Shown here: piece by piece, positions 1-64,000 of the stretch
How positions within the stretch are numbered: position 1 is the first letter of the stretch
Layout: each line of letters opens with the position of its first letter
Source: Owenweeksia sp.
Lineage (GTDB): Bacteria > Bacteroidota > Bacteroidia > Flavobacteriales > Schleiferiaceae
Direction of reading: 5' to 3'
NCBI GenBank assembly: GCA_028277105.1
Contig: JANQHO010000169.1
Location: 1-64,000 of the forward strand
Length of the DNA: 64,000 nt
Translations under genes and position numbers: made by a program
The notes under the pieces: generated by a model
Seen by the model: the letters and a program-made list of their open reading frames with translations, nothing else
Databases searched by the model: none
Told to the model about the DNA's origin: nothing

Positions 1-19
1 GGCCAGCTAAATTCCCCTG

Positions 20-214
20 GTGATTTTTGTCCTGAAATTAATTTACATTCTTCGCTCATTGGTTACTCTTTGGTGTAAACCTATTTTAGGACAAGACAAG
101 TCGGAGAAGACCCTTTGGACGGTTCTAAGCATTTTTTTCCCTGTTGCCCTGATTGTTTTTGTCTGGAAAGTAGCTCCAACTGTGAGACCAGAGGCGCAGG
201 CGCAGCGATCATGA
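20..214 (+). CDS. Short two-helix membrane ORF, possible 3' remnant of an immunity gene
   Basis: The 64-codon frame opens with GTG and has two hydrophobic stretches, at about residues 2-18 and 32-49, separated by a charged loop with KPILGQDKSEK. It ends at a TGA inside the repeated sequence that begins the next RHS core. I do not recognise the family. Because it sits just before an RHS module, where the immunity gene of the previous module would lie, it may be the end of a membrane immunity protein or a recombination remnant. A chance reading frame is also possible, as the only start is GTG and a stop codon lies directly upstream. Confidence 0.25.
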   Translation: MIFVLKLIYILRSLVTLWCKPILGQDKSEKTLWTVLSIFFPVALIVFVWKVAPTVRPEAQAQRS

Positions 215-297
215 AAGATTGTATCTTAAAATAGGAATGAATAAGAACGGCAGTGTGACAACCACCCGGGATTACTACCCCTACGGCAAGCCCTTAC
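203..297 (+). repeat. RHS core entry repeat, copy 1
   Basis: This stretch is nearly identical to 3572-3665. It begins with GCAGCGATCAT and AAAGATTGTATCTT, runs through GGAATGAATAAGAACGGCAG, and continues into the codons for YYPYGKP. Both copies start at the same point of the RHS core, and the sequence upstream differs. The left end is therefore a recombination or deletion boundary, as expected for displaced Rhs tips. Confidence 0.75.
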
Positions 298-1160
298 CTT
301 CCCGTTTCTTTTCTTCTTCTTACGAAGACAGGCGTTTTCAGTTTACCGGTCATGAACATGATGAAGAACCGACCGGAGGGAGCTCGCGAACACCACAAAA
401 AAAATTAAGAAGAGGTGAGCAAAATGGGCATGATTATCATGGGGCTCGCTACTACAATAGAGACATTGGGCGTTATCTTGGCGTAGATCCCATGAGTGAC
501 CAAAGAAGTTGGTTAACCCCTTACAACTATGTTCAAAACAATCCACTGAATAGAGTTGACCCAACAGGATTGTTGGATGATTGGGTAGAAAGTGCAGATG
601 AAGAAGGAAATACAACCATTGTTTGGGATGAGGATGTAACCAGTGCAGATGATGAAGATTTACAAGAAGGGGATGAATACCTCGGTAAAGCAGTTGTAGT
701 TTTTGAAGGAAGTGCAGATGAGAAGCTTGGAAAAGACGGAACTTTAACAGGTGAGGGAGCTAAACCAGCTAAAGTCACAATCTATGGGCCCGGAGGCAAA
801 AATGATGTTAAAATCTATGATGGACTTACTGTTTCTTCAGATCCCAATAAGTACTCTATGATTGAAGAAGGAGATTACGAAGGTAGGCATCAACAAATGG
901 CAACAAGTCCTTATGGAAAAGGCTCACTGACATATAGAATACATAATTTAGATGGGTCGACTCGAATTAAACCAGAAGGAGGAATAAATAAAGTCAATGG
1001 TAAAGATTATATGGAAGGAATATTCTTTCATCGAACCAATTGGAGTGGAAAAGCAACCCATAGTTCTGAGGGCTGTTTAAATGTTTGTGGAACACAATGG
1101 AGAAACGTTGAAAAACAATTAGGTAAAATACAATCATTTAGAATAAGAGTGGTAAGATGA
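237..1160 (+). CDS. Orphan RHS-core protein with L,D-transpeptidase-like toxin tip
   Basis: Numbering here counts from the TTG at 219; the ATG at 237 is chosen because the sister module at 3605 starts at the same place. Residues 8-120 are the end of an RHS core (YYPYGKP, FTGHEHDEE, HDYHGARYYNRDIGRYLGVD, NNPLNRVDPTG). Only the last part of a core is present, so this is a truncated tip donor rather than a full shell protein. After DPTGLLD the sequence changes to an A+T-rich variable tip of about 190 residues. The tip ends with H271, S283, G285 and C286 in HRTNWSGKATHSSEGCLNV, which resembles the YkuD catalytic pattern (H, about 15 residues, then SxGC). I infer a peptidoglycan-acting toxin. An insertion of 18 net residues splits the core (about 368-424). 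The stop overlaps the next start as ATGA. Confidence 0.7.
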   Translation: MNKNGSVTTTRDYYPYGKPLPSRFFSSSYEDRRFQFTGHEHDEEPTGGSSRTPQKKLRRGEQNGHDYHGARYYNRDIGRYLGVDPMSDQRSWLTPYNYVQNNPLNRVDPTGLLDDWVESADEEGNTTIVWDEDVTSADDEDLQEGDEYLGKAVVVFEGSADEKLGKDGTLTGEGAKPAKVTIYGPGGKNDVKIYDGLTVSSDPNKYSMIEEGDYEGRHQQMATSPYGKGSLTYRIHNLDGSTRIKPEGGINKVNGKDYMEGIFFHRTNWSGKATHSSEGCLNVCGTQWRNVEKQLGKIQSFRIRVVR

Positions 1161-1654
1161 AAACAATAATCCTTCTAATGTCAATTATCATATCAAGTTG
1201 TAATATTTCACAAGATCATTGTTCTGAAGCAAATGTCAGGGGTTTTACTCACGCAAACAATCAATTACTCATTATTTATAAAAATACTAAAGGCGATATA
1301 GTAGATAAAATAGGCCCAGATGAAGAAGCCGGTTATATTGTACAAATAGTAGGCGTAAGAAAAGATCATTTTAAAATACATATAGTCGATTTAGAAATGG
1401 AAAATTTATGGGTGGAGAAAGGAACAATAAGCCTGAATACCCGTAATTATGACATTGAAAAGATTCCTTTATACAGAGAGGCAGATAAATCATCTGATAC
1501 AGTTGGTCATATTGTTATAGAACAAACTGTTAAAATTTTGGATGTGTGTGAGGAGTGGGCTTATATAGAAGGGAAAGGCAAAAACGGAGAGATTATAAAA
1601 GGCTGGCTAGAACCTGATATGCAGTGTGGAAATCCATATACCACTTGTCCTTAA
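1157..1654 (+). CDS. Lipoprotein with SH3b-like region, predicted immunity protein for the LDT-like tip
   Basis: The gene starts inside the stop codon of the RHS tip gene (ATGA), so the two are translated together. The 165-residue product opens with MKTIILLMSIIISSC, a signal peptide with lipobox and Cys15, which puts it in the periplasm on a membrane anchor. Residues of about 92-152 look like a bacterial SH3 domain (IPLYREADKSSDTVGHI, then WAYIEGKGKNGEIIKGWLEP). SH3b folds often bind peptidoglycan. Place, size and export suggest the immunity protein of the upstream toxin; that role is inferred from context, not from a recognised immunity family. Confidence 0.6.
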   Translation: MKTIILLMSIIISSCNISQDHCSEANVRGFTHANNQLLIIYKNTKGDIVDKIGPDEEAGYIVQIVGVRKDHFKIHIVDLEMENLWVEKGTISLNTRNYDIEKIPLYREADKSSDTVGHIVIEQTVKILDVCEEWAYIEGKGKNGEIIKGWLEPDMQCGNPYTTCP

Positions 1655-1815
1655 CTGTGGCAAAGCTGATCGCGAACGTTTGTAACGGGTGCGTTGTGAA
1701 GTTAGGTGAAATATTTTAGGAACTCAATAGTGCTGTAAATGAAATTATTAACGAATGGATATGAAAAGGTTTGTATAACGGTGCAAGCCTTTTTACTTTA
1801 AATATTTAATACGGA

Positions 1816-3108
1816 ATGTCATTTTTAGTAGGCACAAGTTACAAACTCGCGCCAGCGAGGGTACCCAGCTACACCTACAACGGCAACGGCAGCCTGCTGT
1901 CTGACCCCAAAAACCTCATTAGCGATATTGTGTACGACCACTACAGCGGCCAGCCCTTGCGCAAGCAGGAATTTTTTGAGGTAGCTACCGATTACCGCTA
2001 CAATAGCGCAGGAAGGGGTACCTTTAAGCAAACCAGCAGCATGAGCTACCACTACCTGGGCGATATCGTGATTACCGATGGCAACGGGCTGCCGCTGCGC
2101 TTTAATATAGCAGACGGTTTTGCCACCCTGGACGGCAGCGGTAAGCTGGAAAAGCATTACCAACTCACCGATTGGCTGGGCACGCCCCGTTTAGGTATAG
2201 ACGAGCAGGGAAGTGTTACGGATACCAAAGACTATTATCCTTTTGGTAAACCCATGCCGGGCCGTTTCTTTTCTTCCAGTTACGAGGATAGAAGGTTCCA
2301 GTTCACGGGCCATGAGCACGATGAGGAGAATAACCACGATTACCATGGGGCGCGTTATTACCAGAGGGATATTGCCCGTTATTTAACTGTTGATCCCATG
2401 AGCGATCAAAGAAGTTGGTTAACTCCCTATAATTATGTGCAGAACAATCCTTTAAACAGGGTTGATCCTACGGGAATGCTGGATCATGGTTATGAGGTTG
2501 ACCTGGACAATAAAACTGTTAAAAAAGTTAGTGATAAAGGAGGAGAAGAAACACATTATTTTGATCTTGTCAAGAAAAGTGAAAGTAAGGAAGTAGTTTC
2601 TTCTTACGAACTTGATGCTAATGAATTTGGCTTGGTGCCATTTCCGGAATCAGGGGAAAACTGGGGAAGGTACGGCAGCAGGGATGCAGGAGGAGATAAC
2701 TGGGTGAGCCCTAAAACAGCCGGTGCTTTTTTTGGATTGTTAGCTGACTGGAAAGATGACCCTCTAACCAGTGAGGTATACTTTGATGATATATCACCTC
2801 GGGACGGAAAAACTTATATAGGTCATGCTACACATAGAACAGGTGACGACATAGATATTAGATATTTCGGAGCAGGTGACGGTCCTAACACTAATGGAGG
2901 TTCGGCCGATTGCTCGACTTGTTGGAATACAATTTCAGGGCAAGGAAGTAATGCAAGTGATGTGCTATATTACTCTACCTACAATTTTCTTAGTATAGCA
3001 GACAAGTGGGGCTTTAACCAAAACTATGCCTATCCTAGTGGATTTTCATTCACAGAAGATAAAGCGCATTTCATACATAGACATCATTTACACATTGGAA
3101 GAAGATGA
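1816..3108 (+). CDS. Orphan RHS-core protein with M74/LAS zinc peptidase-like toxin tip
   Basis: The 430-residue product has the longest core in the array: residues 19-222 include YD-type repeats (YTYNGNGSLLSDPKN, YHYLGDIVITDGNGLPLRF), LTDWLGTPR, DYYPFGKP, HDYHGARYY and the closing NNPLNRVDPTGMLD. No shell N-terminus or secretion domain is present, so this is again a 5'-truncated module. The tip of about 205 residues carries H340RTGDDID347 and a closing HRHHLHI. This fits the HxxxxxxD and HxH zinc ligands of LAS peptidases such as the murein endopeptidase MepA (M74) or M15. I infer peptide cross-link cleavage as the toxic activity. The core is G+C-rich (33 of 60 bases at 1861-1920), unlike the tip. 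The stop overlaps the next start as ATGA. Confidence 0.7.
   Translation: MSFLVGTSYKLAPARVPSYTYNGNGSLLSDPKNLISDIVYDHYSGQPLRKQEFFEVATDYRYNSAGRGTFKQTSSMSYHYLGDIVITDGNGLPLRFNIADGFATLDGSGKLEKHYQLTDWLGTPRLGIDEQGSVTDTKDYYPFGKPMPGRFFSSSYEDRRFQFTGHEHDEENNHDYHGARYYQRDIARYLTVDPMSDQRSWLTPYNYVQNNPLNRVDPTGMLDHGYEVDLDNKTVKKVSDKGGEETHYFDLVKKSESKEVVSSYELDANEFGLVPFPESGENWGRYGSRDAGGDNWVSPKTAGAFFGLLADWKDDPLTSEVYFDDISPRDGKTYIGHATHRTGDDIDIRYFGAGDGPNTNGGSADCSTCWNTISGQGSNASDVLYYSTYNFLSIADKWGFNQNYAYPSGFSFTEDKAHFIHRHHLHIGRR
2086..2210 (+). repeat. RHS core repeat shared with 5271-5395
   Basis: This part of the core encodes GLPLRFNIADGFATLDGSG and the following KLEKHYQLTDWLGTPR. It is repeated with few changes at 5271-5395, where it is no longer part of a working core. 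The pair provides homology for recombination between modules. Confidence 0.75.
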
Positions 3109-3566
3109 GAAAGTTATTGATAGTAAGTATTTTAATTTTGATGGGGACAAGTGCAAGACTAAATGCCCAATTAACTCTATCCTATAAAACCATTTATGGT
3201 GAGAAGGTCGTATTGGAAGAAGAATCTTATTACGATATTGAAAGTAAACCTATGATTTATGAAGTCAAAGATGATAATAAACAAGAAGGGATGATTTACT
3301 TAGTTGAATTATACAGGCTATTAAGTAAGTATGATGAGCCTGAAGATTTGGAAATGCACTTTTACAGATCTTTTTCCATTATTCCCTCAAAAGACGATCT
3401 TGATATTCCTCTGGAAGGAATTTTCCATGACTTTAATTCGTCTTTTTTTGTACCTCAAGGATTTGTTATAAAGGTATGTAAAGTAAGAAAAGAAAGATAT
3501 CTAAGTCTTAGGCAACGGTCATCTTGTGAAGAGAATGTTAAATATACTATTCTTTCAGGAGATTAG
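3105..3566 (+). CDS. Exported protein, predicted immunity protein for the M74-like tip
   Basis: The start codon overlaps the stop of the upstream RHS tip gene (ATGA). The 153-residue product begins MRKLLIVSILILMGTSARLNAQ, a clear signal peptide with cleavage near residue 22, and shows no other membrane segment, so it should be a soluble periplasmic protein. I recognise no domain. The body is acidic and A+T-rich (20 of 60 bases G+C at 3301-3360), as is usual for imported tip/immunity pairs. The immunity role is inferred from position, size and export to the place where a murein peptidase would act. Confidence 0.55.
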   Translation: MRKLLIVSILILMGTSARLNAQLTLSYKTIYGEKVVLEEESYYDIESKPMIYEVKDDNKQEGMIYLVELYRLLSKYDEPEDLEMHFYRSFSIIPSKDDLDIPLEGIFHDFNSSFFVPQGFVIKVCKVRKERYLSLRQRSSCEENVKYTILSGD

Positions 3567-3571
3567 GGAAG

Positions 3572-3665
3572 CAGCGATCATAAAAGATTGTATCTTGAAT
3601 AGGAATGAATAAGAACGGCAGTGTGACAATCACCCGGGATTACTACCCCTACGGCAAACCATTGC
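3572..3665 (+). repeat. RHS core entry repeat, copy 2
   Basis: Close copy of 203-297, including the segment before the start codon. In this copy the frame before the ATG is closed by TAG, so the upstream part cannot be read into the core. This supports the ATG at 3605 as the start. Confidence 0.75.
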
Positions 3666-4576
3666 CAGGCCGCTTTTTTTCGTCCAGCTATGAAGATAGA
3701 AGGTACCAGTTCACGGGACACGAATATGATGAGGAGAATAATCATGACTACCACGGGGCACGTTATTACAATAGAGATATAGGGCGTTATCTCAGCGTGG
3801 ACCCTTTAAGCAGCGTTGCTCCCGGCTGGACACCTTACCGTTATGCTTATAACAATCCTTTGCGTTACATTGATCCTACCGGGATGTTGGAAGGGGATTA
3901 TTATGATAAGGAAGGAAATTGGTTAGGAAATGATGGAATAGACGATGATAAAGTTTATGTAGTTAAAGGCGAAGATAAATTCAATATCAAAGACTTTGAG
4001 GAAGGAGGTAAATACCATAACAATCAAAGTGCCTACAACGAGAATAACGGTGATGGCTTTTCTGTGAATTATGTAGGAGATGTTACAGGAGTTAGTATGA
4101 CTTTCACAGGAAGTGCAAACTCAGGAAACTCTAAACAAGCAGATGGTCAGTTAAATGTTATTCACTCAGTAAGTAATGGAAAAGATTATACGAGAGCTAG
4201 TTTTAGTGCTGTAGGCGGACCATGGGGTAACGGTTCTCCAGAAAATGGCGATTATTTAGTAAATACTTTATTAGACAGAGGTCCGAATGGGTGGTACAAT
4301 AAAGGAATGACTAAAGATGGAGTTGGTTTTAGTTTGAATCTTAATCCTCAATTTAAAACTGGACGTACTGACCTTAGAATACATCCAGATGGTGGTGATT
4401 GGTTTGGCACACAGGGCTGTATAGGCTTGACTTGTGGTAAAGGTGGGTTAATAGAGTTTAGAGGGTTGATGCAAAGTATTTTGTCCAATCAGAGTAATAT
4501 TCTTCTGAATATAAATATCTTAAACAACCCAAACAACAATGGTTATAACAAAAAAGTTAAGTCTAATGGTGAATAA
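3605..4576 (+). CDS. Orphan RHS-core protein with DUF2778-like L,D-transpeptidase toxin tip
   Basis: Residues 1-95 of 323 are an RHS core end (DYYPYGKPLPGRFFSSSYED, HDYHGARYYNRDIGRYLSVD, then YAYNNPLRYIDPTGML). Its last segment (LSSVAPGWTPYRYAYNNPL) differs from the other two modules, so it may come from a different full-length parent. The tip has FTGSANSGN near its start, then GDYLV, and ends with H260 and C272 in RIHPDGGDWFGTQGCIGL. This order matches the DUF2778/Tlde1 kind of L,D-transpeptidase-like effector, which alters or cuts peptidoglycan cross-links. The family is assigned by motif only. The next gene starts at 4566 or 4578, overlapping or touching this stop. Confidence 0.7.
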   Translation: MNKNGSVTITRDYYPYGKPLPGRFFSSSYEDRRYQFTGHEYDEENNHDYHGARYYNRDIGRYLSVDPLSSVAPGWTPYRYAYNNPLRYIDPTGMLEGDYYDKEGNWLGNDGIDDDKVYVVKGEDKFNIKDFEEGGKYHNNQSAYNENNGDGFSVNYVGDVTGVSMTFTGSANSGNSKQADGQLNVIHSVSNGKDYTRASFSAVGGPWGNGSPENGDYLVNTLLDRGPNGWYNKGMTKDGVGFSLNLNPQFKTGRTDLRIHPDGGDWFGTQGCIGLTCGKGGLIEFRGLMQSILSNQSNILLNINILNNPNNNGYNKKVKSNGE

Positions 4577-5195
4577 TATGTTTTTGAAGTTAATGCTTTT
4601 GCTTTGCTTGTTAATCTTTATCTCCTGCGATGGAGTACAAACAAAAGAGGTAAATGAAATAGGTGCTTTAGAGAAGCAAGATGAATTTATTGAGTCTGTT
4701 CAAGAGGTTAAGTTTTTGCCTGATAGTACAGTAAACCAGATATTGATTTTAAATCATGTAGAATCAGCTGTAAGGTTTTATTCTAATATTTCTTCCGAAG
4801 AATATATCAACTATTTAAGAGAAAGTCCTGTTTTAGGATTTTGCAATAAAGGGAAGGATGAATATTTGTTGTTGTATCAATATGAAGGAGGAGTCAAGAA
4901 TGGATTTAGTTGTTTTGAAATTGGTAATATCAATGACTTAGGGAAAGGAGTTACAGCTCTAGATTATGAAAGTTTTAAAACTGAAAGTGGACTTATGTTG
5001 GGTATGTCTCTTGAAGAGTTGGTGGATATAAAAGGAAAGCCTTATAATCAGAATGGTGACAAAGTTATTTATCAATTAACAGACTATCCTAACTCCAGTT
5101 TTTTAAAGAGGTACAATATGCCAGCGTATTTTTTAGAGTGTACATTGAAGGATGACAGAGTTATTAGAATAAAATATGGGTTTAATTACCCATAA
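4566..5195 (+). CDS. Lipoprotein, predicted immunity protein for the DUF2778-like tip
   Basis: The frame is open from 4539, but the signal peptide only makes sense from the ATG at 4566 or 4578 (MFLKLMLLLCLLIFISC), which gives a lipobox ending in Cys. The mature part of about 190 residues is acidic and has no motif I recognise. A start at 4566 overlaps the stop of the toxin gene; a start at 4578 follows it directly. Placement, anchoring on the periplasmic side and A+T-rich composition all fit an immunity protein for the upstream peptidoglycan-directed tip. This is inference from context. Confidence 0.55.
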   Translation: MVNNMFLKLMLLLCLLIFISCDGVQTKEVNEIGALEKQDEFIESVQEVKFLPDSTVNQILILNHVESAVRFYSNISSEEYINYLRESPVLGFCNKGKDEYLLLYQYEGGVKNGFSCFEIGNINDLGKGVTALDYESFKTESGLMLGMSLEELVDIKGKPYNQNGDKVIYQLTDYPNSSFLKRYNMPAYFLECTLKDDRVIRIKYGFNYP

Positions 5196-5243
5196 TCGTA
5201 AACGGGTAACGGTAGTATATCAGATTAGGAGTTCTTGTAAATA

Positions 5244-5456
5244 TTGGTTTTAATTGTTTGGAAATCCAGCGGGCTGCCGCTGCGCTTTAATATAGCAGAC
5301 GGCTTTGCCACCCTGGACGGCAGCGGCAAGCTGGAAAAACACTACCAGCTCACCGATTGGTTAGGCACTCCACGAGTAGACATGGACGGACAAGGTACAA
5401 TGACTACTAGGATCGGAAGTCAAAGTTGGGTAACTTCAACCCCATATTTGAAATGA
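5244..5456 (+). pseudogene. RHS core fragment with its tip deleted
   Basis: The only starts are unlikely (TTG at 5244), and the readable part is a core scrap, GLPLRFNIADGFATLDGSG to LTDWLGTPR, followed by RVDMDGQGTMTTRIGSQSWV and the short end TSTPYLK. No tyrosine/glycine-rich core end, DPTG junction or tip follows. The frame nevertheless stops in an ATGA overlap with the next gene, as in the intact modules. This suggests that a deletion joined the core directly to the last codons of a lost tip gene. The SQSWVTSTPY segment may also echo the RSWLTPY of the core. Confidence 0.6.
5271..5395 (+). repeat. RHS core repeat shared with 2086-2210
   Basis: Diverged copy of the core segment at 2086-2210, starting GGGCTGCCGCTGCGC. 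Similarity begins abruptly after AAATCCAGC, marking the left edge of the inserted fragment, and fades after GACGGACAAGG. Confidence 0.7.
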
Positions 5457-6094
5457 AACAAATTCTGATCATAATATTGACACTTTTTACTGCTGTCTCA
5501 TTTGGACAGAATATTTGTTCTTGTGACTCAAGTGAATACCAAAATCATTCAGTCAATTGTGATATTGACACATTGAGAACAGGAGACCTTTTGTACTATC
5601 AACACAACTGCGATTCAATTTGGTTGACACTTGAAAAGGGAAATAAAAAAATGATTTTGTTCTCTACCGAACCAGACTTGCACCAGTATCACTATCGTCT
5701 TGACCCTCAACTTGTGAATGAATTTGAGAATTATTTACTATTCCGATACGGCTGCCCTGCAAATGGGCCTTGTAGCCATTTCGCTGTTGACAAGAAAACA
5801 GGGAAAACGACAATGAAATTCTACGAATTGATTTTCAAAGGCCAAGATTCTGAAACCAATTTTGTTGTTGGACTAGATTATATGAAAATCAAAATTTTTA
5901 ATCTCAAGACCAACGAAATTGACTCAATACCATTCAACAGTGATAGACTGACAAGCATTATCCCAGAATATCAATTTGACGAAGGAAAAATTAAGGATGG
6001 AATCTTGTATTTACCGTATTCCTTTCGAGATAAAGAAACAGACAAATTGAAAGACAAAATAGTAAGAATTGAAATAAAAAAATACAACCGCTAA
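5453..6094 (+). CDS. Exported protein, orphan immunity candidate without a toxin
   Basis: The ATG at 5453 overlaps the stop of the RHS fragment (ATGA) and gives a good signal peptide, MKQILIIILTLFTAVSFGQ, followed by a Cys-rich start (NICSCDSS). The product has 213 residues with no further membrane segment and no domain I recognise. In the three intact modules this slot holds the predicted immunity gene. Here the toxin is gone and the immunity gene survives, a common outcome because losing immunity is costly while losing a toxin is not. The function is inferred from position. Confidence 0.5.
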   Translation: MKQILIIILTLFTAVSFGQNICSCDSSEYQNHSVNCDIDTLRTGDLLYYQHNCDSIWLTLEKGNKKMILFSTEPDLHQYHYRLDPQLVNEFENYLLFRYGCPANGPCSHFAVDKKTGKTTMKFYELIFKGQDSETNFVVGLDYMKIKIFNLKTNEIDSIPFNSDRLTSIIPEYQFDEGKIKDGILYLPYSFRDKETDKLKDKIVRIEIKKYNR

Positions 6095-6155
6095 CAATGG
6101 CTATAAAATATAGGACAGTCGGTTGTGGACTTCCCCAAAAATAGTACTGTTAGGC
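6089..6155 (+). other. attC-like inverted arms after the orphan immunity gene (weak)
   Basis: CGCTAAC, which contains the stop codon of the upstream gene, faces GTTAGGC 54 bases on; CTAACA and TGTTAG are complementary. Integron attC sites have such outer arms (RYYYAAC and GTTRRRY) and often lie across the stop codon of a cassette gene. The right arm fits the consensus, the left arm does not, and I could not confirm inner arms. Confidence 0.25.
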
Positions 6156-6217
6156 ATTCGGCCAGAAGATTGAGCTTGAAAACAATTTAAACGTTAACCC
6201 CACGGGACAGTTTACTA

Positions 6218-6718
6218 CTAAAATTCCCGGGGCGGAGGCGGTCTTCTATCGTGCGGATGGGGAGGCCGTTTGCCTGGCGGTGCGTGCATAATCTTCAGCA
6301 TTTCCCGTAATACCCGGTCGAATGTTTCTTTTTGTTCAGCCTGGCATAGCTCTCTTACCGCCTTAAAATGTTTGAGGTTGGCCTTTTCTATTTTTTTCAG
6401 CACAGCATTATAATCCGGTGAACGGCCAGCCGTACTATCCAGTACTCCGGCAACGATCACCTGATCCTGCATTTTTTTCAGCCTTCGTTGCAGCGGCTCT
6501 ATTTCCTTCCGGTGCTGCTGAATGAGTTGGAAGTATTCCTCTGTTTGCTTTTCGTCAAAACCGACTTTGTCAATCAGGAAGCCGGCCGGTGACTGGGCTC
6601 CCGGAGGTGGCAAAGGCCGGGGAGCAGAACGTTCACTTATCAGAAGTACCCCCAGGCTTACCACATTGAGCAGCATGAGAATAATTATTACGAGGTAAAG
6701 AGTACGGTTTGTTTTCAT
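6218..6718 (-). CDS. Spy/CpxP-like periplasmic protein with a membrane anchor
   Basis: The 166-residue product has one N-terminal membrane helix (about residues 7-27), a helical middle (GFDEKQTEEYFQLIQQHRKE, then the LKKIEKANLKHF region) and a proline- and histidine-rich tail (PPGKRPPHPHDRRPPPP). Helical proteins of this build belong to the Spy/CpxP or 'heavy-metal resistance' group, which sense or buffer envelope stress. It lies one base after the small membrane gene and behind an ECF sigma gene, all on the same strand. A role as output or regulator of that sigma factor is likely but inferred. The His-rich tail could bind metal. Confidence 0.6.
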   Translation of the reverse strand: MKTNRTLYLVIIILMLLNVVSLGVLLISERSAPRPLPPPGAQSPAGFLIDKVGFDEKQTEEYFQLIQQHRKEIEPLQRRLKKMQDQVIVAGVLDSTAGRSPDYNAVLKKIEKANLKHFKAVRELCQAEQKETFDRVLREMLKIMHAPPGKRPPHPHDRRPPPPREF

Positions 6719-6719
6719 A

Positions 6720-6980
6720 TCAATAGCTTATGGAGTATCCGGCAGAGGAATATTGCCAGCTGTTTTCTTCGGCACTATTATTATTAAAACTAGCCCAGGC
6801 CCATAAGTTGAGCGCGATCAGAATGGTCAGTCCGGCTGCTATGCGCAGCAGCATGATGTTATCCGGTTTTTGTGCCGCTCTTTTTGACTGAATTTTTTCA
6901 AAAAGATCGTCCGGTGCTTTTGCCCGGCCTATCCTGCTTTGCAGCTTTTCAAGATCTTCCAGCGTATATTTTTGTTTCAT
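6720..6980 (-). CDS. Small single-pass membrane protein, possible anti-sigma factor
   Basis: The product has 86 residues: a charged, cytoplasmic-looking N-terminus (YTLEDLEKLQSRIGRAKAPD), one membrane helix at about 43-64 (MLLRIAAGLTILIALNLWAWA) and a short outer tail. Size, topology and position right after an ECF sigma gene are typical of short anti-sigma factors in Bacteroidota. The usual zinc-binding HxxxCxxC motif is absent, so the call rests on context. It is followed after one base by the Spy-like gene. Confidence 0.5.
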   Translation of the reverse strand: MKQKYTLEDLEKLQSRIGRAKAPDDLFEKIQSKRAAQKPDNIMLLRIAAGLTILIALNLWAWASFNNNSAEENSWQYSSAGYSISY

Positions 6981-7019
6981 GTCACCCTATTAGTCGTTAT
7001 CTGTTTCAAAAATCTTCGT

Positions 7020-7598
7020 TCAATTGTCCAATTTATTGTAATAGTCCTTTAACAGCTTACGCAGCTTAGCTTTGGCGCGTTGTATTAAACTGTCTACCGA
7101 GCTTTTGGTCGTCTCCAGTATATCGGCTATTTCCTCGTAGCTGTGGTTCTCCAGGTTGAACAATACATAAGCCGATCTTTGCCGGCCGGGCAATTGGTCA
7201 ATAGCTGCGTAAAAGAGCTCTGCCAGTTCGCGGTCTTCCATCTGTATACCGGGGTGTTTTATGTGTCCGGGTTGTAAGAAGTTGTCCGGGTCGTCTAAAC
7301 TTTGGCGGTTGATGAACCAGCCGCTGCGTTTTTTCTTTTGCCTGTAGCGGAGGTAGTCGAGGGATTTGTTAATGGCAATGCGGCATACCCAGGTATAGAG
7401 GGAAGACTGACCCTTGAATTTTTTAATGGAATGGATCAGCTCTATAAAAACCTCCTGCAGCAGATCTTCCGCCTCTTCTTTTTGAGGTAAGTAATGCAGG
7501 ATGATATTGTAGATCCGGTCTTTGTAGGTATTGACCAGGTAGCGGAACGCCTTTTCGTTGCCTTGGCGCAAAAGCTCAACTAATTGTTCTTCCTGCAA
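7020..7598 (-). CDS. ECF-type RNA polymerase sigma factor
   Basis: The 192-residue protein has sigma region 2 at about residues 18-90 (FRYLVNTYKDRIYNII, EEAEDLLQEVFIELI, LYTWVCRIAINKSLDYLR) and region 4 at about 137-182 (LPGRQRSAYVLFNLENHSYE followed by EIADILETTKSSVDSLIQRA), which binds the -35-like element. No region 1 or 3 is present, as expected for the extracytoplasmic-function class. It leads a three-gene run with a small membrane protein and a Spy-like protein, which suggests control of an envelope-stress response. The target promoters cannot be read from the window. Confidence 0.9.
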   Translation of the reverse strand: MQEEQLVELLRQGNEKAFRYLVNTYKDRIYNIILHYLPQKEEAEDLLQEVFIELIHSIKKFKGQSSLYTWVCRIAINKSLDYLRYRQKKKRSGWFINRQSLDDPDNFLQPGHIKHPGIQMEDRELAELFYAAIDQLPGRQRSAYVLFNLENHSYEEIADILETTKSSVDSLIQRAKAKLRKLLKDYYNKLDN

Positions 7599-7657
7599 AT
7601 TGGTACCGGGCTTTAATGGAGAGCCTAAAAGTAACTATTCAATAGCAGAATGAAGAA

Positions 7658-8542
7658 TTATTCCCATACGGGATGCTCACTGTAGGTTTCGTTTTTATCC
7701 AGTATTTCACCGCTGGTGGCATCTATTTTTACCGAGTAAGTAGTTTCGGTAATACAGCCATTGGTATAAGCACACCTCCCTTCCTTGGTATGACCGGTTT
7801 TTACCGAACTGATCAACCAGTATGCCGCATTTTCACTGATGCTTACTTTGGGAGGGTCCAGCCAATTATTCTGGAAGTAACAACCTTCCCTTTCCGCTAT
7901 TTTCACCGCCTGTACATAACTGATCAGGGCTTTGCTTTCCAGTTCCAGTATAGAATCGGTTCTGGCTTTGAAGTTCAGCAAAGCCTCTTCTGAACGGAAA
8001 GCCGTAGCCGGCCATACATAGCGGATGGGAATTATTGTATCACCGGTATAGGAAATAAAACCCTCGCGATGGGTCATCAAATAGCTACCTTCCAAGAGGG
8101 AATCGGAATGATGGCTGTAAGTAACTTTGTAATACTTATCAAAGTAGAGGGATATAAGATCAAAAACAAAAGGGATAACGATCTCATTCTGGCGGTTGAT
8201 CATACCAAAAGCACCGTCTTTTTTTAGCACGGCTTTTCCTTCCCTGAATACGTAAATGTCCTTGCTTTTTTTACTGATGCCGTCTTTTTCCGGTGTTGTG
8301 GATATGTAGTAGTTGCTGTCGTATACAAGGGGTATTGCCACCTCTTTTTTCCCGTTGATGAAGCCCGCTTTGCCATTAAACTCTACGTAGGCTAATCCTT
8401 CACGGTATTCAAGATCAATAAATTGTTGTTCTCCTGTGATCACCGCTTTTTCGTAGGGCCATTGGTGGCCGGTTTCAAATTCCTGGGCCATTGACGAGCC
8501 AGGCTCTAAAAAGACAAATACTGCGAGAACAAATCGATACAC
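7658..8542 (-). CDS. Exported WG-repeat protein
   Basis: After a signal peptide (residues 1-19, ending SSMAQ) the 294-residue protein has at least three WG/KWG-type repeats: GFINGKKEVAIPLVYD, GMINRQNEIVIPFVFD and GFISYTGDTIIPIRY. The C-terminal third is different and ends with a region that includes YSVKIDATSGEILDKNETYS, like PepSY-type segments. WG repeats are common in Bacteroidota and have no settled function. The gene overlaps the stop of the thioesterase gene upstream by one base, so the two are probably transcribed together. Confidence 0.65.
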   Translation of the reverse strand: MYRFVLAVFVFLEPGSSMAQEFETGHQWPYEKAVITGEQQFIDLEYREGLAYVEFNGKAGFINGKKEVAIPLVYDSNYYISTTPEKDGISKKSKDIYVFREGKAVLKKDGAFGMINRQNEIVIPFVFDLISLYFDKYYKVTYSHHSDSLLEGSYLMTHREGFISYTGDTIIPIRYVWPATAFRSEEALLNFKARTDSILELESKALISYVQAVKIAEREGCYFQNNWLDPPKVSISENAAYWLISSVKTGHTKEGRCAYTNGCITETTYSVKIDATSGEILDKNETYSEHPVWE

Positions 8543-8943
8543 TATAAGCGGTCTTTCACATAAGTAACTTCCGTTTTTCCGTGAGCAAAAGGTTTGCCAT
8601 CTTTATCGAGGTTTACAAATACCAGGCGGGCTATGGTAAGTATGGGTTCACGGGTAAGTTTATTCCGCACTTCACATTCCATGGTAATGGAGGTTGTACC
8701 AAAGTGGGTAGCACGCAGCCCCATTTCAATGATATCGCCTTGTTTGGGGGCGCTGATAAAATTGATCTCCGAGATGAGCTTGGTCACTACGTGAGGATTT
8801 TCCAGCTGAATAATGGCATAGATCACCGCTTCTTCATCTATCCACTTGAGAAGACTTCCCCCGAACAAGGTATTGTTGGGGTTCAGATCTTCCGGTTTTA
8901 CCCATCTGCGGGTGTGAAATTTCATTTCCGTTTGCTTCTCCAT
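8542..8943 (-). CDS. Acyl-CoA thioesterase, hotdog fold (YciA/BFIT type)
   Basis: The 133-residue protein has the single hotdog domain of the acyl-CoA hydrolase family: RWVKPEDLNPNNTLFGGSLL with the catalytic-type N and F-G-G-x-L-L-x-W-I-D-E motif (residues about 17-37), and INFISAPKQGDIIEMGLRA with the following TSITMEC strand. It hydrolyses acyl-CoA to free acid and CoA in the cytoplasm; chain-length preference cannot be told. It sits between dps and the WG-repeat gene, with one base to dps, so these genes form one transcription unit. Confidence 0.85.
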   Translation of the reverse strand: MEKQTEMKFHTRRWVKPEDLNPNNTLFGGSLLKWIDEEAVIYAIIQLENPHVVTKLISEINFISAPKQGDIIEMGLRATHFGTTSITMECEVRNKLTREPILTIARLVFVNLDKDGKPFAHGKTEVTYVKDRL

Positions 8944-8944
8944 T

Positions 8945-9415
8945 TTATTTCAGAAAAGCATTGTACATCCATACCAGCTTTTCCTGCTCGCGGATATAGT
9001 CACTCATCTGGGCGTTGGTGCCTTCATCCCCGGCTTCGTCAGAAAGAACCAGAATTTCCCGTTCTACTTCCAGCAAGGTTTGAAAGCCGCCTACCACTGC
9101 TTCTACTGCCGGGCGGGCATCAGCGATATTTTTGGCTTCTGCAATGGCTGAATGTTCTGTATAATCGCTGAACGTATGAAGGGGGGTGTAACCCAGGGTG
9201 AGGATACGCTCGGCTATCTCATCAATTTTTACCAGGGCATCATTGTAAAGCTCTTCAAATTTGCCGTGCAGTTCAAAAAACTTCTCACCGGTTATATTCC
9301 AGTGAAAACCGCGGGCATTGATATAGAACAATTGGTAATTGGAGAGTAAGCTGTTCAGTTTGTCAGCCAGTTGCTGAGATTTCATCCGATCGAGACCGAT
9401 TTGATTGGTTTTCAT
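8945..9415 (-). CDS. dps: Dps-family ferritin-like DNA protection protein
   Basis: The 156-residue protein is a single four-helix ferritin domain. The ferroxidase ligands shared between subunits are visible: H38 in GFHWNITG and the downstream HGKFEELYNDALVKIDEIAE, with D/E ligands. Dps forms 12-subunit shells that oxidise Fe(II) with hydrogen peroxide and shield DNA in starvation or oxidative stress. No Lys-rich DNA-binding tail is seen, so iron storage may dominate. A well-formed Bacteroidota promoter lies upstream (9446-9476). Confidence 0.88.
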   Translation of the reverse strand: MKTNQIGLDRMKSQQLADKLNSLLSNYQLFYINARGFHWNITGEKFFELHGKFEELYNDALVKIDEIAERILTLGYTPLHTFSDYTEHSAIAEAKNIADARPAVEAVVGGFQTLLEVEREILVLSDEAGDEGTNAQMSDYIREQEKLVWMYNAFLK

Positions 9416-9445
9416 AATTTAAAATTATTGATTTAAAATTTTGTT

Positions 9446-9476
9446 CAAAATTAACTATTAACCTTAAATCGTTCAA
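9446..9476 (-). promoter_or_regulatory. Promoter of the dps-thioesterase-WG unit
   Basis: On the minus strand TTG (9476-9474), 20 bases, then TAATTTTG (9453-9446) fit the Bacteroidota TTG-N19/21-TAnnTTTG pattern. Transcription would start some 30 bases before the dps start codon. Confidence 0.6.
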
Positions 9477-9576
9477 TTGCCATATAGTATGCTTTCATAA
9501 GTACAGCTTATACTCAGGAAGCTGAAATTCACAGGCAAATTGCAAAGTAGAGAGGCGGTGTAGTATTTTCGCTTTT

Positions 9577-10812
9577 ATGATCACAATTAAACCCTTTGCT
9601 GCTGTGCGTCCTACCCGGGATAAAGCTTACCTGGTGGCAACCCGCAGTTATCTTACCTATACTGACGAGGAACTGGATGATAAGCTCAATAACAATCCCT
9701 ATACTTTTTTGCATGTCATCAATCCCAAAGAGGGCAGGAAACTCTTTCCCGTACACAAGAAATACCAATTGGTAAAAGAGGTGTTTGAGCAGTTCCGCCA
9801 GGAAGGTATTTTTATTAAGGATAATGAGGATAGCTTTTACCTCTACCGCCAGGTTAAGGAGGGTAATGAATACATTGGTTTGATAGGGGCGGTTTCCGTA
9901 AAGGACTATCTGGAGAACCGGATCAAAAAACATGAAAAAACCATTACCCCCAGAGAGCAGATGTTTACGGATTATCTACAGCAGACGGGCTTTAATGCCG
10001 AGCCGGTACTGCTCACGTATCGCGATGATTTGCGTTTGGACAAGCTTTTTGCCCGGATCATAGCGGAGAGATCGGAATACGAGTTTACCAGTACCGACAA
10101 AGTGTTGCACCAGCTTTGGCTCATTGATCAAAAAGAAGATATTGACCTGATAACGGAGGTTTTTAAAGACCAGCAGGTACTTTACATTGCCGATGGGCAT
10201 CATCGTTGTGCCAGCTCCGCCTTGCTTTGCGACAGGATAGAAAAGGGAGGAGAACATGATTATTTCATGGCCTTTCTGATAGGGGAGGAGCAAATGAAAG
10301 TGTATGATTTTAACCGTTTGATCAAAGGTTTGAATGATAAGTCGGTACCTGATCTGATCGAAGAGTTGCAGGAAGGGTTTTTGGTAGAACCTATGGGTGA
10401 CAATCCATACCGGCCGGAAAAGCTCCACGAGATCAGTATGTATGTCGGTAAAAACTGGTACAAACTGGTTCCCAAGACCGGTACTTTCGATCCGCGCGAT
10501 CCCGTAGAACACCTGGATGCCCAGATCCTGAGTAAAAAGATATTGCGACCCATACTGGGGATCACCAATTTAAAAACAGACAACAGGGCGGGTTTTTTAC
10601 CGGGAACGGAAGGCCTGGAAGGTCTTAAAAATAAGGTGGACAATGGGGAATACGATATTGGCTTTGCGCTTTTTCCCGTAAGCATTGAACAGATAAAACA
10701 GGTAGCTGATGCCGGTAAGACCATGCCGCCTAAAAGCACTTATATAGAGCCTAAACTGCGGAGTGGACTTACCATATATCAGATCTCTGAGGAAACACTT
10801 CTCAAACAATAA
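9577..10812 (+). CDS. DUF1015 family protein
   Basis: The 411-residue protein matches the DUF1015 (SerB-like annotation) family over its whole length: ITIKPFAAVRPTRDKA at the start, ADGHHRCASSA at about residues 205-215 as the conserved signature, then DPRDPVEHLDAQILSKKILR and the closing region with FALFPVSIEQIKQVADAGKT, MPPKSTYIEPKLRSGL. The biochemical role is not settled; the conserved GHHR suggests a phosphate- or ligand-binding site. It precedes the yggS homolog by 36 bases on the same strand, a pairing that suggests joint transcription. Confidence 0.85.
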   Translation: MITIKPFAAVRPTRDKAYLVATRSYLTYTDEELDDKLNNNPYTFLHVINPKEGRKLFPVHKKYQLVKEVFEQFRQEGIFIKDNEDSFYLYRQVKEGNEYIGLIGAVSVKDYLENRIKKHEKTITPREQMFTDYLQQTGFNAEPVLLTYRDDLRLDKLFARIIAERSEYEFTSTDKVLHQLWLIDQKEDIDLITEVFKDQQVLYIADGHHRCASSALLCDRIEKGGEHDYFMAFLIGEEQMKVYDFNRLIKGLNDKSVPDLIEELQEGFLVEPMGDNPYRPEKLHEISMYVGKNWYKLVPKTGTFDPRDPVEHLDAQILSKKILRPILGITNLKTDNRAGFLPGTEGLEGLKNKVDNGEYDIGFALFPVSIEQIKQVADAGKTMPPKSTYIEPKLRSGLTIYQISEETLLKQ

Positions 10813-10848
10813 GGCTGCTCTAATTCTTTTAAAGAAAAGTCAAAGTAT

Positions 10849-11514
10849 ATGAAATCTTTAATTGCCGAAAGCTTAGATCATTTAAAACACAAACTGCCGG
10901 ATAATGTAAAACTGGTAGCCGTGTCCAAAACCAAGCCCATAGAAGATATTATGGAGGCCTATAAAGCGGGGCAACGGGATTTTGGCGAGAACCGCATCCA
11001 GGAAATGACAGAAAAGTACGGGCAGTTGCCTGAGGATATTCGCTGGCATATGATAGGGCATGTGCAGGGGAATAAAATAAAATACATGGCTCCTTTTGTT
11101 CACCTGGTACACGGTATGGATAAGCCTAAAAGAGTAAAAGAACTCAACAAGGAAGCCCAAAAGAATGGGCGTATTATCGATTGCCTGATACAGATCCATA
11201 TTGCCCGGGAGGAAAGTAAATTTGGATTTGACTACGATGAAGCCTGGCAATTGCTGAGTGACTCCCCGGGCGAAAAATTTCCTCATGTACGAATAAGAGG
11301 CCTGATGGGGATGGCTACCCTAACAGATAATGAACCGCAGATCAGAAATGAGTTCAGGGGATTGAAGCAGTTTTTTGACAAGGTGAATAACGAATTGAAT
11401 TTACCGGACTTTGATATTTTGAGTATGGGTATGAGCGGTGACTTTCAGTTGGCGTTGGATGAAGGAAGTAACATGATACGCATAGGCTCGGCAATTTTTG
11501 GCAGGCGAAGCTAA
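10849..11514 (+). CDS. yggS: PLP homeostasis protein, YggS/PROSC family
   Basis: The 221-residue protein has the one-domain alanine-racemase-like barrel of YggS. The PLP-binding lysine is K27 in AVSKTKP. Other family signatures are FGENRIQE, WHMIGHVQGNK and the phosphate-binding SMGMSGDFQLALDEGSNMIR with RIGSAIFG at the end. It holds pyridoxal phosphate in the cytoplasm and keeps B6 and amino-acid pools balanced rather than catalysing a known reaction. Its end overlaps the convergent outer membrane gene by four bases. Confidence 0.9.
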   Translation: MKSLIAESLDHLKHKLPDNVKLVAVSKTKPIEDIMEAYKAGQRDFGENRIQEMTEKYGQLPEDIRWHMIGHVQGNKIKYMAPFVHLVHGMDKPKRVKELNKEAQKNGRIIDCLIQIHIAREESKFGFDYDEAWQLLSDSPGEKFPHVRIRGLMGMATLTDNEPQIRNEFRGLKQFFDKVNNELNLPDFDILSMGMSGDFQLALDEGSNMIRIGSAIFGRRS

Positions 11515-12176
11515 AAAAAATAAAAACTTATCCGGGATGATATATAGGGTGAAAAGCCAGTAAAATCCAGGTCAGTCATCTGATCCCCGGAGTCAAACTG
11601 CACCGGTGCAACATCGGTATTGAGCTTCTCTCGATATTGCGCTCCAAATGAAAATTCAAAGGCGAAAAAATCGCGGTAAACCTCAAAGCCCAATTCCAGG
11701 TTGGTTCCAAAAGTTTTTACGGGGTATTTTTTAGCTATAAGTCCTCTTCTGTAATAGGTTAAGCCGTTCTGCTCATAGCTTATCCAGCCTGTTTCGTTGT
11801 AGTGGACATTGGCACTTTGGTAAAAAGGGGTGATCCGGAAAAAGGAGAAATGATCATTTACATTCCGGTGTAAATAGACCTTATAGGAAAGATTGCTGTA
11901 AAAACCACTCACATAGCGGTCGTTTTCGGTCATTATGCTGTTGTTGAAGTCGTAATTGCCGCTTAACCATCCCATACCCAGGCCTACCGTGTGAGGGCCA
12001 TCCCAGCGGTAAGCCACTTCAAACCTGCCGCGGGATAACAAGACATCGGTATAAACAAAGTCCAGTTTAAACTGCCTTTCCGGGTAATTCTCAAAAGGTA
12101 AATACTCAAATCTTTGTTGTGCCTGCACACAGTTAACTGACAGTATTGATAAGAAAAGGCTTAACAGGACTTTCAT
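11511..12176 (-). CDS. Predicted outer membrane beta-barrel protein, unknown family
   Basis: The 221-residue protein has a signal peptide (about residues 1-20, ending CVQAQ) and then alternating amphipathic strands such as FKLDFVYTDVLLSRGRFEVA, HTVGLGMGWLSGNYDF and FAFEFSFGAQYREKL, ending in an aromatic residue (ISFYFF), as is typical of outer membrane barrels. I do not recognise a named family. It starts inside the end of the LVIVD lipoprotein gene (12173-12176), so the three genes 13398 to 11511 are probably one operon. Confidence 0.55.
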   Translation of the reverse strand: MKVLLSLFLSILSVNCVQAQQRFEYLPFENYPERQFKLDFVYTDVLLSRGRFEVAYRWDGPHTVGLGMGWLSGNYDFNNSIMTENDRYVSGFYSNLSYKVYLHRNVNDHFSFFRITPFYQSANVHYNETGWISYEQNGLTYYRRGLIAKKYPVKTFGTNLELGFEVYRDFFAFEFSFGAQYREKLNTDVAPVQFDSGDQMTDLDFTGFSPYISSRISFYFF

Positions 12177-12910
12177 CGGATGCTGCTCAGTAAGGTCAGT
12201 TGTTTGTTGTGATACCGGTACTGGGACAAACCGGTTTCCGTAACTATTATCATCAGGTCACTAACAGGAATAATGTCTACCGCAGCTATGTTCTCAATGG
12301 CATTCAGCAATTTTAGCTCCAGGGGATTGTTAACATCGTAAACCTTTACACCATTGTCACAGATCAACAGCGTATCACCGTAAATGGCCAGGCCTACCGG
12401 ATGGATCATGGGTACTGATATTATATGTTCGGGCCTGTGCAGGTTTCGCACATCGATAATGTCCAGTTGATTGATATTGCGATTGCAGAAATTATTCTGA
12501 ACCGAAGAGCGAAGAGTTACATAAGCGTACTCATGGTCGGCCACTACCGGATCGCAACTCAGCACGTGCTCATAATGGCTCAGGTAATTCACGGCAGGGG
12601 CATTGCCTACATCGTAAATGTACATACCCTGGGTGCTGCCGATAAACAAAGTGCTATCGTCACGCGGAAAGATGGTTTCCACATCTACTCCAACATTCTG
12701 GTTACTCAGGTAAACCGGGTTTTCGAGGTTGGAAATGCTAAAAGTCTTTAAGCGGGTGCCATTAACTGCATACAGGTGATCTTTTATAATGGCAAACCGG
12801 GCCAGGGAACCACCCTGGCCAACAGATGCCAGGTCGCCAGCACTGCCGCTGTCTTTATCACACGACAAAAGAAAAAAGCTCGTAACTATGAGGTAGATCA
12901 ATTTCTTCAT
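12173..12910 (-). CDS. LVIVD-repeat lipoprotein
   Basis: The start at 12910 is preferred over 12922 because it gives a clean lipoprotein signal (MKKLIYLIVTSFFLLSC) and overlaps the stop of the upstream gene as ATGA. The protein has repeats typical of LVIVD domains, which form beta-propellers: LKTFSISNLENPVYLSNQNV, MYIYDVGNAPAVNYLSHYEH, LDIIDVRNLHRPEHIISVPM and VKVYDVNNPLELKLLNAIEN. Such proteins sit on the cell surface or in the periplasm of Bacteroidota with no defined role. Neighbours are a second LVIVD-like lipoprotein and a barrel protein. Confidence 0.75.
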   Translation of the reverse strand: MKKLIYLIVTSFFLLSCDKDSGSAGDLASVGQGGSLARFAIIKDHLYAVNGTRLKTFSISNLENPVYLSNQNVGVDVETIFPRDDSTLFIGSTQGMYIYDVGNAPAVNYLSHYEHVLSCDPVVADHEYAYVTLRSSVQNNFCNRNINQLDIIDVRNLHRPEHIISVPMIHPVGLAIYGDTLLICDNGVKVYDVNNPLELKLLNAIENIAAVDIIPVSDLMIIVTETGLSQYRYHNKQLTLLSSIR

Positions 12911-13398
12911 TTTCTTATCCATTTTACAATTACAGTGTTAGCAGGGCGGTTTTCAGCTAAGTATTCATTGGGTACCCAGCCAAAATCAGGCGGTACCAGT
13001 TCGGGAAACACATCTTTGTTGCGATCGAGCACTGTAGCGTTATTACCGTCATAGCGCAAAGCAACCAGGTCAACGGAATTATCAGCGTAAATAACATCTC
13101 CTTTAATAGCGATATCTATGTTGCCGGGAATTTGGATGAAGCCGATATTTTCCGGGTTAGAGGGGTTGCTGTTGTTGAATACGTGAATGCCTTCAAACTT
13201 TTCATTGATGAACAAGAAAGGCTCTTTGTAATAGATCTTACCGGGGTTGTTCATAGTTTTTGGCGGAAGGGCCTGAATGGAATTTTCGAGGCTGATCCGG
13301 TCGATGAGAATGGGTTCGTATTCGGTTGCGATTTCTTCTTGACGGGGAACGCAGCTCAATAGCAAGATGCTGCCGCAAAAAAGCAGTAATTTCTTCAT
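12907..13398 (-). CDS. LVIVD-like lipoprotein, short
   Basis: The product has 163 residues and a lipobox (MKKLLLFCGSILLLSC). The stretch EGIHVFNNSNPSNPENIGFI reads as one LVIVD repeat, followed by NIDIAIKGDVIYADNSVDLV, a second half-repeat. The C-terminal part matches the usual ending after such repeats. It overlaps the next LVIVD lipoprotein gene by four bases. The two may act together on the cell surface; no function is known to me. Confidence 0.65.
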   Translation of the reverse strand: MKKLLLFCGSILLLSCVPRQEEIATEYEPILIDRISLENSIQALPPKTMNNPGKIYYKEPFLFINEKFEGIHVFNNSNPSNPENIGFIQIPGNIDIAIKGDVIYADNSVDLVALRYDGNNATVLDRNKDVFPELVPPDFGWVPNEYLAENRPANTVIVKWIRK

Positions 13399-13461
13399 AA
13401 TTAGACAAATGGGTTAGTTTTTAATTATACGCAGGCGAGCTTGTAAAGGTTGGGAGAGCCG

Positions 13462-15981
13462 CTATCTTTTGCGATTATTTTTGTAGTAGAGGTAGTCAAA
13501 ATCCACTCCCAGTCTAACGGAAGGACGCAACCTTTTAAAGTTGTCAATACCTCCGGCAAACTCCAGCCGTAATACTTTGAGAATGTTGTCGAAGCCGATG
13601 AAGAACTCCAGAAATTGGGCCTCGTTAAACGAATTCAGATAATTGCAACCCACAAGAGAGTGCACCTTAGCTCTTCGGGCAGGACCGAACTGCGAAAGCA
13701 GGAAACCGTCAAAATTGTGTTCGTAATGCAATTCCAGGTAACCCCGGGCCGTGCTGTATTCATAATAAGGCAGGGTACTGAATTGCTTGATGGTAGCACT
13801 TCTGCGGGGAGTTGGTTGTAGAAAGAAAGTCTGGATACCGTTAAAATGCTTGTAATCAATAAAAGGAAGACGATTACTGTATAAAAAGCCTCCGCTGCTG
13901 ATATCAAATTGCGAGAGACCGATATTTCTCAGGCGTATGTTATAGGCCATTCCTCCTTCGATGAAAGCAAAGTCTGTTTCGCTGAATCCGCTGGGTATGC
14001 CAGCTTTGAAATTGAAATAAAGTTTGGGAGCGTTTCTTACTACCAGGTTTACTTTGCGTCCCATCATCACTTTGTAAAGGTGGTTAAACTGATAGCTGAG
14101 GTTTATATTGAGAGTAAGGGCATGGTGGGCTTTGAAGCCTTCTGAACTGATAACCGGTAAGTTTTCCGGGTTGTTGGGGGTAAAGGAATTGGGGTTGCCA
14201 ATTATCCTGAAATCAGTAGTATTAAAAAGCGGATACCGCCAGGCAAACTCCAAACCTGAGATCAGCTCCAGCCCGTTTAACAATTCCTGATCATAACCGA
14301 ACTCGAGGTAATCTTTACCGTAAAGTTTGAGGAAGTTTTGACTGATAAATAGCGAATAAAGGCTATTGATCACCGGTAGTATGGGCTGTTGATCGTTGAA
14401 CTGTTCTACATCATGCCCCCCGGAAAGGGATAGCTTTACCGGTTTCAGCAGATTGAATTTGTACGAAGTTTTAAGGGAAGCCTTGAGGCGGGTATCGCTG
14501 AAACCATAGCGAATAGAAGGAGTAACTTTCCATTCTCTAAGAGGCTGCACCCATTTTACCGGGAAGCAGTAATTGAGATATAAACCTTCTACGGTATTGT
14601 AGCCAAAGGTATACCACAAAGGATCCCAGTCAACCATAACTCCCTGCTTAAAGCTCTCGTGCCCGGTTACCGTCCAGTCAGAAAACCGGAATTCGTTAGA
14701 CCACCACAAGGGAGAATTGAGGAGGAGGTAATTCTGATAGTTGGAGTTGAGGTTTTGGCGAAAAAAAGTGGTTTTCTCTTTTTTTGTGATAGGAACTGCT
14801 CTTTTCTTTTCCCAGTAAATACTATCAGGTTGAAAATGATGACGGTCTATTTCGAGAACCTGACGGTCAAAATCTGAAAAGGAAAGAGAGTCAGTAAAGT
14901 GATGGTTGTGGTAATAGAGATGCATATCATAATATCCACTGTAGCCGATAATATCGAGGTAATAAGCAAGCTTTTGGGAAGCTGCTTTATAACGGCCGTT
15001 TTGGTAATAGAAAATTTGCTTAACCCGTATACTGTCTACCAGTTCCAATTGGTTTCCCTGGGTAATGCTGAAATCAGCGGCAGCCAGGGTAAAAGTTTGG
15101 TCGTAGAGGTCCATGGTACCACTAAAAGCTGCGTATTTTTTTCCTTTAGGAGTAAATTTTATGCGGTATACTTTTCGTTTATCTTCAAAGTATTCCCCTA
15201 TCCTTTCAAAGTCATAAAATTTAAGGGCATCATCGCACAAAGGAGAATAATAGCCCCGGGTAGAAACTTCCCTTACGTAAATTTTGGAATGAAAAAGACT
15301 GAGGTCGTATTCCGGTAATTCCACCCACGAAGGCACCGGAAATGAACCACCTGAATTAATGGCCTCATTAAACACATCATAATGATTGCGGTCTTTGTAT
15401 TTGAACAAGCCTTTTTTCTCGCTGATAAATACCAGACCGGTATCGCTTTTAGCGGGAATAACCCTACCTGACACAGGCCAGATGTTGAAGGGAATCTTAT
15501 TAAACCTGGCCCTGTTTTTTATGTAGTATCGGGAAGTGAAACCGGTATAAAGCCTCTCATTCTCCGCTCTTTTTAGTTGTGCTTTTTGAATAATAGCTGC
15601 CGGATCAAAGTAGGTGTTATCGGTTATGCTATCGAGAGTGATAAAAAGCTTTTCATCGTAATTAAAAGGAAGACTCACTGTTCTTGGATAATAGCCCGGA
15701 GCTTTAAAAGTTACCCTGTCGGGTTTGTAATCCAGTTGAACGGAAAATTTGCCCTGTAAGTCAGTATAAAATATATCCTGGCTGCCTGATATGATGAGTA
15801 TTACTTCTTCCGGTATATTTCCGTTGGCATCTTTTACTTCTCCGTGAAAGGTATAAACCTGGCCTCTGGCATAGATACCGAATGCAAGCAACAGAATTAC
15901 AGAACAGATTTTAGGCAGAGCCGTCAAGTGAAATAAAGGTGTTTTATGCACAAAATAACGATAACATCTTTTCAGAACCAC
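13462..15981 (-). CDS. DUF5686 outer membrane protein with carboxypeptidase-regulatory-like domain
   Basis: The protein has 839 residues. Start codons are GTG at 15981 or GTG at 15951; the latter leaves a more usual signal peptide (HKTPLFHLTALPKICSVILL). Residues of about 44-115 form a CarboxypepD_reg-like domain (YTFHGEVKDANGNIPEEVIL, VTFKAPGYYPRTVSL). The remainder is a DUF5686-type barrel with many aromatic strands and a C-terminal FDYLYYKNNRKR. The family is common in Bacteroidota and is probably involved in outer membrane assembly or export; the substrate is unknown. It stands alone, 63 bases upstream of the LVIVD genes. Confidence 0.75.
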   Translation of the reverse strand: MVLKRCYRYFVHKTPLFHLTALPKICSVILLLAFGIYARGQVYTFHGEVKDANGNIPEEVILIISGSQDIFYTDLQGKFSVQLDYKPDRVTFKAPGYYPRTVSLPFNYDEKLFITLDSITDNTYFDPAAIIQKAQLKRAENERLYTGFTSRYYIKNRARFNKIPFNIWPVSGRVIPAKSDTGLVFISEKKGLFKYKDRNHYDVFNEAINSGGSFPVPSWVELPEYDLSLFHSKIYVREVSTRGYYSPLCDDALKFYDFERIGEYFEDKRKVYRIKFTPKGKKYAAFSGTMDLYDQTFTLAAADFSITQGNQLELVDSIRVKQIFYYQNGRYKAASQKLAYYLDIIGYSGYYDMHLYYHNHHFTDSLSFSDFDRQVLEIDRHHFQPDSIYWEKKRAVPITKKEKTTFFRQNLNSNYQNYLLLNSPLWWSNEFRFSDWTVTGHESFKQGVMVDWDPLWYTFGYNTVEGLYLNYCFPVKWVQPLREWKVTPSIRYGFSDTRLKASLKTSYKFNLLKPVKLSLSGGHDVEQFNDQQPILPVINSLYSLFISQNFLKLYGKDYLEFGYDQELLNGLELISGLEFAWRYPLFNTTDFRIIGNPNSFTPNNPENLPVISSEGFKAHHALTLNINLSYQFNHLYKVMMGRKVNLVVRNAPKLYFNFKAGIPSGFSETDFAFIEGGMAYNIRLRNIGLSQFDISSGGFLYSNRLPFIDYKHFNGIQTFFLQPTPRRSATIKQFSTLPYYEYSTARGYLELHYEHNFDGFLLSQFGPARRAKVHSLVGCNYLNSFNEAQFLEFFIGFDNILKVLRLEFAGGIDNFKRLRPSVRLGVDFDYLYYKNNRKR

Positions 15982-16018
15982 AATTAAATTTCCCTGCCAT
16001 TATCTATACCTTAGCAAA

Positions 16019-17290
16019 GTGTATTGTATACTGGATATAGAATCTACCGGAGGTCCCTTTGGCAAGGAATCGATTATTGAAGTAGCCTTGTTCCGCTATG
16101 ACGGGGATGAGATAGTTGATCAACTCATCAGCCTGGTACATCCCCACCGGGAAATACAAAAGTACGTTAGTAAAATGACCGGTATTACTCCTAAAATGTT
16201 AATAAGGGCACCCCGCTTTCACGAGATTGCCAAACGCGTAATAGAGCTAACGGAAGATGCTGTGTTAGTTGGACATAACGTGGAGTTTGATTACCGTATG
16301 CTGCGGCAGGAGTTCACCCGTTTAGGTTACTCCTACGAGCGTAAAACGCTTGACACTATTTCCCTTTCGGAGAGCCTTATTCCTGGTCTTAGCTCTTACG
16401 GGCTGGATCGCGTTTGTAGTGAATTGGGTATTCATCGTACCAGCAAACACCGGGCTGAGAGTGATGCCAGGGCAACTCTGGAACTTTTCAGCATACTGCA
16501 GGAAAAAGACCGTAAAAAGGATATTGGCGTTGTAGGACAGAGTATTATCCCTCCTGATTATCTCAAGGACAAATTACGCGATCTTAGCCGTTCTCTTAAA
16601 ATTAACAGGGGGTTATACTACCTGCACGACCTCGAGGGCAAGCTTTTATTTATTGGTTCTTCCAGCAATATTAAGAATGCCCTGAACCGACTTTTTCTAA
16701 ATAGTGATGAAAACCAGGAGCTTTTGGAAAAAATCAATTCGGTAAGAGCAGAAGAATGCGGCAACTGGCTGATCGCACGCGCTAAAAAACACAGTGAACT
16801 GATCCAGGTTATACCACCTTTCAATGAGCCTGTAAAACTGAACCTTCCTTTGGGTATATATGCCGGGGATCATAAGAAGATACCAACTTTGGAGGTAAAA
16901 TCTCTCCATGAAACCGGACGTAAAAAACCTTTGCTGCGATCAGAAAGCTATAAGGCAGCCTTCAGGGCTATTCGCATGTTTAAGCGGATAAAAAATAAAG
17001 ATCATGCAGAAAATATTATCCAGTTACTAAAGGAATTTCCCAATGAAACCGCATTTACAGGAAAAGGCAGGGGTAAAACCGGAAAAAGCGCTTTTTGGAT
17101 TGAAGAGGGCCTGTTACAGGGATACCTTTACTATAACCTGAATGATCAACTGGCTATTGCCGATAGGTTAAAAAAGAACCTGTCAGTAATTACAGATGAT
17201 AAGGAAATATTTACCGAGTATTTGAAACTTGGCATCTTAAGCGGGGAATTCAAGCATTACCTGGTACCGCAGGAAGAAAGGTCAGAATAA
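16019..17290 (+). CDS. DnaQ-like 3'-5' exonuclease fused to a GIY-YIG endonuclease domain
   Basis: Start is GTG. Residues 1-165 are a DEDDh exonuclease: D6 and E8 in LDIESTGG, the second D in VGHNVEFDYRML (about 84-94), and H and D in HRAESDARATLEL (about 141-153). From about residue 198 a GIY-YIG module follows (GLYYLHDLEGKLLFIGSSSN), like those of UvrC and Cho, then an all-helical tail of about 150 residues. Related proteins are annotated as DNA polymerase III epsilon-like. The join of an exonuclease and a nicking-type domain suggests DNA repair. The last bases overlap the convergent porin-like gene. Confidence 0.8.
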   Translation: MYCILDIESTGGPFGKESIIEVALFRYDGDEIVDQLISLVHPHREIQKYVSKMTGITPKMLIRAPRFHEIAKRVIELTEDAVLVGHNVEFDYRMLRQEFTRLGYSYERKTLDTISLSESLIPGLSSYGLDRVCSELGIHRTSKHRAESDARATLELFSILQEKDRKKDIGVVGQSIIPPDYLKDKLRDLSRSLKINRGLYYLHDLEGKLLFIGSSSNIKNALNRLFLNSDENQELLEKINSVRAEECGNWLIARAKKHSELIQVIPPFNEPVKLNLPLGIYAGDHKKIPTLEVKSLHETGRKKPLLRSESYKAAFRAIRMFKRIKNKDHAENIIQLLKEFPNETAFTGKGRGKTGKSAFWIEEGLLQGYLYYNLNDQLAIADRLKKNLSVITDDKEIFTEYLKLGILSGEFKHYLVPQEERSE

Positions 17291-17884
17291 TTCATAACCG
17301 ATCCCTACTATTATCTGGTTGATGCGGGTATCAGTCTGAAAGTTTTCTCCGTCAATTCTCAGGGTTTCGGCAGTTCTGCTCAAAGGCCCTTCGTAACGCA
17401 ATTCAAGGTTGAATTTACCAATATCGAGACCGGCCCCTAGCTGGTAGCCCCAGCTGCCATTTTGTAAACCGTTCTCGAGCACATCACTTTGTTCACCTAC
17501 ATTGAAGCTGATCACCGGCCCCACTTTTACGTTTACTGGCCCAAAAGCTTTTCCTACCAAAAGCGGTATGTCAATCCTGTTAAAGCTAATATCGATATCA
17601 GACTCATCTCCGTTAGCTGCTTTGGCTTTGGCCGTATGGCTTATATGGGTAAAGATCAATTCCGGCTGAACGTGAAGCACAACTAGTTTGATACGGGCAA
17701 ATACTCCTGCGTGATAGCCTAATTCCCGGTCGCCACTGGCTACGTCTTCATAGTTTGTATTGCCCTTGAAATCGTCAAAACTGGCGTTGGGAAAATTAAC
17801 CCCTGCACGAATTCCAAAATCAAATTGAGCCTGGGCAGACATAAAACTTAAAAATAAAACAGAAAGCAGAATAATTTTTTTCAT
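17282..17884 (-). CDS. PorT-like outer membrane beta-barrel protein
   Basis: The 200-residue protein has a signal peptide (ends SAQAQ, residue 19), then [20 protein letters not shown] and a series of strands closing with [14 protein letters not shown]. This is the usual build of the small 'outer membrane beta-barrel' (OMP_b-brl_2) family. The terminal aromatic supports insertion by the BAM complex. Its start overlaps the stop of purC by four bases, though the functions look unrelated. Confidence 0.7.
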
Positions 17885-18834
17885 AATAGTTCAGATAAGG
17901 AGTTTACAATATTGGTTTCAATTCTCGCCTTTAAATTATCAGTATGGGTGCGGTTAAAGGTTTCACCGGTAATAGTTTCATACAGTTCTATATAGCGGTT
18001 ACTTACGCTTTGCACAAATTTATCATTCATATCCGGTATTTGCTGTCCTTCTTTACCCTGAAATCCGTTTTCGATCAGCCATTGTCGTACAAACTCTTTG
18101 CTCAGTTGCTTTTGAGGCATACCTTTTTCCTGATTTTCCCGGTAAGCATCCAGATAAAAATAGCGGCTGCTGTCGGGTGTATGGATCTCATCGATCAACA
18201 CAATGGTTCCGTCAGCCGTTTTACCAAACTCATATTTGGTATCAACCAGTATCAGGTTATGTTTCTCAGCATACTGTTGACCGAAACGGAACAAAGCTCT
18301 TGTATAGGCTTCGAGTTGAAGGTATTCTTCTTCACTGACAATGCCTTGAGCAAGTATTTCTTCACGGCTTATATCTTCATCATGAGTGCCTTGATCAGCT
18401 TTGGTAGTAGGAGTTATAATAGGTTGAGGGAAGGCATCATTTTCCCTTAAACCATTGCGCAGGGGCACTCCGCAAAGTTTCCGTGCTCCGGTTTTATAAG
18501 TACGCCAGGCGTGGCCGGTAAGGTAGCCTCTTATTACCATTTCTACCTTATAGGGTTCAGCTTTACGGCCAATGGTAACCATGGGGTCGGGGCTGCTGAT
18601 CTTCCAGTTGGGAACAATGTCTTTAGTAAGGTCTAAAAATTTGTTGGCTATTTGGTTCAGCACTTGCCCTTTATAAGGAATACCTTTGGGTAAAACCACG
18701 TCAAAGGCCGAGATCCGGTCGCTGGCTACCATCACCAGGTACTGGTCGGCTACTGTATATACGTCACGTACTTTACCCCGGTAAAAGCTGTTTTGTTGGG
18801 GCAGTTTGAAGTCAGTTTCCTTTAGTGCTTTCAT
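17881..18834 (-). CDS. purC: Phosphoribosylaminoimidazole-succinocarboxamide synthase
   Basis: This ATP-dependent ligase joins aspartate to CAIR in purine synthesis. Family signatures are [11 protein letters not shown] near the start, [20 protein letters not shown], the nucleotide-site region with [14 protein letters not shown], and [28 protein letters not shown]. At about 317 residues it is of the longer, yeast-like type common in Bacteroidota. The ATG at 18834 is preferred (MKALKETDF); an upstream in-frame ATG at 18858 would add MPTKRRRT. It overlaps the end of phoH, so the two are co-transcribed. Confidence 0.93.
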
Positions 18835-19777
18835 CGTTCTTCTTCTCTTCGTAGGCATTAATGATATCCTTTACCAGGCGGTGGCGTATTACGTCTTCTT
18901 CGTTCAGGTAAATGAAATCGATCCCTTTGATGTTTTTGAGGATACGGGTAGCCTCGGTAAGGCCTGAGCCTTGTTTACGAGGCAGGTCTACCTGAGTAGC
19001 GTCACCCGTTACTATAAACTTGGCATCGGCCCCCATTCGGGTCAGGAACATTTTCATTTGTGAATGGGTGGTATTCTGGGCTTCATCCAGGATCACAAAA
19101 GCCCTGTCCAGAGTGCGTCCCCGCATAAAGGCCAGGGGAGCTATTTGTATAGTGCCTGATTCCAGGTAAAAGCTCAACCTCTCGGGGGGTATCATGTCGC
19201 GTAAAGCATCGTATAAAGGTTGCAGATAAGGGTCTAATTTCTCTTTGAGGTCACCCGGTAAAAAACCCAGATTTTCTCCTGCTTCTACTGCCGGCCGGGT
19301 CAGGATAATGCGTTTGATCTCTTTATTTTTCAAGGCCCTTACTGCCAGTGCCACTGCGGTATAGGTTTTACCGGTTCCTGCGGGGCCTATGGCAAAGATC
19401 ATATCGTTGCTCTCAATAGATTTGAGCATAAGCCGTTGGTTTTGGGTACGGGCTTTTATGGGACTGCCGTTAACCCCAAATACTATGGTGTCATTGCCTG
19501 TTTCCAGATTCTGGGGGTTTAACATCTCATCCTTCATTATTCTTTCTATCTGATTTACAGACAGGGAGTTGTACTTGTTGAGATGAAGGACGATCTCATC
19601 AATTTTTTCCTGGAATTGTTCTATGCGCTGGGGTTCTCCGTTAATTTTGATCTCATTGCCCCGGGCAACGATCTTCAGTTCCGGAAAAAAAGATTTTATG
19701 ATGTTTAAAAAGCGATTATTACTCCCGTACAGATCACGGGGGTCAATATTTTCAAGAATTAAACTCGTTTCTATCAA
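18812..19777 (-). CDS. phoH: PhoH family ATPase
   Basis: The 321-residue protein has an N-terminal KH-like part ([20 protein letters not shown]) and a P-loop ATPase: Walker A GPAGTGKT at residues 131-138, [20 protein letters not shown], and Walker [21 protein letters not shown], then GDATQVDLP. PhoH proteins of this type (YbeZ group) are linked to RNA metabolism and ribosome maturation. It is the first gene of a unit with purC, reading away from the SAM hydroxide adenosyltransferase gene. Confidence 0.92.
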
Positions 19778-19885
19778 ATTGTGGGCTTACTGTTAAATAA
19801 TGGGTTATATGGTTTGAAAAAGTTCTAATTTTGGCAACAAAGTAACAACTTTTAACGCTATTTACTGAGGCTTCAAGCCGCATGT

Positions 19886-20680
19886 ATGCCCATAATTACG
19901 CTTACATCCGATTATGGTTTAACCGATCCCTACCTGGCTTCGGTCAAAGGAACTATATTGAGCGAAATAGAATCAGTGAAGCTGGTGGATATCTCGCATA
20001 CCATACAACCAGGCAATTTTTTTGAAGCGGCCTTTATCCTTCGAAATAGTTACTATAGCTTTCCGAAGGGTACGGTTCACCTTATCTCTGTACAGGAAAT
20101 AACAGAAAATAAGCGGTGGCTTGCAGCCGAAGTAGACGGACATTTTTTTCTGGCAGCTGATAATGGCCTTATCAGTACCATTAACCCTGAAGTTAAAATC
20201 AATAAAGTAATTGGTATTAACCTGCGACAGGAGGTTACGCTTTTTCCAAGCCGTGATTTGTTGGCCCGTTCGGCTTCCCACCTGGCCAGAGGAGGAAGCA
20301 TTGATCTATTAGGCAGGGAAATAAAGGATTACAAAGAGAGTACCATTATGAGACCACGGATTGCAAAAGACGGGTCAAACATTTTGGGCAGTGTGGTTTA
20401 TGTTGATAATTTTGGCAACCTCATTACCAATATTTCATGGAAGACTTTTCGCGAAACAGGTAAGGAGCGCGTTTTTGAGATTGTTTTGCCCCGTAATAAG
20501 GCCATAGAAAAACTGCACAAATCGTATTATCCGGCTTCACCGGGAAGTGTATTAGCTTTGTTTAATTCTCAAAATCTGCTGGAAATAGCTTTGAGCGGAG
20601 CAAGAGGAAAAGATTATAACGGGGCTAATACCTTGCTGGGTCTTGATGTAAGGGATACAGTAACAGTAAACTTTAAATGA
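19886..20680 (+). CDS. SAM hydroxide adenosyltransferase (DUF62)
   Basis: The 264-residue protein belongs to the fluorinase-like DUF62 family: MPIITLTSDYGLTDPYLASV at the start with the adenosine-binding Asp, VKLVDISHTIQPGN, GTVHLISV, and VVYVDNFGNLITNI in the C-terminal barrel. Most members hydrolyse S-adenosylmethionine to adenosine and methionine rather than halogenating it. A second ATG lies four bases upstream in another frame and is not used. The gene overlaps the next one by four bases and starts the run that leads into gldF. Confidence 0.85.
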   Translation: MPIITLTSDYGLTDPYLASVKGTILSEIESVKLVDISHTIQPGNFFEAAFILRNSYYSFPKGTVHLISVQEITENKRWLAAEVDGHFFLAADNGLISTINPEVKINKVIGINLRQEVTLFPSRDLLARSASHLARGGSIDLLGREIKDYKESTIMRPRIAKDGSNILGSVVYVDNFGNLITNISWKTFRETGKERVFEIVLPRNKAIEKLHKSYYPASPGSVLALFNSQNLLEIALSGARGKDYNGANTLLGLDVRDTVTVNFK

Positions 20681-20970
20681 TTATACGAATAGTTAAGATG
20701 ACCTTTCACAGTGAAAGAGTCGAAGATTTTCTGAATAATTTCCATCGCAATAAAAAGTCTATCAGGAACTTTGAAGGCTGTACCCATCTGGAGCTGCTGC
20801 AAGAAAAAAACAAGGATAACGTTTTTTTCACTTACAGCTACTGGGAGGAGGAAGAGAACCTTGAAAATTACCGCCACTCGGCATTGTTTAAAGAGGTGTG
20901 GGCTTACACCAAAACACTGTTTTCTGAAAAGCCACAGGCCTGGAGTGTAGAACGAAAAGTAGAGCTTTAG
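20677..20970 (+). CDS. Antibiotic biosynthesis monooxygenase-type (ABM) protein
   Basis: At 97 residues this is a single ferredoxin-like ABM/DUF4188-type domain: IIRIVKMTFHSERVEDFLNN, NFEGCTHLELLQEKN, FFTYSYWEEEENLENYRHSA, LFKEVWAYTKTLF. Such proteins are small dimers acting on quinones, heme-like or reactive carbonyl compounds. The start overlaps the stop of the SAM-hydrolysing protein gene (ATGA), and gldF begins two bases after its end, so it is locked into the same transcript. A link to gliding is not implied. Confidence 0.75.
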   Translation: MIIRIVKMTFHSERVEDFLNNFHRNKKSIRNFEGCTHLELLQEKNKDNVFFTYSYWEEEENLENYRHSALFKEVWAYTKTLFSEKPQAWSVERKVEL

Positions 20971-20972
20971 TT

Positions 20973-21704
20973 ATGAGAGCCTTAATGTGGAAAGAAATAA
21001 AGAGCTTTTTAAACTCCATTACCGGTTATTTGGTAATTGTGGTTTACTTGCTCATCAACAGTGTTTTTTTATGGCTTTTCCCTGGTAGCTTCAATATATT
21101 GGACGGGGGATATGCCAGTATCGAGAATTTGTTTTTGATTTCCCCCTGGGTGTTTATGTTCCTTATTCCCGCCATCACTATGCGGATGTTTGCGGATGAG
21201 AAAAAGGGGGGCACCCTTGAATTGCTGCTTACAAAACCTCTCACGGACCTGCAGATCATTTTCTCCAAGTTTACAGCCGGGCTTATACTGGTTATATTTT
21301 CGGTTTTACCTACCCTGCTTTATTATTACAGTATTTATCAACTGGGCAATCCCGTTGGTAATATCGATTCGGGTGGTGCTTTGGGTTCCTATATCGGTTT
21401 GATTTTTTTAGGAGCCAGTTATGTAAGTATAGGAGTATTTGCTTCTTCCCTTACCGATAATCAAATAGTTGCTTTTTTGATCGCTCTTTTTCTCTGTTAT
21501 TTCTTTTATTCCGGTTTTGACCAAATAGCCGAGCTCAATGCCCTGGGTAGTTTTAATTTGTTGATATTGAGCCTGGGAATTAATGAACACTACACTTCCA
21601 TGAGCAGGGGAGTGATCGATAGCCGTGATCTGATCTACTTTATAGGCCTGATCCTTATTTTTTCCTATGCCACCCGTTTAGTAATTCAAAGCAGAAAGTG
21701 GTGA
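20973..21704 (+). CDS. gldF: GldF, ABC-transporter membrane subunit of gliding motility
   Basis: The 243-residue protein is an ABC-2 type permease with six hydrophobic segments (for example YLVIVVYLLINSVFLWLF and ISPWVFMFLIPAITMRMF). The conserved loop MRMFADEKKGGTLELLLTKP is typical of GldF. GldF, GldG and the ATPase GldA form a transporter needed for gliding in Flavobacterium-like bacteria; gldA is not in this window. Its end overlaps the gldG start. Confidence 0.9.
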   Translation: MRALMWKEIKSFLNSITGYLVIVVYLLINSVFLWLFPGSFNILDGGYASIENLFLISPWVFMFLIPAITMRMFADEKKGGTLELLLTKPLTDLQIIFSKFTAGLILVIFSVLPTLLYYYSIYQLGNPVGNIDSGGALGSYIGLIFLGASYVSIGVFASSLTDNQIVAFLIALFLCYFFYSGFDQIAELNALGSFNLLILSLGINEHYTSMSRGVIDSRDLIYFIGLILIFSYATRLVIQSRKW

Positions 21705-23425
21705 AGAAGAGAAAAAACAAAGATATATTCCAATTTATCCTGCTCACAGGTATAGTAGTACTGCTGAATATCATCAGTTCGCTGGAATTTTTCAGAATAG
21801 ACCTTACCAGCGAAAAGCGTTACAGTTTATCTGATGCTACCATTGATTTGCTGGAAAGCTATGACGATATTATTTACGTTAAAATCTACCTGGAAGGGGA
21901 TTTTCCTTCAGGCTTTCAGAGGTTACAGCGCGAAACAGAGCAAATGCTAGGCGAATTCAGGGCTTACAACCGTCAAATAGAATATGAGTTCATTGATCCC
22001 AATGGAGCCGAAGACGAAAAGGTCAACCAGGAACTTTCCCAACAGCTGCAGTTTAAAGGTTTAAGACCTTACCGCCTCCAAATCAACGAAGGTGGGGGCA
22101 ATCGCGTAATGAATATTTTTCCGGGCGCTATTATGAGTTATGGGGATAAGGAGGTTGCCGTTCCTCTATTAGTTGATCAGTTAGGCAGCTCTCCTGAAAA
22201 CCAGATCAACACTTCGGTACAGAATCTGGAATTTGCCTTGGCTAATGGCATCAAACAATTGGTGTTGAAACGCAAACCATTAGTTGGCTTTTTAGAGGGG
22301 CATGGCGAATTGGAACCTTTAACTTATCTGGCTGATTTTGCCCGCACCCTAGCGGAGAATTACAATATAAACAGGTTTAATATCCGCAAATTCCGCAGTG
22401 ACAGTACGGGAGAGCAGCTGAGTATATCTGATCAGCTGAGAAGGATTAACCGTTTTGACGCTATAATAGTGGCTAAGCCCCGCAGAGCTTTCAATAATCT
22501 GGATAAATACCTGCTGGATCAATTTATTATGGGAGGAGGTAAAGTATTGTGGTTGCTGGATGCTGTTCACGCAGAAATGGACAGCCTCAGTAAAAGCGCC
22601 CAGTTTATATCTTACCCCGTTATAGACCAGCTAGGACTGAGTGATATGCTTTTCCGTTATGGGGCCAGGGTAAATACTAACCTGGTGCAGGATATGATAG
22701 CAGCGGGAGTTTCAGACCAAAGAAATGTATATCCCTGGGTTTATTTTCCAATGGTGATGCCTCAGGTAAAACACCCTATTACTAAAGACCTGAATGCCAT
22801 AAAACTCGAATTTGCTTCAACAATAGACACCATCATTGCTCCGGGTGTTAAAAAGACTCCTTTACTGCTTTCCTCTCCTTACAGCAAAACCGTTGGTACT
22901 CCTCATATGGTAAATCTGGGCACACTTTATCAAAAACAGGAAGAAAAGCGCTATACTCAAAAATATTTCTCTCTGGCTATGCTGCTGGAAGGCGAATTTG
23001 AATCTGCTTTTAAAAACCGCTTACTTCCCAAAGAGGACGGAACGGAGAATCTTCCTCTTAAAGAAAAGAGTAGCTTCACTCAAATGCTAGTAGTGGGTGA
23101 TGGTGATATCATCAAGAATCAACTGAATATAGTAAATCCTAACCTGCCTCGTGGTACTCCCCTCCCGCTTGGTTTTGACCAGTTTACAGGGACACAATAT
23201 GGCAATAAAGATTTCCTGATGAACACTATTGACTACATGTTGGATGAAACGGGTTTGATCTCCATACGTTCAAGGGAACTCAAAATAAGATTGCTGGATT
23301 TTAATAAGCTCAAAGAAGGCAAGCTGAACTGGCAATTGCTAAATACCTTGTTACCAATTGCAGTTATTATAATTTTTGGTTTGTTATTTAATTATTTGAG
23401 AAGAAGACAATACGCAGCAAAATGA
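21698..23425 (+). CDS. gldG: GldG, gliding motility-associated ABC-transporter substrate-binding protein
   Basis: Start codon is GTG (21698 or 21701), overlapping the gldF stop. The 575-residue protein has an N-terminal membrane helix (about 14-32), the DUF7088/PF09822 outside domain (FRIDLTSEKRYSLSDATIDL, YVKIYLEGDFPSGFQRLQRE, then LVGFLEGHGELE and KVLWLLDAVHAEMDSL) and a C-terminal helix (LLPIAVIIIFGLLFNYLRR). This is full length for GldG. It works with GldF in the membrane. The next gene overlaps its stop by four bases. Confidence 0.92.
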   Translation: MVKKRKNKDIFQFILLTGIVVLLNIISSLEFFRIDLTSEKRYSLSDATIDLLESYDDIIYVKIYLEGDFPSGFQRLQRETEQMLGEFRAYNRQIEYEFIDPNGAEDEKVNQELSQQLQFKGLRPYRLQINEGGGNRVMNIFPGAIMSYGDKEVAVPLLVDQLGSSPENQINTSVQNLEFALANGIKQLVLKRKPLVGFLEGHGELEPLTYLADFARTLAENYNINRFNIRKFRSDSTGEQLSISDQLRRINRFDAIIVAKPRRAFNNLDKYLLDQFIMGGGKVLWLLDAVHAEMDSLSKSAQFISYPVIDQLGLSDMLFRYGARVNTNLVQDMIAAGVSDQRNVYPWVYFPMVMPQVKHPITKDLNAIKLEFASTIDTIIAPGVKKTPLLLSSPYSKTVGTPHMVNLGTLYQKQEEKRYTQKYFSLAMLLEGEFESAFKNRLLPKEDGTENLPLKEKSSFTQMLVVGDGDIIKNQLNIVNPNLPRGTPLPLGFDQFTGTQYGNKDFLMNTIDYMLDETGLISIRSRELKIRLLDFNKLKEGKLNWQLLNTLLPIAVIIIFGLLFNYLRRRQYAAK

Positions 23426-24438
23426 GCAGGAAAAACATAGTTTACCTTTTGACATTTATAATCCTTTTAGCAGTGGCCGGTTGGCTTTATACCAGCCGTA
23501 GCAAGGGAACCACATTAGATCGCAAGGTGGAATATAATTTCACGATAAGGGATACTGCCAATGTTGACAAGATCATAATTGAAGATAAAAGCCCGGCTAA
23601 AGTAATTCTTAGCCGCTCTACTAATGGATGGATGGTAAATGGCGAATTCAAAGCGAGAAAGGACGCCATAGAAGTGCTTTTAGAGACTTTACATCGTATG
23701 GAAATGCGAAATTTTATTCCGGAAAAACTCCAACAAACCGTGATTAAACGCTTGTCAGTTTTTGGGAAAGAAGTACAGGTTTTTAAAAACGGCAAACTCT
23801 TTAAAACCTTTTATGTGGGGACCAATTCACAGGATGAAATGGCAACTTATATGATGATAAAAGGAGCCGCAGCTCCCTATGCTGTACATATTCCAGGCTT
23901 TAACGGCTTTTTATCTACCCGTTTTTTTACCGATGACAATTTATGGCGCAGTCGCGATCTGATAAGTATGAACCCCGTAAACATCAAGGAAGTAAAAATG
24001 TATTATCCCGATTCGGTGGATGCCAGTTTCAAAATAAGCATTTTCAATTCCGATAGTTTGTTTATTACCAGGCTCAACGACAACCGTATTGTGAAGAATG
24101 TCAATATGGTCAACACCCGGCTGTTTTTATCGGCCTTTAGAAATCTGAAGTATGAGGGTGCCATAGTACCTACAGATCCCATATGGCAAAGGAGGGATTC
24201 ATTACTGGCCAGTATTCCTGCATTTCGTTTGGAGGTAAAAGATGTAGACGGCAAAGTAACCGCAGTGAGTGGCTACCGCATAAAAGGAAGTATATTACCG
24301 GTTGAAGAGGATGAAGAAGAGGCTGAATACGACCCCGACCGTATGCATGGTTTTATCAATGATGAGCGAATGGTTTTATTGCAGTTTTACGGTCTTAAGA
24401 ATGTTCTCAAATCATTGAGTTATTTCACAAATTCCTGA
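23422..24438 (+). CDS. DUF4340 protein in the gld operon
   Basis: The 338-residue protein has an N-terminal membrane anchor (IVYLLTFIILLAVAGWLY) followed by DUF4340 repeats (DTANVDKIIIEDKSPAKVIL, then the MVNGEFKARKDAIEVLLETL segment). DUF4340 genes often follow GldG-like genes in many phyla, which suggests a third, periplasm-facing part of this transporter. ATGA overlap with gldG supports translation coupling. Mature function is unknown. Confidence 0.75.
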   Translation: MSRKNIVYLLTFIILLAVAGWLYTSRSKGTTLDRKVEYNFTIRDTANVDKIIIEDKSPAKVILSRSTNGWMVNGEFKARKDAIEVLLETLHRMEMRNFIPEKLQQTVIKRLSVFGKEVQVFKNGKLFKTFYVGTNSQDEMATYMMIKGAAAPYAVHIPGFNGFLSTRFFTDDNLWRSRDLISMNPVNIKEVKMYYPDSVDASFKISIFNSDSLFITRLNDNRIVKNVNMVNTRLFLSAFRNLKYEGAIVPTDPIWQRRDSLLASIPAFRLEVKDVDGKVTAVSGYRIKGSILPVEEDEEEAEYDPDRMHGFINDERMVLLQFYGLKNVLKSLSYFTNS

Positions 24439-24488
24439 ATTGTTGAAATTTTTAGGCTCTATTTAAGCATCAAGGGGTTAAATCAAAT

Positions 24489-24496
24489 TATATTTG
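24489..24496 (+). promoter_or_regulatory. Possible -7 element before dnaN
   Basis: TATATTTG matches the Bacteroidota -7 pattern TAnnTTTG and lies 34 bases before the dnaN start. No TTG stands at the right distance upstream, so this is a half-match. Confidence 0.35.
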
Positions 24497-24530
24497 TTGG
24501 CTGCTTAATGTAAATCAAACCAAAAAGTAA

Positions 24531-25652
24531 ATGAAATTCATTGTTTCCAGCGGAGCTCTTTTAAAACAATTGCAAATTGTTGGCGGTGTTCTAAACACTA
24601 ATAATACCCTGGCCATTTTAGATAACTTTCTCTTTGATCTTAAGCAAAATCAGCTCAATATTTCAGCTTCAGACCTGGAAACAACCATTAGCGCTACGCT
24701 TGAAGTAGATAGCCAGACAGAAGGTATGGCTGCCATACCGGCCCGCTTGCTGTTAGACGGATTGAAAGCCCTGCCCGAACAACCCGTTACATTTGTGGTA
24801 GATGAAGAAACCCATACCGTGGAAATGAGTTCAGATTATGGTAAATACTCACTGGCTTTTGTAGATGGAGAAGAGTTTCCCAGGTTGCCCGAAATGGAAG
24901 ATGTAAGTACAACTGCAATTCCCGGGGAAATACTGGCTACCGCTATCAATAAAACACTATTTGCGGCCGGTAATGACGATTTGCGGCCGGTAATGTCGGG
25001 GGTTTTCTTTCAGTTCAGTAGTGAAAACCTGACGTTTGTAGCCACGGATGCCCATAAATTGGTGCGCTATCGCAGAAACGATCACAAAAGTGATCATACG
25101 GCAGAATTTATCATGCCTCGCAAACCGCTCAATATTCTCAAATCTGTTTTGGCTACTGTAAGCGATGAAGTAAAGATCCACTACAATGAAACTAACTGCC
25201 GTTTTGAGTTTGAGAACATTGTTCTGACCAGCAGGCTCATCGATGGTAAATATCCCAATTACGAAGCAGTAATCCCCAAGGATAACCCCAATAAAATGGA
25301 AATTGAGCGGGCCGTTTTTTTGAGTTCCGTTAAGAGAGTTGCCATTTTCTCCAATAAGACTACTCATCAGGTTCGCCTGAAAGTGGCGGGGTCTGAGTTA
25401 AATATCTCGGCCGAAGACATTGACTTTTCCAACAAGGCTCACGAAAGGCTTACCTGCAACTACCAGGGAGATGATATGGAAATAGGTTTTAACAGCCGTT
25501 TTCTTACCGAGATGCTCAGCAATCTCGAATCAGACGGTATCAGCCTTGAGATGTCAGCTCCCAACCGGGCCGGTATCATTCTGCCCAATGACGGTCTGGA
25601 AGAGGGGGAAGATATCCTTATGCTGGTAATGCCGGTTATGCTCAATAGTTAA
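24531..25652 (+). CDS. dnaN: DNA polymerase III beta sliding clamp
   Basis: At 373 residues this is a full-length clamp of three repeated folds. Signatures are MKFIVSSGALLKQLQIVGGV, the LATVSDEVKIHY region, DDLRPVMSGVFFQFSSENLT, VATDAHKLVRYR, and the C-terminal hydrophobic end DILMLVMPVML that lines the protein-binding pocket. The ring tethers polymerases, including DinB encoded later in the window. A 17-base direct repeat lies at 24959-24995 but does not disturb the usual FxxxxDDLRPVMSG sequence. Confidence 0.95.
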   Translation: MKFIVSSGALLKQLQIVGGVLNTNNTLAILDNFLFDLKQNQLNISASDLETTISATLEVDSQTEGMAAIPARLLLDGLKALPEQPVTFVVDEETHTVEMSSDYGKYSLAFVDGEEFPRLPEMEDVSTTAIPGEILATAINKTLFAAGNDDLRPVMSGVFFQFSSENLTFVATDAHKLVRYRRNDHKSDHTAEFIMPRKPLNILKSVLATVSDEVKIHYNETNCRFEFENIVLTSRLIDGKYPNYEAVIPKDNPNKMEIERAVFLSSVKRVAIFSNKTTHQVRLKVAGSELNISAEDIDFSNKAHERLTCNYQGDDMEIGFNSRFLTEMLSNLESDGISLEMSAPNRAGIILPNDGLEEGEDILMLVMPVMLNS

Positions 25653-25675
25653 AAATTAAGCCCAGTTTTGAAATT

Positions 25676-26314
25676 GTGAAAGTCCTCGTTGTTGGAGATG
25701 TGCACGGCTGTTATTACACTCTTCGTCAACTGGTAGAGGAAAACTGGAACCCAGAATCTGAATTTTTAATACAGTTAGGCGACCTGATCAATAAAGGCGC
25801 AAATACGGGATTATGCCTTAAGTACTGGCTCGAATTGGAGAATCGCTATCCTTACCAGGTTTTCTTGCTCAAGGGAAATCACGAGCAGCATTTCATCAAT
25901 CATTTACACGACAAACAAAAACAGCCTTTATTTCAAAAAACACTGGATAATATCAGGCAGGCAGGGCTGGATACAACTAAAATTCACGTCTGGCTTAATT
26001 CAAAACCCCTCAAATGGGAGAATCCTGATATTCTCATCTCTCACGCGGGTGTTAATAAAGTATCCAAAACACCTTTTACCACTACTAATCCCAGAGGGGT
26101 ACTTTATAATCGTTCCCCCCTTAAAATGATGGATAAAGTACAGGTTATTGGTCATACAGTTATCAAGGGCCATAAACCCGTTTTCAGCCCCAGAGAAAAC
26201 GCCTGGCGCATTGATACCGGGGCCTGGACGAAAAAATATTTATCTGCATTAAAGCTTTCCTACAGGGGAGAAGTAGAAGAGATTATCCAGGTTTTGAGAA
26301 ATGGTAAAGACTAA
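25676..26314 (+). CDS. Calcineurin-like serine/threonine protein phosphatase
   Basis: Start is GTG, 23 bases after dnaN. The 212-residue protein has the metallophosphatase motifs D8-V-H10 (VVGDVHGC), GDLINKG at about 35-41, GNHEQH at about 66-71, and late histidines in LISHAGVNK and VIGHTVIKGHKPVF. These bind two metals and place it near bacterial PP2A-like phosphatases and Ap4A hydrolases. Cytoplasmic; the substrate is unknown. Confidence 0.85.
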   Translation: MKVLVVGDVHGCYYTLRQLVEENWNPESEFLIQLGDLINKGANTGLCLKYWLELENRYPYQVFLLKGNHEQHFINHLHDKQKQPLFQKTLDNIRQAGLDTTKIHVWLNSKPLKWENPDILISHAGVNKVSKTPFTTTNPRGVLYNRSPLKMMDKVQVIGHTVIKGHKPVFSPRENAWRIDTGAWTKKYLSALKLSYRGEVEEIIQVLRNGKD

Positions 26315-26464
26315 TGGCTAGTTTATACATTCAAAGGTATATTTTATACATAGTGGATAAATTAACAATATATACAGATTTTCAAATAGTATTTTTTTAT
26401 TTACTTTGTCCCCGCGGAAGCCGAAAAGCAATATAGAGTAGGCACAACAAACCAATCTACAGTT

Positions 26465-27076
26465 ATGAAAAACTTTATCAAAACATCATTTATTGTTGCG
26501 ATACTATTAGGTACAGTACAATTTAGTAAAGCCCAGGATATCACTGGTGGAGTAAACGTTATGTTAGGTTTACCTATGGGAACATTTGGCGATGCCGCAG
26601 GCTTCGGTATCGGTGGTGGAATTGAAGGAAACTACTTCATTCAAGACAAATTTTCAGTTGGTATAGAAGCTGGTTACCTTGCTTTTGCCGCTAAAGATGT
26701 ATTAGGCATAGACAATAGCGCCACTATGATCCCAGTTCTTGCCAAAGCCACATATTTCTTTATGGAAGATGAGTTTATGCCTTATGCCAGTCTTGGTGTT
26801 GGTTTCTATGCCGTTACCACTAAAATTGAAGGTGAACTTTTGGGAGTTTCTTTTGACTCTGAAACCGACTTAGGTGGTTTTGGGATTTCTCCCAGAGTAG
26901 GTGCTCAATATGAAGTGGGTGACGGATTCTGGATCAATGCTAATGTACAATATAACTTGTTGTTCAACGGTGAAACTACTGAGTCTACTGTTGGAGGAGT
27001 TACAGTAGAAACAGAAACTGACCCAACTAACTATCTTGGAATTAATGTTGGAGTTATTTTTACTTTAGCTGACTAA
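26465..27076 (+). CDS. Outer membrane beta-barrel protein, OmpW/PorT-like
   Basis: The 203-residue protein has a signal peptide (ends FSKAQ, residue 23) and barrel strands rich in glycine and aromatics (FGIGGGIEGNYFIQDKFSVG, FMPYASLGVGFYAVTTKI, FWINANVQYNLLF), ending NVGVIFTLAD. It stands alone: an A+T-rich leader of 150 bases lies before it and a strong terminator follows at 27101-27140, so it is probably expressed on its own at high level. The exact family cannot be told. Confidence 0.7.
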   Translation: MKNFIKTSFIVAILLGTVQFSKAQDITGGVNVMLGLPMGTFGDAAGFGIGGGIEGNYFIQDKFSVGIEAGYLAFAAKDVLGIDNSATMIPVLAKATYFFMEDEFMPYASLGVGFYAVTTKIEGELLGVSFDSETDLGGFGISPRVGAQYEVGDGFWINANVQYNLLFNGETTESTVGGVTVETETDPTNYLGINVGVIFTLAD

Positions 27077-27100
27077 TATTTTTTGTTATATCCTATTTAA

Positions 27101-27140
27101 AAAGCTCCCGGACTATCGAATAGTCCGGGAGCTTTTTTTA
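27101..27140 (+). terminator. Intrinsic terminator after the barrel gene
   Basis: A perfect 15-base stem (AAAGCTCCCGGACTA with TAGTCCGGGAGCTTT) around TCGAA, followed by a T-run. Confidence 0.92.
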
Positions 27141-27146
27141 TTAATG

Positions 27147-27177
27147 TTGGCAAGCGCTGAGCTTTCTTCTAAATTTG
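27147..27177 (+). promoter_or_regulatory. Promoter of pruA
   Basis: TTG (27147-27149), 20 bases, then TAAATTTG (27170-27177) match the Bacteroidota promoter pattern, 24 bases before the pruA start codon. It lies directly after the terminator of the previous gene. Confidence 0.62.
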
Positions 27178-27201
27178 CCTTCAATTATAAAATTCACCTA
27201 A

Positions 27202-28833
27202 ATGCAAAAAGGTTTTTACAATATACCCATCGCAGTTAACGAAACTGTGAAAACTTATGCTTCCGGAAGCCCTGAGCGGAAGGAAGTACAACAAACTTAC
27301 GATGAGCTATGGGGGCAGAGCACAGAAATACCCATGGTAATTAACGGTAAAGCCATTACCACCGGAAACTTGCAGAGAGTAATACCTCCTCACGATCATC
27401 AGCACAATGTTGGATCGTACCATTTTGGGACGGCTGATCATGTTCATCAGGCTATAGAGGCATCTCTTAATGCTAAAGAAGAATGGGAAACTATGGGCTG
27501 GGAAGATCGCGCGGCCATATTTTTAAAGGCGGCTGATCTGCTGGCCGGGCCTTACCGGGCCAGAATCAACGCTGCTACCATGATAGGGCAGGGTAAAAAT
27601 ATTCATCAGGCTGAAATTGATGCCGCTTGTGAAATGATAGATTTCCTGCGTTTCAATGTGCAGTATATGACGGAGATCTTTGAGCAACAACCCGAGTCGG
27701 ACAATGGTATGTGGAACAGGGTAGATTACCGCCCTCTGGAAGGCTTTACCTTTGCCATTACTCCTTTTAACTTTACCGCTATTGGTGGCAACCTTCCCAC
27801 CTCTATGGCTTTAATGGGAAATACCGTGGTGTGGAAGCCATCTCTCAACCAGATATATTCAGCTAATATTTTGATGCAGGCTTTCCAGGAGGCTGGCCTG
27901 CCAGATGGGGTTATTAATATGATCTTTACCGATCCCCAGGAAACAGCGGATATAGTTTTTTCACATCCCGATTTTGCCGGCTTGCACTATACCGGTTCTA
28001 CTGAAGTTTTTAAAGCTATTTGGAAAACCATTGGCAATAACATCCATAAATACAAAACCTATCCCCGTATAGTGGGGGAAACCGGAGGTAAGGACTTCAT
28101 AATTGCTCATAAATCTTCCAATCCCAAACAAGTGGCTACCGCTATGGTGAGAGGGGCCTTCGAATATCAGGGACAGAAGTGCAGTGCGGCCTCCAGGGCT
28201 TATGTTCCTTCTAACCTTTGGCAAGAGGTGAAAACCTATGTTTTGGAAGACCTGAAAAGCTTTAAAATGGGATCGCCCCGCGACTTCACTAACTTTATCA
28301 ATGCCGTAATCCACGAAAGGTCTTTTAACAAGCTGGCTGGCTTTATTGACCAGGCTAAAGCGGATGGCGGAGTAGAAGTTATGGCTGGTGGTAATTATGA
28401 TAAAAGCAAGGGTTACTTCATTGAACCAACCGTTCTTGTAACCGAAGATCCCAGGTATGTAACCATGTGCGAAGAATTGTTCGGCCCTGTTTTAACGGTA
28501 TATGTATATGATGAAGACAAATGGGATGAAACCCTGGAACTGGTAGATCAGACTTCAGTTTACGCATTAACGGGTGCTGTATTCAGCAAAGACCGTGTAG
28601 CTCTTGCTCACGCTACCGATAGACTTAGAAATGCTGCCGGTAATTTTTATGTAAACGACAAACCCACCGGAGCAGTAGTAGGGCAACAGCCTTTTGGAGG
28701 TAGCCGGGCCTCCGGTACCAACGATAAAGCTGGCTCTATGCTTAACCTATTGCGTTGGGTAAGCCCCAGGCTAATTAAAGAGACTTTTGTCTCACCCACT
28801 GATTACCGCTATCCTTTTTTGAAAGAAGATTAA
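27202..28833 (+). CDS. pruA: L-glutamate gamma-semialdehyde (P5C) dehydrogenase
   Basis: This 543-residue aldehyde dehydrogenase carries out the second step of proline breakdown, oxidising glutamate semialdehyde to glutamate with NAD. Signatures are FTFAITPFNFTAIGGNLPTS, VGETGGKDFIIAHKSS with the general base Glu, the nucleophile Cys in EYQGQKCSAASRAYVP, and GAVVGQQPFGGSRASGTNDK. It matches the monofunctional Bacteroidota form; no proline dehydrogenase gene lies beside it. A promoter stands before it and a hairpin terminator after it. Confidence 0.94.
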   Translation: MQKGFYNIPIAVNETVKTYASGSPERKEVQQTYDELWGQSTEIPMVINGKAITTGNLQRVIPPHDHQHNVGSYHFGTADHVHQAIEASLNAKEEWETMGWEDRAAIFLKAADLLAGPYRARINAATMIGQGKNIHQAEIDAACEMIDFLRFNVQYMTEIFEQQPESDNGMWNRVDYRPLEGFTFAITPFNFTAIGGNLPTSMALMGNTVVWKPSLNQIYSANILMQAFQEAGLPDGVINMIFTDPQETADIVFSHPDFAGLHYTGSTEVFKAIWKTIGNNIHKYKTYPRIVGETGGKDFIIAHKSSNPKQVATAMVRGAFEYQGQKCSAASRAYVPSNLWQEVKTYVLEDLKSFKMGSPRDFTNFINAVIHERSFNKLAGFIDQAKADGGVEVMAGGNYDKSKGYFIEPTVLVTEDPRYVTMCEELFGPVLTVYVYDEDKWDETLELVDQTSVYALTGAVFSKDRVALAHATDRLRNAAGNFYVNDKPTGAVVGQQPFGGSRASGTNDKAGSMLNLLRWVSPRLIKETFVSPTDYRYPFLKED

Positions 28834-28838
28834 AATAT

Positions 28839-28863
28839 AAAAGGGAGGCTAAGCCTCCCTTTT
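28839..28863. terminator. Bidirectional terminator between pruA and the LPP20 gene
   Basis: Inverted repeat AAAAGGGAGGC and GCCTCCCTTTT around a three-base loop, with A's on one side and T's on the other, so it can serve both convergent genes. Confidence 0.85.
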
Positions 28864-30196
28864 ATAAACCACTTAGCAACTGACGTAACTTAGGTATCAA
28901 TTTTCGCTGAAATTCTTTCTCCCAATTTTCAGTGGCTTTATTCAGTGCTTTGTTTTCATCGTAATGTAAGCCCCTTTCTCCTTTTATTTCCACAGTTAAA
29001 AGAGGAGTCTCTTCCATAGTTTTTAAAGCTATAACACCGTTGATCTGGAAAACATTAATATCTCTGTTTTTAGATTGTTCTCTTCTCATCTCTGTTACTT
29101 CAAGCAAATAATCATAAGTACTGGAATTGCGGATTTCAAATAATTCTCCGATTGAACTTTTTAGTATGTAGTCTCTTATTTCAGCTTCTTCTGCCTGGTT
29201 CAGGCCCGCTAGTTTCAAAACAGGTTTTCTGATTTCCAGTATTGTTGTTACACTTAGTGCCGGTTTTTGGGTTACTATCCTTCTAACCATATTATCACGG
29301 GTGGCCTCTTCTGCTAACTTATCCAGATTGACAACTGCACTTACCTTTTCCAGCTTTTTTTCACTTTTTACAGCTTTCAGTTCGTATTGCACATTACCCC
29401 TGAAGTTACTCGTATAATCCCTTTTCCCGAGGGATAGACCAGAGTAAGTGATGTAGAGAGGAATATTATCAAGAGGTTCAGCCTCCTGATCAGAGATGAT
29501 ATAGTTGATGGTTAGCGGTAAACTTCTAACGCATTCTATTTTTTCGGGGCCTGATATTTTTATACCGGATATTGTTTTTACAAGTTCCAGGTATAGATGA
29601 TTGCCCAGGTGGATGTCAGAGCCTTTCCAATTCGTTTCCAGCGGATCATCCAGATAATTCTTTATAGCTTCCAGTGCTTTAATATGCCATATAATAGCAG
29701 ATCTGAGATTGTTTTCCTTTTTAAAGCTATCAGCCTGAGCTAATTTCTGTAGAGCCAGGTCTATTGCCTTTTGCCGGTCTGCCGATACTTTTTGCCTGTA
29801 AACTGTTTTATTAAGCCGGTATAAGATCCAGTAACGTCTACCATCATCAAAGGTGTTTACAATTTCATAACCGGTAAGGCTTTTACTGCTTCTCAACCTT
29901 ATACTTTGAGTAAAATCCTGTGTAAACTGATCGTTATTTTCAATCTGGCTCAAAACGGAATAAGTAGAAACCTCTGTACTTATTTCACTGATCAAATCCG
30001 ATAAAGCGACTTCCTTAGCCTTTTTCTGATACAAATAATCATCACCCTGCTTGGTGGCTGATCCAATACCATAATAAAAAGCGGCATCAGTTGGTCTTTT
30101 CGTTACCCAATCAGGCGCATTTTCTTTTTGAGCTACTTTTTTGGAAGACCCGCAGGCAACGATTAAAGGCATCAGAAGTATGAGATAAACTTTCAT
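28862..30196 (-). CDS. LPP20-type lipoprotein
   Basis: The 444-residue protein has a lipobox (LIVACGSSKK, Cys15) and then an LPP20 domain (APDWVTKRPTDAAFYYGIGS, KKAKEVALSDLISEISTEVS, FDDGRRYWILYRLNKTVYRQ). The rest, with a helical hairpin and two beta-rich segments, is not familiar. LPP20 proteins occur beside CsgG-like and GNA1162-like proteins in envelope complexes such as the flagellar FlgO/FlgP/FlgT set. Here the gene starts in the stop of a CsgG-like lipoprotein gene, which supports joint function at the outer membrane. Confidence 0.75.
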   Translation of the reverse strand: MKVYLILLMPLIVACGSSKKVAQKENAPDWVTKRPTDAAFYYGIGSATKQGDDYLYQKKAKEVALSDLISEISTEVSTYSVLSQIENNDQFTQDFTQSIRLRSSKSLTGYEIVNTFDDGRRYWILYRLNKTVYRQKVSADRQKAIDLALQKLAQADSFKKENNLRSAIIWHIKALEAIKNYLDDPLETNWKGSDIHLGNHLYLELVKTISGIKISGPEKIECVRSLPLTINYIISDQEAEPLDNIPLYITYSGLSLGKRDYTSNFRGNVQYELKAVKSEKKLEKVSAVVNLDKLAEEATRDNMVRRIVTQKPALSVTTILEIRKPVLKLAGLNQAEEAEIRDYILKSSIGELFEIRNSSTYDYLLEVTEMRREQSKNRDINVFQINGVIALKTMEETPLLTVEIKGERGLHYDENKALNKATENWEKEFQRKLIPKLRQLLSGL

Positions 30197-31578
30197 TAAT
30201 CCTGGTATTTCAAGATGGCGATAGCCATTCGGTTAGCTATCTTTTCTATTGCACTTTGCCTTAGGGAAGCGATGGATTGTATTTCCCTGCGGGCGGTTAT
30301 TTTTTGGTCAAGCTGTCTTTTTTGCCTGAAGCTATTAAACAGTTGGTCGTTCTTACTGGCTGAGTTTAAAATATCCCATGTACCGGCATAAAGGTAGCGG
30401 GTGTTTCCGTTGTAATTCACATAATTTACAACATCTTCTTCATTTACTTCTATATTATCACTAAATATTATCTCTCCGGTTTCGGTAGATACTATTTTGT
30501 AGTTAAAGGTATAGTTGACTTCGTTTTTCCGGTAATATTCACGGTAATAGACCTTGTTATACGTCATATCGGTATAGACCTTGCCTGTTTTGGGATTTTT
30601 TCTTTTCACAGGGCGCCCTACATAACCTTTTCTTCTGTTATTAAGAATTTGTCCTTCTCTTTCATCTGCTACAATAAGACTTCCCAAAACCAGGGCCTTG
30701 GCTCCCAGTATTTTACCGGCTTCAGCTACGCTTTCAGGATCAATTCTTTCATCCATGCCTAGTTTTTGTTCTTTGAAAATCACATCTACACTGCTGCGGT
30801 CTATTATTTTAATAAAGGGATCACGAGAATCCAGCATGTCATTTACAAAAGCAGTAGCTATAGCCTCTTCGAGACCTTTAACTGAAGTGAAATTGCTGAA
30901 GTCAGTCAGGCCTATGGTAAAAACACCCAACTTTAAACATTGCTCAATGTAGTAGTCTACCTCTTTATAGCCGGGGTCAATGTCTTTGACTTTTAAGAAT
31001 TGTTTGTGGGCAGGGCGATATTTTTCAGCATCAAACAGATCTATACCTTTTCTGTACTCCGGTTCTATTTTGGCAAAGAGTCTAAACTCAGCAGCCTTTT
31101 CATATTCAGGATCCAGTTTTTCAATTTCATTTAGTTTTTCCTTGGCCTTGGTAAAGTTTTCACTTTCCAGATTGTTTAGTGCTTCTTCATAAAGACTTTT
31201 GAGGTAGAGTTCTTTTACTTCGGTAAAATAGTCATCGTAATTAAAGGGAAATTCAAGTTTGATCTTGTAATTGGCGAGTAAGTTGTAAAACTTTTTGGCC
31301 TCCAGGTAACTGTAAACCGCTTGTTTATTGGAAGAACTGGTGTAAGCCATGTAAAAATCTGCCATCAGATCATCCAGAACCCTTTGACCGGTTTTTTTAG
31401 CTTCGATCCTGGCTTCTACGTCATCAGGGTTTTTATTGAGGGCCTTCAAATAAAAGTCCACTGCCTCGTAATGCATGCCATGGGTCTCCAGTTCTTTGCC
31501 CTTTTTAACCAAAACCTTGCTTTGGTTGCAGGCAACCAGTAGAGTGAGGAAGCTTAACAGGAGTACTGTTTTTTTCAT
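30196..31578 (-). CDS. TPR lipoprotein with CsgG-like domain
   Basis: The start at 31578 is preferred because it opens the lipoprotein signal MKKTVLLLSFLTLLVAC; an in-frame ATG at 31638 would put 20 residues before it. Residues of about 20-215 contain TPR-like helices (HYEAVDFYLKALNKNPDDVE, NFTKAKEKLNEIEKLDPEYE). A CsgG-like domain follows (VFTIGLTDFSNFTSVKGLEE, FIKIIDRSSVDVIFKEQKLG, AGKILGAKALVLGSLIVADE, TFNYKIVSTETGEIIFSDNI). CsgG proteins form outer membrane pores for curli export, but many relatives are of unknown use. It overlaps the LPP20 gene by one base. Confidence 0.75.
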   Translation of the reverse strand: MKKTVLLLSFLTLLVACNQSKVLVKKGKELETHGMHYEAVDFYLKALNKNPDDVEARIEAKKTGQRVLDDLMADFYMAYTSSSNKQAVYSYLEAKKFYNLLANYKIKLEFPFNYDDYFTEVKELYLKSLYEEALNNLESENFTKAKEKLNEIEKLDPEYEKAAEFRLFAKIEPEYRKGIDLFDAEKYRPAHKQFLKVKDIDPGYKEVDYYIEQCLKLGVFTIGLTDFSNFTSVKGLEEAIATAFVNDMLDSRDPFIKIIDRSSVDVIFKEQKLGMDERIDPESVAEAGKILGAKALVLGSLIVADEREGQILNNRRKGYVGRPVKRKNPKTGKVYTDMTYNKVYYREYYRKNEVNYTFNYKIVSTETGEIIFSDNIEVNEEDVVNYVNYNGNTRYLYAGTWDILNSASKNDQLFNSFRQKRQLDQKITARREIQSIASLRQSAIEKIANRMAIAILKYQD

Positions 31579-31687
31579 GAAGCAGAGGTTTGATATGCTG
31601 TTTTTCAAATATAATGCCGAAGAGTGAATGAACATCAATGTTAATTTAATGTTAACTGAATGTTTACTGAAAGTAAATTATTATTCG

Positions 31688-31695
31688 TATATTTG
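31688..31695 (+). promoter_or_regulatory. Possible -7 element before the MORN-like gene
   Basis: TATATTTG matches TAnnTTTG, 18 bases before the start at 31713. A partner TTG at the usual distance is missing. Confidence 0.35.
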
Positions 31696-31712
31696 AATTG
31701 TAATTAAAATAA

Positions 31713-32084
31713 ATGGCTATGAAAACGATAAATTGGATTACAGGTGTTTTGGTGATCATGGCTGTGACTACATTAACAGCCCAACCAGAATCAACCTATG
31801 AATGGAGGGGTAAACAGATTTTGATAACGCACTATTACTCCGATGGTAGTATTATGGAACAAGGGCATTATTTAAATGGTTTGCCTAATGGGAAATGGAT
31901 GCAATATGATGAGGAAGGTAATGTGAAGACAGATGCTTTTTACGAGGAAGGTAGTAAAGAAGGTAAGTGGTTTATTTGGTCTGATGACCGCAGCTACTTG
32001 TTAGAAGTAACATACAAGGATAACCTTGTTGTTGCTTGTAATAAGTGGAAAATTGAAGAAAGAAACTTACTGGCAGGTAAGTAG
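31713..32084 (+). CDS. Small exported MORN/YwqK-like repeat protein
   Basis: The 123-residue protein has a signal peptide (MKTINWITGVLVIMAVTTLTAQ from the second ATG at 31719) and two to three MORN-type repeats: YSDGSIMEQGHYLNGLPNGK, YDEEGNVKTDAFYEEGSKEG and KWFIWSDDRSYLLEVTY. Repeats of this kind are often labelled 'YwqK family antitoxin', but here no toxin lies beside it and the protein is exported, so that label should not be read as a function. A perfect terminator follows. Confidence 0.65.
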   Translation: MAMKTINWITGVLVIMAVTTLTAQPESTYEWRGKQILITHYYSDGSIMEQGHYLNGLPNGKWMQYDEEGNVKTDAFYEEGSKEGKWFIWSDDRSYLLEVTYKDNLVVACNKWKIEERNLLAGK

Positions 32085-32100
32085 GCTTGTTTGTTTGGTT

Positions 32101-32130
32101 AAAAAGGCGGTAATATTACCGCCTTTTTTA
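32101..32130. terminator. Intrinsic terminator
   Basis: Perfect palindrome AAAAAGGCGGTAAT/ATTACCGCCTTTTT at 32101-32128, 16 bases after the MORN-like gene and just before yaaA. Confidence 0.9.
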
Positions 32131-32140
32131 TTTTTGGAAT

Positions 32141-32911
32141 ATGATACAAGCCTTAATATCTCCTGCCAAAACGCTTGACTTTGAATCTGAAAAAGAATTA
32201 GGAGTAGCAGAAGCTCCCTTTTTTCTGGATCAATCTGAGAAAGTTAACCGCAAACTCAGAAAATATAGCCGGAAAAAATTACAGCAATTGCAGAGCATAA
32301 GCCCGCAACTGGCTGAATTAAACTACCACAGAAACCAGGAGTGGGAAGCAGATCATAACTCAGGGATAACCCGTCAGGCTGTTTTTGCCTTTAAAGGCGA
32401 TGTATATCAGGGCTTACAAGCTGATGAATGGGTACAGGAAGATATGGCGTTTGCCGAAAAACACCTGCTAATATTATCAGGCTTATACGGTATTTTAAGG
32501 CCTAATCATCTGATCAAGCCTTATCGCCTGGAAATGGGAACACCCCTGCCAGTTTACCGTTCTAAAAATCTCTATGAGTTCTGGAAAAAAACATTAAAGG
32601 AATTCTTTAAGAAAGAAATTCCGGCAGACGCAATAGTATTGAATCTGGCCAGTGATGAATATTTTAAGGCAGTACAAACGGCTGAGCCTAAACAGAAGAT
32701 CATCAATACCACCTTTAAAGATTACAAGAACGGGCAGTTCAAAGTAATAAGTTTTTTTGCTAAAAAAGCGAGAGGGTTACTGGCTAACTACCTGATCCAA
32801 AACAAAATTAGTAATATTGAAGAGATAAAGGAGTTTAATAATGAAGGGTACTACTTTGACCCTGTATCTTCTACAACAGATAACTATACTTTTTTAAGGG
32901 AAAACAGATGA
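32141..32911 (+). CDS. yaaA: Peroxide stress protein YaaA
   Basis: The 256-residue protein is a full-length DUF328/YaaA member: MIQALISPAKTLDFESE, LNYHRNQEW, ARQAVFAFKGDVYQGL-like FKGDVYQGLQADEW, LILSGLYGILRPNHLIKPYR and VISFFAKKARGLLANYLIQN. YaaA binds DNA and limits free iron during peroxide stress in E. coli. It overlaps the start of a predicted barrel gene by four bases, so both are on one transcript. Confidence 0.9.
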   Translation: MIQALISPAKTLDFESEKELGVAEAPFFLDQSEKVNRKLRKYSRKKLQQLQSISPQLAELNYHRNQEWEADHNSGITRQAVFAFKGDVYQGLQADEWVQEDMAFAEKHLLILSGLYGILRPNHLIKPYRLEMGTPLPVYRSKNLYEFWKKTLKEFFKKEIPADAIVLNLASDEYFKAVQTAEPKQKIINTTFKDYKNGQFKVISFFAKKARGLLANYLIQNKISNIEEIKEFNNEGYYFDPVSSTTDNYTFLRENR

Positions 32912-33591
32912 AAGTATTAAAAAAAGGATCAGGGTTGATATTTATCCTGTTGGTATTACTGTCTGGTAATCAATTATTAGCACAAAGAGTAAGAACGGCT
33001 TATACTGAATTTGCAGGAGGTGTAGGTACCTTAAACCACGCGGGAGACATTGCTACAACGAACAGTACAGAAGCTATTTTTAAAGAAGTAAGGCCGCAGA
33101 TAAAGATAATGGCCAAAAGGCATTTCAACGATTGGTTTGGAATGGGAGTTGAGACTGGATACGGTTGGCTAAGTGCCAGTGACGCCAATCATTCTAATTT
33201 TGACAGAGGGTTTTCTACCGAAGTGGGAATACTTCAGATAAATGTTTTTTCAGAAGTTCATTTGATAAGATTTGGTAAATATCATTTGGATGATAAGTTT
33301 TCGATTTACCTGAAATTTGGAGGAGGTTTGCTGGCATACGACCCCGAAATAGTAGCTGCAGAAACATATGGCGCTACATATGAGCCCGCTTTGAATGCTT
33401 ATACTTCTTTTAATACTTTTTTTGGTGGAGGAGTAAAGTTCCGGACCGACTACAGGGGAGTATTAGGAGTGGAGCTAGTTCTTCACAATGCTGGAACAGA
33501 TCAATTGGAAGGCTTGAATATTACTACAGTAAGCTCTCAAAATGATGTTTACGGAGGTATCTTCATATACTACAGCTACCTGATTTTTTAG
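32908..33591 (+). CDS. Predicted outer membrane protein, DUF6089-like
   Basis: The 227-residue protein has a signal peptide (ends QLLAQ, residue 25) and then YTEFAGGVGTLNHAGDIATT, resembling DUF6089-type Bacteroidota barrels, with strands such as WFGMGVETGYGWLSAS and FSIYLKFGGGLLAY, ending in YYSYLIF. The start overlaps the yaaA stop as ATGA. The exact family is uncertain. Its end overlaps the convergent beta-helix gene by four bases. Confidence 0.6.
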   Translation: MKVLKKGSGLIFILLVLLSGNQLLAQRVRTAYTEFAGGVGTLNHAGDIATTNSTEAIFKEVRPQIKIMAKRHFNDWFGMGVETGYGWLSASDANHSNFDRGFSTEVGILQINVFSEVHLIRFGKYHLDDKFSIYLKFGGGLLAYDPEIVAAETYGATYEPALNAYTSFNTFFGGGVKFRTDYRGVLGVELVLHNAGTDQLEGLNITTVSSQNDVYGGIFIYYSYLIF

Positions 33592-35096
33592 AATTGCCTT
33601 TCAAAAGCTCCCAGATCAGGTGTTCCGTTAAAATTCCTGTTGCGTCCTTTTATATCCCCGTTAACGATTATTCCATCCTGTATATTACCCTGGTCAACTG
33701 CCTGTGAATTACTATCCAGATTATAATTGTTGTTATCCCGGTTCAAGAATCCAGGATCAGTATTAATATCAATGGTGCCAGATTCAAAATGGGCAGGGTC
33801 ATTTACATCAAATCCTCTTTCGCTAAGGTCAGTTTCCAGTTTGAGTATAGCACTGTTGAATCTGTAATTTAAAGGTTTGCTATTATCTTCAAATATTCCT
33901 AATTCCTGGCGGTTATTACCAGTAATTATACAATTGCCAAAATAAGCGTTATTGATCTCTCTTACTATCCGTACAATACTCCCCGTTTCATCCTGGAATT
34001 CAAAGAAATTAGTTAAGCCTACAGCAGGGTCATTGCGAGTAGATTGATTCCAGTAATTAGCAAATGTGCAATGCCTGAATTCATAACTGCCACCAAAACA
34101 ATACATACTAAACAAACCGGTGTTTGCTACTACGGTATTTTCTGCCGACATATTGGCAAAGGCTCCGTACAGACCAACTCGGGAATGATTCAATATGAAA
34201 GTATTACTCAATTGTAAGTTGGGTACATCATTACTATCAACAAATAAACCGGTAGTTGCATTTTTGATCAATGCATTATTTATTATGTTATTAACACTAC
34301 CGGTGCCCAGCCATATGCCTCCTCTGAACCCACCCCATTGCCCTGGAATATTTTCATAGAAAGGCTCTAAGCGATCGCTGGTAAAGGTTACAGAATCTTC
34401 AAAAAGAGGATTAGAACCTTCTGCAACACGTAAAGAACCTCCTTCAAATACCCATAAGCCGCTATTGTTGTGAAAGTGCAGGTCCGTACCTGGTTGTATC
34501 CTCAATATACATCCGTTATCAACTACAGCATAACCATATATAACATGGGGTTTATCGTTTGATAGAATAGTATCAGCGCCCCCGCAAATGATAGAGTAGG
34601 GCACTGTAATAGTGTTAGGCGGATCGCCAATCACCAGAAAGTTAGTCGGAAAGTGGTAATAAGCATCCAGTGCCTGTGCAACCAGTTTTACATTTTGAAC
34701 TATTCCATTATTGGTAAACATAATACTGTCCGAACAGACCATATCCGTGCACAGGTTCAATTTGGCAGTAATTTCAATGAAAATATAAAGGCTGTCGTTG
34801 GGCAAAATCTTTACATTTCTGGCAACATTGCTGGCATGGCCGTCAATATTTAAGCGATAAACACTTGAACTACCGCCCCCCAGGTTTATTTGGTCGATAT
34901 TTACGGTTTCATTATGAGGATTGTATACTTTGAGGGAGTAGGTACTTGAGTTAATATCCCTGAAAACGGTATCCAGGAAAACGGTATCAGTAGAGAATCT
35001 CAGTTTTACACCACTATTGGTAATAGCATCTTCCTTTCTACACGAAGCAAATATTAAGGCAAAGGCTATAAAACTAAGCAACAGGTTTCTTTTCAT
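33588..35096 (-). CDS. Lipoprotein with right-handed beta-helix repeats
   Basis: The signal MKRNLLLSFIAFALIFASC with lipobox supports the start at 35096 (or 35105 with three more residues). The first 140 residues look like a beta-sandwich (SGVKLRFSTDTVFLDTVFRD, YSLKVYNPHNETVNIDQINL). From about 180 on, parallel beta-helix coils follow (GNVNNIINNALIKNATTG-like SVNNIINNALIKNATTGLFV, LSNTFILNHSRVGLYGAFAN, YEFRHCTFANYWNQS). It closes with the GNIQDGIIVNGDIKGRNRNF and GAFERQF ending shared by many such surface proteins. Surface binding or carbohydrate handling is possible but not shown. Confidence 0.7.
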   Translation of the reverse strand: MKRNLLLSFIAFALIFASCRKEDAITNSGVKLRFSTDTVFLDTVFRDINSSTYSLKVYNPHNETVNIDQINLGGGSSSVYRLNIDGHASNVARNVKILPNDSLYIFIEITAKLNLCTDMVCSDSIMFTNNGIVQNVKLVAQALDAYYHFPTNFLVIGDPPNTITVPYSIICGGADTILSNDKPHVIYGYAVVDNGCILRIQPGTDLHFHNNSGLWVFEGGSLRVAEGSNPLFEDSVTFTSDRLEPFYENIPGQWGGFRGGIWLGTGSVNNIINNALIKNATTGLFVDSNDVPNLQLSNTFILNHSRVGLYGAFANMSAENTVVANTGLFSMYCFGGSYEFRHCTFANYWNQSTRNDPAVGLTNFFEFQDETGSIVRIVREINNAYFGNCIITGNNRQELGIFEDNSKPLNYRFNSAILKLETDLSERGFDVNDPAHFESGTIDINTDPGFLNRDNNNYNLDSNSQAVDQGNIQDGIIVNGDIKGRNRNFNGTPDLGAFERQF

Positions 35097-35157
35097 ACGG
35101 TTCAATAACGTGCTATAGGAAGCAAAATTTCAAAAATGCGAAGATAATAGTTCACCG

Positions 35158-35189
35158 GTTGTCAAATTTATATACTTATATTATCTTTG
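35158..35189 (+). promoter_or_regulatory. Promoter of rpmE2
   Basis: TTG at 35159-35161, 20 bases, then TATCTTTG at 35182-35189 match the Bacteroidota promoter pattern very well. This predicts a leader of about 45 bases before the L31 start, which leaves room for autogenous control. Confidence 0.65.
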
Positions 35190-35239
35190 CAGCCCTTTTT
35201 AGTTGGGCAAAATCCTAACAACTTTAAGAAGCCATTGTT

Positions 35240-35494
35240 ATGAAAAAAGACATACATCCAGAAAACTACCGCCTTTGCGTATTTAAAGATATGAGCAATG
35301 ATGAATGGTTTATAACTCGCTCTTGTGCCGAAACCAGAGATACCATTGAGGTTGAAGGTCAGGAATATCCTCTTATTAAATTAGAGATTTCTGCTTCTTC
35401 CCATCCATTTTATACCGGTAAAATGAAATTGGTAGATACTGCCGGCCGGGTGGATAAATTCCGCAACCGCTACAAAAAGTTTCAGAAGAGTTAA
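35240..35494 (+). CDS. rpmE2: 50S ribosomal protein L31 type B
   Basis: The 84-residue protein matches type B L31 throughout: [72 protein letters not shown]. Type B lacks the zinc-binding Cys set of type A and in other bacteria is the zinc-independent form; in Bacteroidota it is usually the only one. It has its own promoter and its own terminator, so it is a single-gene unit. Confidence 0.95.
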
Positions 35495-35521
35495 ACTACT
35501 TCTGGCAGCTAACAATATTTT

Positions 35522-35550
35522 AACCCTTCTTGTAGAGAAGGGTTTTTTGT
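35522..35550 (+). terminator. Intrinsic terminator of rpmE2
   Basis: Stem AACCCTTCT with AGAAGGGTT around TGTAG, followed by TTTTTTG and more T's. Confidence 0.88.
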
Positions 35551-35629
35551 TTTTAAAACTTTGGTTAAGATTAGAGGAATTAGATCAGAATATAACATAT
35601 TACTTTAAATTCAACCCCAAAATAGTTTT

Positions 35630-36796
35630 ATGAATATCATTCTCTTTGACGATCAAAAAAGCAGGAAACAATTATTACCTCTGACTTTTACAAGACCTGT
35701 TGCAGAACTAAGAGTAGGGATACTCACCATCAGGGAAAAATGGGAAAAGAGATTAAAGGGCATTTATTCCTGGCAAACAGAACAATACCTTTCCGGGAAG
35801 TACCCAACTAAGGAAGGGCAAGATAACTACCTGATTAATGCTTCAGTCTGCCCCACTGACGAACTGGCTGAAGCTGTACAACAGTTGAACAGAGGAAGTA
35901 TATTAATGCAAAACGGGAAAATAATTGCCTGTCATCCCGATACTGAAAAACTGGAAATTCCCGTAAAAAACCATATAATAGAGTTTGAAGGAGAATATAT
36001 TCACATTGAATATCCCTGGGATATTTTTTCTAAAAACGGCCTGGAACTGGAAAGAGATTATGATCTACTAACCCGGGGCAGGACTTCAGCAGAACTGAGC
36101 AGCACCAATACCATTTTAGGTAGCAGGTTCTTTGCAGAAGAAGGGGCACAAGCCGAATGCGCTGTTTTCAATACTCTTTCTGGCCCGGTATATCTGGGAA
36201 AAGATACTGTTGTCATGGAAGGCTCAGTAGTAAGAGGAGGGCTGGCCCTTTGCGATCATTCCCAATTAAAACTGAGTACTAAAATATATGGGCCTACTAC
36301 TATTGGCCCTTACAGCAAGGTGGGGGGAGAAGTAAACAATTCTGTAATACTCGGTTACTCTAATAAAGGACACGATGGCTTTTTGGGGAACAGTGTACTG
36401 GGAGAATGGTGTAATATTGGAGCTGATAGTAACAACTCCAACCTCAAAAATAACTATGATGAGGTAAAACTGTGGAGCTACCTTTCCCAGAGGTTTGAAA
36501 AAACAGGATTGCAATTTTGCGGGCTCATTATGGGCGATCATTCCAAATGTGGTATTAATACCATGTTTAATACCGGAACAGTGGTAGGTGTAAGTGCCAA
36601 TATTTTTGGATCCGGTTTTCCCCGAAATTTTATCCCTTCCTATTCATGGGGCGGAGCCAGTGGTTTCACAGAATACAAGCTTAGTAAGGCTATGGATACT
36701 GCCGGCAGGGTAATGCAAAGAAGAGGGGTGGAGTTGGATTTAAAAGAGAAAAATATCCTCCAGCATATATTTGACCTCACCGCCAGCTTTCGCTGA
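35630..36796 (+). CDS. GlmU-like putative sugar nucleotidyltransferase
   Basis: The 388-residue protein starts with a Bacteroidota form of nucleotidyltransferase domain (ILFDDQKSRKQLLPLTFTRP, VAELRVGILTIREKWEKRL; PF13562-like) and ends with left-handed beta-helix hexapeptides (NTILGSRFFAEEGAQAE, GPVYLGKDTVVMEGSVVRGG, IYGPTTIGPYSKVGGEVNNS, GEWCNIGADSNNSNLKNNYD). The typical GlmU signature G-x-G-T-x-M is not visible, so it may not be a true GlmU. A role in nucleotide-sugar or peptidoglycan-precursor supply is likely. Lon follows after 87 bases. Confidence 0.78.
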   Translation: MNIILFDDQKSRKQLLPLTFTRPVAELRVGILTIREKWEKRLKGIYSWQTEQYLSGKYPTKEGQDNYLINASVCPTDELAEAVQQLNRGSILMQNGKIIACHPDTEKLEIPVKNHIIEFEGEYIHIEYPWDIFSKNGLELERDYDLLTRGRTSAELSSTNTILGSRFFAEEGAQAECAVFNTLSGPVYLGKDTVVMEGSVVRGGLALCDHSQLKLSTKIYGPTTIGPYSKVGGEVNNSVILGYSNKGHDGFLGNSVLGEWCNIGADSNNSNLKNNYDEVKLWSYLSQRFEKTGLQFCGLIMGDHSKCGINTMFNTGTVVGVSANIFGSGFPRNFIPSYSWGGASGFTEYKLSKAMDTAGRVMQRRGVELDLKEKNILQHIFDLTASFR

Positions 36797-36883
36797 CCAT
36801 CTGTTTGGCACAGGGATTGACTTATATAGGGCCTCTTTGCTAAATGCGGTTTACCCGTGACAATTTGGCTCAAATACTAAAAA

Positions 36884-39343
36884 ATGAAATCCGGAGATCT
36901 ATTTGATATTGACAGCCTGTCATTAGACAAGATTATGAATGAAGAAGCGGAATTTATTCCGTTGATGACCAATGAAGATGAAGACAATATGGAGAAGGAA
37001 GAACTTCCTTCGGAATTACCCATTCTTCCCCTGCGCAACACGGTTTTGTTTCCCGGGGTGGTGATCCCCATTACAGCTGGCAGGGACAAGTCTATTAAAC
37101 TATTACAAAAAGCCAGTAAAGAAGACAAAATTATTGGCGTGGTAAGTCAGCGCGATGCCGATAATGAAGACCCTGGCTGGGAAGACATCTATCCTGTAGG
37201 TACAGTAGCCCGTATTGTGCGTATGTTTAAAATGCCCGATGGCAATACTACCGTTATCATCCAGGGTAAGAAAAGATTTTCGTTACGCGAATTGATCTCA
37301 GAGGAACCCTATCTGAGAGCAAGGGTGGAAATGCTGGATGAGAAAAAAGAAAGCCGTAATGATCCCAAGTTTGTCGTACTGATGGACTCTATAAAGGAGC
37401 TGGCCTTAGAGATCATAAAAGAATCACCCAACATTCCCAGCGAAGCTGCCTTTGCCCTTAAAAATATTGAAAGCGATACCTTCCTGCTCAATTTCATCTC
37501 TTCCAACATGAATCTCGATGTGGAGAAAAAGCAAAAAATGCTGGAAACCAATGAGATGAAAAAGCGAGCCAATGAGGTACTCAAACATCTCAACCTCGAA
37601 CTCCAGATGCTGGAGATGAAAAACGAGATCCAAAGCAAGGTTAAAACAGAGTTTGACCAACAGCAACGTGAGTATTTTCTGCATCAGCAGATGAAGCAAA
37701 TACAGGAAGAGCTAGGGGGTAGCAGTTCCGAAACAGAATTGGAGGAAATGCGCCAAAGAGGCAAAAAAAAGAAATGGCCTCAGGAAGTAGCTGATACTTT
37801 TGAAAAAGAGATAAAGAAACTACAGCGTATCAATCCCCAGGTTCCGGAGTTCAGCATCCAGCGGAATTACCTGGAGTTTTTACTCGATCTGCCCTGGCAG
37901 GAATACAGTAAGGATTCTTTTGACCTTAAGAAAGCCCAGGCCATATTAGATCGCGATCATTACGGATTGGAAAAAGTGAAGGAAAGGATTATTGAGCATT
38001 TGGCTGTACTTAAGATTAAGGGCGACATGAAAGCCCCAATACTTTGCCTGTATGGACCTCCCGGAGTAGGTAAAACCAGTTTGGGTAAATCTATAGCAGA
38101 GGCCTTAGGCCGCAAGTATGTACGCATGTCGCTGGGAGGTATGCGAGACGAGGCAGAAATAAGAGGCCATCGCAAAACATATATCGGTGCCATGCCGGGG
38201 CGGGTTGTACAAAATATTAAAAAAGCCGGCACTTCCAATCCCGTATTTGTTTTGGACGAGATTGATAAATTGGTAAGTGATGGGCATGGTGACCCTTCTT
38301 CTGCTATGCTGGAAGTACTCGACCCCGAACAGAACAATGAGTTTTACGATAATTATCTGGAGTTGGGCTACGATCTCAGTAAAGTAATGTTTATTGCTAC
38401 AGCCAATAACCTCAGAACGGTTCACCCGGCCTTGCGCGACCGGATGGAAGTAATTGAGGTCAACGGTTATACAGTAGAGGAGAAAATAGAAATAGCCAAA
38501 AGGCATCTTTTGCCCAAACAGTTGAAGGAACACGGTCTGAAAAAGAAAGACCTGAAGCTGGATAAAAAGACTTTTGAGTTCACTATCGACAATTACACCA
38601 GGGAATCGGGAGTGAGGGGACTGGACAAGGTATTGGCTAAATTGGTTCGTTACGCTGCTAAAAATATTGCAATGGATCAAGAATACCAGCTAAACCTCAA
38701 CCCTCAAAAGGTAGAAGAGATACTTGGGACGCGAAGGTTTAACAAGGATAAATATCAGGGTAATGAGATTGCCGGGGTAGTTACGGGTCTCGCCTGGACA
38801 CCTGTAGGGGGTGATATACTTTTTATAGAGTCATCTATCAGTAAAGGAAAAGGCAAGCTTACCGTTACGGGAAACCTGGGGGATGTAATGAAGGAATCGG
38901 CTGTGATTGCCATGGCTTACCTCAAAGCCAATGCAGAAGATTTCAATATCGCTTACGAGGTATTTGACAAGTGGGATGTCCATATCCATTTTCCGGAAGG
39001 CGCTACCCCTAAAGACGGGCCTTCAGCCGGGATCACTATTTTAACCTCTTTGGCTTCGCTCTTCACCCAACGGAAGGTAAAAAGCCATTTAGCTATGACG
39101 GGTGAAATCACCCTGAGAGGAAAAGTCCTTCCGGTGGGAGGTATAAAAGAGAAGATACTGGCTGCCAAAAGGGCTGGTATAAGGGAGATCATTCTCAGCG
39201 ATGAAAACAAAAAGGATATAGAAGAGATCAGCGAAGACTATTTAAAAGGATTGACTTTCCACTATGTGAAGAATATGATGGAGGTTATCCAGATTTCACT
39301 TACTCGACAAAAAGTAAAAAATCCTTTAAAAGTTATCGCTTAA
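36884..39343 (+). CDS. lon: ATP-dependent Lon protease
   Basis: The 819-residue protein has all Lon parts: an acidic N-terminal leader of about 40 residues, the LAN domain (LPILPLRNTVLFPGVVIPIT), a coiled-coil helical part (FDQQQREYFLHQQMKQIQEE), the AAA+ domain with Walker A GPPGVGKT near residue 391 and Walker B VFVLDEIDK, and the protease domain with the catalytic Ser (about S714) in KDGPSAGIT and its Lys partner in the following GKVLPVGGIKEKILAAKRAG. It degrades misfolded and regulatory proteins in the cytoplasm. It is followed after 73 bases by porQ. Confidence 0.96.
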   Translation: MKSGDLFDIDSLSLDKIMNEEAEFIPLMTNEDEDNMEKEELPSELPILPLRNTVLFPGVVIPITAGRDKSIKLLQKASKEDKIIGVVSQRDADNEDPGWEDIYPVGTVARIVRMFKMPDGNTTVIIQGKKRFSLRELISEEPYLRARVEMLDEKKESRNDPKFVVLMDSIKELALEIIKESPNIPSEAAFALKNIESDTFLLNFISSNMNLDVEKKQKMLETNEMKKRANEVLKHLNLELQMLEMKNEIQSKVKTEFDQQQREYFLHQQMKQIQEELGGSSSETELEEMRQRGKKKKWPQEVADTFEKEIKKLQRINPQVPEFSIQRNYLEFLLDLPWQEYSKDSFDLKKAQAILDRDHYGLEKVKERIIEHLAVLKIKGDMKAPILCLYGPPGVGKTSLGKSIAEALGRKYVRMSLGGMRDEAEIRGHRKTYIGAMPGRVVQNIKKAGTSNPVFVLDEIDKLVSDGHGDPSSAMLEVLDPEQNNEFYDNYLELGYDLSKVMFIATANNLRTVHPALRDRMEVIEVNGYTVEEKIEIAKRHLLPKQLKEHGLKKKDLKLDKKTFEFTIDNYTRESGVRGLDKVLAKLVRYAAKNIAMDQEYQLNLNPQKVEEILGTRRFNKDKYQGNEIAGVVTGLAWTPVGGDILFIESSISKGKGKLTVTGNLGDVMKESAVIAMAYLKANAEDFNIAYEVFDKWDVHIHFPEGATPKDGPSAGITILTSLASLFTQRKVKSHLAMTGEITLRGKVLPVGGIKEKILAAKRAGIREIILSDENKKDIEEISEDYLKGLTFHYVKNMMEVIQISLTRQKVKNPLKVIA

Positions 39344-39416
39344 TAATCTAATCCAGGTCTGATTCAATAGATGTGAAAATTCACCGTTTATTAGGGGAAT
39401 TTCATTTCTTTGCTCC

Positions 39417-40439
39417 ATGCGAAAACTACTTGCGCTAGTATTTTTTAGTGTTTCTTCCGTTTTATGGGCTCAACTCGGAGGTAGTTCCACTTATCAGTTC
39501 TTAAATTTAGTGCCTTCGGCCAGGGTAGCAGCTCAGGGTGGGAACGCTATTGCCAATCCTGAAAGCGACCTCAATTTTGCGATCTGGAACCCTTCTCTGC
39601 TCAATGAAGAGATGCACGGGCAGGTGAGTGTTAGTATGGTAGATTACGTAAGTGATATAGTAGTAGGCGATGTTAATTACGCCCATCATTTTGATAGCAT
39701 CGGAACTTTTTTTGCCGGTGTGAAATTCGTTGACTACGGTGATTTTGACCGTACGGATGTTTTGGGCGTTAAGCAAGGAACCTTTTCGGCTACCGACCTG
39801 GCCTTAAATATCGGCTATTCCTACACTATCGATACCAACTGGCGGGTAGGTGCCACCATGAAGTTGATCAACTCTACCTACGAAAGCTTTACTTCTTATG
39901 GTATGACGGGTGACCTGGCAGCCACTTATCAAATACCTTCCAAAAGAATAGTGGTTGCCCTGGTGGCCAAAAATATAGGCTTCCAATTCAGTCCGTATAA
40001 CAATGAAAGAGAATCTCTGCCTTTTGAATTACAGCTGGGTTTTTCCAATCGTTTTGAACACCTGCCATTGCGTTGGCAGATCACTTTTGAACAGTTAGAA
40101 ACCTGGGACTTGCGTTATCGCAATCCTAATGATGTACAAACCAATCAATTCACGGGTGAAGTGGAAGATAATTTTCCTTCTATTTGGAATAATATTCTCA
40201 GGCATATGGTATTAGGGGTAGAATTCTCCCCTACAAAAAGTTTTAATCTTCAATTTGGGTATAATTTTCGCAGAAGGCAGGAACTCAATCTTGATACCCG
40301 TAGGACGGCTGCTGGCTTTTCTTTTGGCATGGGGATAAAGATTTCTAAATTCCGCCTCAGTTACGGCCGCAATATGTATCACGTTGCCAGTAATGCCAAC
40401 CACTTTTCTATCATCACTGACTTGCAGGATTTCAGATGA
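39417..40439 (+). CDS. porQ: Type IX secretion system protein PorQ
   Basis: The 340-residue protein has a signal peptide (ends LWAQ, residue 19) and then the PorQ opening LGGSSTYQFLNLVPSARVAA with QGGNAIANPESDLNFAIWNP. The rest is a FadL-like 14-strand barrel (ATDLALNIGYSYTIDTNWRV, FNLQFGYNFRRRQELNLDTR, KFRLSYGRNMYHVASNANH). PorQ works with PorU/PorV/PorZ at the cell surface in the attachment of T9SS cargo. A possible cargo protein is encoded at 54377-56179. It overlaps cmk by four bases. Confidence 0.9.
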   Translation: MRKLLALVFFSVSSVLWAQLGGSSTYQFLNLVPSARVAAQGGNAIANPESDLNFAIWNPSLLNEEMHGQVSVSMVDYVSDIVVGDVNYAHHFDSIGTFFAGVKFVDYGDFDRTDVLGVKQGTFSATDLALNIGYSYTIDTNWRVGATMKLINSTYESFTSYGMTGDLAATYQIPSKRIVVALVAKNIGFQFSPYNNERESLPFELQLGFSNRFEHLPLRWQITFEQLETWDLRYRNPNDVQTNQFTGEVEDNFPSIWNNILRHMVLGVEFSPTKSFNLQFGYNFRRRQELNLDTRRTAAGFSFGMGIKISKFRLSYGRNMYHVASNANHFSIITDLQDFR

Positions 40440-41137
40440 CAACAAAACCGGGGATCAATATTGCCATTGATGGCTATTCCTCTACCGGCAAAAGCACCTT
40501 AGCTAAGAGTTTGGCGGCCAGTTTAGGTTACCGTTATATAGATACCGGGGCTATGTACAGGGCTGTAACCCTTTTTGCTTTAAGAAATGGCTTAATTGAT
40601 CAGAATAACGATTCTGTTATTAATGAAAATATTGCCCAGCGGATTGAGCCTGAAGTAAAGCTGATGTTCCGGTTCAATCCTGAAAAGAACCTTTCCGAAA
40701 TTTATTTGAACAATGAAAATGTGGAAGATGAGATCAGGAAGATGGAGGTAGCCCGCCATGTAAGCAGTATAGCTGCTATTTCAGGTATCAGGCGTTTTTT
40801 AGTGAAACAGCAGCAGGCAATGGCCAGGGAGAAGAGAGTCGTAATGGATGGCCGGGATATAGGTACAGTGGTTTTGCCTGAAGCTGAACTCAAGATTTTT
40901 ATGACAGCCAGTGAAGAGGTAAGAGTGGAGAGAAGGTTTAAGGAATTACAGGCTAAAGGACAGCAGGTTACTAAAGAAGAAGTTGCCCGGAATATCAGCG
41001 AACGTGACTATAAAGATACCAGCCGGGAAGATAGTCCCTTGAAGCGAGCTAAAGATGCTCTTCTATTGGATAATTCAGATTTAACTCCCTCAGAGCAATT
41101 AGAGGTGGTTCTGGGCTGGGTCAGGGAAAATATCTAA
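40436..41137 (+). CDS. cmk: Cytidylate kinase
   Basis: The 233-residue kinase phosphorylates CMP and dCMP. Visible signatures are the P-loop IAIDGYSSTGKSTLAKSLA (residues about 8-26), YIDTGAMYRAVTLFAL, MDGRDIGTVVLPEAELKIFM and RNISERDYKDTSREDSPLKR in the lid. It starts within the porQ stop (ATGA), a common pairing in Bacteroidota. Its last bases overlap the convergent acyl-CoA-binding protein gene. Confidence 0.95.
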   Translation: MTTKPGINIAIDGYSSTGKSTLAKSLAASLGYRYIDTGAMYRAVTLFALRNGLIDQNNDSVINENIAQRIEPEVKLMFRFNPEKNLSEIYLNNENVEDEIRKMEVARHVSSIAAISGIRRFLVKQQQAMAREKRVVMDGRDIGTVVLPEAELKIFMTASEEVRVERRFKELQAKGQQVTKEEVARNISERDYKDTSREDSPLKRAKDALLLDNSDLTPSEQLEVVLGWVRENI

Positions 41138-41445
41138 TCAATCTCATTCCAGTCATCGGGTAAGCGGTCTTCTCTTTTGGTTTCTTCCAACAACCACTTT
41201 ATAGTTTCGATGTATTTGTGTTTGGCTTCTATTTGGGGCATACCCTCTAGCCGCTTCCACGAATCGTGTTTGAAAGTTTGAACTACGTTAGATGATTCTG
41301 TGGGTCTTTCGTAAATATTGTCCCCTTCTGTTGCCTGTTTAAAGTAAGCGTAGGCAATTAACATATTATCGGCAGACTGGGGAGGCATATTGTTGCCTAT
41401 TTCTACGTATTTCCAGAATTCCTTGTCTAATTCTTTACCCTCCAT
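41134..41445 (-). CDS. Acyl-CoA-binding protein (ACBP)
   Basis: The 103-residue protein is a single ACBP domain of four helices: FWKYVEIGNNMPPQSADNML, IAYAYFKQATEGDNIYERP, FKHDSWKRLEGMPQIEAKHK and YIETIKWLLEE. The YxxFKQAxxGDxxxxRP signature, with its acyl-CoA-binding Tyr and Lys, and the later W and Y are plain. Such proteins bind long-chain acyl-CoA. They are best known in eukaryotes and occur in only some bacteria. It is the last gene of the rsfS-ftsH-LUD-cdsA-psd run, 16 bases after psd, where a role in delivering acyl-CoA to phospholipid synthesis is natural. Confidence 0.85.
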   Translation of the reverse strand: MEGKELDKEFWKYVEIGNNMPPQSADNMLIAYAYFKQATEGDNIYERPTESSNVVQTFKHDSWKRLEGMPQIEAKHKYIETIKWLLEETKREDRLPDDWNEID

Positions 41446-41461
41446 AAGTGGGATTACCTAA

Positions 41462-42121
41462 TTATTTCAATTCAGCCAAAACTTGTTCGCCCCCTCTGGC
41501 CTTATCTCCTATCTTTACCATAATATTGGCATCCAAAGGTAGCACAACATCTACCCTTGAACCGAATTTAATAAAACCAGAGTCTTTTCCCTGTAAAACT
41601 TTTATACCCTCTTTGGCATACATCACTAACCTGCGAGCCACAGCCCCGGCAATTTGCTTGTACATAACCGGGATACCATCTTCATTTTCAACTACTACTG
41701 TGGTACGTTCATTAAGCAAGCTGGATTTGGGATGCCATGCTACCAGGTAAGCGCCAGGGTGGTATTTAGCATATTTTATTATTCCCGAAACCGGATAACG
41801 GTTTACATGAACATTAAGAGGAGACATAAAAATACTGATCTGAATGCGCTTGTCCTTAAAATATTCCTGTTCGTCAATCTCTTCAATTGCTACGATCTTG
41901 CCGTCTGCCGGAGCTATGACCTTTTCACTGTCAATATGGGTGTGTCTTCTGGGATTCCTGAAGAATTGCAAAACTAATATGTAGATAATGATGCTTGCTA
42001 TTAGAGAGATATTGTGAACCCATTCATTGGTAAACAGAATGAAAAGAGCCAGGTTTATCGCTGCCAGTATAAGTAGAAGGTAGAAAAGAATTTTACGTCC
42101 TTCGGGGTGAATCCTAATCAT
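41462..42121 (-). CDS. psd: Phosphatidylserine decarboxylase family protein
   Basis: The 219-residue protein is the short type of phosphatidylserine decarboxylase: two N-terminal membrane segments (ILFYLLLILAAINLALFILF and ISLIASIIIYILVLQFF), then VIAPADGKIVAIEEI, ISIFMSPLNVHVNRYPVSG, KYHPGAYLVAWHPKSSL and the self-cleavage site FGSRVDV with G187/S188, which would form the pyruvoyl group. It makes phosphatidylethanolamine. The gene overlaps cdsA by four bases, so two successive steps of the pathway are coupled. Confidence 0.92.
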   Translation of the reverse strand: MIRIHPEGRKILFYLLLILAAINLALFILFTNEWVHNISLIASIIIYILVLQFFRNPRRHTHIDSEKVIAPADGKIVAIEEIDEQEYFKDKRIQISIFMSPLNVHVNRYPVSGIIKYAKYHPGAYLVAWHPKSSLLNERTTVVVENEDGIPVMYKQIAGAVARRLVMYAKEGIKVLQGKDSGFIKFGSRVDVVLPLDANIMVKIGDKARGGEQVLAELK

Positions 42122-42948
42122 AAGTTAAAATTTTCCAGGATGCGAAGATAAAAATAGGCTGCTGGTAAAGCGAATAACAGGCTATCAATGCGATCGAGAA
42201 TCCCACCATGGCCGGGAATAAACCTTCCACTGTCCTTTACCTGAAAATACCTTTTTACAGCAGATTCAAAAAGATCTCCCAGGGTACTGAATATTGAAAC
42301 AATACCCGCTAGGCCCAGCCATTCAACTAAAGAAAGATAATCGAAATAATTGCTCATAATCCAGGCTGTTAAAAGAGTAAATATTATCCCGCCAATAAAA
42401 CCTTCCCAGGTTTTATTAGGGGAAATACGTTCAAAAAATTTGTGTTTGCCCAAGAAACGGCCGCTTAAATAGGCAAAAGTATCACCTGCCCAGATGAGAA
42501 TAAAGACCGATAATAAGATCCAATTTATCCTTTCTGCTTTGTAAAAAGGGATCAGGGTGATGAGGAACATGGGAATTCCAATGTAGATCAAGGCGAAGGT
42601 AACATGAAAAAGTCTGGCTAGATTATTACCTCTTTTTGTAGAAAATGACTGGCTGATATACAGGATTATGATAAACAGAAAAATGAAAGTTGAAAAGAGG
42701 CTGAACTTTATGTCAGACTCTTTAAAAAAACTGTGATAGCTGTAGATAAGCAGCAGAATGATAACAGTTGAGAGCCCAACGCTAAGCTTTACAGGTTCAT
42801 TTTTTCTGAGTTGCATCCATTCGGCCATAGCAGTTAGGGTTAAGAGAAAAACAAGTAAAAACTGCCCGTACATGCCGGTTAGGCATGAGGCAATGATTAC
42901 CATCACATATACTAAACCACTAATGCTGCGTATGAACAGTTCTTTCAT
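42118..42948 (-). CDS. cdsA: Phosphatidate cytidylyltransferase
   Basis: The 276-residue membrane enzyme makes CDP-diacylglycerol from CTP and phosphatidate. It has about eight hydrophobic segments and the family end motif SAVKRYFQVKDSGRFIPGHG with GGILDRIDSLLFALPAAYF. Other signatures are WAGDTFAYLSGRFLGKHKFF and RISPNKTWEGFIGGI. It lies between the LUD gene (one-base overlap) and psd (four-base overlap). Confidence 0.94.
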   Translation of the reverse strand: MKELFIRSISGLVYVMVIIASCLTGMYGQFLLVFLLTLTAMAEWMQLRKNEPVKLSVGLSTVIILLLIYSYHSFFKESDIKFSLFSTFIFLFIIILYISQSFSTKRGNNLARLFHVTFALIYIGIPMFLITLIPFYKAERINWILLSVFILIWAGDTFAYLSGRFLGKHKFFERISPNKTWEGFIGGIIFTLLTAWIMSNYFDYLSLVEWLGLAGIVSIFSTLGDLFESAVKRYFQVKDSGRFIPGHGGILDRIDSLLFALPAAYFYLRILENFNL

Positions 42949-43586
42949 CAGAGCTGATCTTCCAGTAAAAGCAGATAGATGTCTTTATTGCTGAATTGCC
43001 CATCGGTATTCTCCATTGTGCCGCTTTCTTTAATGGGGCCTTTAATAGTGGTGATCTGTGAAGGAATATCCCCTTTGTATTTCACCCGTATTCCGGTAAG
43101 AGCCGACCTCAAGTTTTCTACAATCTGACTGGTTTGGGATATTATTATGAATATTTCTGGCAGGTCAGCCAATTTTTTTCCTTTGGTTTGATTGGCGGAG
43201 ATCATTATACCACCATTGAATGAAACCAGGAATTCGCAACCACAACAAAAAGCATCGTCCGAAGCAGTAGCATTTTCTGTATAAGATAACTCTGCCTTTG
43301 ATAAGATAGATTGAAGATTTTTGTCATAACACGATATAACTTCAAGGCCGGATTCTGTCGTAATACTTTTGAGGTAAGTAAGGGCTTCTTCTTCGTTTTC
43401 GCAATAGAGAAACTTACCGCCAGATGTAGTAAAGCTTTGTACAAAAGAAAGGTCAACCGATTCTTTTCGCTCAGGAGCATAAAGACCTTGCGGTTGACCT
43501 CTCTCTTTTGCTTGCTCTGATGGCTTACCACTAAGGGTGGACATGAATTGTCCAAACCATCCTTTCTTTTTTTTAGAATCCCCCAT
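42948..43586 (-). CDS. LUD-domain protein
   Basis: The 212-residue protein has a basic N-terminal leader of about 50 residues and a LUD (LutC/YkgG-like) domain: FTTSGGKFLYCENEEEALTY, ENATASDDAFCCGCEFLVSF, GGIMISANQTKGKKLADLPE, IFIIISQTSQIVENL. LUD proteins with LutA/LutB take part in lactate use, but no such partners are here. In Bacteroidota this gene is commonly found between ftsH and cdsA, with unknown function. CCGC at the centre could bind metal. Confidence 0.75.
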   Translation of the reverse strand: MGDSKKKKGWFGQFMSTLSGKPSEQAKERGQPQGLYAPERKESVDLSFVQSFTTSGGKFLYCENEEEALTYLKSITTESGLEVISCYDKNLQSILSKAELSYTENATASDDAFCCGCEFLVSFNGGIMISANQTKGKKLADLPEIFIIISQTSQIVENLRSALTGIRVKYKGDIPSQITTIKGPIKESGTMENTDGQFSNKDIYLLLLEDQL

Positions 43587-43626
43587 TCAAGTCATTTTGT
43601 TTTTGGAGGACGGTTGACATACCTTC

Positions 43627-45720
43627 TTACTGCTTGTTTTCTTCTGTTTCGGTAGTTTCTTCAGCGTGGTCATCTATCTTTATACTTTGCTGGCCATTTT
43701 TTGAAACAGTTTTTTCGGACTCTTCACTTTGGCTGGCTTTTTCCCAGGGCTGCTTACCAAATATTTCCTCCAAATTTTCCTTAAAAATAACTTCTTTTTC
43801 AAGTAATAATTCGGCCAGGATAACGAGTTTTTCCTTGTTGTTTGTTAATAATTCTTTAGCTCTATGATATTGCTCTTCAACTATTTTGCTGATCTCTTCG
43901 TCTATTATTTGGGCAGTTTTCTCACTGTAAGGCTTATTAAAGCCAAATTCATCACCACCCTGGCTGTCGTAATAAGTGATATTGCCAATTTTTGAATTAA
44001 GTCCGTATATAGTAACCATCGCTCTGGCCTGTTTGGTTACTTTTTCCAGGTCACTCAAGGCTCCGGTAGATATCTTTCCAAAAATGATCTCTTCAGCTGC
44101 CCGGCCTCCCAGGGCGGCACACATTTCATCGAGTATTTGTTCTGTATTGGTTATCTGTCTTTCCTCGGGCAAATACCAGGCTGCACCTAAAGAACGACCG
44201 CGGGGAACAATGGTTACCTTAACCAGAGGGGAAGCGTGTTCCAGCAACCAACTTACGGTGGCATGCCCGGCTTCGTGATGGGCTATTACCTTTTTTTCCT
44301 CAGCTGAAATGATCTTATTCTTCTTTTCTAAACCACCAATGATCCGGTCTACAGCATCGAGGAAATCCTGTTGTTCTATGGATTTTTTCTCTTTACGGGC
44401 GGCAATAAGGGCAGCTTCGTTACAGACATTGGCTATATCAGCTCCACTGAATCCAGGAGTTTGTCTTGCTAAGAAGTCAGTATCAACTTCTGAGGAAAGC
44501 TTAAGAGGCTTTAAGTGAACCTGAAAGATCTCTTTGCGTTCGTTGAGGTCCGGTAAGTCAATGTAGATCTGGCGGTCAAAGCGTCCGGCCCGCATAAGGG
44601 CGCGATCCAGTACATCAGCACGGTTAGTGGCTGCCAGAACAATCACATGTTCATTGGTGCCAAAGCCGTCCATTTCCGTTAGTAACTGGTTAAGAGTGTT
44701 TTCGCGCTCATCATTGCCGCCACTAAAAGTATTTTTACCCCTGGCCCGGCCAATGGCATCTATTTCATCTATAAAAATAATAGAAGGCGATTTTTCCTTG
44801 GCTTGCTTAAAGAGATCCCTTACCCTGGAGGCTCCAACTCCTACAAACATCTCTACAAAGTCAGAACCTGAAAGCGAAAAGAAAGGCACTTTAGCTTCAC
44901 CGGCCACTGCTTTGGCCAGTAAAGTTTTACCGGTACCGGGAGGGCCTACCAGTAGAGCCCCTTTTGGAATTTTGCCCCCCAGAGAAGTGTACTTATCGGG
45001 GTCTTTGAGAAAAGCCACAATTTCCTGTACCTCTTCTTTAGCTCCTTCTAGACCGGCTACATCTTTGAAGGTGACTTTTACATTGGTGTTTTTATCAAAC
45101 AACTGGGCCTTTGATTTGCCGATATTGAAGATCTGGGCTCCTGCTCCTCCTGCTCCGGAGCTCATCCTGCGGATAAAGAAAAGCCAAATAGCCACCATCA
45201 TAAGAATAGGGAAAGTCCAAGCCAGGATATCGCCCCAGTAGTCTTTGCGTTCTTCATAAGTCGGAATGATCTTTTCGCTGGCCAGCTCGGAATGTTGCTC
45301 ATAAAAATTTTCCAGATTGGCCCTGAAAGCTTCGTCAGGCATTTCAAATGCGAAATGAGGGCCTGAATTGACTCCGCTAATGCCGTTGCTTCTTAAGTCT
45401 TTATACTTCTCTTTTTCTTTTAGGGAAGAGGGTTTAATAAAGATCTGAACTTGTTTTTCGTTGATGATCTTAATTTTTTCGACATCATTTTCCTTCAGCA
45501 TCTCTGTAAATTCACTGAAATCGATATCCTCAACGTTAGAATTGAGGGTGCCAAAAATTTGCAACCCTATAAAAAGAAGAAATATAGCAGCATAGATCCA
45601 GTAAAAATTAAACCTGCGGTTTGGCCCTCCACTGGGTTTCTTATCATTTCCTTCGCTGTTATTTCCTTTTGAAAACTGTTCTTTCAATTTCTCTAATTGG
45701 TTTTTATCCTTTTTTTCCAT
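43627..45720 (-). CDS. ftsH: ATP-dependent zinc metalloprotease FtsH
   Basis: The 697-residue protein has two membrane helices (about 37-56 and 167-186) around a periplasmic part, an AAA+ domain with Walker A GPPGTGKT (about 258-265), Walker [16 protein letters not shown] and the SRH, and a zinc-binding HEAGH at about 480. The tail is acidic and Ser/Thr-rich. FtsH removes damaged membrane proteins and regulates lipid synthesis enzymes, which suits its place upstream of cdsA and psd. It is 16 bases after rsfS. Confidence 0.97.
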
Positions 45721-45736
45721 TACTCACAATCCGGGA

Positions 45737-46114
45737 TTAACTAACATTCACAGCAGTTACTTTAGCATCGCCCCACAGGCTTTCAAGGTCGTAAAATCCG
45801 CGGGTATGCTTTTGAAAAACATGGGCAACCACACTTACATAATCCATCAAAATCCATTCAGAATTATCTTTGCCTTCTACATGCCAGGGCTTTTCATGTA
45901 ATGTTTCCCTTACAATTTTTTCAATAGAATCACTAATGGCGTTTACCTGGGTGTTGGAAGTGCCTTCTGCAATAACAAAATAATCGCATACAGAGTTTTC
46001 GAGCCCTGAAAGATCGAGTACCATTATACCTGATGCTTTTACATTTTCCATACCCTTAACGATTTCATACACCAAATCGGGATAAGTTTGTCCGCTTTTG
46101 TCTTGCTCCATCAA
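45737..46114 (-). CDS. rsfS: Ribosome silencing factor RsfS
   Basis: The 125-residue protein matches RsfS/Iojap: DLSGLENSVCDYFVIAEGTS, NTQVNAISDSIEKIVRE, KPWHVEGKDNSEWILMDYVS and VVAHVFQKHTRGFYDLESLW. It binds L14 and blocks joining of ribosomal subunits in starvation. It is the first gene of the run to ftsH, and the birA promoter overlaps its start codon. Confidence 0.93.
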   Translation of the reverse strand: MMEQDKSGQTYPDLVYEIVKGMENVKASGIMVLDLSGLENSVCDYFVIAEGTSNTQVNAISDSIEKIVRETLHEKPWHVEGKDNSEWILMDYVSVVAHVFQKHTRGFYDLESLWGDAKVTAVNVS

Positions 46115-46131
46115 TACCTTACTTACTTTTG
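46103..46131 (+). promoter_or_regulatory. Promoter of birA
   Basis: TTG at 46103-46105, 18 bases, then TACTTTTG at 46124-46131. The -33 part lies inside the first codons of rsfS on the other strand. Confidence 0.5.
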
Positions 46132-46192
46132 CAGGCTAAAATAACTAATAATTAACGGCTTACGCCTGTTTAAAAGTACCTTCCTCTAAAAA

Positions 46193-46939
46193 ATGCAAAC
46201 ACTATTTATCGGAAAAAAGCATTTGAAATTCAATCAACTGAAATCTACCAATACCTGTATGAAGGAATTGTTAAGATCTGATAAAATAATAGAAGGAACT
46301 ATTGTTCAAACTGAGTACCAAACATCAGGCCGGGGACAGTTTGGCAACGAATGGACTTCTGAAAAAGGCAAAAACCTGTTGTTTAGTCTGCTTTTGAGAC
46401 CGTCTTTTCTATCATCTGACCAGCAATTTTATCTTAATATGTCAGTTTGTCTTGCTCTGGCAGATGCTTTAAACCAATTAAAAGAAGGCTTTGTAGTAAA
46501 ATGGCCTAATGATATACTCTTTAAAAAGAAAAAGGTTTGCGGGGTATTAATAGAAAACAGCCTTAGCGGAAATAAAATAGAACATTCAATAGTAGGTATC
46601 GGCCTAAATGTAAACCAGGAAGATTTTATATACCCTGATGCGGCTTCATTAAAAACGATTACGGGAAAAACTCAGGATATGAGTGAAATATTGAGAAACA
46701 TAGCAGGTGGGATAGAGCAGCGCTACTTACAGCTGAGGTCTGATCTTCAATTGGTCAGGAAAGATTATCTGAAAAACCTCTATGGTTTCAGAGAGCATGT
46801 TCCGGTTTTGATAAGAGGTAAAAGGCTTTTAATACAAGTTGAAAATGTAGAAAAAAACGGTAAAATTATCGTTCAGCTTATTGGTGAAGAAGAATATAAA
46901 AGCTTTAACTTCAAAGAAATAAGCTTCGTGCTGGCTTAA
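46193..46939 (+). CDS. birA: Biotin--[acetyl-CoA carboxylase] ligase
   Basis: The 248-residue enzyme loads biotin on acetyl-CoA carboxylase. Signatures are the biotinyl-AMP loop TSGRGQFGNEWTSEKGKNLL, VVKWPNDILF, and KKKVCGVLIENSL. It has no N-terminal helix-turn-helix, so it is the catalytic-only class and does not repress biotin genes as the E. coli form does. The end overlaps the convergent SRPBCC gene by four bases. Confidence 0.93.
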   Translation: MQTLFIGKKHLKFNQLKSTNTCMKELLRSDKIIEGTIVQTEYQTSGRGQFGNEWTSEKGKNLLFSLLLRPSFLSSDQQFYLNMSVCLALADALNQLKEGFVVKWPNDILFKKKKVCGVLIENSLSGNKIEHSIVGIGLNVNQEDFIYPDAASLKTITGKTQDMSEILRNIAGGIEQRYLQLRSDLQLVRKDYLKNLYGFREHVPVLIRGKRLLIQVENVEKNGKIIVQLIGEEEYKSFNFKEISFVLA

Positions 46940-47328
46940 AAGGAAGCCAGTTTATCGGCCAGGTTCTCAATAAAGTTTTTAAGAGGACGTTCCACCATCA
47001 TTTTAAGCATAGGGTTAAAATTACCTTGAAAATTAAAAAAGGCTTTTGAGGTAGAATCATCAACTGCTTTGATATGGCAAGTAAGTGAAAAATCGAGCTT
47101 GGAGCTGACAGATTTCAAGCGTATTAAACGGGGTTCTAGTCTTTCATCAACTATCAGGCGCACTTCAGGCATTCCTTTAATGCCAAAAATGAAAGAATCG
47201 TTATCAGCTTCGAATTTGGTGACCGATTCAGGCATAAGTTCACCAAAGCTGTTAAAATCGTTTAGTTTATTGTAGAGCTCTTGATCAGATTTATTAACCG
47301 TTACGGTTTTAGATTCAATTTTAGTCAT
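46936..47328 (-). CDS. SRPBCC/START-like protein
   Basis: The 130-residue protein has the helix-grip layout of SRPBCC proteins: an opening strand (KTVTVNKSDQELYNKLNDFN), FIFGIKGMPEVRLIVDERLE, and a long C-terminal helix (MVERPLKNFIENLADKLASF). Such proteins bind small hydrophobic ligands; the ligand is unknown. It follows pyrE by 16 bases on the same strand and is often found there in Bacteroidota. Confidence 0.7.
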   Translation of the reverse strand: MTKIESKTVTVNKSDQELYNKLNDFNSFGELMPESVTKFEADNDSFIFGIKGMPEVRLIVDERLEPRLIRLKSVSSKLDFSLTCHIKAVDDSTSKAFFNFQGNFNPMLKMMVERPLKNFIENLADKLASF

Positions 47329-47344
47329 CGGTAATTTTTTAAAA

Positions 47345-47989
47345 TTAATTAGCCTTCCACGCAGCGGGATCTTTACGCCACTTTTTTAAAGTAGCCAGGG
47401 TTTCTTCATTCAGATACCCTTGGGAACTTACCTGTTCTATAAGGTGTTCATAGTCACTGAGGGTAACCAACTCACAATTGGCTTCAATAAAATTTTGTTC
47501 GGCAATAGGAAAACCATAAGTAAAAAGAGCAACCATACCAGATACATTGGCCCCAGCTTCGCGCAAGGCGTTAACGGCTTTAAGGCTGCTACCACCTGTG
47601 CTGACCAGGTCTTCTACCACCACCACATTTTGAGCCGATTCCAACTGGCCTTCAATCTGGTTCTGACGCCCATGACTTTTGGCCTCGGGCCTTACATAAA
47701 CAAAGGGCAACCCCATTTCCTGAGCAACTAGAATGCCCATGGCTATAGCTCCGGTAGCTACACCGGCAATTACGCCAGGTTGTCCATAGTGCTGGTGGAT
47801 AGCTTTAACGAGATTTTCGCGCAAGAAAACACGTATAGCGGGATAGCTGAGGGTAATCCTATTATCACAGTATATAGGAGATTTCCAGCCACTGGCCCAG
47901 GTAAAAGGTTCATCGGGTTGCAATTTTATTGCCTTTATTTGCAATAGTTTCTCAGTGGTTAAGCGGGCGGTTTCCTTGTCAAAAATCAT
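47345..47989 (-). CDS. pyrE: Orotate phosphoribosyltransferase
   Basis: This enzyme makes OMP from orotate and PRPP. Signatures are FTWASGWKSPIYCDNRITLS, ARPEAKSHGRQNQIEG-like VRPEAKSHGRQNQIEGQLES and the PRPP loop VVVVEDLVSTGGSSLKAVNA. The ATG at 47989 gives the usual start (MIFDKETARLTTEKLLQ) and about 215 residues; an in-frame ATG at 48016 would run into the divergent Nudix gene. The start lies only seven bases from that of the Nudix gene. TACATTTG at 48001-47994 would place transcription almost at the start codon. Confidence 0.94.
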   Translation of the reverse strand: MIFDKETARLTTEKLLQIKAIKLQPDEPFTWASGWKSPIYCDNRITLSYPAIRVFLRENLVKAIHQHYGQPGVIAGVATGAIAMGILVAQEMGLPFVYVRPEAKSHGRQNQIEGQLESAQNVVVVEDLVSTGGSSLKAVNALREAGANVSGMVALFTYGFPIAEQNFIEANCELVTLSDYEHLIEQVSSQGYLNEETLATLKKWRKDPAAWKAN

Positions 47990-47996
47990 GCGCCAA

Positions 47997-48593
47997 ATGT
48001 ATAAAGTTTTCATCAACGATAATTCTCTTAGCTTCAGTAAATACAGTGTTTCTGGCAGTACTGAGGAATGGGCTTACAAAGGGAAAGAGCAATTGTGGTC
48101 TTTAGTCGGAAAACTGCAAGAACCGTCTGAAAATCTGGATTATACAATATTGTGTATAGATGTAGAAAAAGCCTGGAAAGAGTTTTGCAGCCTTTTTACG
48201 ATTATAGAAGCTGCCGGAGGATTGGTGAAAAATCCTGAGGATGAATTGCTGATGATCTATCGTTTGGGAAAATGGGATCTGCCCAAAGGCAAAATGGAAG
48301 AAGGGGAGACTGCTATGGAAAGTGCCCTGAGGGAGGTGCAGGAGGAATGTGGTATACCTGAACCAAAGGTAAAAGGAGAACGGCTCACCATGTACCATAC
48401 GTACAAACAGGACGGTGAATTCATACTGAAGAAGACTTATTGGTTCGAAATGTATCTGAAAGCTGAGACGGAGCTCACTCCCCAAAAAGAGGAGGATATT
48501 GAATGGGCTGTTTGGGCAAGTCGTGGTGAAGTCCGGGAATATCTGAATAATACCTATGCCAGTATACGCTGGCTTCTAAAGCCCTTTACTTAA
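47997..48593 (+). CDS. Nudix hydrolase
   Basis: The start at 47997 (MYKVFINDNSLSF) is preferred over an in-frame start at 47955 that would lie within pyrE. The first 60 residues are a separate N-terminal part, followed by a Nudix domain with the full box GKMEEGETAMESALREVQEE plus CG at about residues 97-119. It hydrolyses a nucleoside diphosphate linked to another group; the substrate is unknown. It overlaps coaD convergently by eight bases. Confidence 0.85.
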   Translation: MYKVFINDNSLSFSKYSVSGSTEEWAYKGKEQLWSLVGKLQEPSENLDYTILCIDVEKAWKEFCSLFTIIEAAGGLVKNPEDELLMIYRLGKWDLPKGKMEEGETAMESALREVQEECGIPEPKVKGERLTMYHTYKQDGEFILKKTYWFEMYLKAETELTPQKEEDIEWAVWASRGEVREYLNNTYASIRWLLKPFT

Positions 48594-49044
48594 TCCTTAC
48601 AGGTTCTGGCACAAATTGAGTGTAATCCCCCCCGTTGCGGATTACGTCCCGCACAATACTGGAACTAATAGATGAGAGTCCTGAAGCTGTAAGCAGAAAT
48701 ACTGTATCCAGCTTATTTTCCAGCTTGCGGTTAGTTTGAGCTACGGCTTTTTCAAATTCAAAATCGGCTGGGTTGCGCAGGCCCCTCAGAATAAAGCCAG
48801 CCCCTTTTTCAATAGCGTATTTTACAGTAAGTCCAGTGTAATAATCTACCTCTATGTTTGGATAGTTTTCAAATGTTTCACTGATCCACTCCAGGCGCTG
48901 CTCCAAAGGAAACATATATGTTTTGTTGGCATTTTTACCTACTGCTACAATTATCTTATCAAAGAGAGTGGCAGCACGGGTTATAATATCTTTATGTCCC
49001 AGAGTTATAGGATCAAAGGAACCGGGAAAAACAGCTATTCTCAT
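48586..49044 (-). CDS. coaD: Phosphopantetheine adenylyltransferase
   Basis: The 152-residue enzyme makes dephospho-CoA. The nucleotidyltransferase motif PGSFDPITLGH (T/HxGH) is at residues 6-16, followed by AVGKNANKTYMFPLEQRLEW and FILRGLRNPADFEFEKAVAQ, then SSSIVRDVIRNGGD. It overlaps ddl by four bases, as in several Bacteroidota genomes. Confidence 0.95.
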   Translation of the reverse strand: MRIAVFPGSFDPITLGHKDIITRAATLFDKIIVAVGKNANKTYMFPLEQRLEWISETFENYPNIEVDYYTGLTVKYAIEKGAGFILRGLRNPADFEFEKAVAQTNRKLENKLDTVFLLTASGLSSISSSIVRDVIRNGGDYTQFVPEPVRIK

Positions 49045-50024
49045 CTTTTGCTTTTTAAGGCATTTTCTACGGTAGCGTCAAAAAAGTCGTCTAAAGTCAA
49101 CCCCAGGTATTTTGCCTGTTTGGGGATGATACTTTCTTTACTCAGGCCCGGAATAGTATTAACCTCTATCATAAAAGGTACGCCATTTTCCGTAATTATA
49201 TAATCAATACGGGCTATACCATTCAGGTTAAGGCTCTCATAGATGAATTCACTTTCTTCCATGATCTGTGAGTAAGTCCCCTGATCAATGCGGGCAGGGG
49301 TTACTTCTTCGGACTGACCATTGTATTTGGATTCATAATCGAAGAATTCATTTTGAGGTACTATATCGGTACAGGCGAGTGCTGTGATGTGGCTGCTGTG
49401 ATTACTGACCCCACAGGCTATCTCTATTCCTTTTACCATGGCCTCTATTATGATCTGACTATCATATTCAAAGGCGTGTTCTATAGCCTCTTCCAGATCT
49501 TCAAGGTGTTTTACCTTGCTTACTCCAAAACTGGAACCGCTGCGATTGGGCTTTACAAAACAGGGCAGGCCTACATGATCGATGATCTCTTCAACGGAAT
49601 AGTCTTCATGGCGGGCCAGGTAATAAGCTTCTGGTATATTTACTCCCAGTCCTTTTAGAAGCATACTGCATTCCGCTTTGTTAAAGGTAAGGGCACTTTC
49701 AAACTGGCCTGAAGAGGTTTGGGGGATGCCCAACATTTCCAGGTAACCTGCCAGTGGGCCATCTTCACCCGGAGAGCCGTGAATGATATTGAACACGACA
49801 TCAAAAGTGATCTTTTGACCGTTTACAGAGGCACTGAAGTCATTTTTATCAATGGGGTACTCCAACCCATCTTTTACCAATACCCATTTTTCGCGGGCAA
49901 TCAATACTTTATAAACGTCAAATTTGATACGGCTGAGGCTTTGGAAAACCACGCTGCCAGAATCTAAAGATATTTGGTATTCGGGCGAAAAGCCGCCCAT
50001 TACTACAGCAACAGAGTGTTTCAT
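49041..50024 (-). CDS. ddl: D-alanine--D-alanine ligase
   Basis: The 327-residue ATP-grasp enzyme makes the D-Ala-D-Ala end of peptidoglycan precursors. Signatures are VVMGGFSPEYQISLDSG at the N-terminus, FNIIHGSPGEDGPLAGYLEM, LPCFVKPNRSGSSFGVSKV, and the closing ARIDYIITENGVPFMIEVNT with IPGLSKESIIPKQA. It is the first gene of a unit with coaD; a good promoter precedes it. Confidence 0.95.
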   Translation of the reverse strand: MKHSVAVVMGGFSPEYQISLDSGSVVFQSLSRIKFDVYKVLIAREKWVLVKDGLEYPIDKNDFSASVNGQKITFDVVFNIIHGSPGEDGPLAGYLEMLGIPQTSSGQFESALTFNKAECSMLLKGLGVNIPEAYYLARHEDYSVEEIIDHVGLPCFVKPNRSGSSFGVSKVKHLEDLEEAIEHAFEYDSQIIIEAMVKGIEIACGVSNHSSHITALACTDIVPQNEFFDYESKYNGQSEEVTPARIDQGTYSQIMEESEFIYESLNLNGIARIDYIITENGVPFMIEVNTIPGLSKESIIPKQAKYLGLTLDDFFDATVENALKSKR

Positions 50025-50044
50025 TTCGTCTAGGCGATGCTCAG

Positions 50045-50074
50045 CAAAAGTAGTTTTATTTGTTAAAGCAGCAA
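50045..50074 (-). promoter_or_regulatory. Promoter of ddl-coaD
   Basis: On the minus strand TTG (50074-50072), 19 bases, then TACTTTTG (50052-50045) fit the Bacteroidota pattern, 21 bases before the ddl start. Confidence 0.6.
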
Positions 50075-50202
50075 TTTGTCACCCAGGTAACATCCACATA
50101 CATTTCATTCTTTATTTCTTAGCAGTGTTTAATGATAGAATAAAACTATTTGCCTGGCATCTGCGTATGTAGTTTATTGAAAAACAATTGTAGCTATTGA
50201 AT

Positions 50203-50538
50203 ATGGAAAAAACCTATTACAACCCTAAGGATCTGAAAAAATTTGGAGAGATTGAGGAGTGGCAGCCTGAGCTGGCTAAAAAATTTTTTGAATGGTATGG
50301 TGATGTTTTTGCCGAAGGGGCGCTTACTGCCCGGGAAAAAGCTATTATAGCCTTAGCTGTTTCCCACGCTGTGCAATGTCCTTATTGTATTGATGCCTAC
50401 ACTACAGAATCTTTGAAGTTTGGTATTTCTGAAGCTCAGATGATGGAAGCCGTGCACGTAGCGGGAGCAATAAGGGGAGGAGCTTCCCTGGTGCACGGGG
50501 TACAGATGATGAACAAGGCTAAGAAGCTTTCTATGTAA
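50203..50538 (+). CDS. Carboxymuconolactone decarboxylase-like protein of the arsenosugar pair
   Basis: The ATG at 50203 starts the 111-residue product (MEKTYYNPKDLKKFGEI). It is a CMD/AhpD-like alpha-helical protein with the redox pair C59-P-Y-C62 in HAVQCPYCIDAYTTESLKFG. Proteins of this group beside arsS are annotated as arsenosugar biosynthesis-associated peroxidase-like. ArsS begins 12 bases after its end. Confidence 0.85.
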   Translation: MEKTYYNPKDLKKFGEIEEWQPELAKKFFEWYGDVFAEGALTAREKAIIALAVSHAVQCPYCIDAYTTESLKFGISEAQMMEAVHVAGAIRGGASLVHGVQMMNKAKKLSM

Positions 50539-50550
50539 AATGCTGAACTT

Positions 50551-51606
50551 ATGATCAAATCTTTGAAAGCCAGAAAACACGAACTGGCATCAAAAGAAAG
50601 GCAAATAGAATTTTTGAGCAACGGGATATTCGGAGAGGGGGAACTACCTACCTTTAAAGAATCCCTGGGAAAAATAGAGATGTATCCCTTGCGACCCAGT
50701 GGTATTGAAATATTACAGGTTAACGTAGGATATATGTGCAACCAGGTTTGTAAGCACTGCCACGTTGATGCCGGGCCTGACCGCAAGGAGATCATGAGTC
50801 GCGAACACATGGAAATACTCCTGAATATCCTCAAGCAAACCAAAATACCCACCCTTGATCTAACAGGTGGTGCCCCGGAGATGAATCCCAATTTCAGATG
50901 GTTTGTAGAAGAAGCGCGAAAAACCGGGGTCGATGAGATCATAGTGCGTTCTAACCTTACTATCATAAGGGCCAATAAAAAGTATTATGAACTTCCTGAA
51001 TTTTTTAAAGAAAACGGGGTGCGGGTAGTTTCTTCTTTGCCTTTTTACCGCAAGGATAAGACAGACCGCCAGAGGGGTGACGGAGTTTTTGACAAATCGA
51101 TAGAAGCTCTAAAAATGCTTAACGCGGTGGGTTACGGCCAACCGGAAAGTGAGTTGACACTCGATCTGGTTTACAATCCCAATGGGGCTTATCTTCCTGC
51201 TGCACAAGCAGATCTGGAAAGGGATTTCAAAAAAGCCCTGAAAGAGGATTTTGATATAGAATTCAACAGTTTATTCACCATTACCAATCTTCCTATTGCC
51301 CGTTTTCTGGAATATCTTATTGCCAGCGATAATTACGAAGATTATATGGATACCCTGGTGAATGCCTTTAACCCTGCAGCGGCTATGGGAGTGATGTGCC
51401 GTAATACTATATCAGTTGATTATGATGGGTATATGTATGACTGTGATTTTAACCAGATGCTCAATAAAAAGGTATTACCTAAGGAAAGCCGGCATATCCG
51501 GGATTTTGATCTGGAAAGCCTGAACAGGCGGGAAATATTTGTACATCAGCATTGTTATGGCTGTACAGCAGGAGCTGGTTCCAGTTGCCAGGGTGCCACC
51601 ATCTGA
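50551..51606 (+). CDS. arsS: Radical SAM protein ArsS of arsenosugar synthesis
   Basis: The 351-residue protein has the radical SAM cluster motif C63-N-Q-V-C67-K-H-C70 in VNVGYMCNQVCKHCHVDAGP, then LDLTGGAPEMNPNFRWFVEE and a Cys-rich C-terminal region with MCRNTISVDYDGYMYDCDFN and HCYGCTAGAGSSCQGA for auxiliary clusters. ArsS is thought to add the ribose-derived part of arsenosugars to dimethylarsenite. The usual partner ArsM (arsenite methyltransferase) is not in the window. Confidence 0.9.
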   Translation: MIKSLKARKHELASKERQIEFLSNGIFGEGELPTFKESLGKIEMYPLRPSGIEILQVNVGYMCNQVCKHCHVDAGPDRKEIMSREHMEILLNILKQTKIPTLDLTGGAPEMNPNFRWFVEEARKTGVDEIIVRSNLTIIRANKKYYELPEFFKENGVRVVSSLPFYRKDKTDRQRGDGVFDKSIEALKMLNAVGYGQPESELTLDLVYNPNGAYLPAAQADLERDFKKALKEDFDIEFNSLFTITNLPIARFLEYLIASDNYEDYMDTLVNAFNPAAAMGVMCRNTISVDYDGYMYDCDFNQMLNKKVLPKESRHIRDFDLESLNRREIFVHQHCYGCTAGAGSSCQGATI

Positions 51607-51759
51607 TACTTTAAAGATTTGTCAAAGGAAATATATTTAGTGACTATTAAGTATGTATATCGTCAGGCTGCTCTTTGTCTTTGAGCTTTTTTTCATTGCG
51701 AGTTTAACCCTGTAATCCCAATATCTGGCAGAACGATTTGTTTTTTAACCTTTTTTAGA

Positions 51760-52605
51760 TCAATCCAGCTCTCCAAAAACTCTTTGTAAAATTGAATTAA
51801 CCCTTGCTAGCGGGTCTTTGCGTATTTGAGCCTCTTCCTCGGATACTTTCAGGAAAAGTCCATCCAGGCCTTTCTGAGTGGAATGTTCCGAAATATCGGT
51901 AGCGGTAATGGTCTGCATACTCATCAGTGAACCTATGGTACCCAACCCTACAGAGGTATTTAAAATATCATTATAATCCTCAACAAAACCTTCGTAAGCA
52001 TCTACTACACTCTCACCTCCTACGGTAACAGTTTGTAAAGCAGCGTCAATTTTGGGTTCATACTGGTTGAAAAGTGAAGTACTGGTCTGGTCTTCCAAAT
52101 AATCAGTGGCAGCGGTTTCTACTCCGCCAAACAGAATGTTGTTAGCATCTTGTATAGTGATCTCCTGTATGGCACTTACAAAAATTGGAGCGGCAGTAGC
52201 AGCAGCCTGTTCAGCAGCGGTATTGATACCTAGTATCAGTTCGTCTTCCTTGCTTTTCAAGCCCGGTATATTGAGTCCTAACAAGCTATTATTGTAGCCG
52301 TTGTAAAGCTGATCACCCGTTACCGTTATACCCAAAACAGTAAAGGATTTAGACCGAAAATCGGTAATTTGGCTATTTACTTCATCAGGCAAAAGTATCT
52401 TTACAGCCTGATCTTTAAAGTAACCTCCGGCCCGCGATAGTATGGAGGTAGAAGTATCTGTTCCAACGATCAGGGCTTCTTTGAGGCCTTCAGCTATTTC
52501 TGCATCAGTTAATCCGCCATTCCCTAAATTGAAGGGATTATCTTCCGAGCAAGCAGGCAAGCTAAGTACGGATACTATCAATAAGCTTTTGAACAGGGTT
52601 TTCAT
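51760..52605 (-). CDS. DUF4197 lipoprotein
   Basis: The start at 52605 opens a lipoprotein signal (MKTLFKSLLIVSVLSLPAC). The rest matches DUF4197: LTDAEIAEGLKEALIVGTDT, AVKILLPDEVNSQITDFRSK, AAEQAAATAAPIFVSAIQEI, IQDANNILFGGVETAATDYL and the end AQIRKDPLARVNSILQRVFG. It is probably a helical periplasmic protein with no known function. It stands alone between arsS and dinB. Confidence 0.85.
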   Translation of the reverse strand: MKTLFKSLLIVSVLSLPACSEDNPFNLGNGGLTDAEIAEGLKEALIVGTDTSTSILSRAGGYFKDQAVKILLPDEVNSQITDFRSKSFTVLGITVTGDQLYNGYNNSLLGLNIPGLKSKEDELILGINTAAEQAAATAAPIFVSAIQEITIQDANNILFGGVETAATDYLEDQTSTSLFNQYEPKIDAALQTVTVGGESVVDAYEGFVEDYNDILNTSVGLGTIGSLMSMQTITATDISEHSTQKGLDGLFLKVSEEEAQIRKDPLARVNSILQRVFGELD

Positions 52606-52662
52606 ATACAAGACAGTTTTGAACAAATTTATATTTATATCTCTACAAAAAGGATTCCTTGT

Positions 52663-53727
52663 TTAAAAATCGAGAGTCAATTGCACACCACTCCGGTTTC
52701 TGTTGCTTTCCAGATTAGATAAACTTATGCCTAATAGCCTTACCGGTCTCTCGGGAAAAGTACTGTTTAGCAGTTCAAGGATCTTATCAAAAATATCTTT
52801 CCTGTTATGTACGTAATGTTGGAAGGTGTAACTGCGGGTGTGTATCTCAAAATCGAAATATTTGATCTTAAGGGTTAGGGTTTTTCCCTTGGCACCGGCA
52901 CTTTCAATGCGATCAGTTAGTCTTCCCATAATATTCTCCAATGATTCCTTCATTTCCTCAAAGGTGCTGAGATCATTGAAGAAAGTCCTTTCGGCACCTA
53001 TGGATTTGCGTATGCGATTGGGCTTAACCCGGCTTTTATGGATTCCTCTAACTATGTTGTAGTAATGTACCCCGCTTTTACCAAATTCTCTGATGAGCAA
53101 AGCCTGATCCCAGGTTTTGAGATCTTTTCCATTGTGAATGCCCAGGCGTTTCATCTTTTCAGCAGTTTTTTGCCCTATGCCGTGAAACTTTCCTATCGGT
53201 AAGCCTTCCAGAAAAGCAGTAACTTGGTCTGGCATGATGGTCTTTTGACCATTCGGCTTATTGATATCTGAAGCAACTTTAGCCAAAAATTTATTGACAG
53301 AGATTCCCGCTGAAGCCGTTAGGCCGGTTTTTTCATATATTTCTCTCCTTATTTCTTTGGCAATCTTAGTAGCCGTTTTTATTCCTTTTTTGTTCTCTGT
53401 TACATCGAGGTAAGCTTCATCTAAAGACAAGGGTTCCACCAGATCAGTATAGTCGTAAAATATCTCTCTGATCTGCCTGGAGACTTTGGAATATTTTTCA
53501 AAATTGGATCGTACGAAGATGATGTCGGGACATTTGCGGTAGGCCAAAGCAGAAGGCATAGCAGATTTCACTCCGTATTTACGGGCTTCATAACTGGCAG
53601 CAGCAACCACCCCTCTTTCTCTTGAGCCACCAACTGCAACTGGTTTTCCCCTCAGATGAGGGTTGTCTCTTTGCTCTACAGAAGCATAAAAGGCATCCAT
53701 ATCTATATGAATGATTTTGCGACTAAT
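52663..53727 (-). CDS. dinB: DNA polymerase IV, apparently starting at ATT
   Basis: This Y-family polymerase copies damaged DNA with the sliding clamp. The first ATG (53700) falls inside the catalytic motif: the codons before it read SRKIIHID, so the full motif is RKIIHIDMDAFYASVEQRD and the first catalytic Asp lies upstream of that ATG. The upstream frame is open to a stop near 53780 but holds no ATG, GTG or TTG. ATT at 53727 is the best start, giving 354 residues; CTG at 53742 is a second choice. Other motifs are PLSLDEAYLDVTE (second Asp and Glu), the HhH segment FHGIGQKTAEKMKRLGIHNG and the little-finger domain, ending in GVQLTLDF, a clamp-binding tail. Confidence 0.88.
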   Translation of the reverse strand: MSRKIIHIDMDAFYASVEQRDNPHLRGKPVAVGGSRERGVVAAASYEARKYGVKSAMPSALAYRKCPDIIFVRSNFEKYSKVSRQIREIFYDYTDLVEPLSLDEAYLDVTENKKGIKTATKIAKEIRREIYEKTGLTASAGISVNKFLAKVASDINKPNGQKTIMPDQVTAFLEGLPIGKFHGIGQKTAEKMKRLGIHNGKDLKTWDQALLIREFGKSGVHYYNIVRGIHKSRVKPNRIRKSIGAERTFFNDLSTFEEMKESLENIMGRLTDRIESAGAKGKTLTLKIKYFDFEIHTRSYTFQHYVHNRKDIFDKILELLNSTFPERPVRLLGISLSNLESNRNRSGVQLTLDF

Positions 53728-53869
53728 ATTATCTGAAGTATTCAGGGTAAAATGAATTTTAAGGAAAACAACGGTGTTTTAAAATTACTGTTTTTAAAAA
53801 TTATAAAGCTCATGATCAGGGGTGCAGCTAATGATTTCAATAATGATGTTTTAGTACTTTCGCCAGCAG

Positions 53870-54316
53870 ATGCTTTCCAAAAAATCTAAATACGCGATAA
53901 ATGCCCTGGTATATTTGGCGCGCAGGGCCAAGGAAGGAGCAGAGAAAGTACAGATTGCAGAAATATCTGAAGAACAGAATATTCCCAAGAAATTTTTAGA
54001 AGCTATTTTACTTGACCTTAAAAATGCAGGTATTTTGGGAAGTAAAATGGGCAGGGGCGGAGGTTACTATTTCAGGAGGCTTCCACGGGAGGTAAACCTG
54101 GCAGAAATACACCGCTTGTTTGACGGGGCAATTGGCTTGCTGTCCTGTGTTACTTATCAGTATTACGAGAAATGCGAAGAGTGTATAGATGAAGAAAGCT
54201 GCGGTATCAGAGAAGCTATTTTAGAAGTGAGAAACAGTACCGTGGAAATACTAAAGAGAAATACAATTGAAGAGATCCTCAACAGGGAAGATATCTTAAA
54301 AAGAAGCCGGAAGTAA
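53870..54316 (+). CDS. Rrf2-family transcription regulator
   Basis: The 148-residue protein has the Rrf2 winged-helix start MLSKKSKYAINALVYLARRA, recognition region IPKKFLEAILLDLKNAG and wing GRGGGYYFRR. C-terminal cysteines in SCVTYQYYEKCEECIDEESC could hold a Fe-S cluster as in IscR and NsrR, though the spacing differs from IscR. It may respond to iron, redox or sulfur state. It faces dinB divergently. Confidence 0.85.
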   Translation: MLSKKSKYAINALVYLARRAKEGAEKVQIAEISEEQNIPKKFLEAILLDLKNAGILGSKMGRGGGYYFRRLPREVNLAEIHRLFDGAIGLLSCVTYQYYEKCEECIDEESCGIREAILEVRNSTVEILKRNTIEEILNREDILKRSRK

Positions 54317-54333
54317 AGTGTTTTAACCAAATA

Positions 54334-54361
54334 AAAAAAGCTCCTGGAGGGGAGCTTTTTC
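54334..54361. terminator. Bidirectional terminator
   Basis: Stem AAAAAGCTCC with GGAGCTTTTT between the convergent Rrf2 and T9SS cargo genes, with A-run and T-run on either side. Confidence 0.85.
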
Positions 54362-54376
54362 ATCCGTAGGAGAAAA

Positions 54377-56179
54377 TTATTTTTTGATCAGACGAATGGC
54401 ATTACCTTCCTCATCTTTGACCATATAAAAACCTTTAGCTTGTTGACTCAGGTCTATAGATCTGGTTACATCGGTTTCCATGATAAATCTGCCATTCATA
54501 TCATAAACCTTGTATATACCCGTGTTGTCAGTGTTAAATATACCTGTACTAGGGTTAGGATAGAAACTGTTTAGCATATTCACAGCATTTTCTTCTATAC
54601 CTACAATACTAGCTCCCAATTCGTAAAAACTAATAGTTCCACTTACTTCACTTGATACGATTATTAAGGCTCTTCCAGAAGGGCTTTCGGTAGCCGGTAC
54701 AAAAACAATTCCTTCTGGTCCCAGGTCGCCCGCTGCACTATCGCTGGCCGAAACGGAAAAATCGCGATTTAACTCATATTGGACAAAAGAAGGACTGGCC
54801 GGATTCGTTAAGTCGTAGATCATAATACCACCCATACGCTCCAAACCTATAAAAGCGTAAAGGGTTCCATCTACTTCACCTACAGCAACAGCTTCAGGCT
54901 CAGGACCCTTGTCATCACTGCGGTTCTGAAAAGACGAATTATCATCATTAGTAGAGTTGAATTCATTTGGATATGCCTGGGCAATAATATTCTCAAATTC
55001 ATCACCGCTATCCCAAACCAACTGGCCGTTTTCATCCCATATACTGAAAGAGCGGGCACCAAAACAAAACAGTGAATCGTAAGTACCGTTGTTATCGTTA
55101 TCGCCTAAACTGGATGTGATTTTTAAACGGCCCAAAACGTTATCATTTTGCAATACTGCAGCAGCGGGGAAATTGGTTAGGTTAAGAGTTACGTCTTTAA
55201 CTCTTTCTTCTTCACTGTAAGCGTTGTAATCCCTGGCATCCCCTTCATTGGCAGTAGCAATATAAGTTTGGCCACTAACTTCAAAAGCTGTAATAGCATC
55301 GGGTTGATACATACCAAAAAGATAGTCATAGGTATCTATGTTGATTGTTCCCCTAGTATTTGAAGCATCCAGGCCATTACCCATTACACTGTGATCTTTG
55401 TACCCTAAACCAACTACCGTATCTAAGCTGGATGATGTTAAATCGATAATAGCTAAAGCATTATTTTCCTGACATACAACATAGGCTTTGGTAGAAGAAC
55501 CATCTACGGTGATATATTCGGGCTCCAGATCCTGAGAAGGCATTTGTAAGCCATCGTTGCCGTATATATTGATCAAAGGATCGTAATTGCCATTGTCGAG
55601 GCTGGTAAAATCAATATCGGTTATGTCGTTCTGAGTTAAGTTGGCAGGGTCGTTAGTTCCAATGTTAATGATACTTACAGAACCTATCGGGTCAGTGGTG
55701 TAGTCAGAAGTAGGTTCTCCTTCGTTGGCAACCAGAATTTTTAAACCGTCAGGAGTAAAAGTAACCATATCGGGCAGAGCACCAACCTGCAACTGGCTGA
55801 TATAAGTTCCATTGGTATCGATAAAGAGCACTTTACCTGGCAATTGAGGAAGGTTAGCTTCACCGGCAATAGCAACAACATTTTTTCCACTATAGGTAGC
55901 AACACTATTAACACCGGAAACATACAGACTCAAATCCACAGATGTGATGAGGGTAGGATTGTTCAGATCAGATATATCGATAATGTCTATCTGATTCAGG
56001 CTGCCATTAGTTGAAAACAAGCGACTGCTAAAGCTGTCGTAGGAAGTTATTTCGGTACCACCATCGTCATAAATACCAGTATAATAAGTTGATGCTTTGG
56101 AAAAGGGTAGCGTTTGAGCAACACTGCTAAGTATTGAAAACGTGAGGATAATGATCAAAGAGAGTAAATTTTTTTTCAT
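54377..56179 (-). CDS. Secreted choice-of-anchor I protein with T9SS type A sorting signal
   Basis: From the ATG at 56179 the signal peptide is MKKNLLSLIIILTFSILSSV with cleavage near AQ. The main part is the choice-of-anchor I, alkaline phosphatase/esterase-like beta-propeller (IDIIDISDLNNPTLITSVDL, PDMVTFTPDGLKILVANEGE, ITAFEVSGQTYIATANEGDA, GPEPEAVAVGEVDGTLYAFI, LGPEGIVFVPA). The last 75 residues are a type A sorting domain (NMLNSFYPNPSTGIF, YDMNGRFIMETDV), the mark of T9SS cargo. It is thus exported past the outer membrane by the system to which PorQ belongs. Confidence 0.88.
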   Translation of the reverse strand: MKKNLLSLIIILTFSILSSVAQTLPFSKASTYYTGIYDDGGTEITSYDSFSSRLFSTNGSLNQIDIIDISDLNNPTLITSVDLSLYVSGVNSVATYSGKNVVAIAGEANLPQLPGKVLFIDTNGTYISQLQVGALPDMVTFTPDGLKILVANEGEPTSDYTTDPIGSVSIINIGTNDPANLTQNDITDIDFTSLDNGNYDPLINIYGNDGLQMPSQDLEPEYITVDGSSTKAYVVCQENNALAIIDLTSSSLDTVVGLGYKDHSVMGNGLDASNTRGTINIDTYDYLFGMYQPDAITAFEVSGQTYIATANEGDARDYNAYSEEERVKDVTLNLTNFPAAAVLQNDNVLGRLKITSSLGDNDNNGTYDSLFCFGARSFSIWDENGQLVWDSGDEFENIIAQAYPNEFNSTNDDNSSFQNRSDDKGPEPEAVAVGEVDGTLYAFIGLERMGGIMIYDLTNPASPSFVQYELNRDFSVSASDSAAGDLGPEGIVFVPATESPSGRALIIVSSEVSGTISFYELGASIVGIEENAVNMLNSFYPNPSTGIFNTDNTGIYKVYDMNGRFIMETDVTRSIDLSQQAKGFYMVKDEEGNAIRLIKK

Positions 56180-56265
56180 TGTGTGTTCTATTTTAAAGCA
56201 AAGCAATAAACAGCTTGAGGAACTAAAGTTACCCTATTGTTAATTTTATAGGTAATACCAACTAG

Positions 56266-56405
56266 TTAAAGTTGAAAACCCATACCAACGTAAATATTGC
56301 GGGGAGCAGAAGGAATAATACCACGGCCGGGATAGCCGGTAGCCCTGTGGGTAAAATGGGCATTGTCGGTCAAACTATTAATGCCGGCTCCCAAAAGCAA
56401 ACGTT
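56266..56405 (-). pseudogene. C-terminal remnant of a TonB-dependent receptor
   Basis: On the minus strand the frame reads [20 protein letters not shown], then PGRGIIPSAPRNIYVGMGFQL and a stop. This matches the last strands of siderophore-type TonB-dependent receptors (FTRRATxYPGPGIIPxxxRxFY...). The rest of the receptor, some 2 kb, is absent, and the readable part begins inside the last codons of hemL. A deletion that joined the two is the simplest reading. Confidence 0.7.
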
Positions 56406-57691
56406 TCCATTTCAAGGATAGTTTCTTTGGCTGCAGCGAGGGTTTGATCAATATCAGAAAGAGATAGAGCATTGCTTAAAAACCAACTTTCAAAAGCCGA
56501 TGGAGGTAAGTAGATTCCCCTTTTGAGCATGCCGTGAAAGAAATCTTTGAAGTATTGATTGTTGCCATTGGCGGCCGTATTGAAGTCTACCACAGGGCTT
56601 GCTGTGAAATGCAGGCTGATCATGGAACCTATGCGGTTTATCTGATAGGGGAGGGGCTTGCTTTCTAATAAGTCCTTCAGACCAATTTCTATAGCTTCAC
56701 ATTTTTGATCCAGTTGAAGGTAAACTTCAGGATGTGTTTTGAGGTACTGCAATAGAGTTAGTCCGGCAATCATAGCAATGGGGTTGCCTGAAAGAGTACC
56801 TGCCTGGTAAACCGGTCCGGTAGGAGCTATAAAATCCATGATTTCTTCTTTACCTCCGTAGGCACCAACAGGCATACCGGCTCCGATCACCTTGCCGTAG
56901 GTTACTATATCCGCTTCAATTCCCAGGGTTTGTTGAGCCCCACCAAATCCCAACCGGAATCCAGTCATTACCTCATCAAAAATGAGAATGATGTTTTCCC
57001 TATTACAAAGCTGACGCAAGCCTTCAAGAAATCCCTCTTGAGGTAAAATACACCCCATATTGCCGGGTATAGGCTCAATGATAACGGCTGCTATTTCTCC
57101 CTGATTAGCTTCAACTAATTTTTGAACACCCTGTAGGTCATTGTATTCAGCCAATAAAGTGTCTTGTGCAGTACCTGGAGTAACCCCAGGACTATCAGGA
57201 TATCCCAGGGTAACGGCTCCGCTGCCTGCTTTGATGAGAAAGGAATCACCATGCCCGTGATAGCAGCCGGCAAACTTTACAATCTTGTTTTTTCCGGTAA
57301 AACCCCTGGCCAGGCGGATAGCACTCATGGTAGCTTCAGTGCCGGAATTTACCATGCGGATACGATCTATATTGGGAATGCTTTCGCATATAAGCTGAGC
57401 TAATTGGACTTCCAGTTCAGTAGGAGCGCCAAAAGAAGTTGAGTCTATTACCTTTTGCTGAATAGCCTCTACGACCGGTTCATAGGCATGACCCATGATC
57501 ATTGGACCCCAGGAGGCAATGTAATCTATATAGCGGTTGCCGTCTTCATCGTAGAGGTAAGCCCCTTTGGCTTTCTTGATGAATAAGGGTATTCCTCCCA
57601 CCGATTTAAAAGCTCTTACAGGAGAATTGACCCCTCCGGGGATAAATTGGTTAGCTTTTTCAAAGAGATGCTTACTTTTTTGGGTATTCAT
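56378..57691 (-). CDS. hemL: Glutamate-1-semialdehyde 2,1-aminomutase
   Basis: The 437-residue PLP enzyme makes 5-aminolevulinate in the C5 heme pathway. Signatures are [60 protein letters not shown], and the PLP lysine near 266 in [17 protein letters not shown]. The C-terminus is normal to ETILEMETF, but the last codons (AFGSRH) come from the fused receptor remnant. It is the last heme gene, separated from hemB by the GxxExxY module. Confidence 0.95.
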
Positions 57692-57710
57692 GATTTTTAG
57701 TTTTCCTAAA

Positions 57711-57812
57711 ATACAGAGAAACGGAGATACTAAGAATTATAAAAACTGTTTTGGACAGTAATTAATTTAGTTGATTAGGGTTATTTGCAGTTCTGTTTCT
57801 ATGCATCTTTAC
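57711..57812. repeat. Palindromic unit 1 (left, outer)
   Basis: ATACAGAGAAACGGAGATAC (57711-57730) is mirrored by GTTCTGTTTCTATGCATCTTT at 57790-57810, whose reverse complement contains GATGCATAGAAACAGAAC. The arms are imperfect and about 60 bases apart. This is the most diverged unit on the left. The 334-base gap that holds it has no gene. Confidence 0.5.
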
Positions 57813-57851
57813 GTTTAAATATTTATAAGTGATAGCAGGTGTATTTATTTG

Positions 57852-57945
57852 TTTTAACACAGAGAAACAGAGGCACAGAGGGTTAAAAGATTATCTGAAT
57901 GATTTTTTTATTTTGCATTAGTAGCTCTGTTTTTCTGTGTTCAAT
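57852..57945. repeat. Palindromic unit 2 (left, inner)
   Basis: The left arm AACACAGAGAAACAGAGGCA at 57856-57875 faces AGCTCTGTTTTTCTGTGTTC at 57923-57942, its reverse complement being GAACACAGAAAAACAGAGCT. The two arms could pair over about 18-20 bases. A further weaker copy of the left arm (TTTTAACCCAAAGAAGAAAG, 57997-58016) stands right before the end of the nuclease gene. Confidence 0.6.
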
Positions 57946-58025
57946 TGCTTCAGAGTTAAGAAGCAAAAAAGATTGTCTAGTATAAGTAATCATTTGTTTT
58001 AACCCAAAGAAGAAAGGAGGCTATT

Positions 58026-58433
58026 TTAGAATTGCTCGAAATAACCATTGATGACTCTTCTTACCCCATCGATCAATAAAGGTTCGTGAAAATTTATCAG
58101 GAGGCCAAGTCTTTTATCAGCCAATTTCAAGTAAGAGTAGAGCTGGACTTCGTGAACTTTATGGAGGTTTTCAACGGCTTTTAATTCCAGAACCAGACTG
58201 TTTTCTACTAAAAGATCGATATAGAAATTTTTATAAATGGATTTTCCTTTGTAGCTGATATTGACAGGAACCTCACTGTCTACCTTGAAGCCTTTGTTGA
58301 TTAGCTCCTCTAAAAGGCAAATATGGTAAACACTTTCTACCAGTCCTGGTCCTAATTCTCTGTGGACTTCAATGGCACAACCAATAACCTGATCAGTTAA
58401 GTAGTTCCACTGTATTTCAGTTCTTAGTTCCAT
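58026..58433 (-). CDS. GxxExxY protein, PD-(D/E)XK nuclease-like
   Basis: The 135-residue protein has the naming motif G30-L-V-E33-S-V-Y36 and then a nuclease-like core: D73 in FYIDLLVENSLVLELKAVEN, E83-L-K85, and Q97xxxY101 in HEVQLYSYLKLADKRLG, the QxxxY seen in RecB/Cas4-type nucleases. The order D, ExK, QxxxY fits the PD-(D/E)XK fold, so metal-dependent cutting of DNA is possible, but the family has no proven activity known to me. It sits alone inside the heme operon, with two palindromic repeat units on each side. Confidence 0.85.
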   Translation of the reverse strand: MELRTEIQWNYLTDQVIGCAIEVHRELGPGLVESVYHICLLEELINKGFKVDSEVPVNISYKGKSIYKNFYIDLLVENSLVLELKAVENLHKVHEVQLYSYLKLADKRLGLLINFHEPLLIDGVRRVINGYFEQF

Positions 58434-58506
58434 ATCCTCATTAGTGCAGTTTTCAGTTTAAATTGGGATAAATGTTTTGAATAAAATAGTCATTATCATT
58501 TTCCAT

Positions 58507-58607
58507 TGTAACACAGAGAGATAGAGACATAGAGGTTTTTTTAAAACTATTTTCAGCAATTCTGCTTAAGCTACGCATAATTCTGTTTCTCAGTGTCTCT
58601 GTGTTTG
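58507..58607. repeat. Palindromic unit 3 (right, inner)
   Basis: TGTAACACAGAGAGATAGAG followed by ACATAGAGG (58507-58535) faces ATTCTGTTTCTCAGTGTCTC followed by TGTGTTTGG (58580-58608). The reverse complement of the right arm reads AACACAGAGACACTGAGAAA, close to the left arm over about 26 bases. This is the best-preserved unit. It lies in the 346-base gap between the nuclease gene and hemB, which has no other gene. Confidence 0.65.
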
Positions 58608-58650
58608 GTTTGTTAGAAGCCTGATACTAGTTGGTGTTAATTATTTTATT

Positions 58651-58725
58651 GTAAAACAGAGAGTTATAGAACAGTTTTTGATAAGAAGTATTTATAGCTC
58701 TGTATCACGGTGTCTATGTGTTGGA
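58651..58725. repeat. Palindromic unit 4 (right, outer)
   Basis: GTAAAACAGAGAGTTATAGA followed by ACAG (58651-58674) faces ATAGCTCTGTATCACGGTGT followed by CTATGTGTTGG (58694-58724), whose reverse complement is an ACACATAGACACCGTGATAC-type copy of the same sequence. Arms are imperfect. The end lies 55 bases from the hemB stop. Confidence 0.5.
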
Positions 58726-58779
58726 TTGTTTCACAAGCTAATGATAATTGACAAGATGCCTTAATTATTGGTTTTTGAT

Positions 58780-59748
58780 TTATATCAAATATTTGATGAT
58801 ATCCTTTACAAAATAGGTGGCGATCAGATCGGCTCCGGCTCTTTTGATAGCGGTTAAAGATTCTACCATGGCCTGCTCTTCGTTGAGCCAGTCTTTTTGA
58901 GCGGCAGCTTTGATCATGGCGTATTCACCGCTTACGTGATAAGCCGATACCGGAACGGAAGAAACTTCTTTAACAGATTTTATCACATCCAGATAAGCCA
59001 TAGCTGGTTTTACCATTACTATATCAGCTCCTTCTTGTATATCGAGCAGAGCTTCCTTAATCCCTTCCCTGTGATTAGCCGGGTTCATCTGATAAGTTTT
59101 TTTATCACCAAAACCCGGGGCGGAATCCAAAGCATCGCGGAAAGGACCGTAAAAGCAGGAAGCATATTTGGCACTATAGGCCATAATGCCGGTATTGATA
59201 AAGCCAGTGGTTTCCAAAGCTATGCGCATTGCCTCGATGCGTCCGTCCATCATATCGCTGGGAGCTATAAAATCAGCTCCGGCCTGAGCATGGGAAACCG
59301 CCATTTCTGCCAATACTTCTACCGTTTCGTCATTTAGTATTTCTTCATCTTCTACTAAGCCATCATGACCGTAAGACGAATAAGGATCCAAAGCCACGTC
59401 CGTCATTAAACATATACCGGGGACAGCTTCCTTAATTTCCCGGATAGCTCTTTGCATCAAGCCATCGGGATTCAGGGCTTCTTTGCCGGTATTGTCTTTG
59501 AGCATTTCGGAAACTTTGACAAAAAGCAAAGCCGAGCGGCAGCCCATTTTCCATAATTCTTTTACTTCTTTCCTCAAAAGATCGAGGCTAAAGCGATAGT
59601 AGCCCGGCATCGAATCAATTTCTTCTTTGATATTCTTGCCCTCGGTAGCAAATAAAGGAGCAATAAAATCAGTGGGAGAGAGGGAGGTTTCGGCTACCAT
59701 ATCCCGTATAGCCTTGCTGGCCCTGAGCCTGCGGGGTCTTATATTCAT
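58780..59748 (-). CDS. hemB: Porphobilinogen synthase
   Basis: The enzyme joins two 5-aminolevulinates. The start at 59748 (MNIRPRRLRASKAIRD) overlaps the hemF stop as ATGA; an in-frame ATG at 59757 is less likely. Signatures are DVALDPYSSYGHDG, ASCFYGPFRDALDSAPGFGD with the first Schiff-base region, and GADIVMVKPAMAYLDVIK with the active lysine near 250. The metal loop lacks the three-Cys zinc site, so it should be a magnesium-type enzyme. Confidence 0.95.
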   Translation of the reverse strand: MNIRPRRLRASKAIRDMVAETSLSPTDFIAPLFATEGKNIKEEIDSMPGYYRFSLDLLRKEVKELWKMGCRSALLFVKVSEMLKDNTGKEALNPDGLMQRAIREIKEAVPGICLMTDVALDPYSSYGHDGLVEDEEILNDETVEVLAEMAVSHAQAGADFIAPSDMMDGRIEAMRIALETTGFINTGIMAYSAKYASCFYGPFRDALDSAPGFGDKKTYQMNPANHREGIKEALLDIQEGADIVMVKPAMAYLDVIKSVKEVSSVPVSAYHVSGEYAMIKAAAQKDWLNEEQAMVESLTAIKRAGADLIATYFVKDIIKYLI

Positions 59749-60650
59749 GTAATCCAATCTTTAGGTTTTTGTAATACTTTTATCAGCTTTTCCTCTTCGG
59801 TACCGGGCTTGGGTTGGTGGTTATAATCCCAGCGTACGCGAGGAGGCAGACTCATCAAAATACTTTCGGTTCGGCCATTGGTTTTAAGGCCAAAAAGGGT
59901 TCCACGGTCGTGTACCAGGTTGAACTCTACGTAGCGCCCCCTTCTTATTTCTTGCCAGTAGCGGTTTTCTTCGCCCCAGGGTGTATTTACCCTTTTTTCC
60001 ACTATAGGAAGGAAGGAAGGAAGAAAAGCCTTTCCCATATCTATATCAAATCCCATCCAGTCCCGGGCTGATCTGTTCCGGTCAGGTCGCAGATAATCAA
60101 AAAAAGTGCCTCCAATGCCGCGCCCTTCGTTGCGGTGGTGGTTGCGGAAATAGTCGTCACACTGTTTCTTGAATTTTGGATAGAGGTCTTCTCCATGCCT
60201 GTCGGCCGCTGTTTTTTGGGTTTGGTGAAAATGAACGGCATCTTCTTCAAAAAGATAATAAGGAGTGAGGTCAGCTCCACCGCCAAACCAATGATCTATT
60301 CTTTCATCTTTATTGTTGTACATCTCAAAATAGCGGTAGTTGGCGTGAGTAGTGGGGACGAAAGGGTTTTCAGGGTGAATGACCAGGGAGATACCACAGG
60401 CAAAAAAGCTCTCCCCATCGGTTTTCATATTTTTTTTAAGGGCCTCTGGCATCTTGCCGTGTACTAAGGAAGTACTTACGCCTCCTTTTTCAAAAATATT
60501 TCCGTTGCTGATCACCCTGGAGCGACCGCCACCACCTCCGGGTCGTTCCCAATGGTCCTCTACAAAACGTGCTTTGCCGTCAATTTCTTCCAGAGCCTTG
60601 CAAATTTCATCCTGCAGGCTTCTTATGAATTCTGTGAATTCTTCTTTCAT
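59745..60650 (-). CDS. hemF: Oxygen-dependent coproporphyrinogen III oxidase
   Basis: The 301-residue enzyme makes protoporphyrinogen IX with oxygen. Signatures are RPGGGGGRSRVISNGNIFEK, GISLVIHPENPFVPTTHANY, WFGGGADLTPYYLFEEDAVH and GGTFFDYL, with RGRYVEFNLVHDRGTLFGLK at the C-terminus. Its presence points to an aerobic lifestyle. It overlaps hemB by four bases; an 85-base gap separates it from hemE. Confidence 0.95.
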   Translation of the reverse strand: MKEEFTEFIRSLQDEICKALEEIDGKARFVEDHWERPGGGGGRSRVISNGNIFEKGGVSTSLVHGKMPEALKKNMKTDGESFFACGISLVIHPENPFVPTTHANYRYFEMYNNKDERIDHWFGGGADLTPYYLFEEDAVHFHQTQKTAADRHGEDLYPKFKKQCDDYFRNHHRNEGRGIGGTFFDYLRPDRNRSARDWMGFDIDMGKAFLPSFLPIVEKRVNTPWGEENRYWQEIRRGRYVEFNLVHDRGTLFGLKTNGRTESILMSLPPRVRWDYNHQPKPGTEEEKLIKVLQKPKDWIT

Positions 60651-60735
60651 CTATGTTTTATTTCACCCCCTTATCATGCAAGTTTGGTATGTCTCCCTAA
60701 AAGGGGACAGCTAAAATTTATTTTAGCAAGGGTTA

Positions 60736-61755
60736 CTAACCATATTCCTTAATAGCCTCCACAAAAGCTTTGGCATGAGCTACCGGTATATTGGGTAAGA
60801 TACCGTGCCCCAGGTTAGCCACATAGCGATATTTACCAAAGTTATCTACCATTTGCCGGGCTAGTTTTTTGATCTCAGGAATTGGAGATAATAGCCGGGC
60901 CGGATCAAAATTTCCCTGCAGGGTTACGTGATATTGAGTGAATTCTCTAGCCATATGTGGACTGATAGTCCAGTCGATTCCCAAGGCAGAAACTGGCATT
61001 TGAGCCATTTCTTCCAGGGCAAACCAGCAACCTTTGCCAAAAACTATAACAGGGGCCAGATGGTGAATAGCCTCTACGATTTCACGAATGTAGCGGAGTG
61101 AAAAAATCTCGTAATCAACAGGGCTGAGCAGGCCACCCCAGGAATCAAAGATCTGAATGGCATCGGCTCCGCTGGCAACTTTCTCTTTGAGGTAGGCTAT
61201 GGTAGCATGGGTTATTTTTTCCAATAGAAGGTGAGCTGCTTCCGGTTGGGTATAACAGAAGGCTTTGGCTTTGTCGAAGGTCTTGCTTCCTTTACCTTCT
61301 ACCATATAGCAGAAAACGGTCCAGGGCGATCCGGCAAATCCGATCAGGGGAACAGCATCATTGAGTTCTTGTTTTGTAAGTCTGAGAGCATCCATAACAT
61401 AATGGAGACGATCTTTTACATCGATCTCAGGTATAGCTTCTACTTGCTCTTTAGTGCGTATTGGATCGGGAATTACCGGGCCTGTACCGGGGATCATTTG
61501 TACTTCTACCTCAAGAGCCTGGGGAATCACTAATATGTCAGAAAAGATGATAGCGGCATCAACACCCACTTGGTGAACGGGCATTACGGTAATCTCGGTG
61601 GTCAATTCGGGGGTTTCCACTCTTTCAAAAAAGCTGTACTTCTCGCGCAACTTCATATAGTCTGGTAAATAGCGCCCGGCCTGGCGCATCATCCACACAG
61701 GGGGTCGTTCCACTTTTTCACCCCGCAGGGCTCTCAGAAAAAGGTCGTTTTTCAC
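60736..61755 (-). CDS. hemE: Uroporphyrinogen decarboxylase
   Basis: The 339-residue enzyme removes four acetate carboxyls from uroporphyrinogen III. Signatures are [20 protein letters not shown] (residues about 17-36), [37 protein letters not shown] and [20 protein letters not shown]. The start overlaps the hemD stop by four bases. Confidence 0.96.
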
Positions 61756-62474
61756 AGGGGATTGGCTTTAAAATATTCAATTACTTTATCGATTACCGAT
61801 TCTAATGAAGGTTCATCAGCTAATACACGTTTATTTCTGCAGCGGGATCGAACGGCTTCACCGGTAGTAGCACCTATCACAAAAATCGGAATGTTTGGGG
61901 GCAGGCTATTTTTTTTGAAAAAGCTGAAAACAGCAGTAGGCGAGAGGAAAATAGCCCCGTCCAGGCTACCGGTAAACACTTCTTTATGTTTGAGATCAGT
62001 ATGGTAAACGATCTCCTTGTTTACGGTAATACCTTTACTTTCAAGATATTCCGGAAGGTCATCCAGCGCTTTATTGCCGCAGAAATAATCTACTGATTTG
62101 ACATCACGGTTGCGGGCAATGATTTGAGCCAGGCTGATGGCATTACCAGCACTGGCATCTACTTTAGCGCCAAAATCCTTGAGCATTTCCGTGGCGCGAA
62201 TGCCTACCACAAAATTTTTTTTAAGTTCCAGGTTAATACCCCGGCTTCCGGCCAGTCTTTGCATACTGAACAAAGCATTTTTACTGGTAAATACCCGGGC
62301 CTGGGTCATGGGATTGTTGAGACGGTGCAGAAAGCTACTTTCGTCAAAGATGTATTTTACTTCAATAAAGTCATCCTGCTCCAGGGCAATACCATTCTCT
62401 TCCAGCTTTTGTAGCTTCTCTTCATCCAGTGTACGTGCTGAAAAAACTAATGGTCTACCTTCCTGATCAGGCAT
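61752..62474 (-). CDS. hemD: Uroporphyrinogen-III synthase
   Basis: The 240-residue protein has the two-lobed HemD fold: [57 protein letters not shown] in the first lobe and [20 protein letters not shown] with [20 protein letters not shown] in the second. HemD sequences vary, so the operon position between hemC (eight-base overlap) and hemE (four-base overlap) is part of the evidence. Confidence 0.93.
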
Positions 62475-63384
62475 GCTTTATCTTTTTCATAATTTCTTTA
62501 CCCCCATTTTGCAATACATGTTCTGCAGCTTTTTTACCTGCCAAATGCAGTTCATCCAGGGAATAAGTTGTTTCAATTATAGATTTACTTCTACCTTCCA
62601 GATCAAAAACACCGGCTTTGAGGTTAATGTTCTGATCCACAATCTCGGCTTTTGCTCCAACCGGTGCTGAACAACCACCTTCTACTAAGTTAAGAAACTG
62701 GCGTTCAGTGGTTATTTCGCTGTAAGTTTTTTTATGGTTAATCCCCTCTAAAATATCAATTAGCTTATGATCTTCTTTCCGGCAAGTAATAGCTATAACT
62801 CCCTGGGCCGGGGCAGGAATCATCCAGTCTAGTATCATGTACTTATCTGGCAAAAGTTCTATTCTTTCCAGACCTGCCATGGCAAAAATAGCACCCTGCC
62901 AGCTATTGTCTTCCAGTTTTTGTAAGCGGGTTTGTACATTGCCTCGGAGGTTGACCAACTTGTGCTGGGGATAACGACTTTTCCACTGGGCTATTCTACG
63001 GATGCTGCCGGTTGCAATGGTAGCAGAGGAACTGTAATCGTCCAGGAAGTTTGTGGAATCTTTATATACCAAAATATCCTCGGAAGGTCCTCTTTTCAAA
63101 ACAGCTGGTAGCTCGATACTTTCGGGTAATTGAGTAGGATAGTCTTTGAGGGAGTGTACCGCTATATCTATTTGCTGACGGTAAAGAGCCTTATCCAGCA
63201 TTTTAGTGAAAATGCCCACATTGCCAAATTCGTGGAGGGGGGTGGTAAGATCGATATCAGCATGTGATTTTACCGGAACTAATTGGGTTTCAAAACCACG
63301 GGCTTGTAATATTTTTTCTACAGTAACAGCCTGCCAGAGAGCCAGTTTACTATCGCGAGTACCTATGCATAAAGGTGTGTTCAA
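62467..63384 (-). CDS. hemC: Porphobilinogen deaminase
   Basis: The 305-residue enzyme builds hydroxymethylbilane. Signatures are IGTRDSKLALWQAVTVEKIL, DIAVHSLKDYPTQLPESIEL, SSATIATGSIRRIAQWKSRY, LRGNVQTRLQKLE and the cofactor-binding Cys near 238 in VEGGCSAPVGAKAE. Eight bases separate it from hemA, and it overlaps hemD by eight. Confidence 0.96.
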   Translation of the reverse strand: MNTPLCIGTRDSKLALWQAVTVEKILQARGFETQLVPVKSHADIDLTTPLHEFGNVGIFTKMLDKALYRQQIDIAVHSLKDYPTQLPESIELPAVLKRGPSEDILVYKDSTNFLDDYSSSATIATGSIRRIAQWKSRYPQHKLVNLRGNVQTRLQKLEDNSWQGAIFAMAGLERIELLPDKYMILDWMIPAPAQGVIAITCRKEDHKLIDILEGINHKKTYSEITTERQFLNLVEGGCSAPVGAKAEIVDQNINLKAGVFDLEGRSKSIIETTYSLDELHLAGKKAAEHVLQNGGKEIMKKIKHA

Positions 63385-63392
63385 GGAAGGGA

Positions 63393-64000
63393 TCAGTTTT
63401 CAAGCTCAAAGATATGGTGAATGGTTCGAAGGTCATTATTGATGTCTTCGCCACTTTTAAGCTTGCGGGCAAACTGCCCGGTAATGCGGTTCAACAGTTG
63501 ACTGGCTAATATTTCCGCGTGCTCGGCATTGAGCTCGGGGAACTTTTTGAGAAAATTTTGTACTTCCTTGCTTTTCCAACCATCCATTTTTTGACGGACA
63601 GCCTGCAAGGTAGGGGCTACTCTACGGCTTTCGAGCCAGGTGTAGAACTCTTCTATGGTTTCATTGATAATAGCCAGGGCAGCGGGAACTTCCTCTCTGC
63701 GTTTTTGCATGCTTTCTTCTGCTACACCCGACAGGTGATCCACATCAAACACTTCAAAATTTTCAGTATTGTAAAGTTCCCTTTCAATATTGCGGGGCAT
63801 ACTGAGATCCAGCAAAAGGCGATGTTTAACTGTTTTGAAATGCTCGCGTTTTACCGTTGGCTGATCTGCTCCGGTTGCTACAATCACCACATCAGCTTCC
63901 TCTAAACCATTTTCCAAATGACCGTAGTCTAAATGCTTGACCCCAAAGCGCTCAGCCAATCTTTCGGCTTTTTCTTCAGTGCGGTTTACCAGGGTAATGT
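63393..64000 (-). CDS. hemA: Glutamyl-tRNA reductase, C-terminal part (cut by the window end)
   Basis: The frame stays open to the last base of the window, so the N-terminal catalytic domain with its active Cys lies outside. Visible are the NADPH-domain stretch TLVNRTEEKAERLAERFG, DVVIVATGADQPTVKREHFK, LLLDLSMPRNIEREL and the C-terminal helical dimer domain with LNRITGQFARKLK. HemA reduces Glu-tRNA to glutamate semialdehyde, the substrate of HemL. It leads the heme genes that continue leftwards. Confidence 0.93.
   Translation of the reverse strand, partial: ITLVNRTEEKAERLAERFGVKHLDYGHLENGLEEADVVIVATGADQPTVKREHFKTVKHRLLLDLSMPRNIERELYNTENFEVFDVDHLSGVAEESMQKRREEVPAALAIINETIEEFYTWLESRRVAPTLQAVRQKMDGWKSKEVQNFLKKFPELNAEHAEILASQLLNRITGQFARKLKSGEDINNDLRTIHHIFELEN

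Follow-up and report, generated by a model that had tools for sequence, protein, structure and literature searches.

GxxExxY nuclease genes and their inverted word arrays: a probable REPIN/RAYT-like element with a different enzyme

The intergenic region between hemB and hemL in Owenweeksia sp. holds an intact GxxExxY open reading frame surrounded by four plus/minus pairs of NNACAGAG-type words. This locus is probably one copy of a widespread two-part element that resembles REPIN/RAYT systems and has a RecB/Cas4-like PD-(D/E)XK nuclease as its enzyme. The first part would be the small nuclease itself (GxxExxY). The second would be two arrays in inverted orientation, in each of which a 7-nt word, CRCRRAN, recurs about three or four times at intervals of 8-10 nt. 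In the genomes surveyed, GxxExxY genes are paired with such repeats, word identity is coupled to protein clade, gene and arms are present or absent at fixed sites, and word doublets are dispersed alongside the matching protein type. Mechanistically speaking, the protein would recognize the words of its own array one at a time, in DNA form, and would cut at or in the arms, so mobilizing or copying units bracketed by a plus and a minus arm. Units that contain the gene would be autonomous, and units with a short spacer (like the four in the window, by which we mean the whole 64,000-nucleotide stretch of DNA analysed) would be non-autonomous and REPIN-like.

Some observations count against this reading. 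The Owenweeksia genome (G000) shows no dispersal of its repeat, and some other genomes (e.g. G309) carry dispersed doublets without a matching gene. Moreover, no excision product or transposition intermediate was found, and repeated loss or homologous allele exchange, rather than transposition, could account for fixed sites being filled in some genomes and empty in others.

The hemB-hemL locus and its predicted nuclease

All eight arms placed by the initial annotation are present, shifted by a few bases at most (table 1). Each comprises about three words at intervals of 8-9 nt and is not a single 17-mer. Searching the window with the 17-mer AACACAGAGAAACAGAG at up to three mismatches returns seven matches, six of them at the locus, where 0.10 would be expected. 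Genome-wide (3.9 Mb, 174 contigs), AACACAGAGANACAGAG at up to two mismatches has five matches, all at the locus; the repeat is thus local here, with no dispersal, and the gene-repeat system of this genome looks local and partly decayed. The four units had also been described as hairpin-forming. Their plus/minus layout stands, but only the inner two fold better than shuffled DNA when modelled as single-stranded DNA (unit 2, z -4.0; unit 3, z -2.8), and the outer two fold no better than shuffles (unit 1, z -1.0; unit 4, z +0.4). An Rfam scan gave no match near any gathering score.

Table 1. Arms, gene and boundaries of the locus in window coordinates.
Feature	Position	Strand	Sequence or evidence
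Unit 1 plus arm	57706..57738	+	TACAGAG AACGGAG words; direct-repeat family D1 and sequence
Unit 1 minus arm, degenerate	57783..57806	-	Direct-repeat family D3
Unit 2 plus arm	57852..57884	+	ACACAGAG AAACAGAG GCACAGAG; repeat search and sequence
Unit 2 minus arm	57917..57944	-	Inverted pair I3, 90% complementary
Degenerate fifth plus arm TTTTAACCCAAAGAAGAAAGGAGG	57986..58016	+	Adjoins gene 3' end
GxxExxY gene, 135 aa, predicted RecB/Cas4-like PD-(D/E)XK nuclease	58026..58433	-	Profiles, residues, AF2 model, fold match
Unit 3 plus arm	58506..58538	+	ACACAGAG AGATAGAG ACATAGAG; repeat search and sequence
Unit 3 minus arm	58582..58605	-	Inverted pair I2
Unit 4 plus arm	58648..58672	+	Direct-repeat family D2
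Unit 4 minus arm, degenerate	58690..58722	-	Direct-repeat family D3
hemL, insertion-site boundary, left in window coordinates	56378..57691	-	Adjoins hemB, with a short spacer, in relatives with an empty site
hemB, insertion-site boundary, right in window coordinates	58780..59757	-	

The degenerate fifth plus arm lies beside the 3' end of the gene, and 26 nt of it (57986-58011) are 85% identical to the left end of unit 2 (57841-57866; repeat pair D5). Judging from the sequence, the gene may therefore once have sat inside its own plus/minus unit. A second GxxExxY gene in the same genome (L002) has ACCACGAAGGCCCGAAACACAAA upstream and then an inverted counterpart; the plan is alike and the letters are other.

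The gene itself is intact and matches what had been proposed for it, a PD-(D/E)XK-like protein with D73, E83-x-K85 and QxxxY. Its product is matched by TIGR04256 (E 9.7e-41, 138.8 bits; curated cut-off 35) and PF13366 (E 7.2e-40, 136.4 bits; curated cut-off 22). Invariant in 26 sequences of relatives are G28, G30, E33 and Y36 of the GxGxxExxY motif, together with D73, E83, K85, Q97 and Y101. The AlphaFold2 model (pLDDT 93.8) has the layout expected for PD-(D/E)XK enzymes, and its best fold match in the PDB is 4ic1 (SSO0001), which we take to be a Cas4, followed by lambda-type exonucleases. Searches of the PDB with the sequence found no relative, and the match to the cas4 equivalog (E 0.0066, 16.3 bits) falls far under the cut-off of 65. 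A known defence system was rejected as a candidate, since the PADLOC anti-phage defence models gave weak matches only (Cas4 at 0.0017 for the window protein and PDC-M36A at 0.01 for a relative). GxxExxY matches above the cut-off occur in 191 of 392 sampled genomes of the phylum. At one locus (L097), two neighbouring GxxExxY genes share 99% identity, a recent tandem duplication.

Word arrays and the protein-word code

The words are concentrated beside the gene. Across 185 GxxExxY loci with full flanks, the density of CRCRRAN on both strands (a shape picked after seeing the data) is 22.6/kb upstream and 26.7/kb downstream in the 100-bp bins next to the gene, and falls to about 4/kb beyond 600 bp (4.17/kb at 900-1300 bp and 4.65/kb after shuffling; Wilcoxon p=3e-26). 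When the most repeated 7-mer is counted instead, without bias towards any word shape, inner and outer flanks again differ (p=2e-12) and the same words are recovered. Whether the repeats fall at random relative to GxxExxY genes was a question set beforehand, and they do not: within 130 bp there are 20.9 words/kb at GxxExxY genes versus 2.3 and 2.9 at the control genes, TIGR02436 and hemB, respectively.

The arrays have a regular spacing and a fixed polarity. Words on the same strand are separated by 8, 9 or 10 nt in 185, 256 and 167 cases. Plus words prevail over minus words within 50 bp of the start codon (256 vs 57), and minus words prevail over plus words within 50 bp past the stop (326 vs 119); the usual arrangement is therefore a gene with a plus arm before it and a minus arm behind it. 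Within 130 bp, 121 of 210 loci have a strong pair of inverted arms, and none does after shuffling. Most of the relatives examined first have similar arrays, with words particular to each. In Pseudomonadota, Planctomycetota, Chloroflexota and other phyla, the majority of named loci have at least four words in their flanks. In the named genomes, loci with four or more words in the 130 bp beside the gene extend the arrays to 12 or more phyla, each with one such locus or more: Pseudomonadota, Bacteroidota, Planctomycetota, Chloroflexota, Acidobacteriota, Verrucomicrobiota, Ignavibacteriota, Cyanobacteriota, Thermodesulfobacteriota, Chlorobiota, Bacillota, Nitrospinota and Cloacimonadota. Long arrays of words or units stand beside the gene at four loci (L010, L014, L025 and L065; at L010 the gene has units of about 95 bp to either side), which suggests local amplification.

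What is conserved in the arms is the words. With the words taken from one arm only and the mismatches counted on its partner, the plus arm differs from the reverse complement of the minus arm at 8.9% of word positions versus 35% of the bases between words (p=3e-47). C1, C3, A6 and position 7 almost never differ between arms, and R4 differs in a third. Read in the sense strand, the mismatches are 225 of G.U type and 236 of A.C type, that is, without a G.U bias. Stem complementarity was ruled out as the conserved feature by the mismatch between words, and selection for an RNA hairpin by the absent G.U bias. The earlier proposal of a nuclease that processes hairpins formed by its own flanks thus finds no support in the form given. 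Since the words are conserved, the spacers are not and G.U pairs are not preferred, the pattern favours recognition of the word array, as DNA, over recognition of a stem, and speaks against a selected RNA stem.

The same figures bear on a reading in which the arms act as RNA, the plus/minus stem protecting, terminating or controlling the GxxExxY message without any DNA mobility, on the model of 23S rRNA intervening sequences or REP mRNA stabilizers. Such a role would suit arms that directly abut the start and stop codons, the Shine-Dalgarno-like RRAG that some words place just before the start codon (L037, L039) and the two window units that fold well. We regard it as quite unlikely given the mismatch types, the conservation of words next to non-complementary spacer bases and the doublets apparently dispersed away from the gene (see below).

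The words also differ in step with the protein. GPGL/QxxTY proteins go with CRCRRAG words, and QxxNY proteins with CACGAAT, CACGGAT or similar. In particular, the final base is G at 128 of 135 scorable loci with QxxTY/SY proteins (mostly GPGL), and T or A at 38 of 41 loci with QxxNY proteins. On a tree of 226 proteins, with 179 loci labelled, the last base changes 9 times and positions 2, 4 and 5 change 32, 25 and 26 times (raw counts, without a shuffled baseline). In genomes with more than one type, scoring the rule on GPGL gives 47 agreements and 4 exceptions, three of the latter being GPGLLEI proteins picked up by the H-type profile. The middle residue of GxG was tried as the key to specificity and rejected, because these three GPGLLEI proteins have ...AT words; clade fits better. 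Word identity, then, follows protein clade, and the correlation is partly due to shared descent of locus and arms.

Dispersed doublets and changing occupancy

Doublets of the form CACGAAT-N1-3-CACGAAT reach up to 100 per genome, compared with 0-1 for the reversed control. They occur in 18 of the 27 genomes with a CACGAAT-type (H) gene, versus 15 of 94 other GxxExxY-positive genomes (p=9e-7) and 21 of 220 genomes when all those without an H-type gene are counted (p=1e-10); kinship is ignored in both tests, and the list of H-gene carriers and the doublet counts were transcribed by hand. In one genus alone (g21, 14 genomes) the trend has p=0.047. CACAGAG doublets are unlinked to the H-type gene (12/27 vs 41/94, p=1) and are present in 53 of 121 GxxExxY-positive genomes versus 4 of 126 negative ones.

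Individual sites show what is dispersed. In one genome (G293), all 16 inspected sites have the arm GCCACGAATTCACGAAT. At some of them the 170 printed bases include the whole inverted doublet, whose spacer and flanks are unrelated from site to site; in others the second arm is degenerate, is not seen or, in one case, lies beyond the printed stretch. Comparison with a genome 83% identical to it (G257) reveals doublets present in only one of the two, and one doublet sits in the loop of an apparent older unit. Target-site duplications were sought in this pair and at the map-methyltransferase site described below; in these strongly diverged flanks none was consistent. TA seemed possible as such a duplication at one nested unit and failed at another. 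Spread by phage or plasmid was rejected as well, with matches in 0 phage records, 8 of 72,556 plasmids and 3 viral contigs.

Two intergenic sites reveal the gene and its arms coming and going. The order hemF-hemB-hemL is kept in many relatives, and a GxxExxY unit lies between hemB and hemL in five genomes (G000, G026, G022, G014 and G015). A further genome (G017) has an internally deleted remnant with its arms present, and in many other relatives the site is empty (21-102 bp). A hemB-GxxExxY-hemL order conserved in all relatives, which the initial annotation had set against its own idea, is thus not what the genomes contain. The same slot can carry something else: in G025 (L253) it holds a four-helix-bundle reading frame (TIGR02436, E 1.2e-17) amid inverted arrays of other, AAATTCTAAATTCGAAATTC-like words, and in G003 (L254) a TIGR02436-type copy that looks broken, on inspection only, amid other repeated words. 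In G022 (L252), the left GxxExxY arm runs into the 3' end of hemB, inside the frame, and HemB is apparently about ten residues longer.

The second site, between map and a methyltransferase gene, is readable in 29 genomes of genus g21. Nine are empty (2-30 bp), 18 have a gene or gene remnant and two are relics. A CACAGAG/CACAAAG-type gene with matching arms accounts for ten genomes (one reduced to a 129-bp match), and a CACGAAT-type gene (36-40% identical to the former gene) with CACGAAT-type arms for eight. The two relics lack a gene and apparently retain a fragment of the left arm. Mapped onto a tree of the flanking gene, the site states need 12 changes, at least 7 of them between filled and empty, with many forks weak. 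A filled genome is, with good support, the sister of one relic, which has therefore probably lost its gene. In two genomes (L374, L375), a different long palindrome, cctgcaaggttttcaaaaccttgtaggt, lies at this site beside the apparent scrap of a lost GxxExxY arm and represents another, unassigned family of repeats.

That hemB-hemL and map-methyltransferase are found again and again filled or empty is also what a homing-endonuclease-like gene might produce. Its nuclease would cut alleles without the gene at a few fixed intergenic sites, and the gene would spread when the break is repaired by copying, with the arms as by-products or anchors of that repair and not as substrates. PD-(D/E)XK homing enzymes exist (e.g. 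I-Ssp6803I), which lends the idea some support. It is nevertheless very unlikely: genes of one word type occupy many unrelated sites, the arms are tied to protein clade and not to site (one site bears different arms with different proteins), and doublets are dispersed in many copies.

In a further reading the repeats belong to a different enzyme, such as a transposase that has escaped notice, or to recombination, and GxxExxY is a passenger, or a guard over hairpin-prone DNA in the manner of a structure-specific nuclease that limits palindromes. G309, with 44 CACGAAT doublets and no CACGAAT-type gene detected, is an example of arrays without a detected matching gene, either orphan repeats or the trace of a lost gene. 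TIGR02436 genes likewise tend to have repeated flank words and share the hemB-hemL slot in a relative. We hold this reading to be unlikely, as word identity tracks the GxxExxY clade, even within one genome and at one site, which is unexpected of a passenger. A nuclease acting on its own word arrays remains our preferred account.

Relation to known repeat systems

Because the word depends on the branch of the enzyme and gene and repeats come and go together, GxxExxY genes with their arrays look like the equivalent, so far undescribed, of REP/RAYT mobile repeats, with an unrelated enzyme. The comparison with REP/RAYT made from the window alone held up, since dispersed related units occur in genomes whose enzyme is of the matching type. 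As in REPIN/REP-RAYT systems, the gene is flanked by its own repeats, which are also dispersed as inverted doublets with variable spacers (PMC3116915, PMC3733652, PMC8049555). Doublets are likewise commoner in genomes with the gene, as found for CACGAAT-type genes in the phylum and not for G000, and GxxExxY is almost wholly chromosomal. The differences lie in the enzyme, as had been anticipated, and in the repeat. RAYT is a Y1 HUH transposase, IS200/IS605-like, and GxxExxY belongs to a PD-(D/E)XK nuclease family (PF13366/TIGR04256) with the corresponding type of fold. REPs carry a GTAG tag (PMC3733652), which is absent from the ends of the GxxExxY arms, these being arrays of CRCRRAN words; and a REP is one imperfect hairpin, whereas a GxxExxY arm consists of several 7-nt words spaced 8-10 nt apart. 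The resemblance is one of functional analogy and not of membership.

Other systems share single features. CGTC-tagged REPs, short dispersed palindromic repeats without a known enzyme (PMC3733652), are similar in being short, dispersed and palindromic, and differ in sequence. Like MITEs and their parent insertion sequences, GxxExxY elements comprise a gene-bearing copy between inverted ends and short gene-free copies with the same ends, present or absent at the same site in relatives; unlike them, they have no DDE transposase, no target-site duplication was found in the diverged flanks compared and their ends are made of repeated words. Cas4/RecB-like nucleases share the fold and the active-site motifs D, ExK and QxxxY, but GxxExxY proteins have only about 130 aa, score far below the cas4 cut-off and are without a sequence relative in the PDB.

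In openly licensed papers we found no description of GxxExxY function or of the gene-repeat pairing, nor any occurrence of TIGR04256 or of two of the repeat strings; an earlier description of the pairing may exist in subscription journals or preprints. The pairing supplies a concrete substrate hypothesis for the common GxxExxY proteins and a candidate enzyme for several families of bacterial interspersed repeats. In addition, the matched protein-word pairs form a natural series on how a small nuclease chooses its DNA. If the account is true, the spread or maintenance of REP-like repeats would have evolved with an enzyme class unrelated to RAYTs. Our confidence is evenly balanced on the broader proposition, a class of prokaryotic mobile repeats independent of all known transposases. 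In it, each clade of GxxExxY nucleases would read its own 7-nt word in tandem arrays and would spread and preserve inverted units like REPINs in many bacterial phyla; the protein-word code would be an evolving one, readable from genomes.

Partner repeats of this kind may also exist for a second protein family. TIGR02436 genes, of the 23S rRNA intervening-sequence type, resemble GxxExxY loci in being small genes between inverted arms, in one relative in the same hemB-hemL slot; their protein and words are unrelated to those of GxxExxY and the association with repeats is weaker. At 27 TIGR02436 loci, the mean number of repeated 7-mers is 4.7 beside the gene versus 2.9 further out (p=0.002). The Owenweeksia genome holds eight four-helix-bundle genes, and one of them (L319, contig 84) is flanked by arrays of TTAAGTC/TTAAATC-like words.
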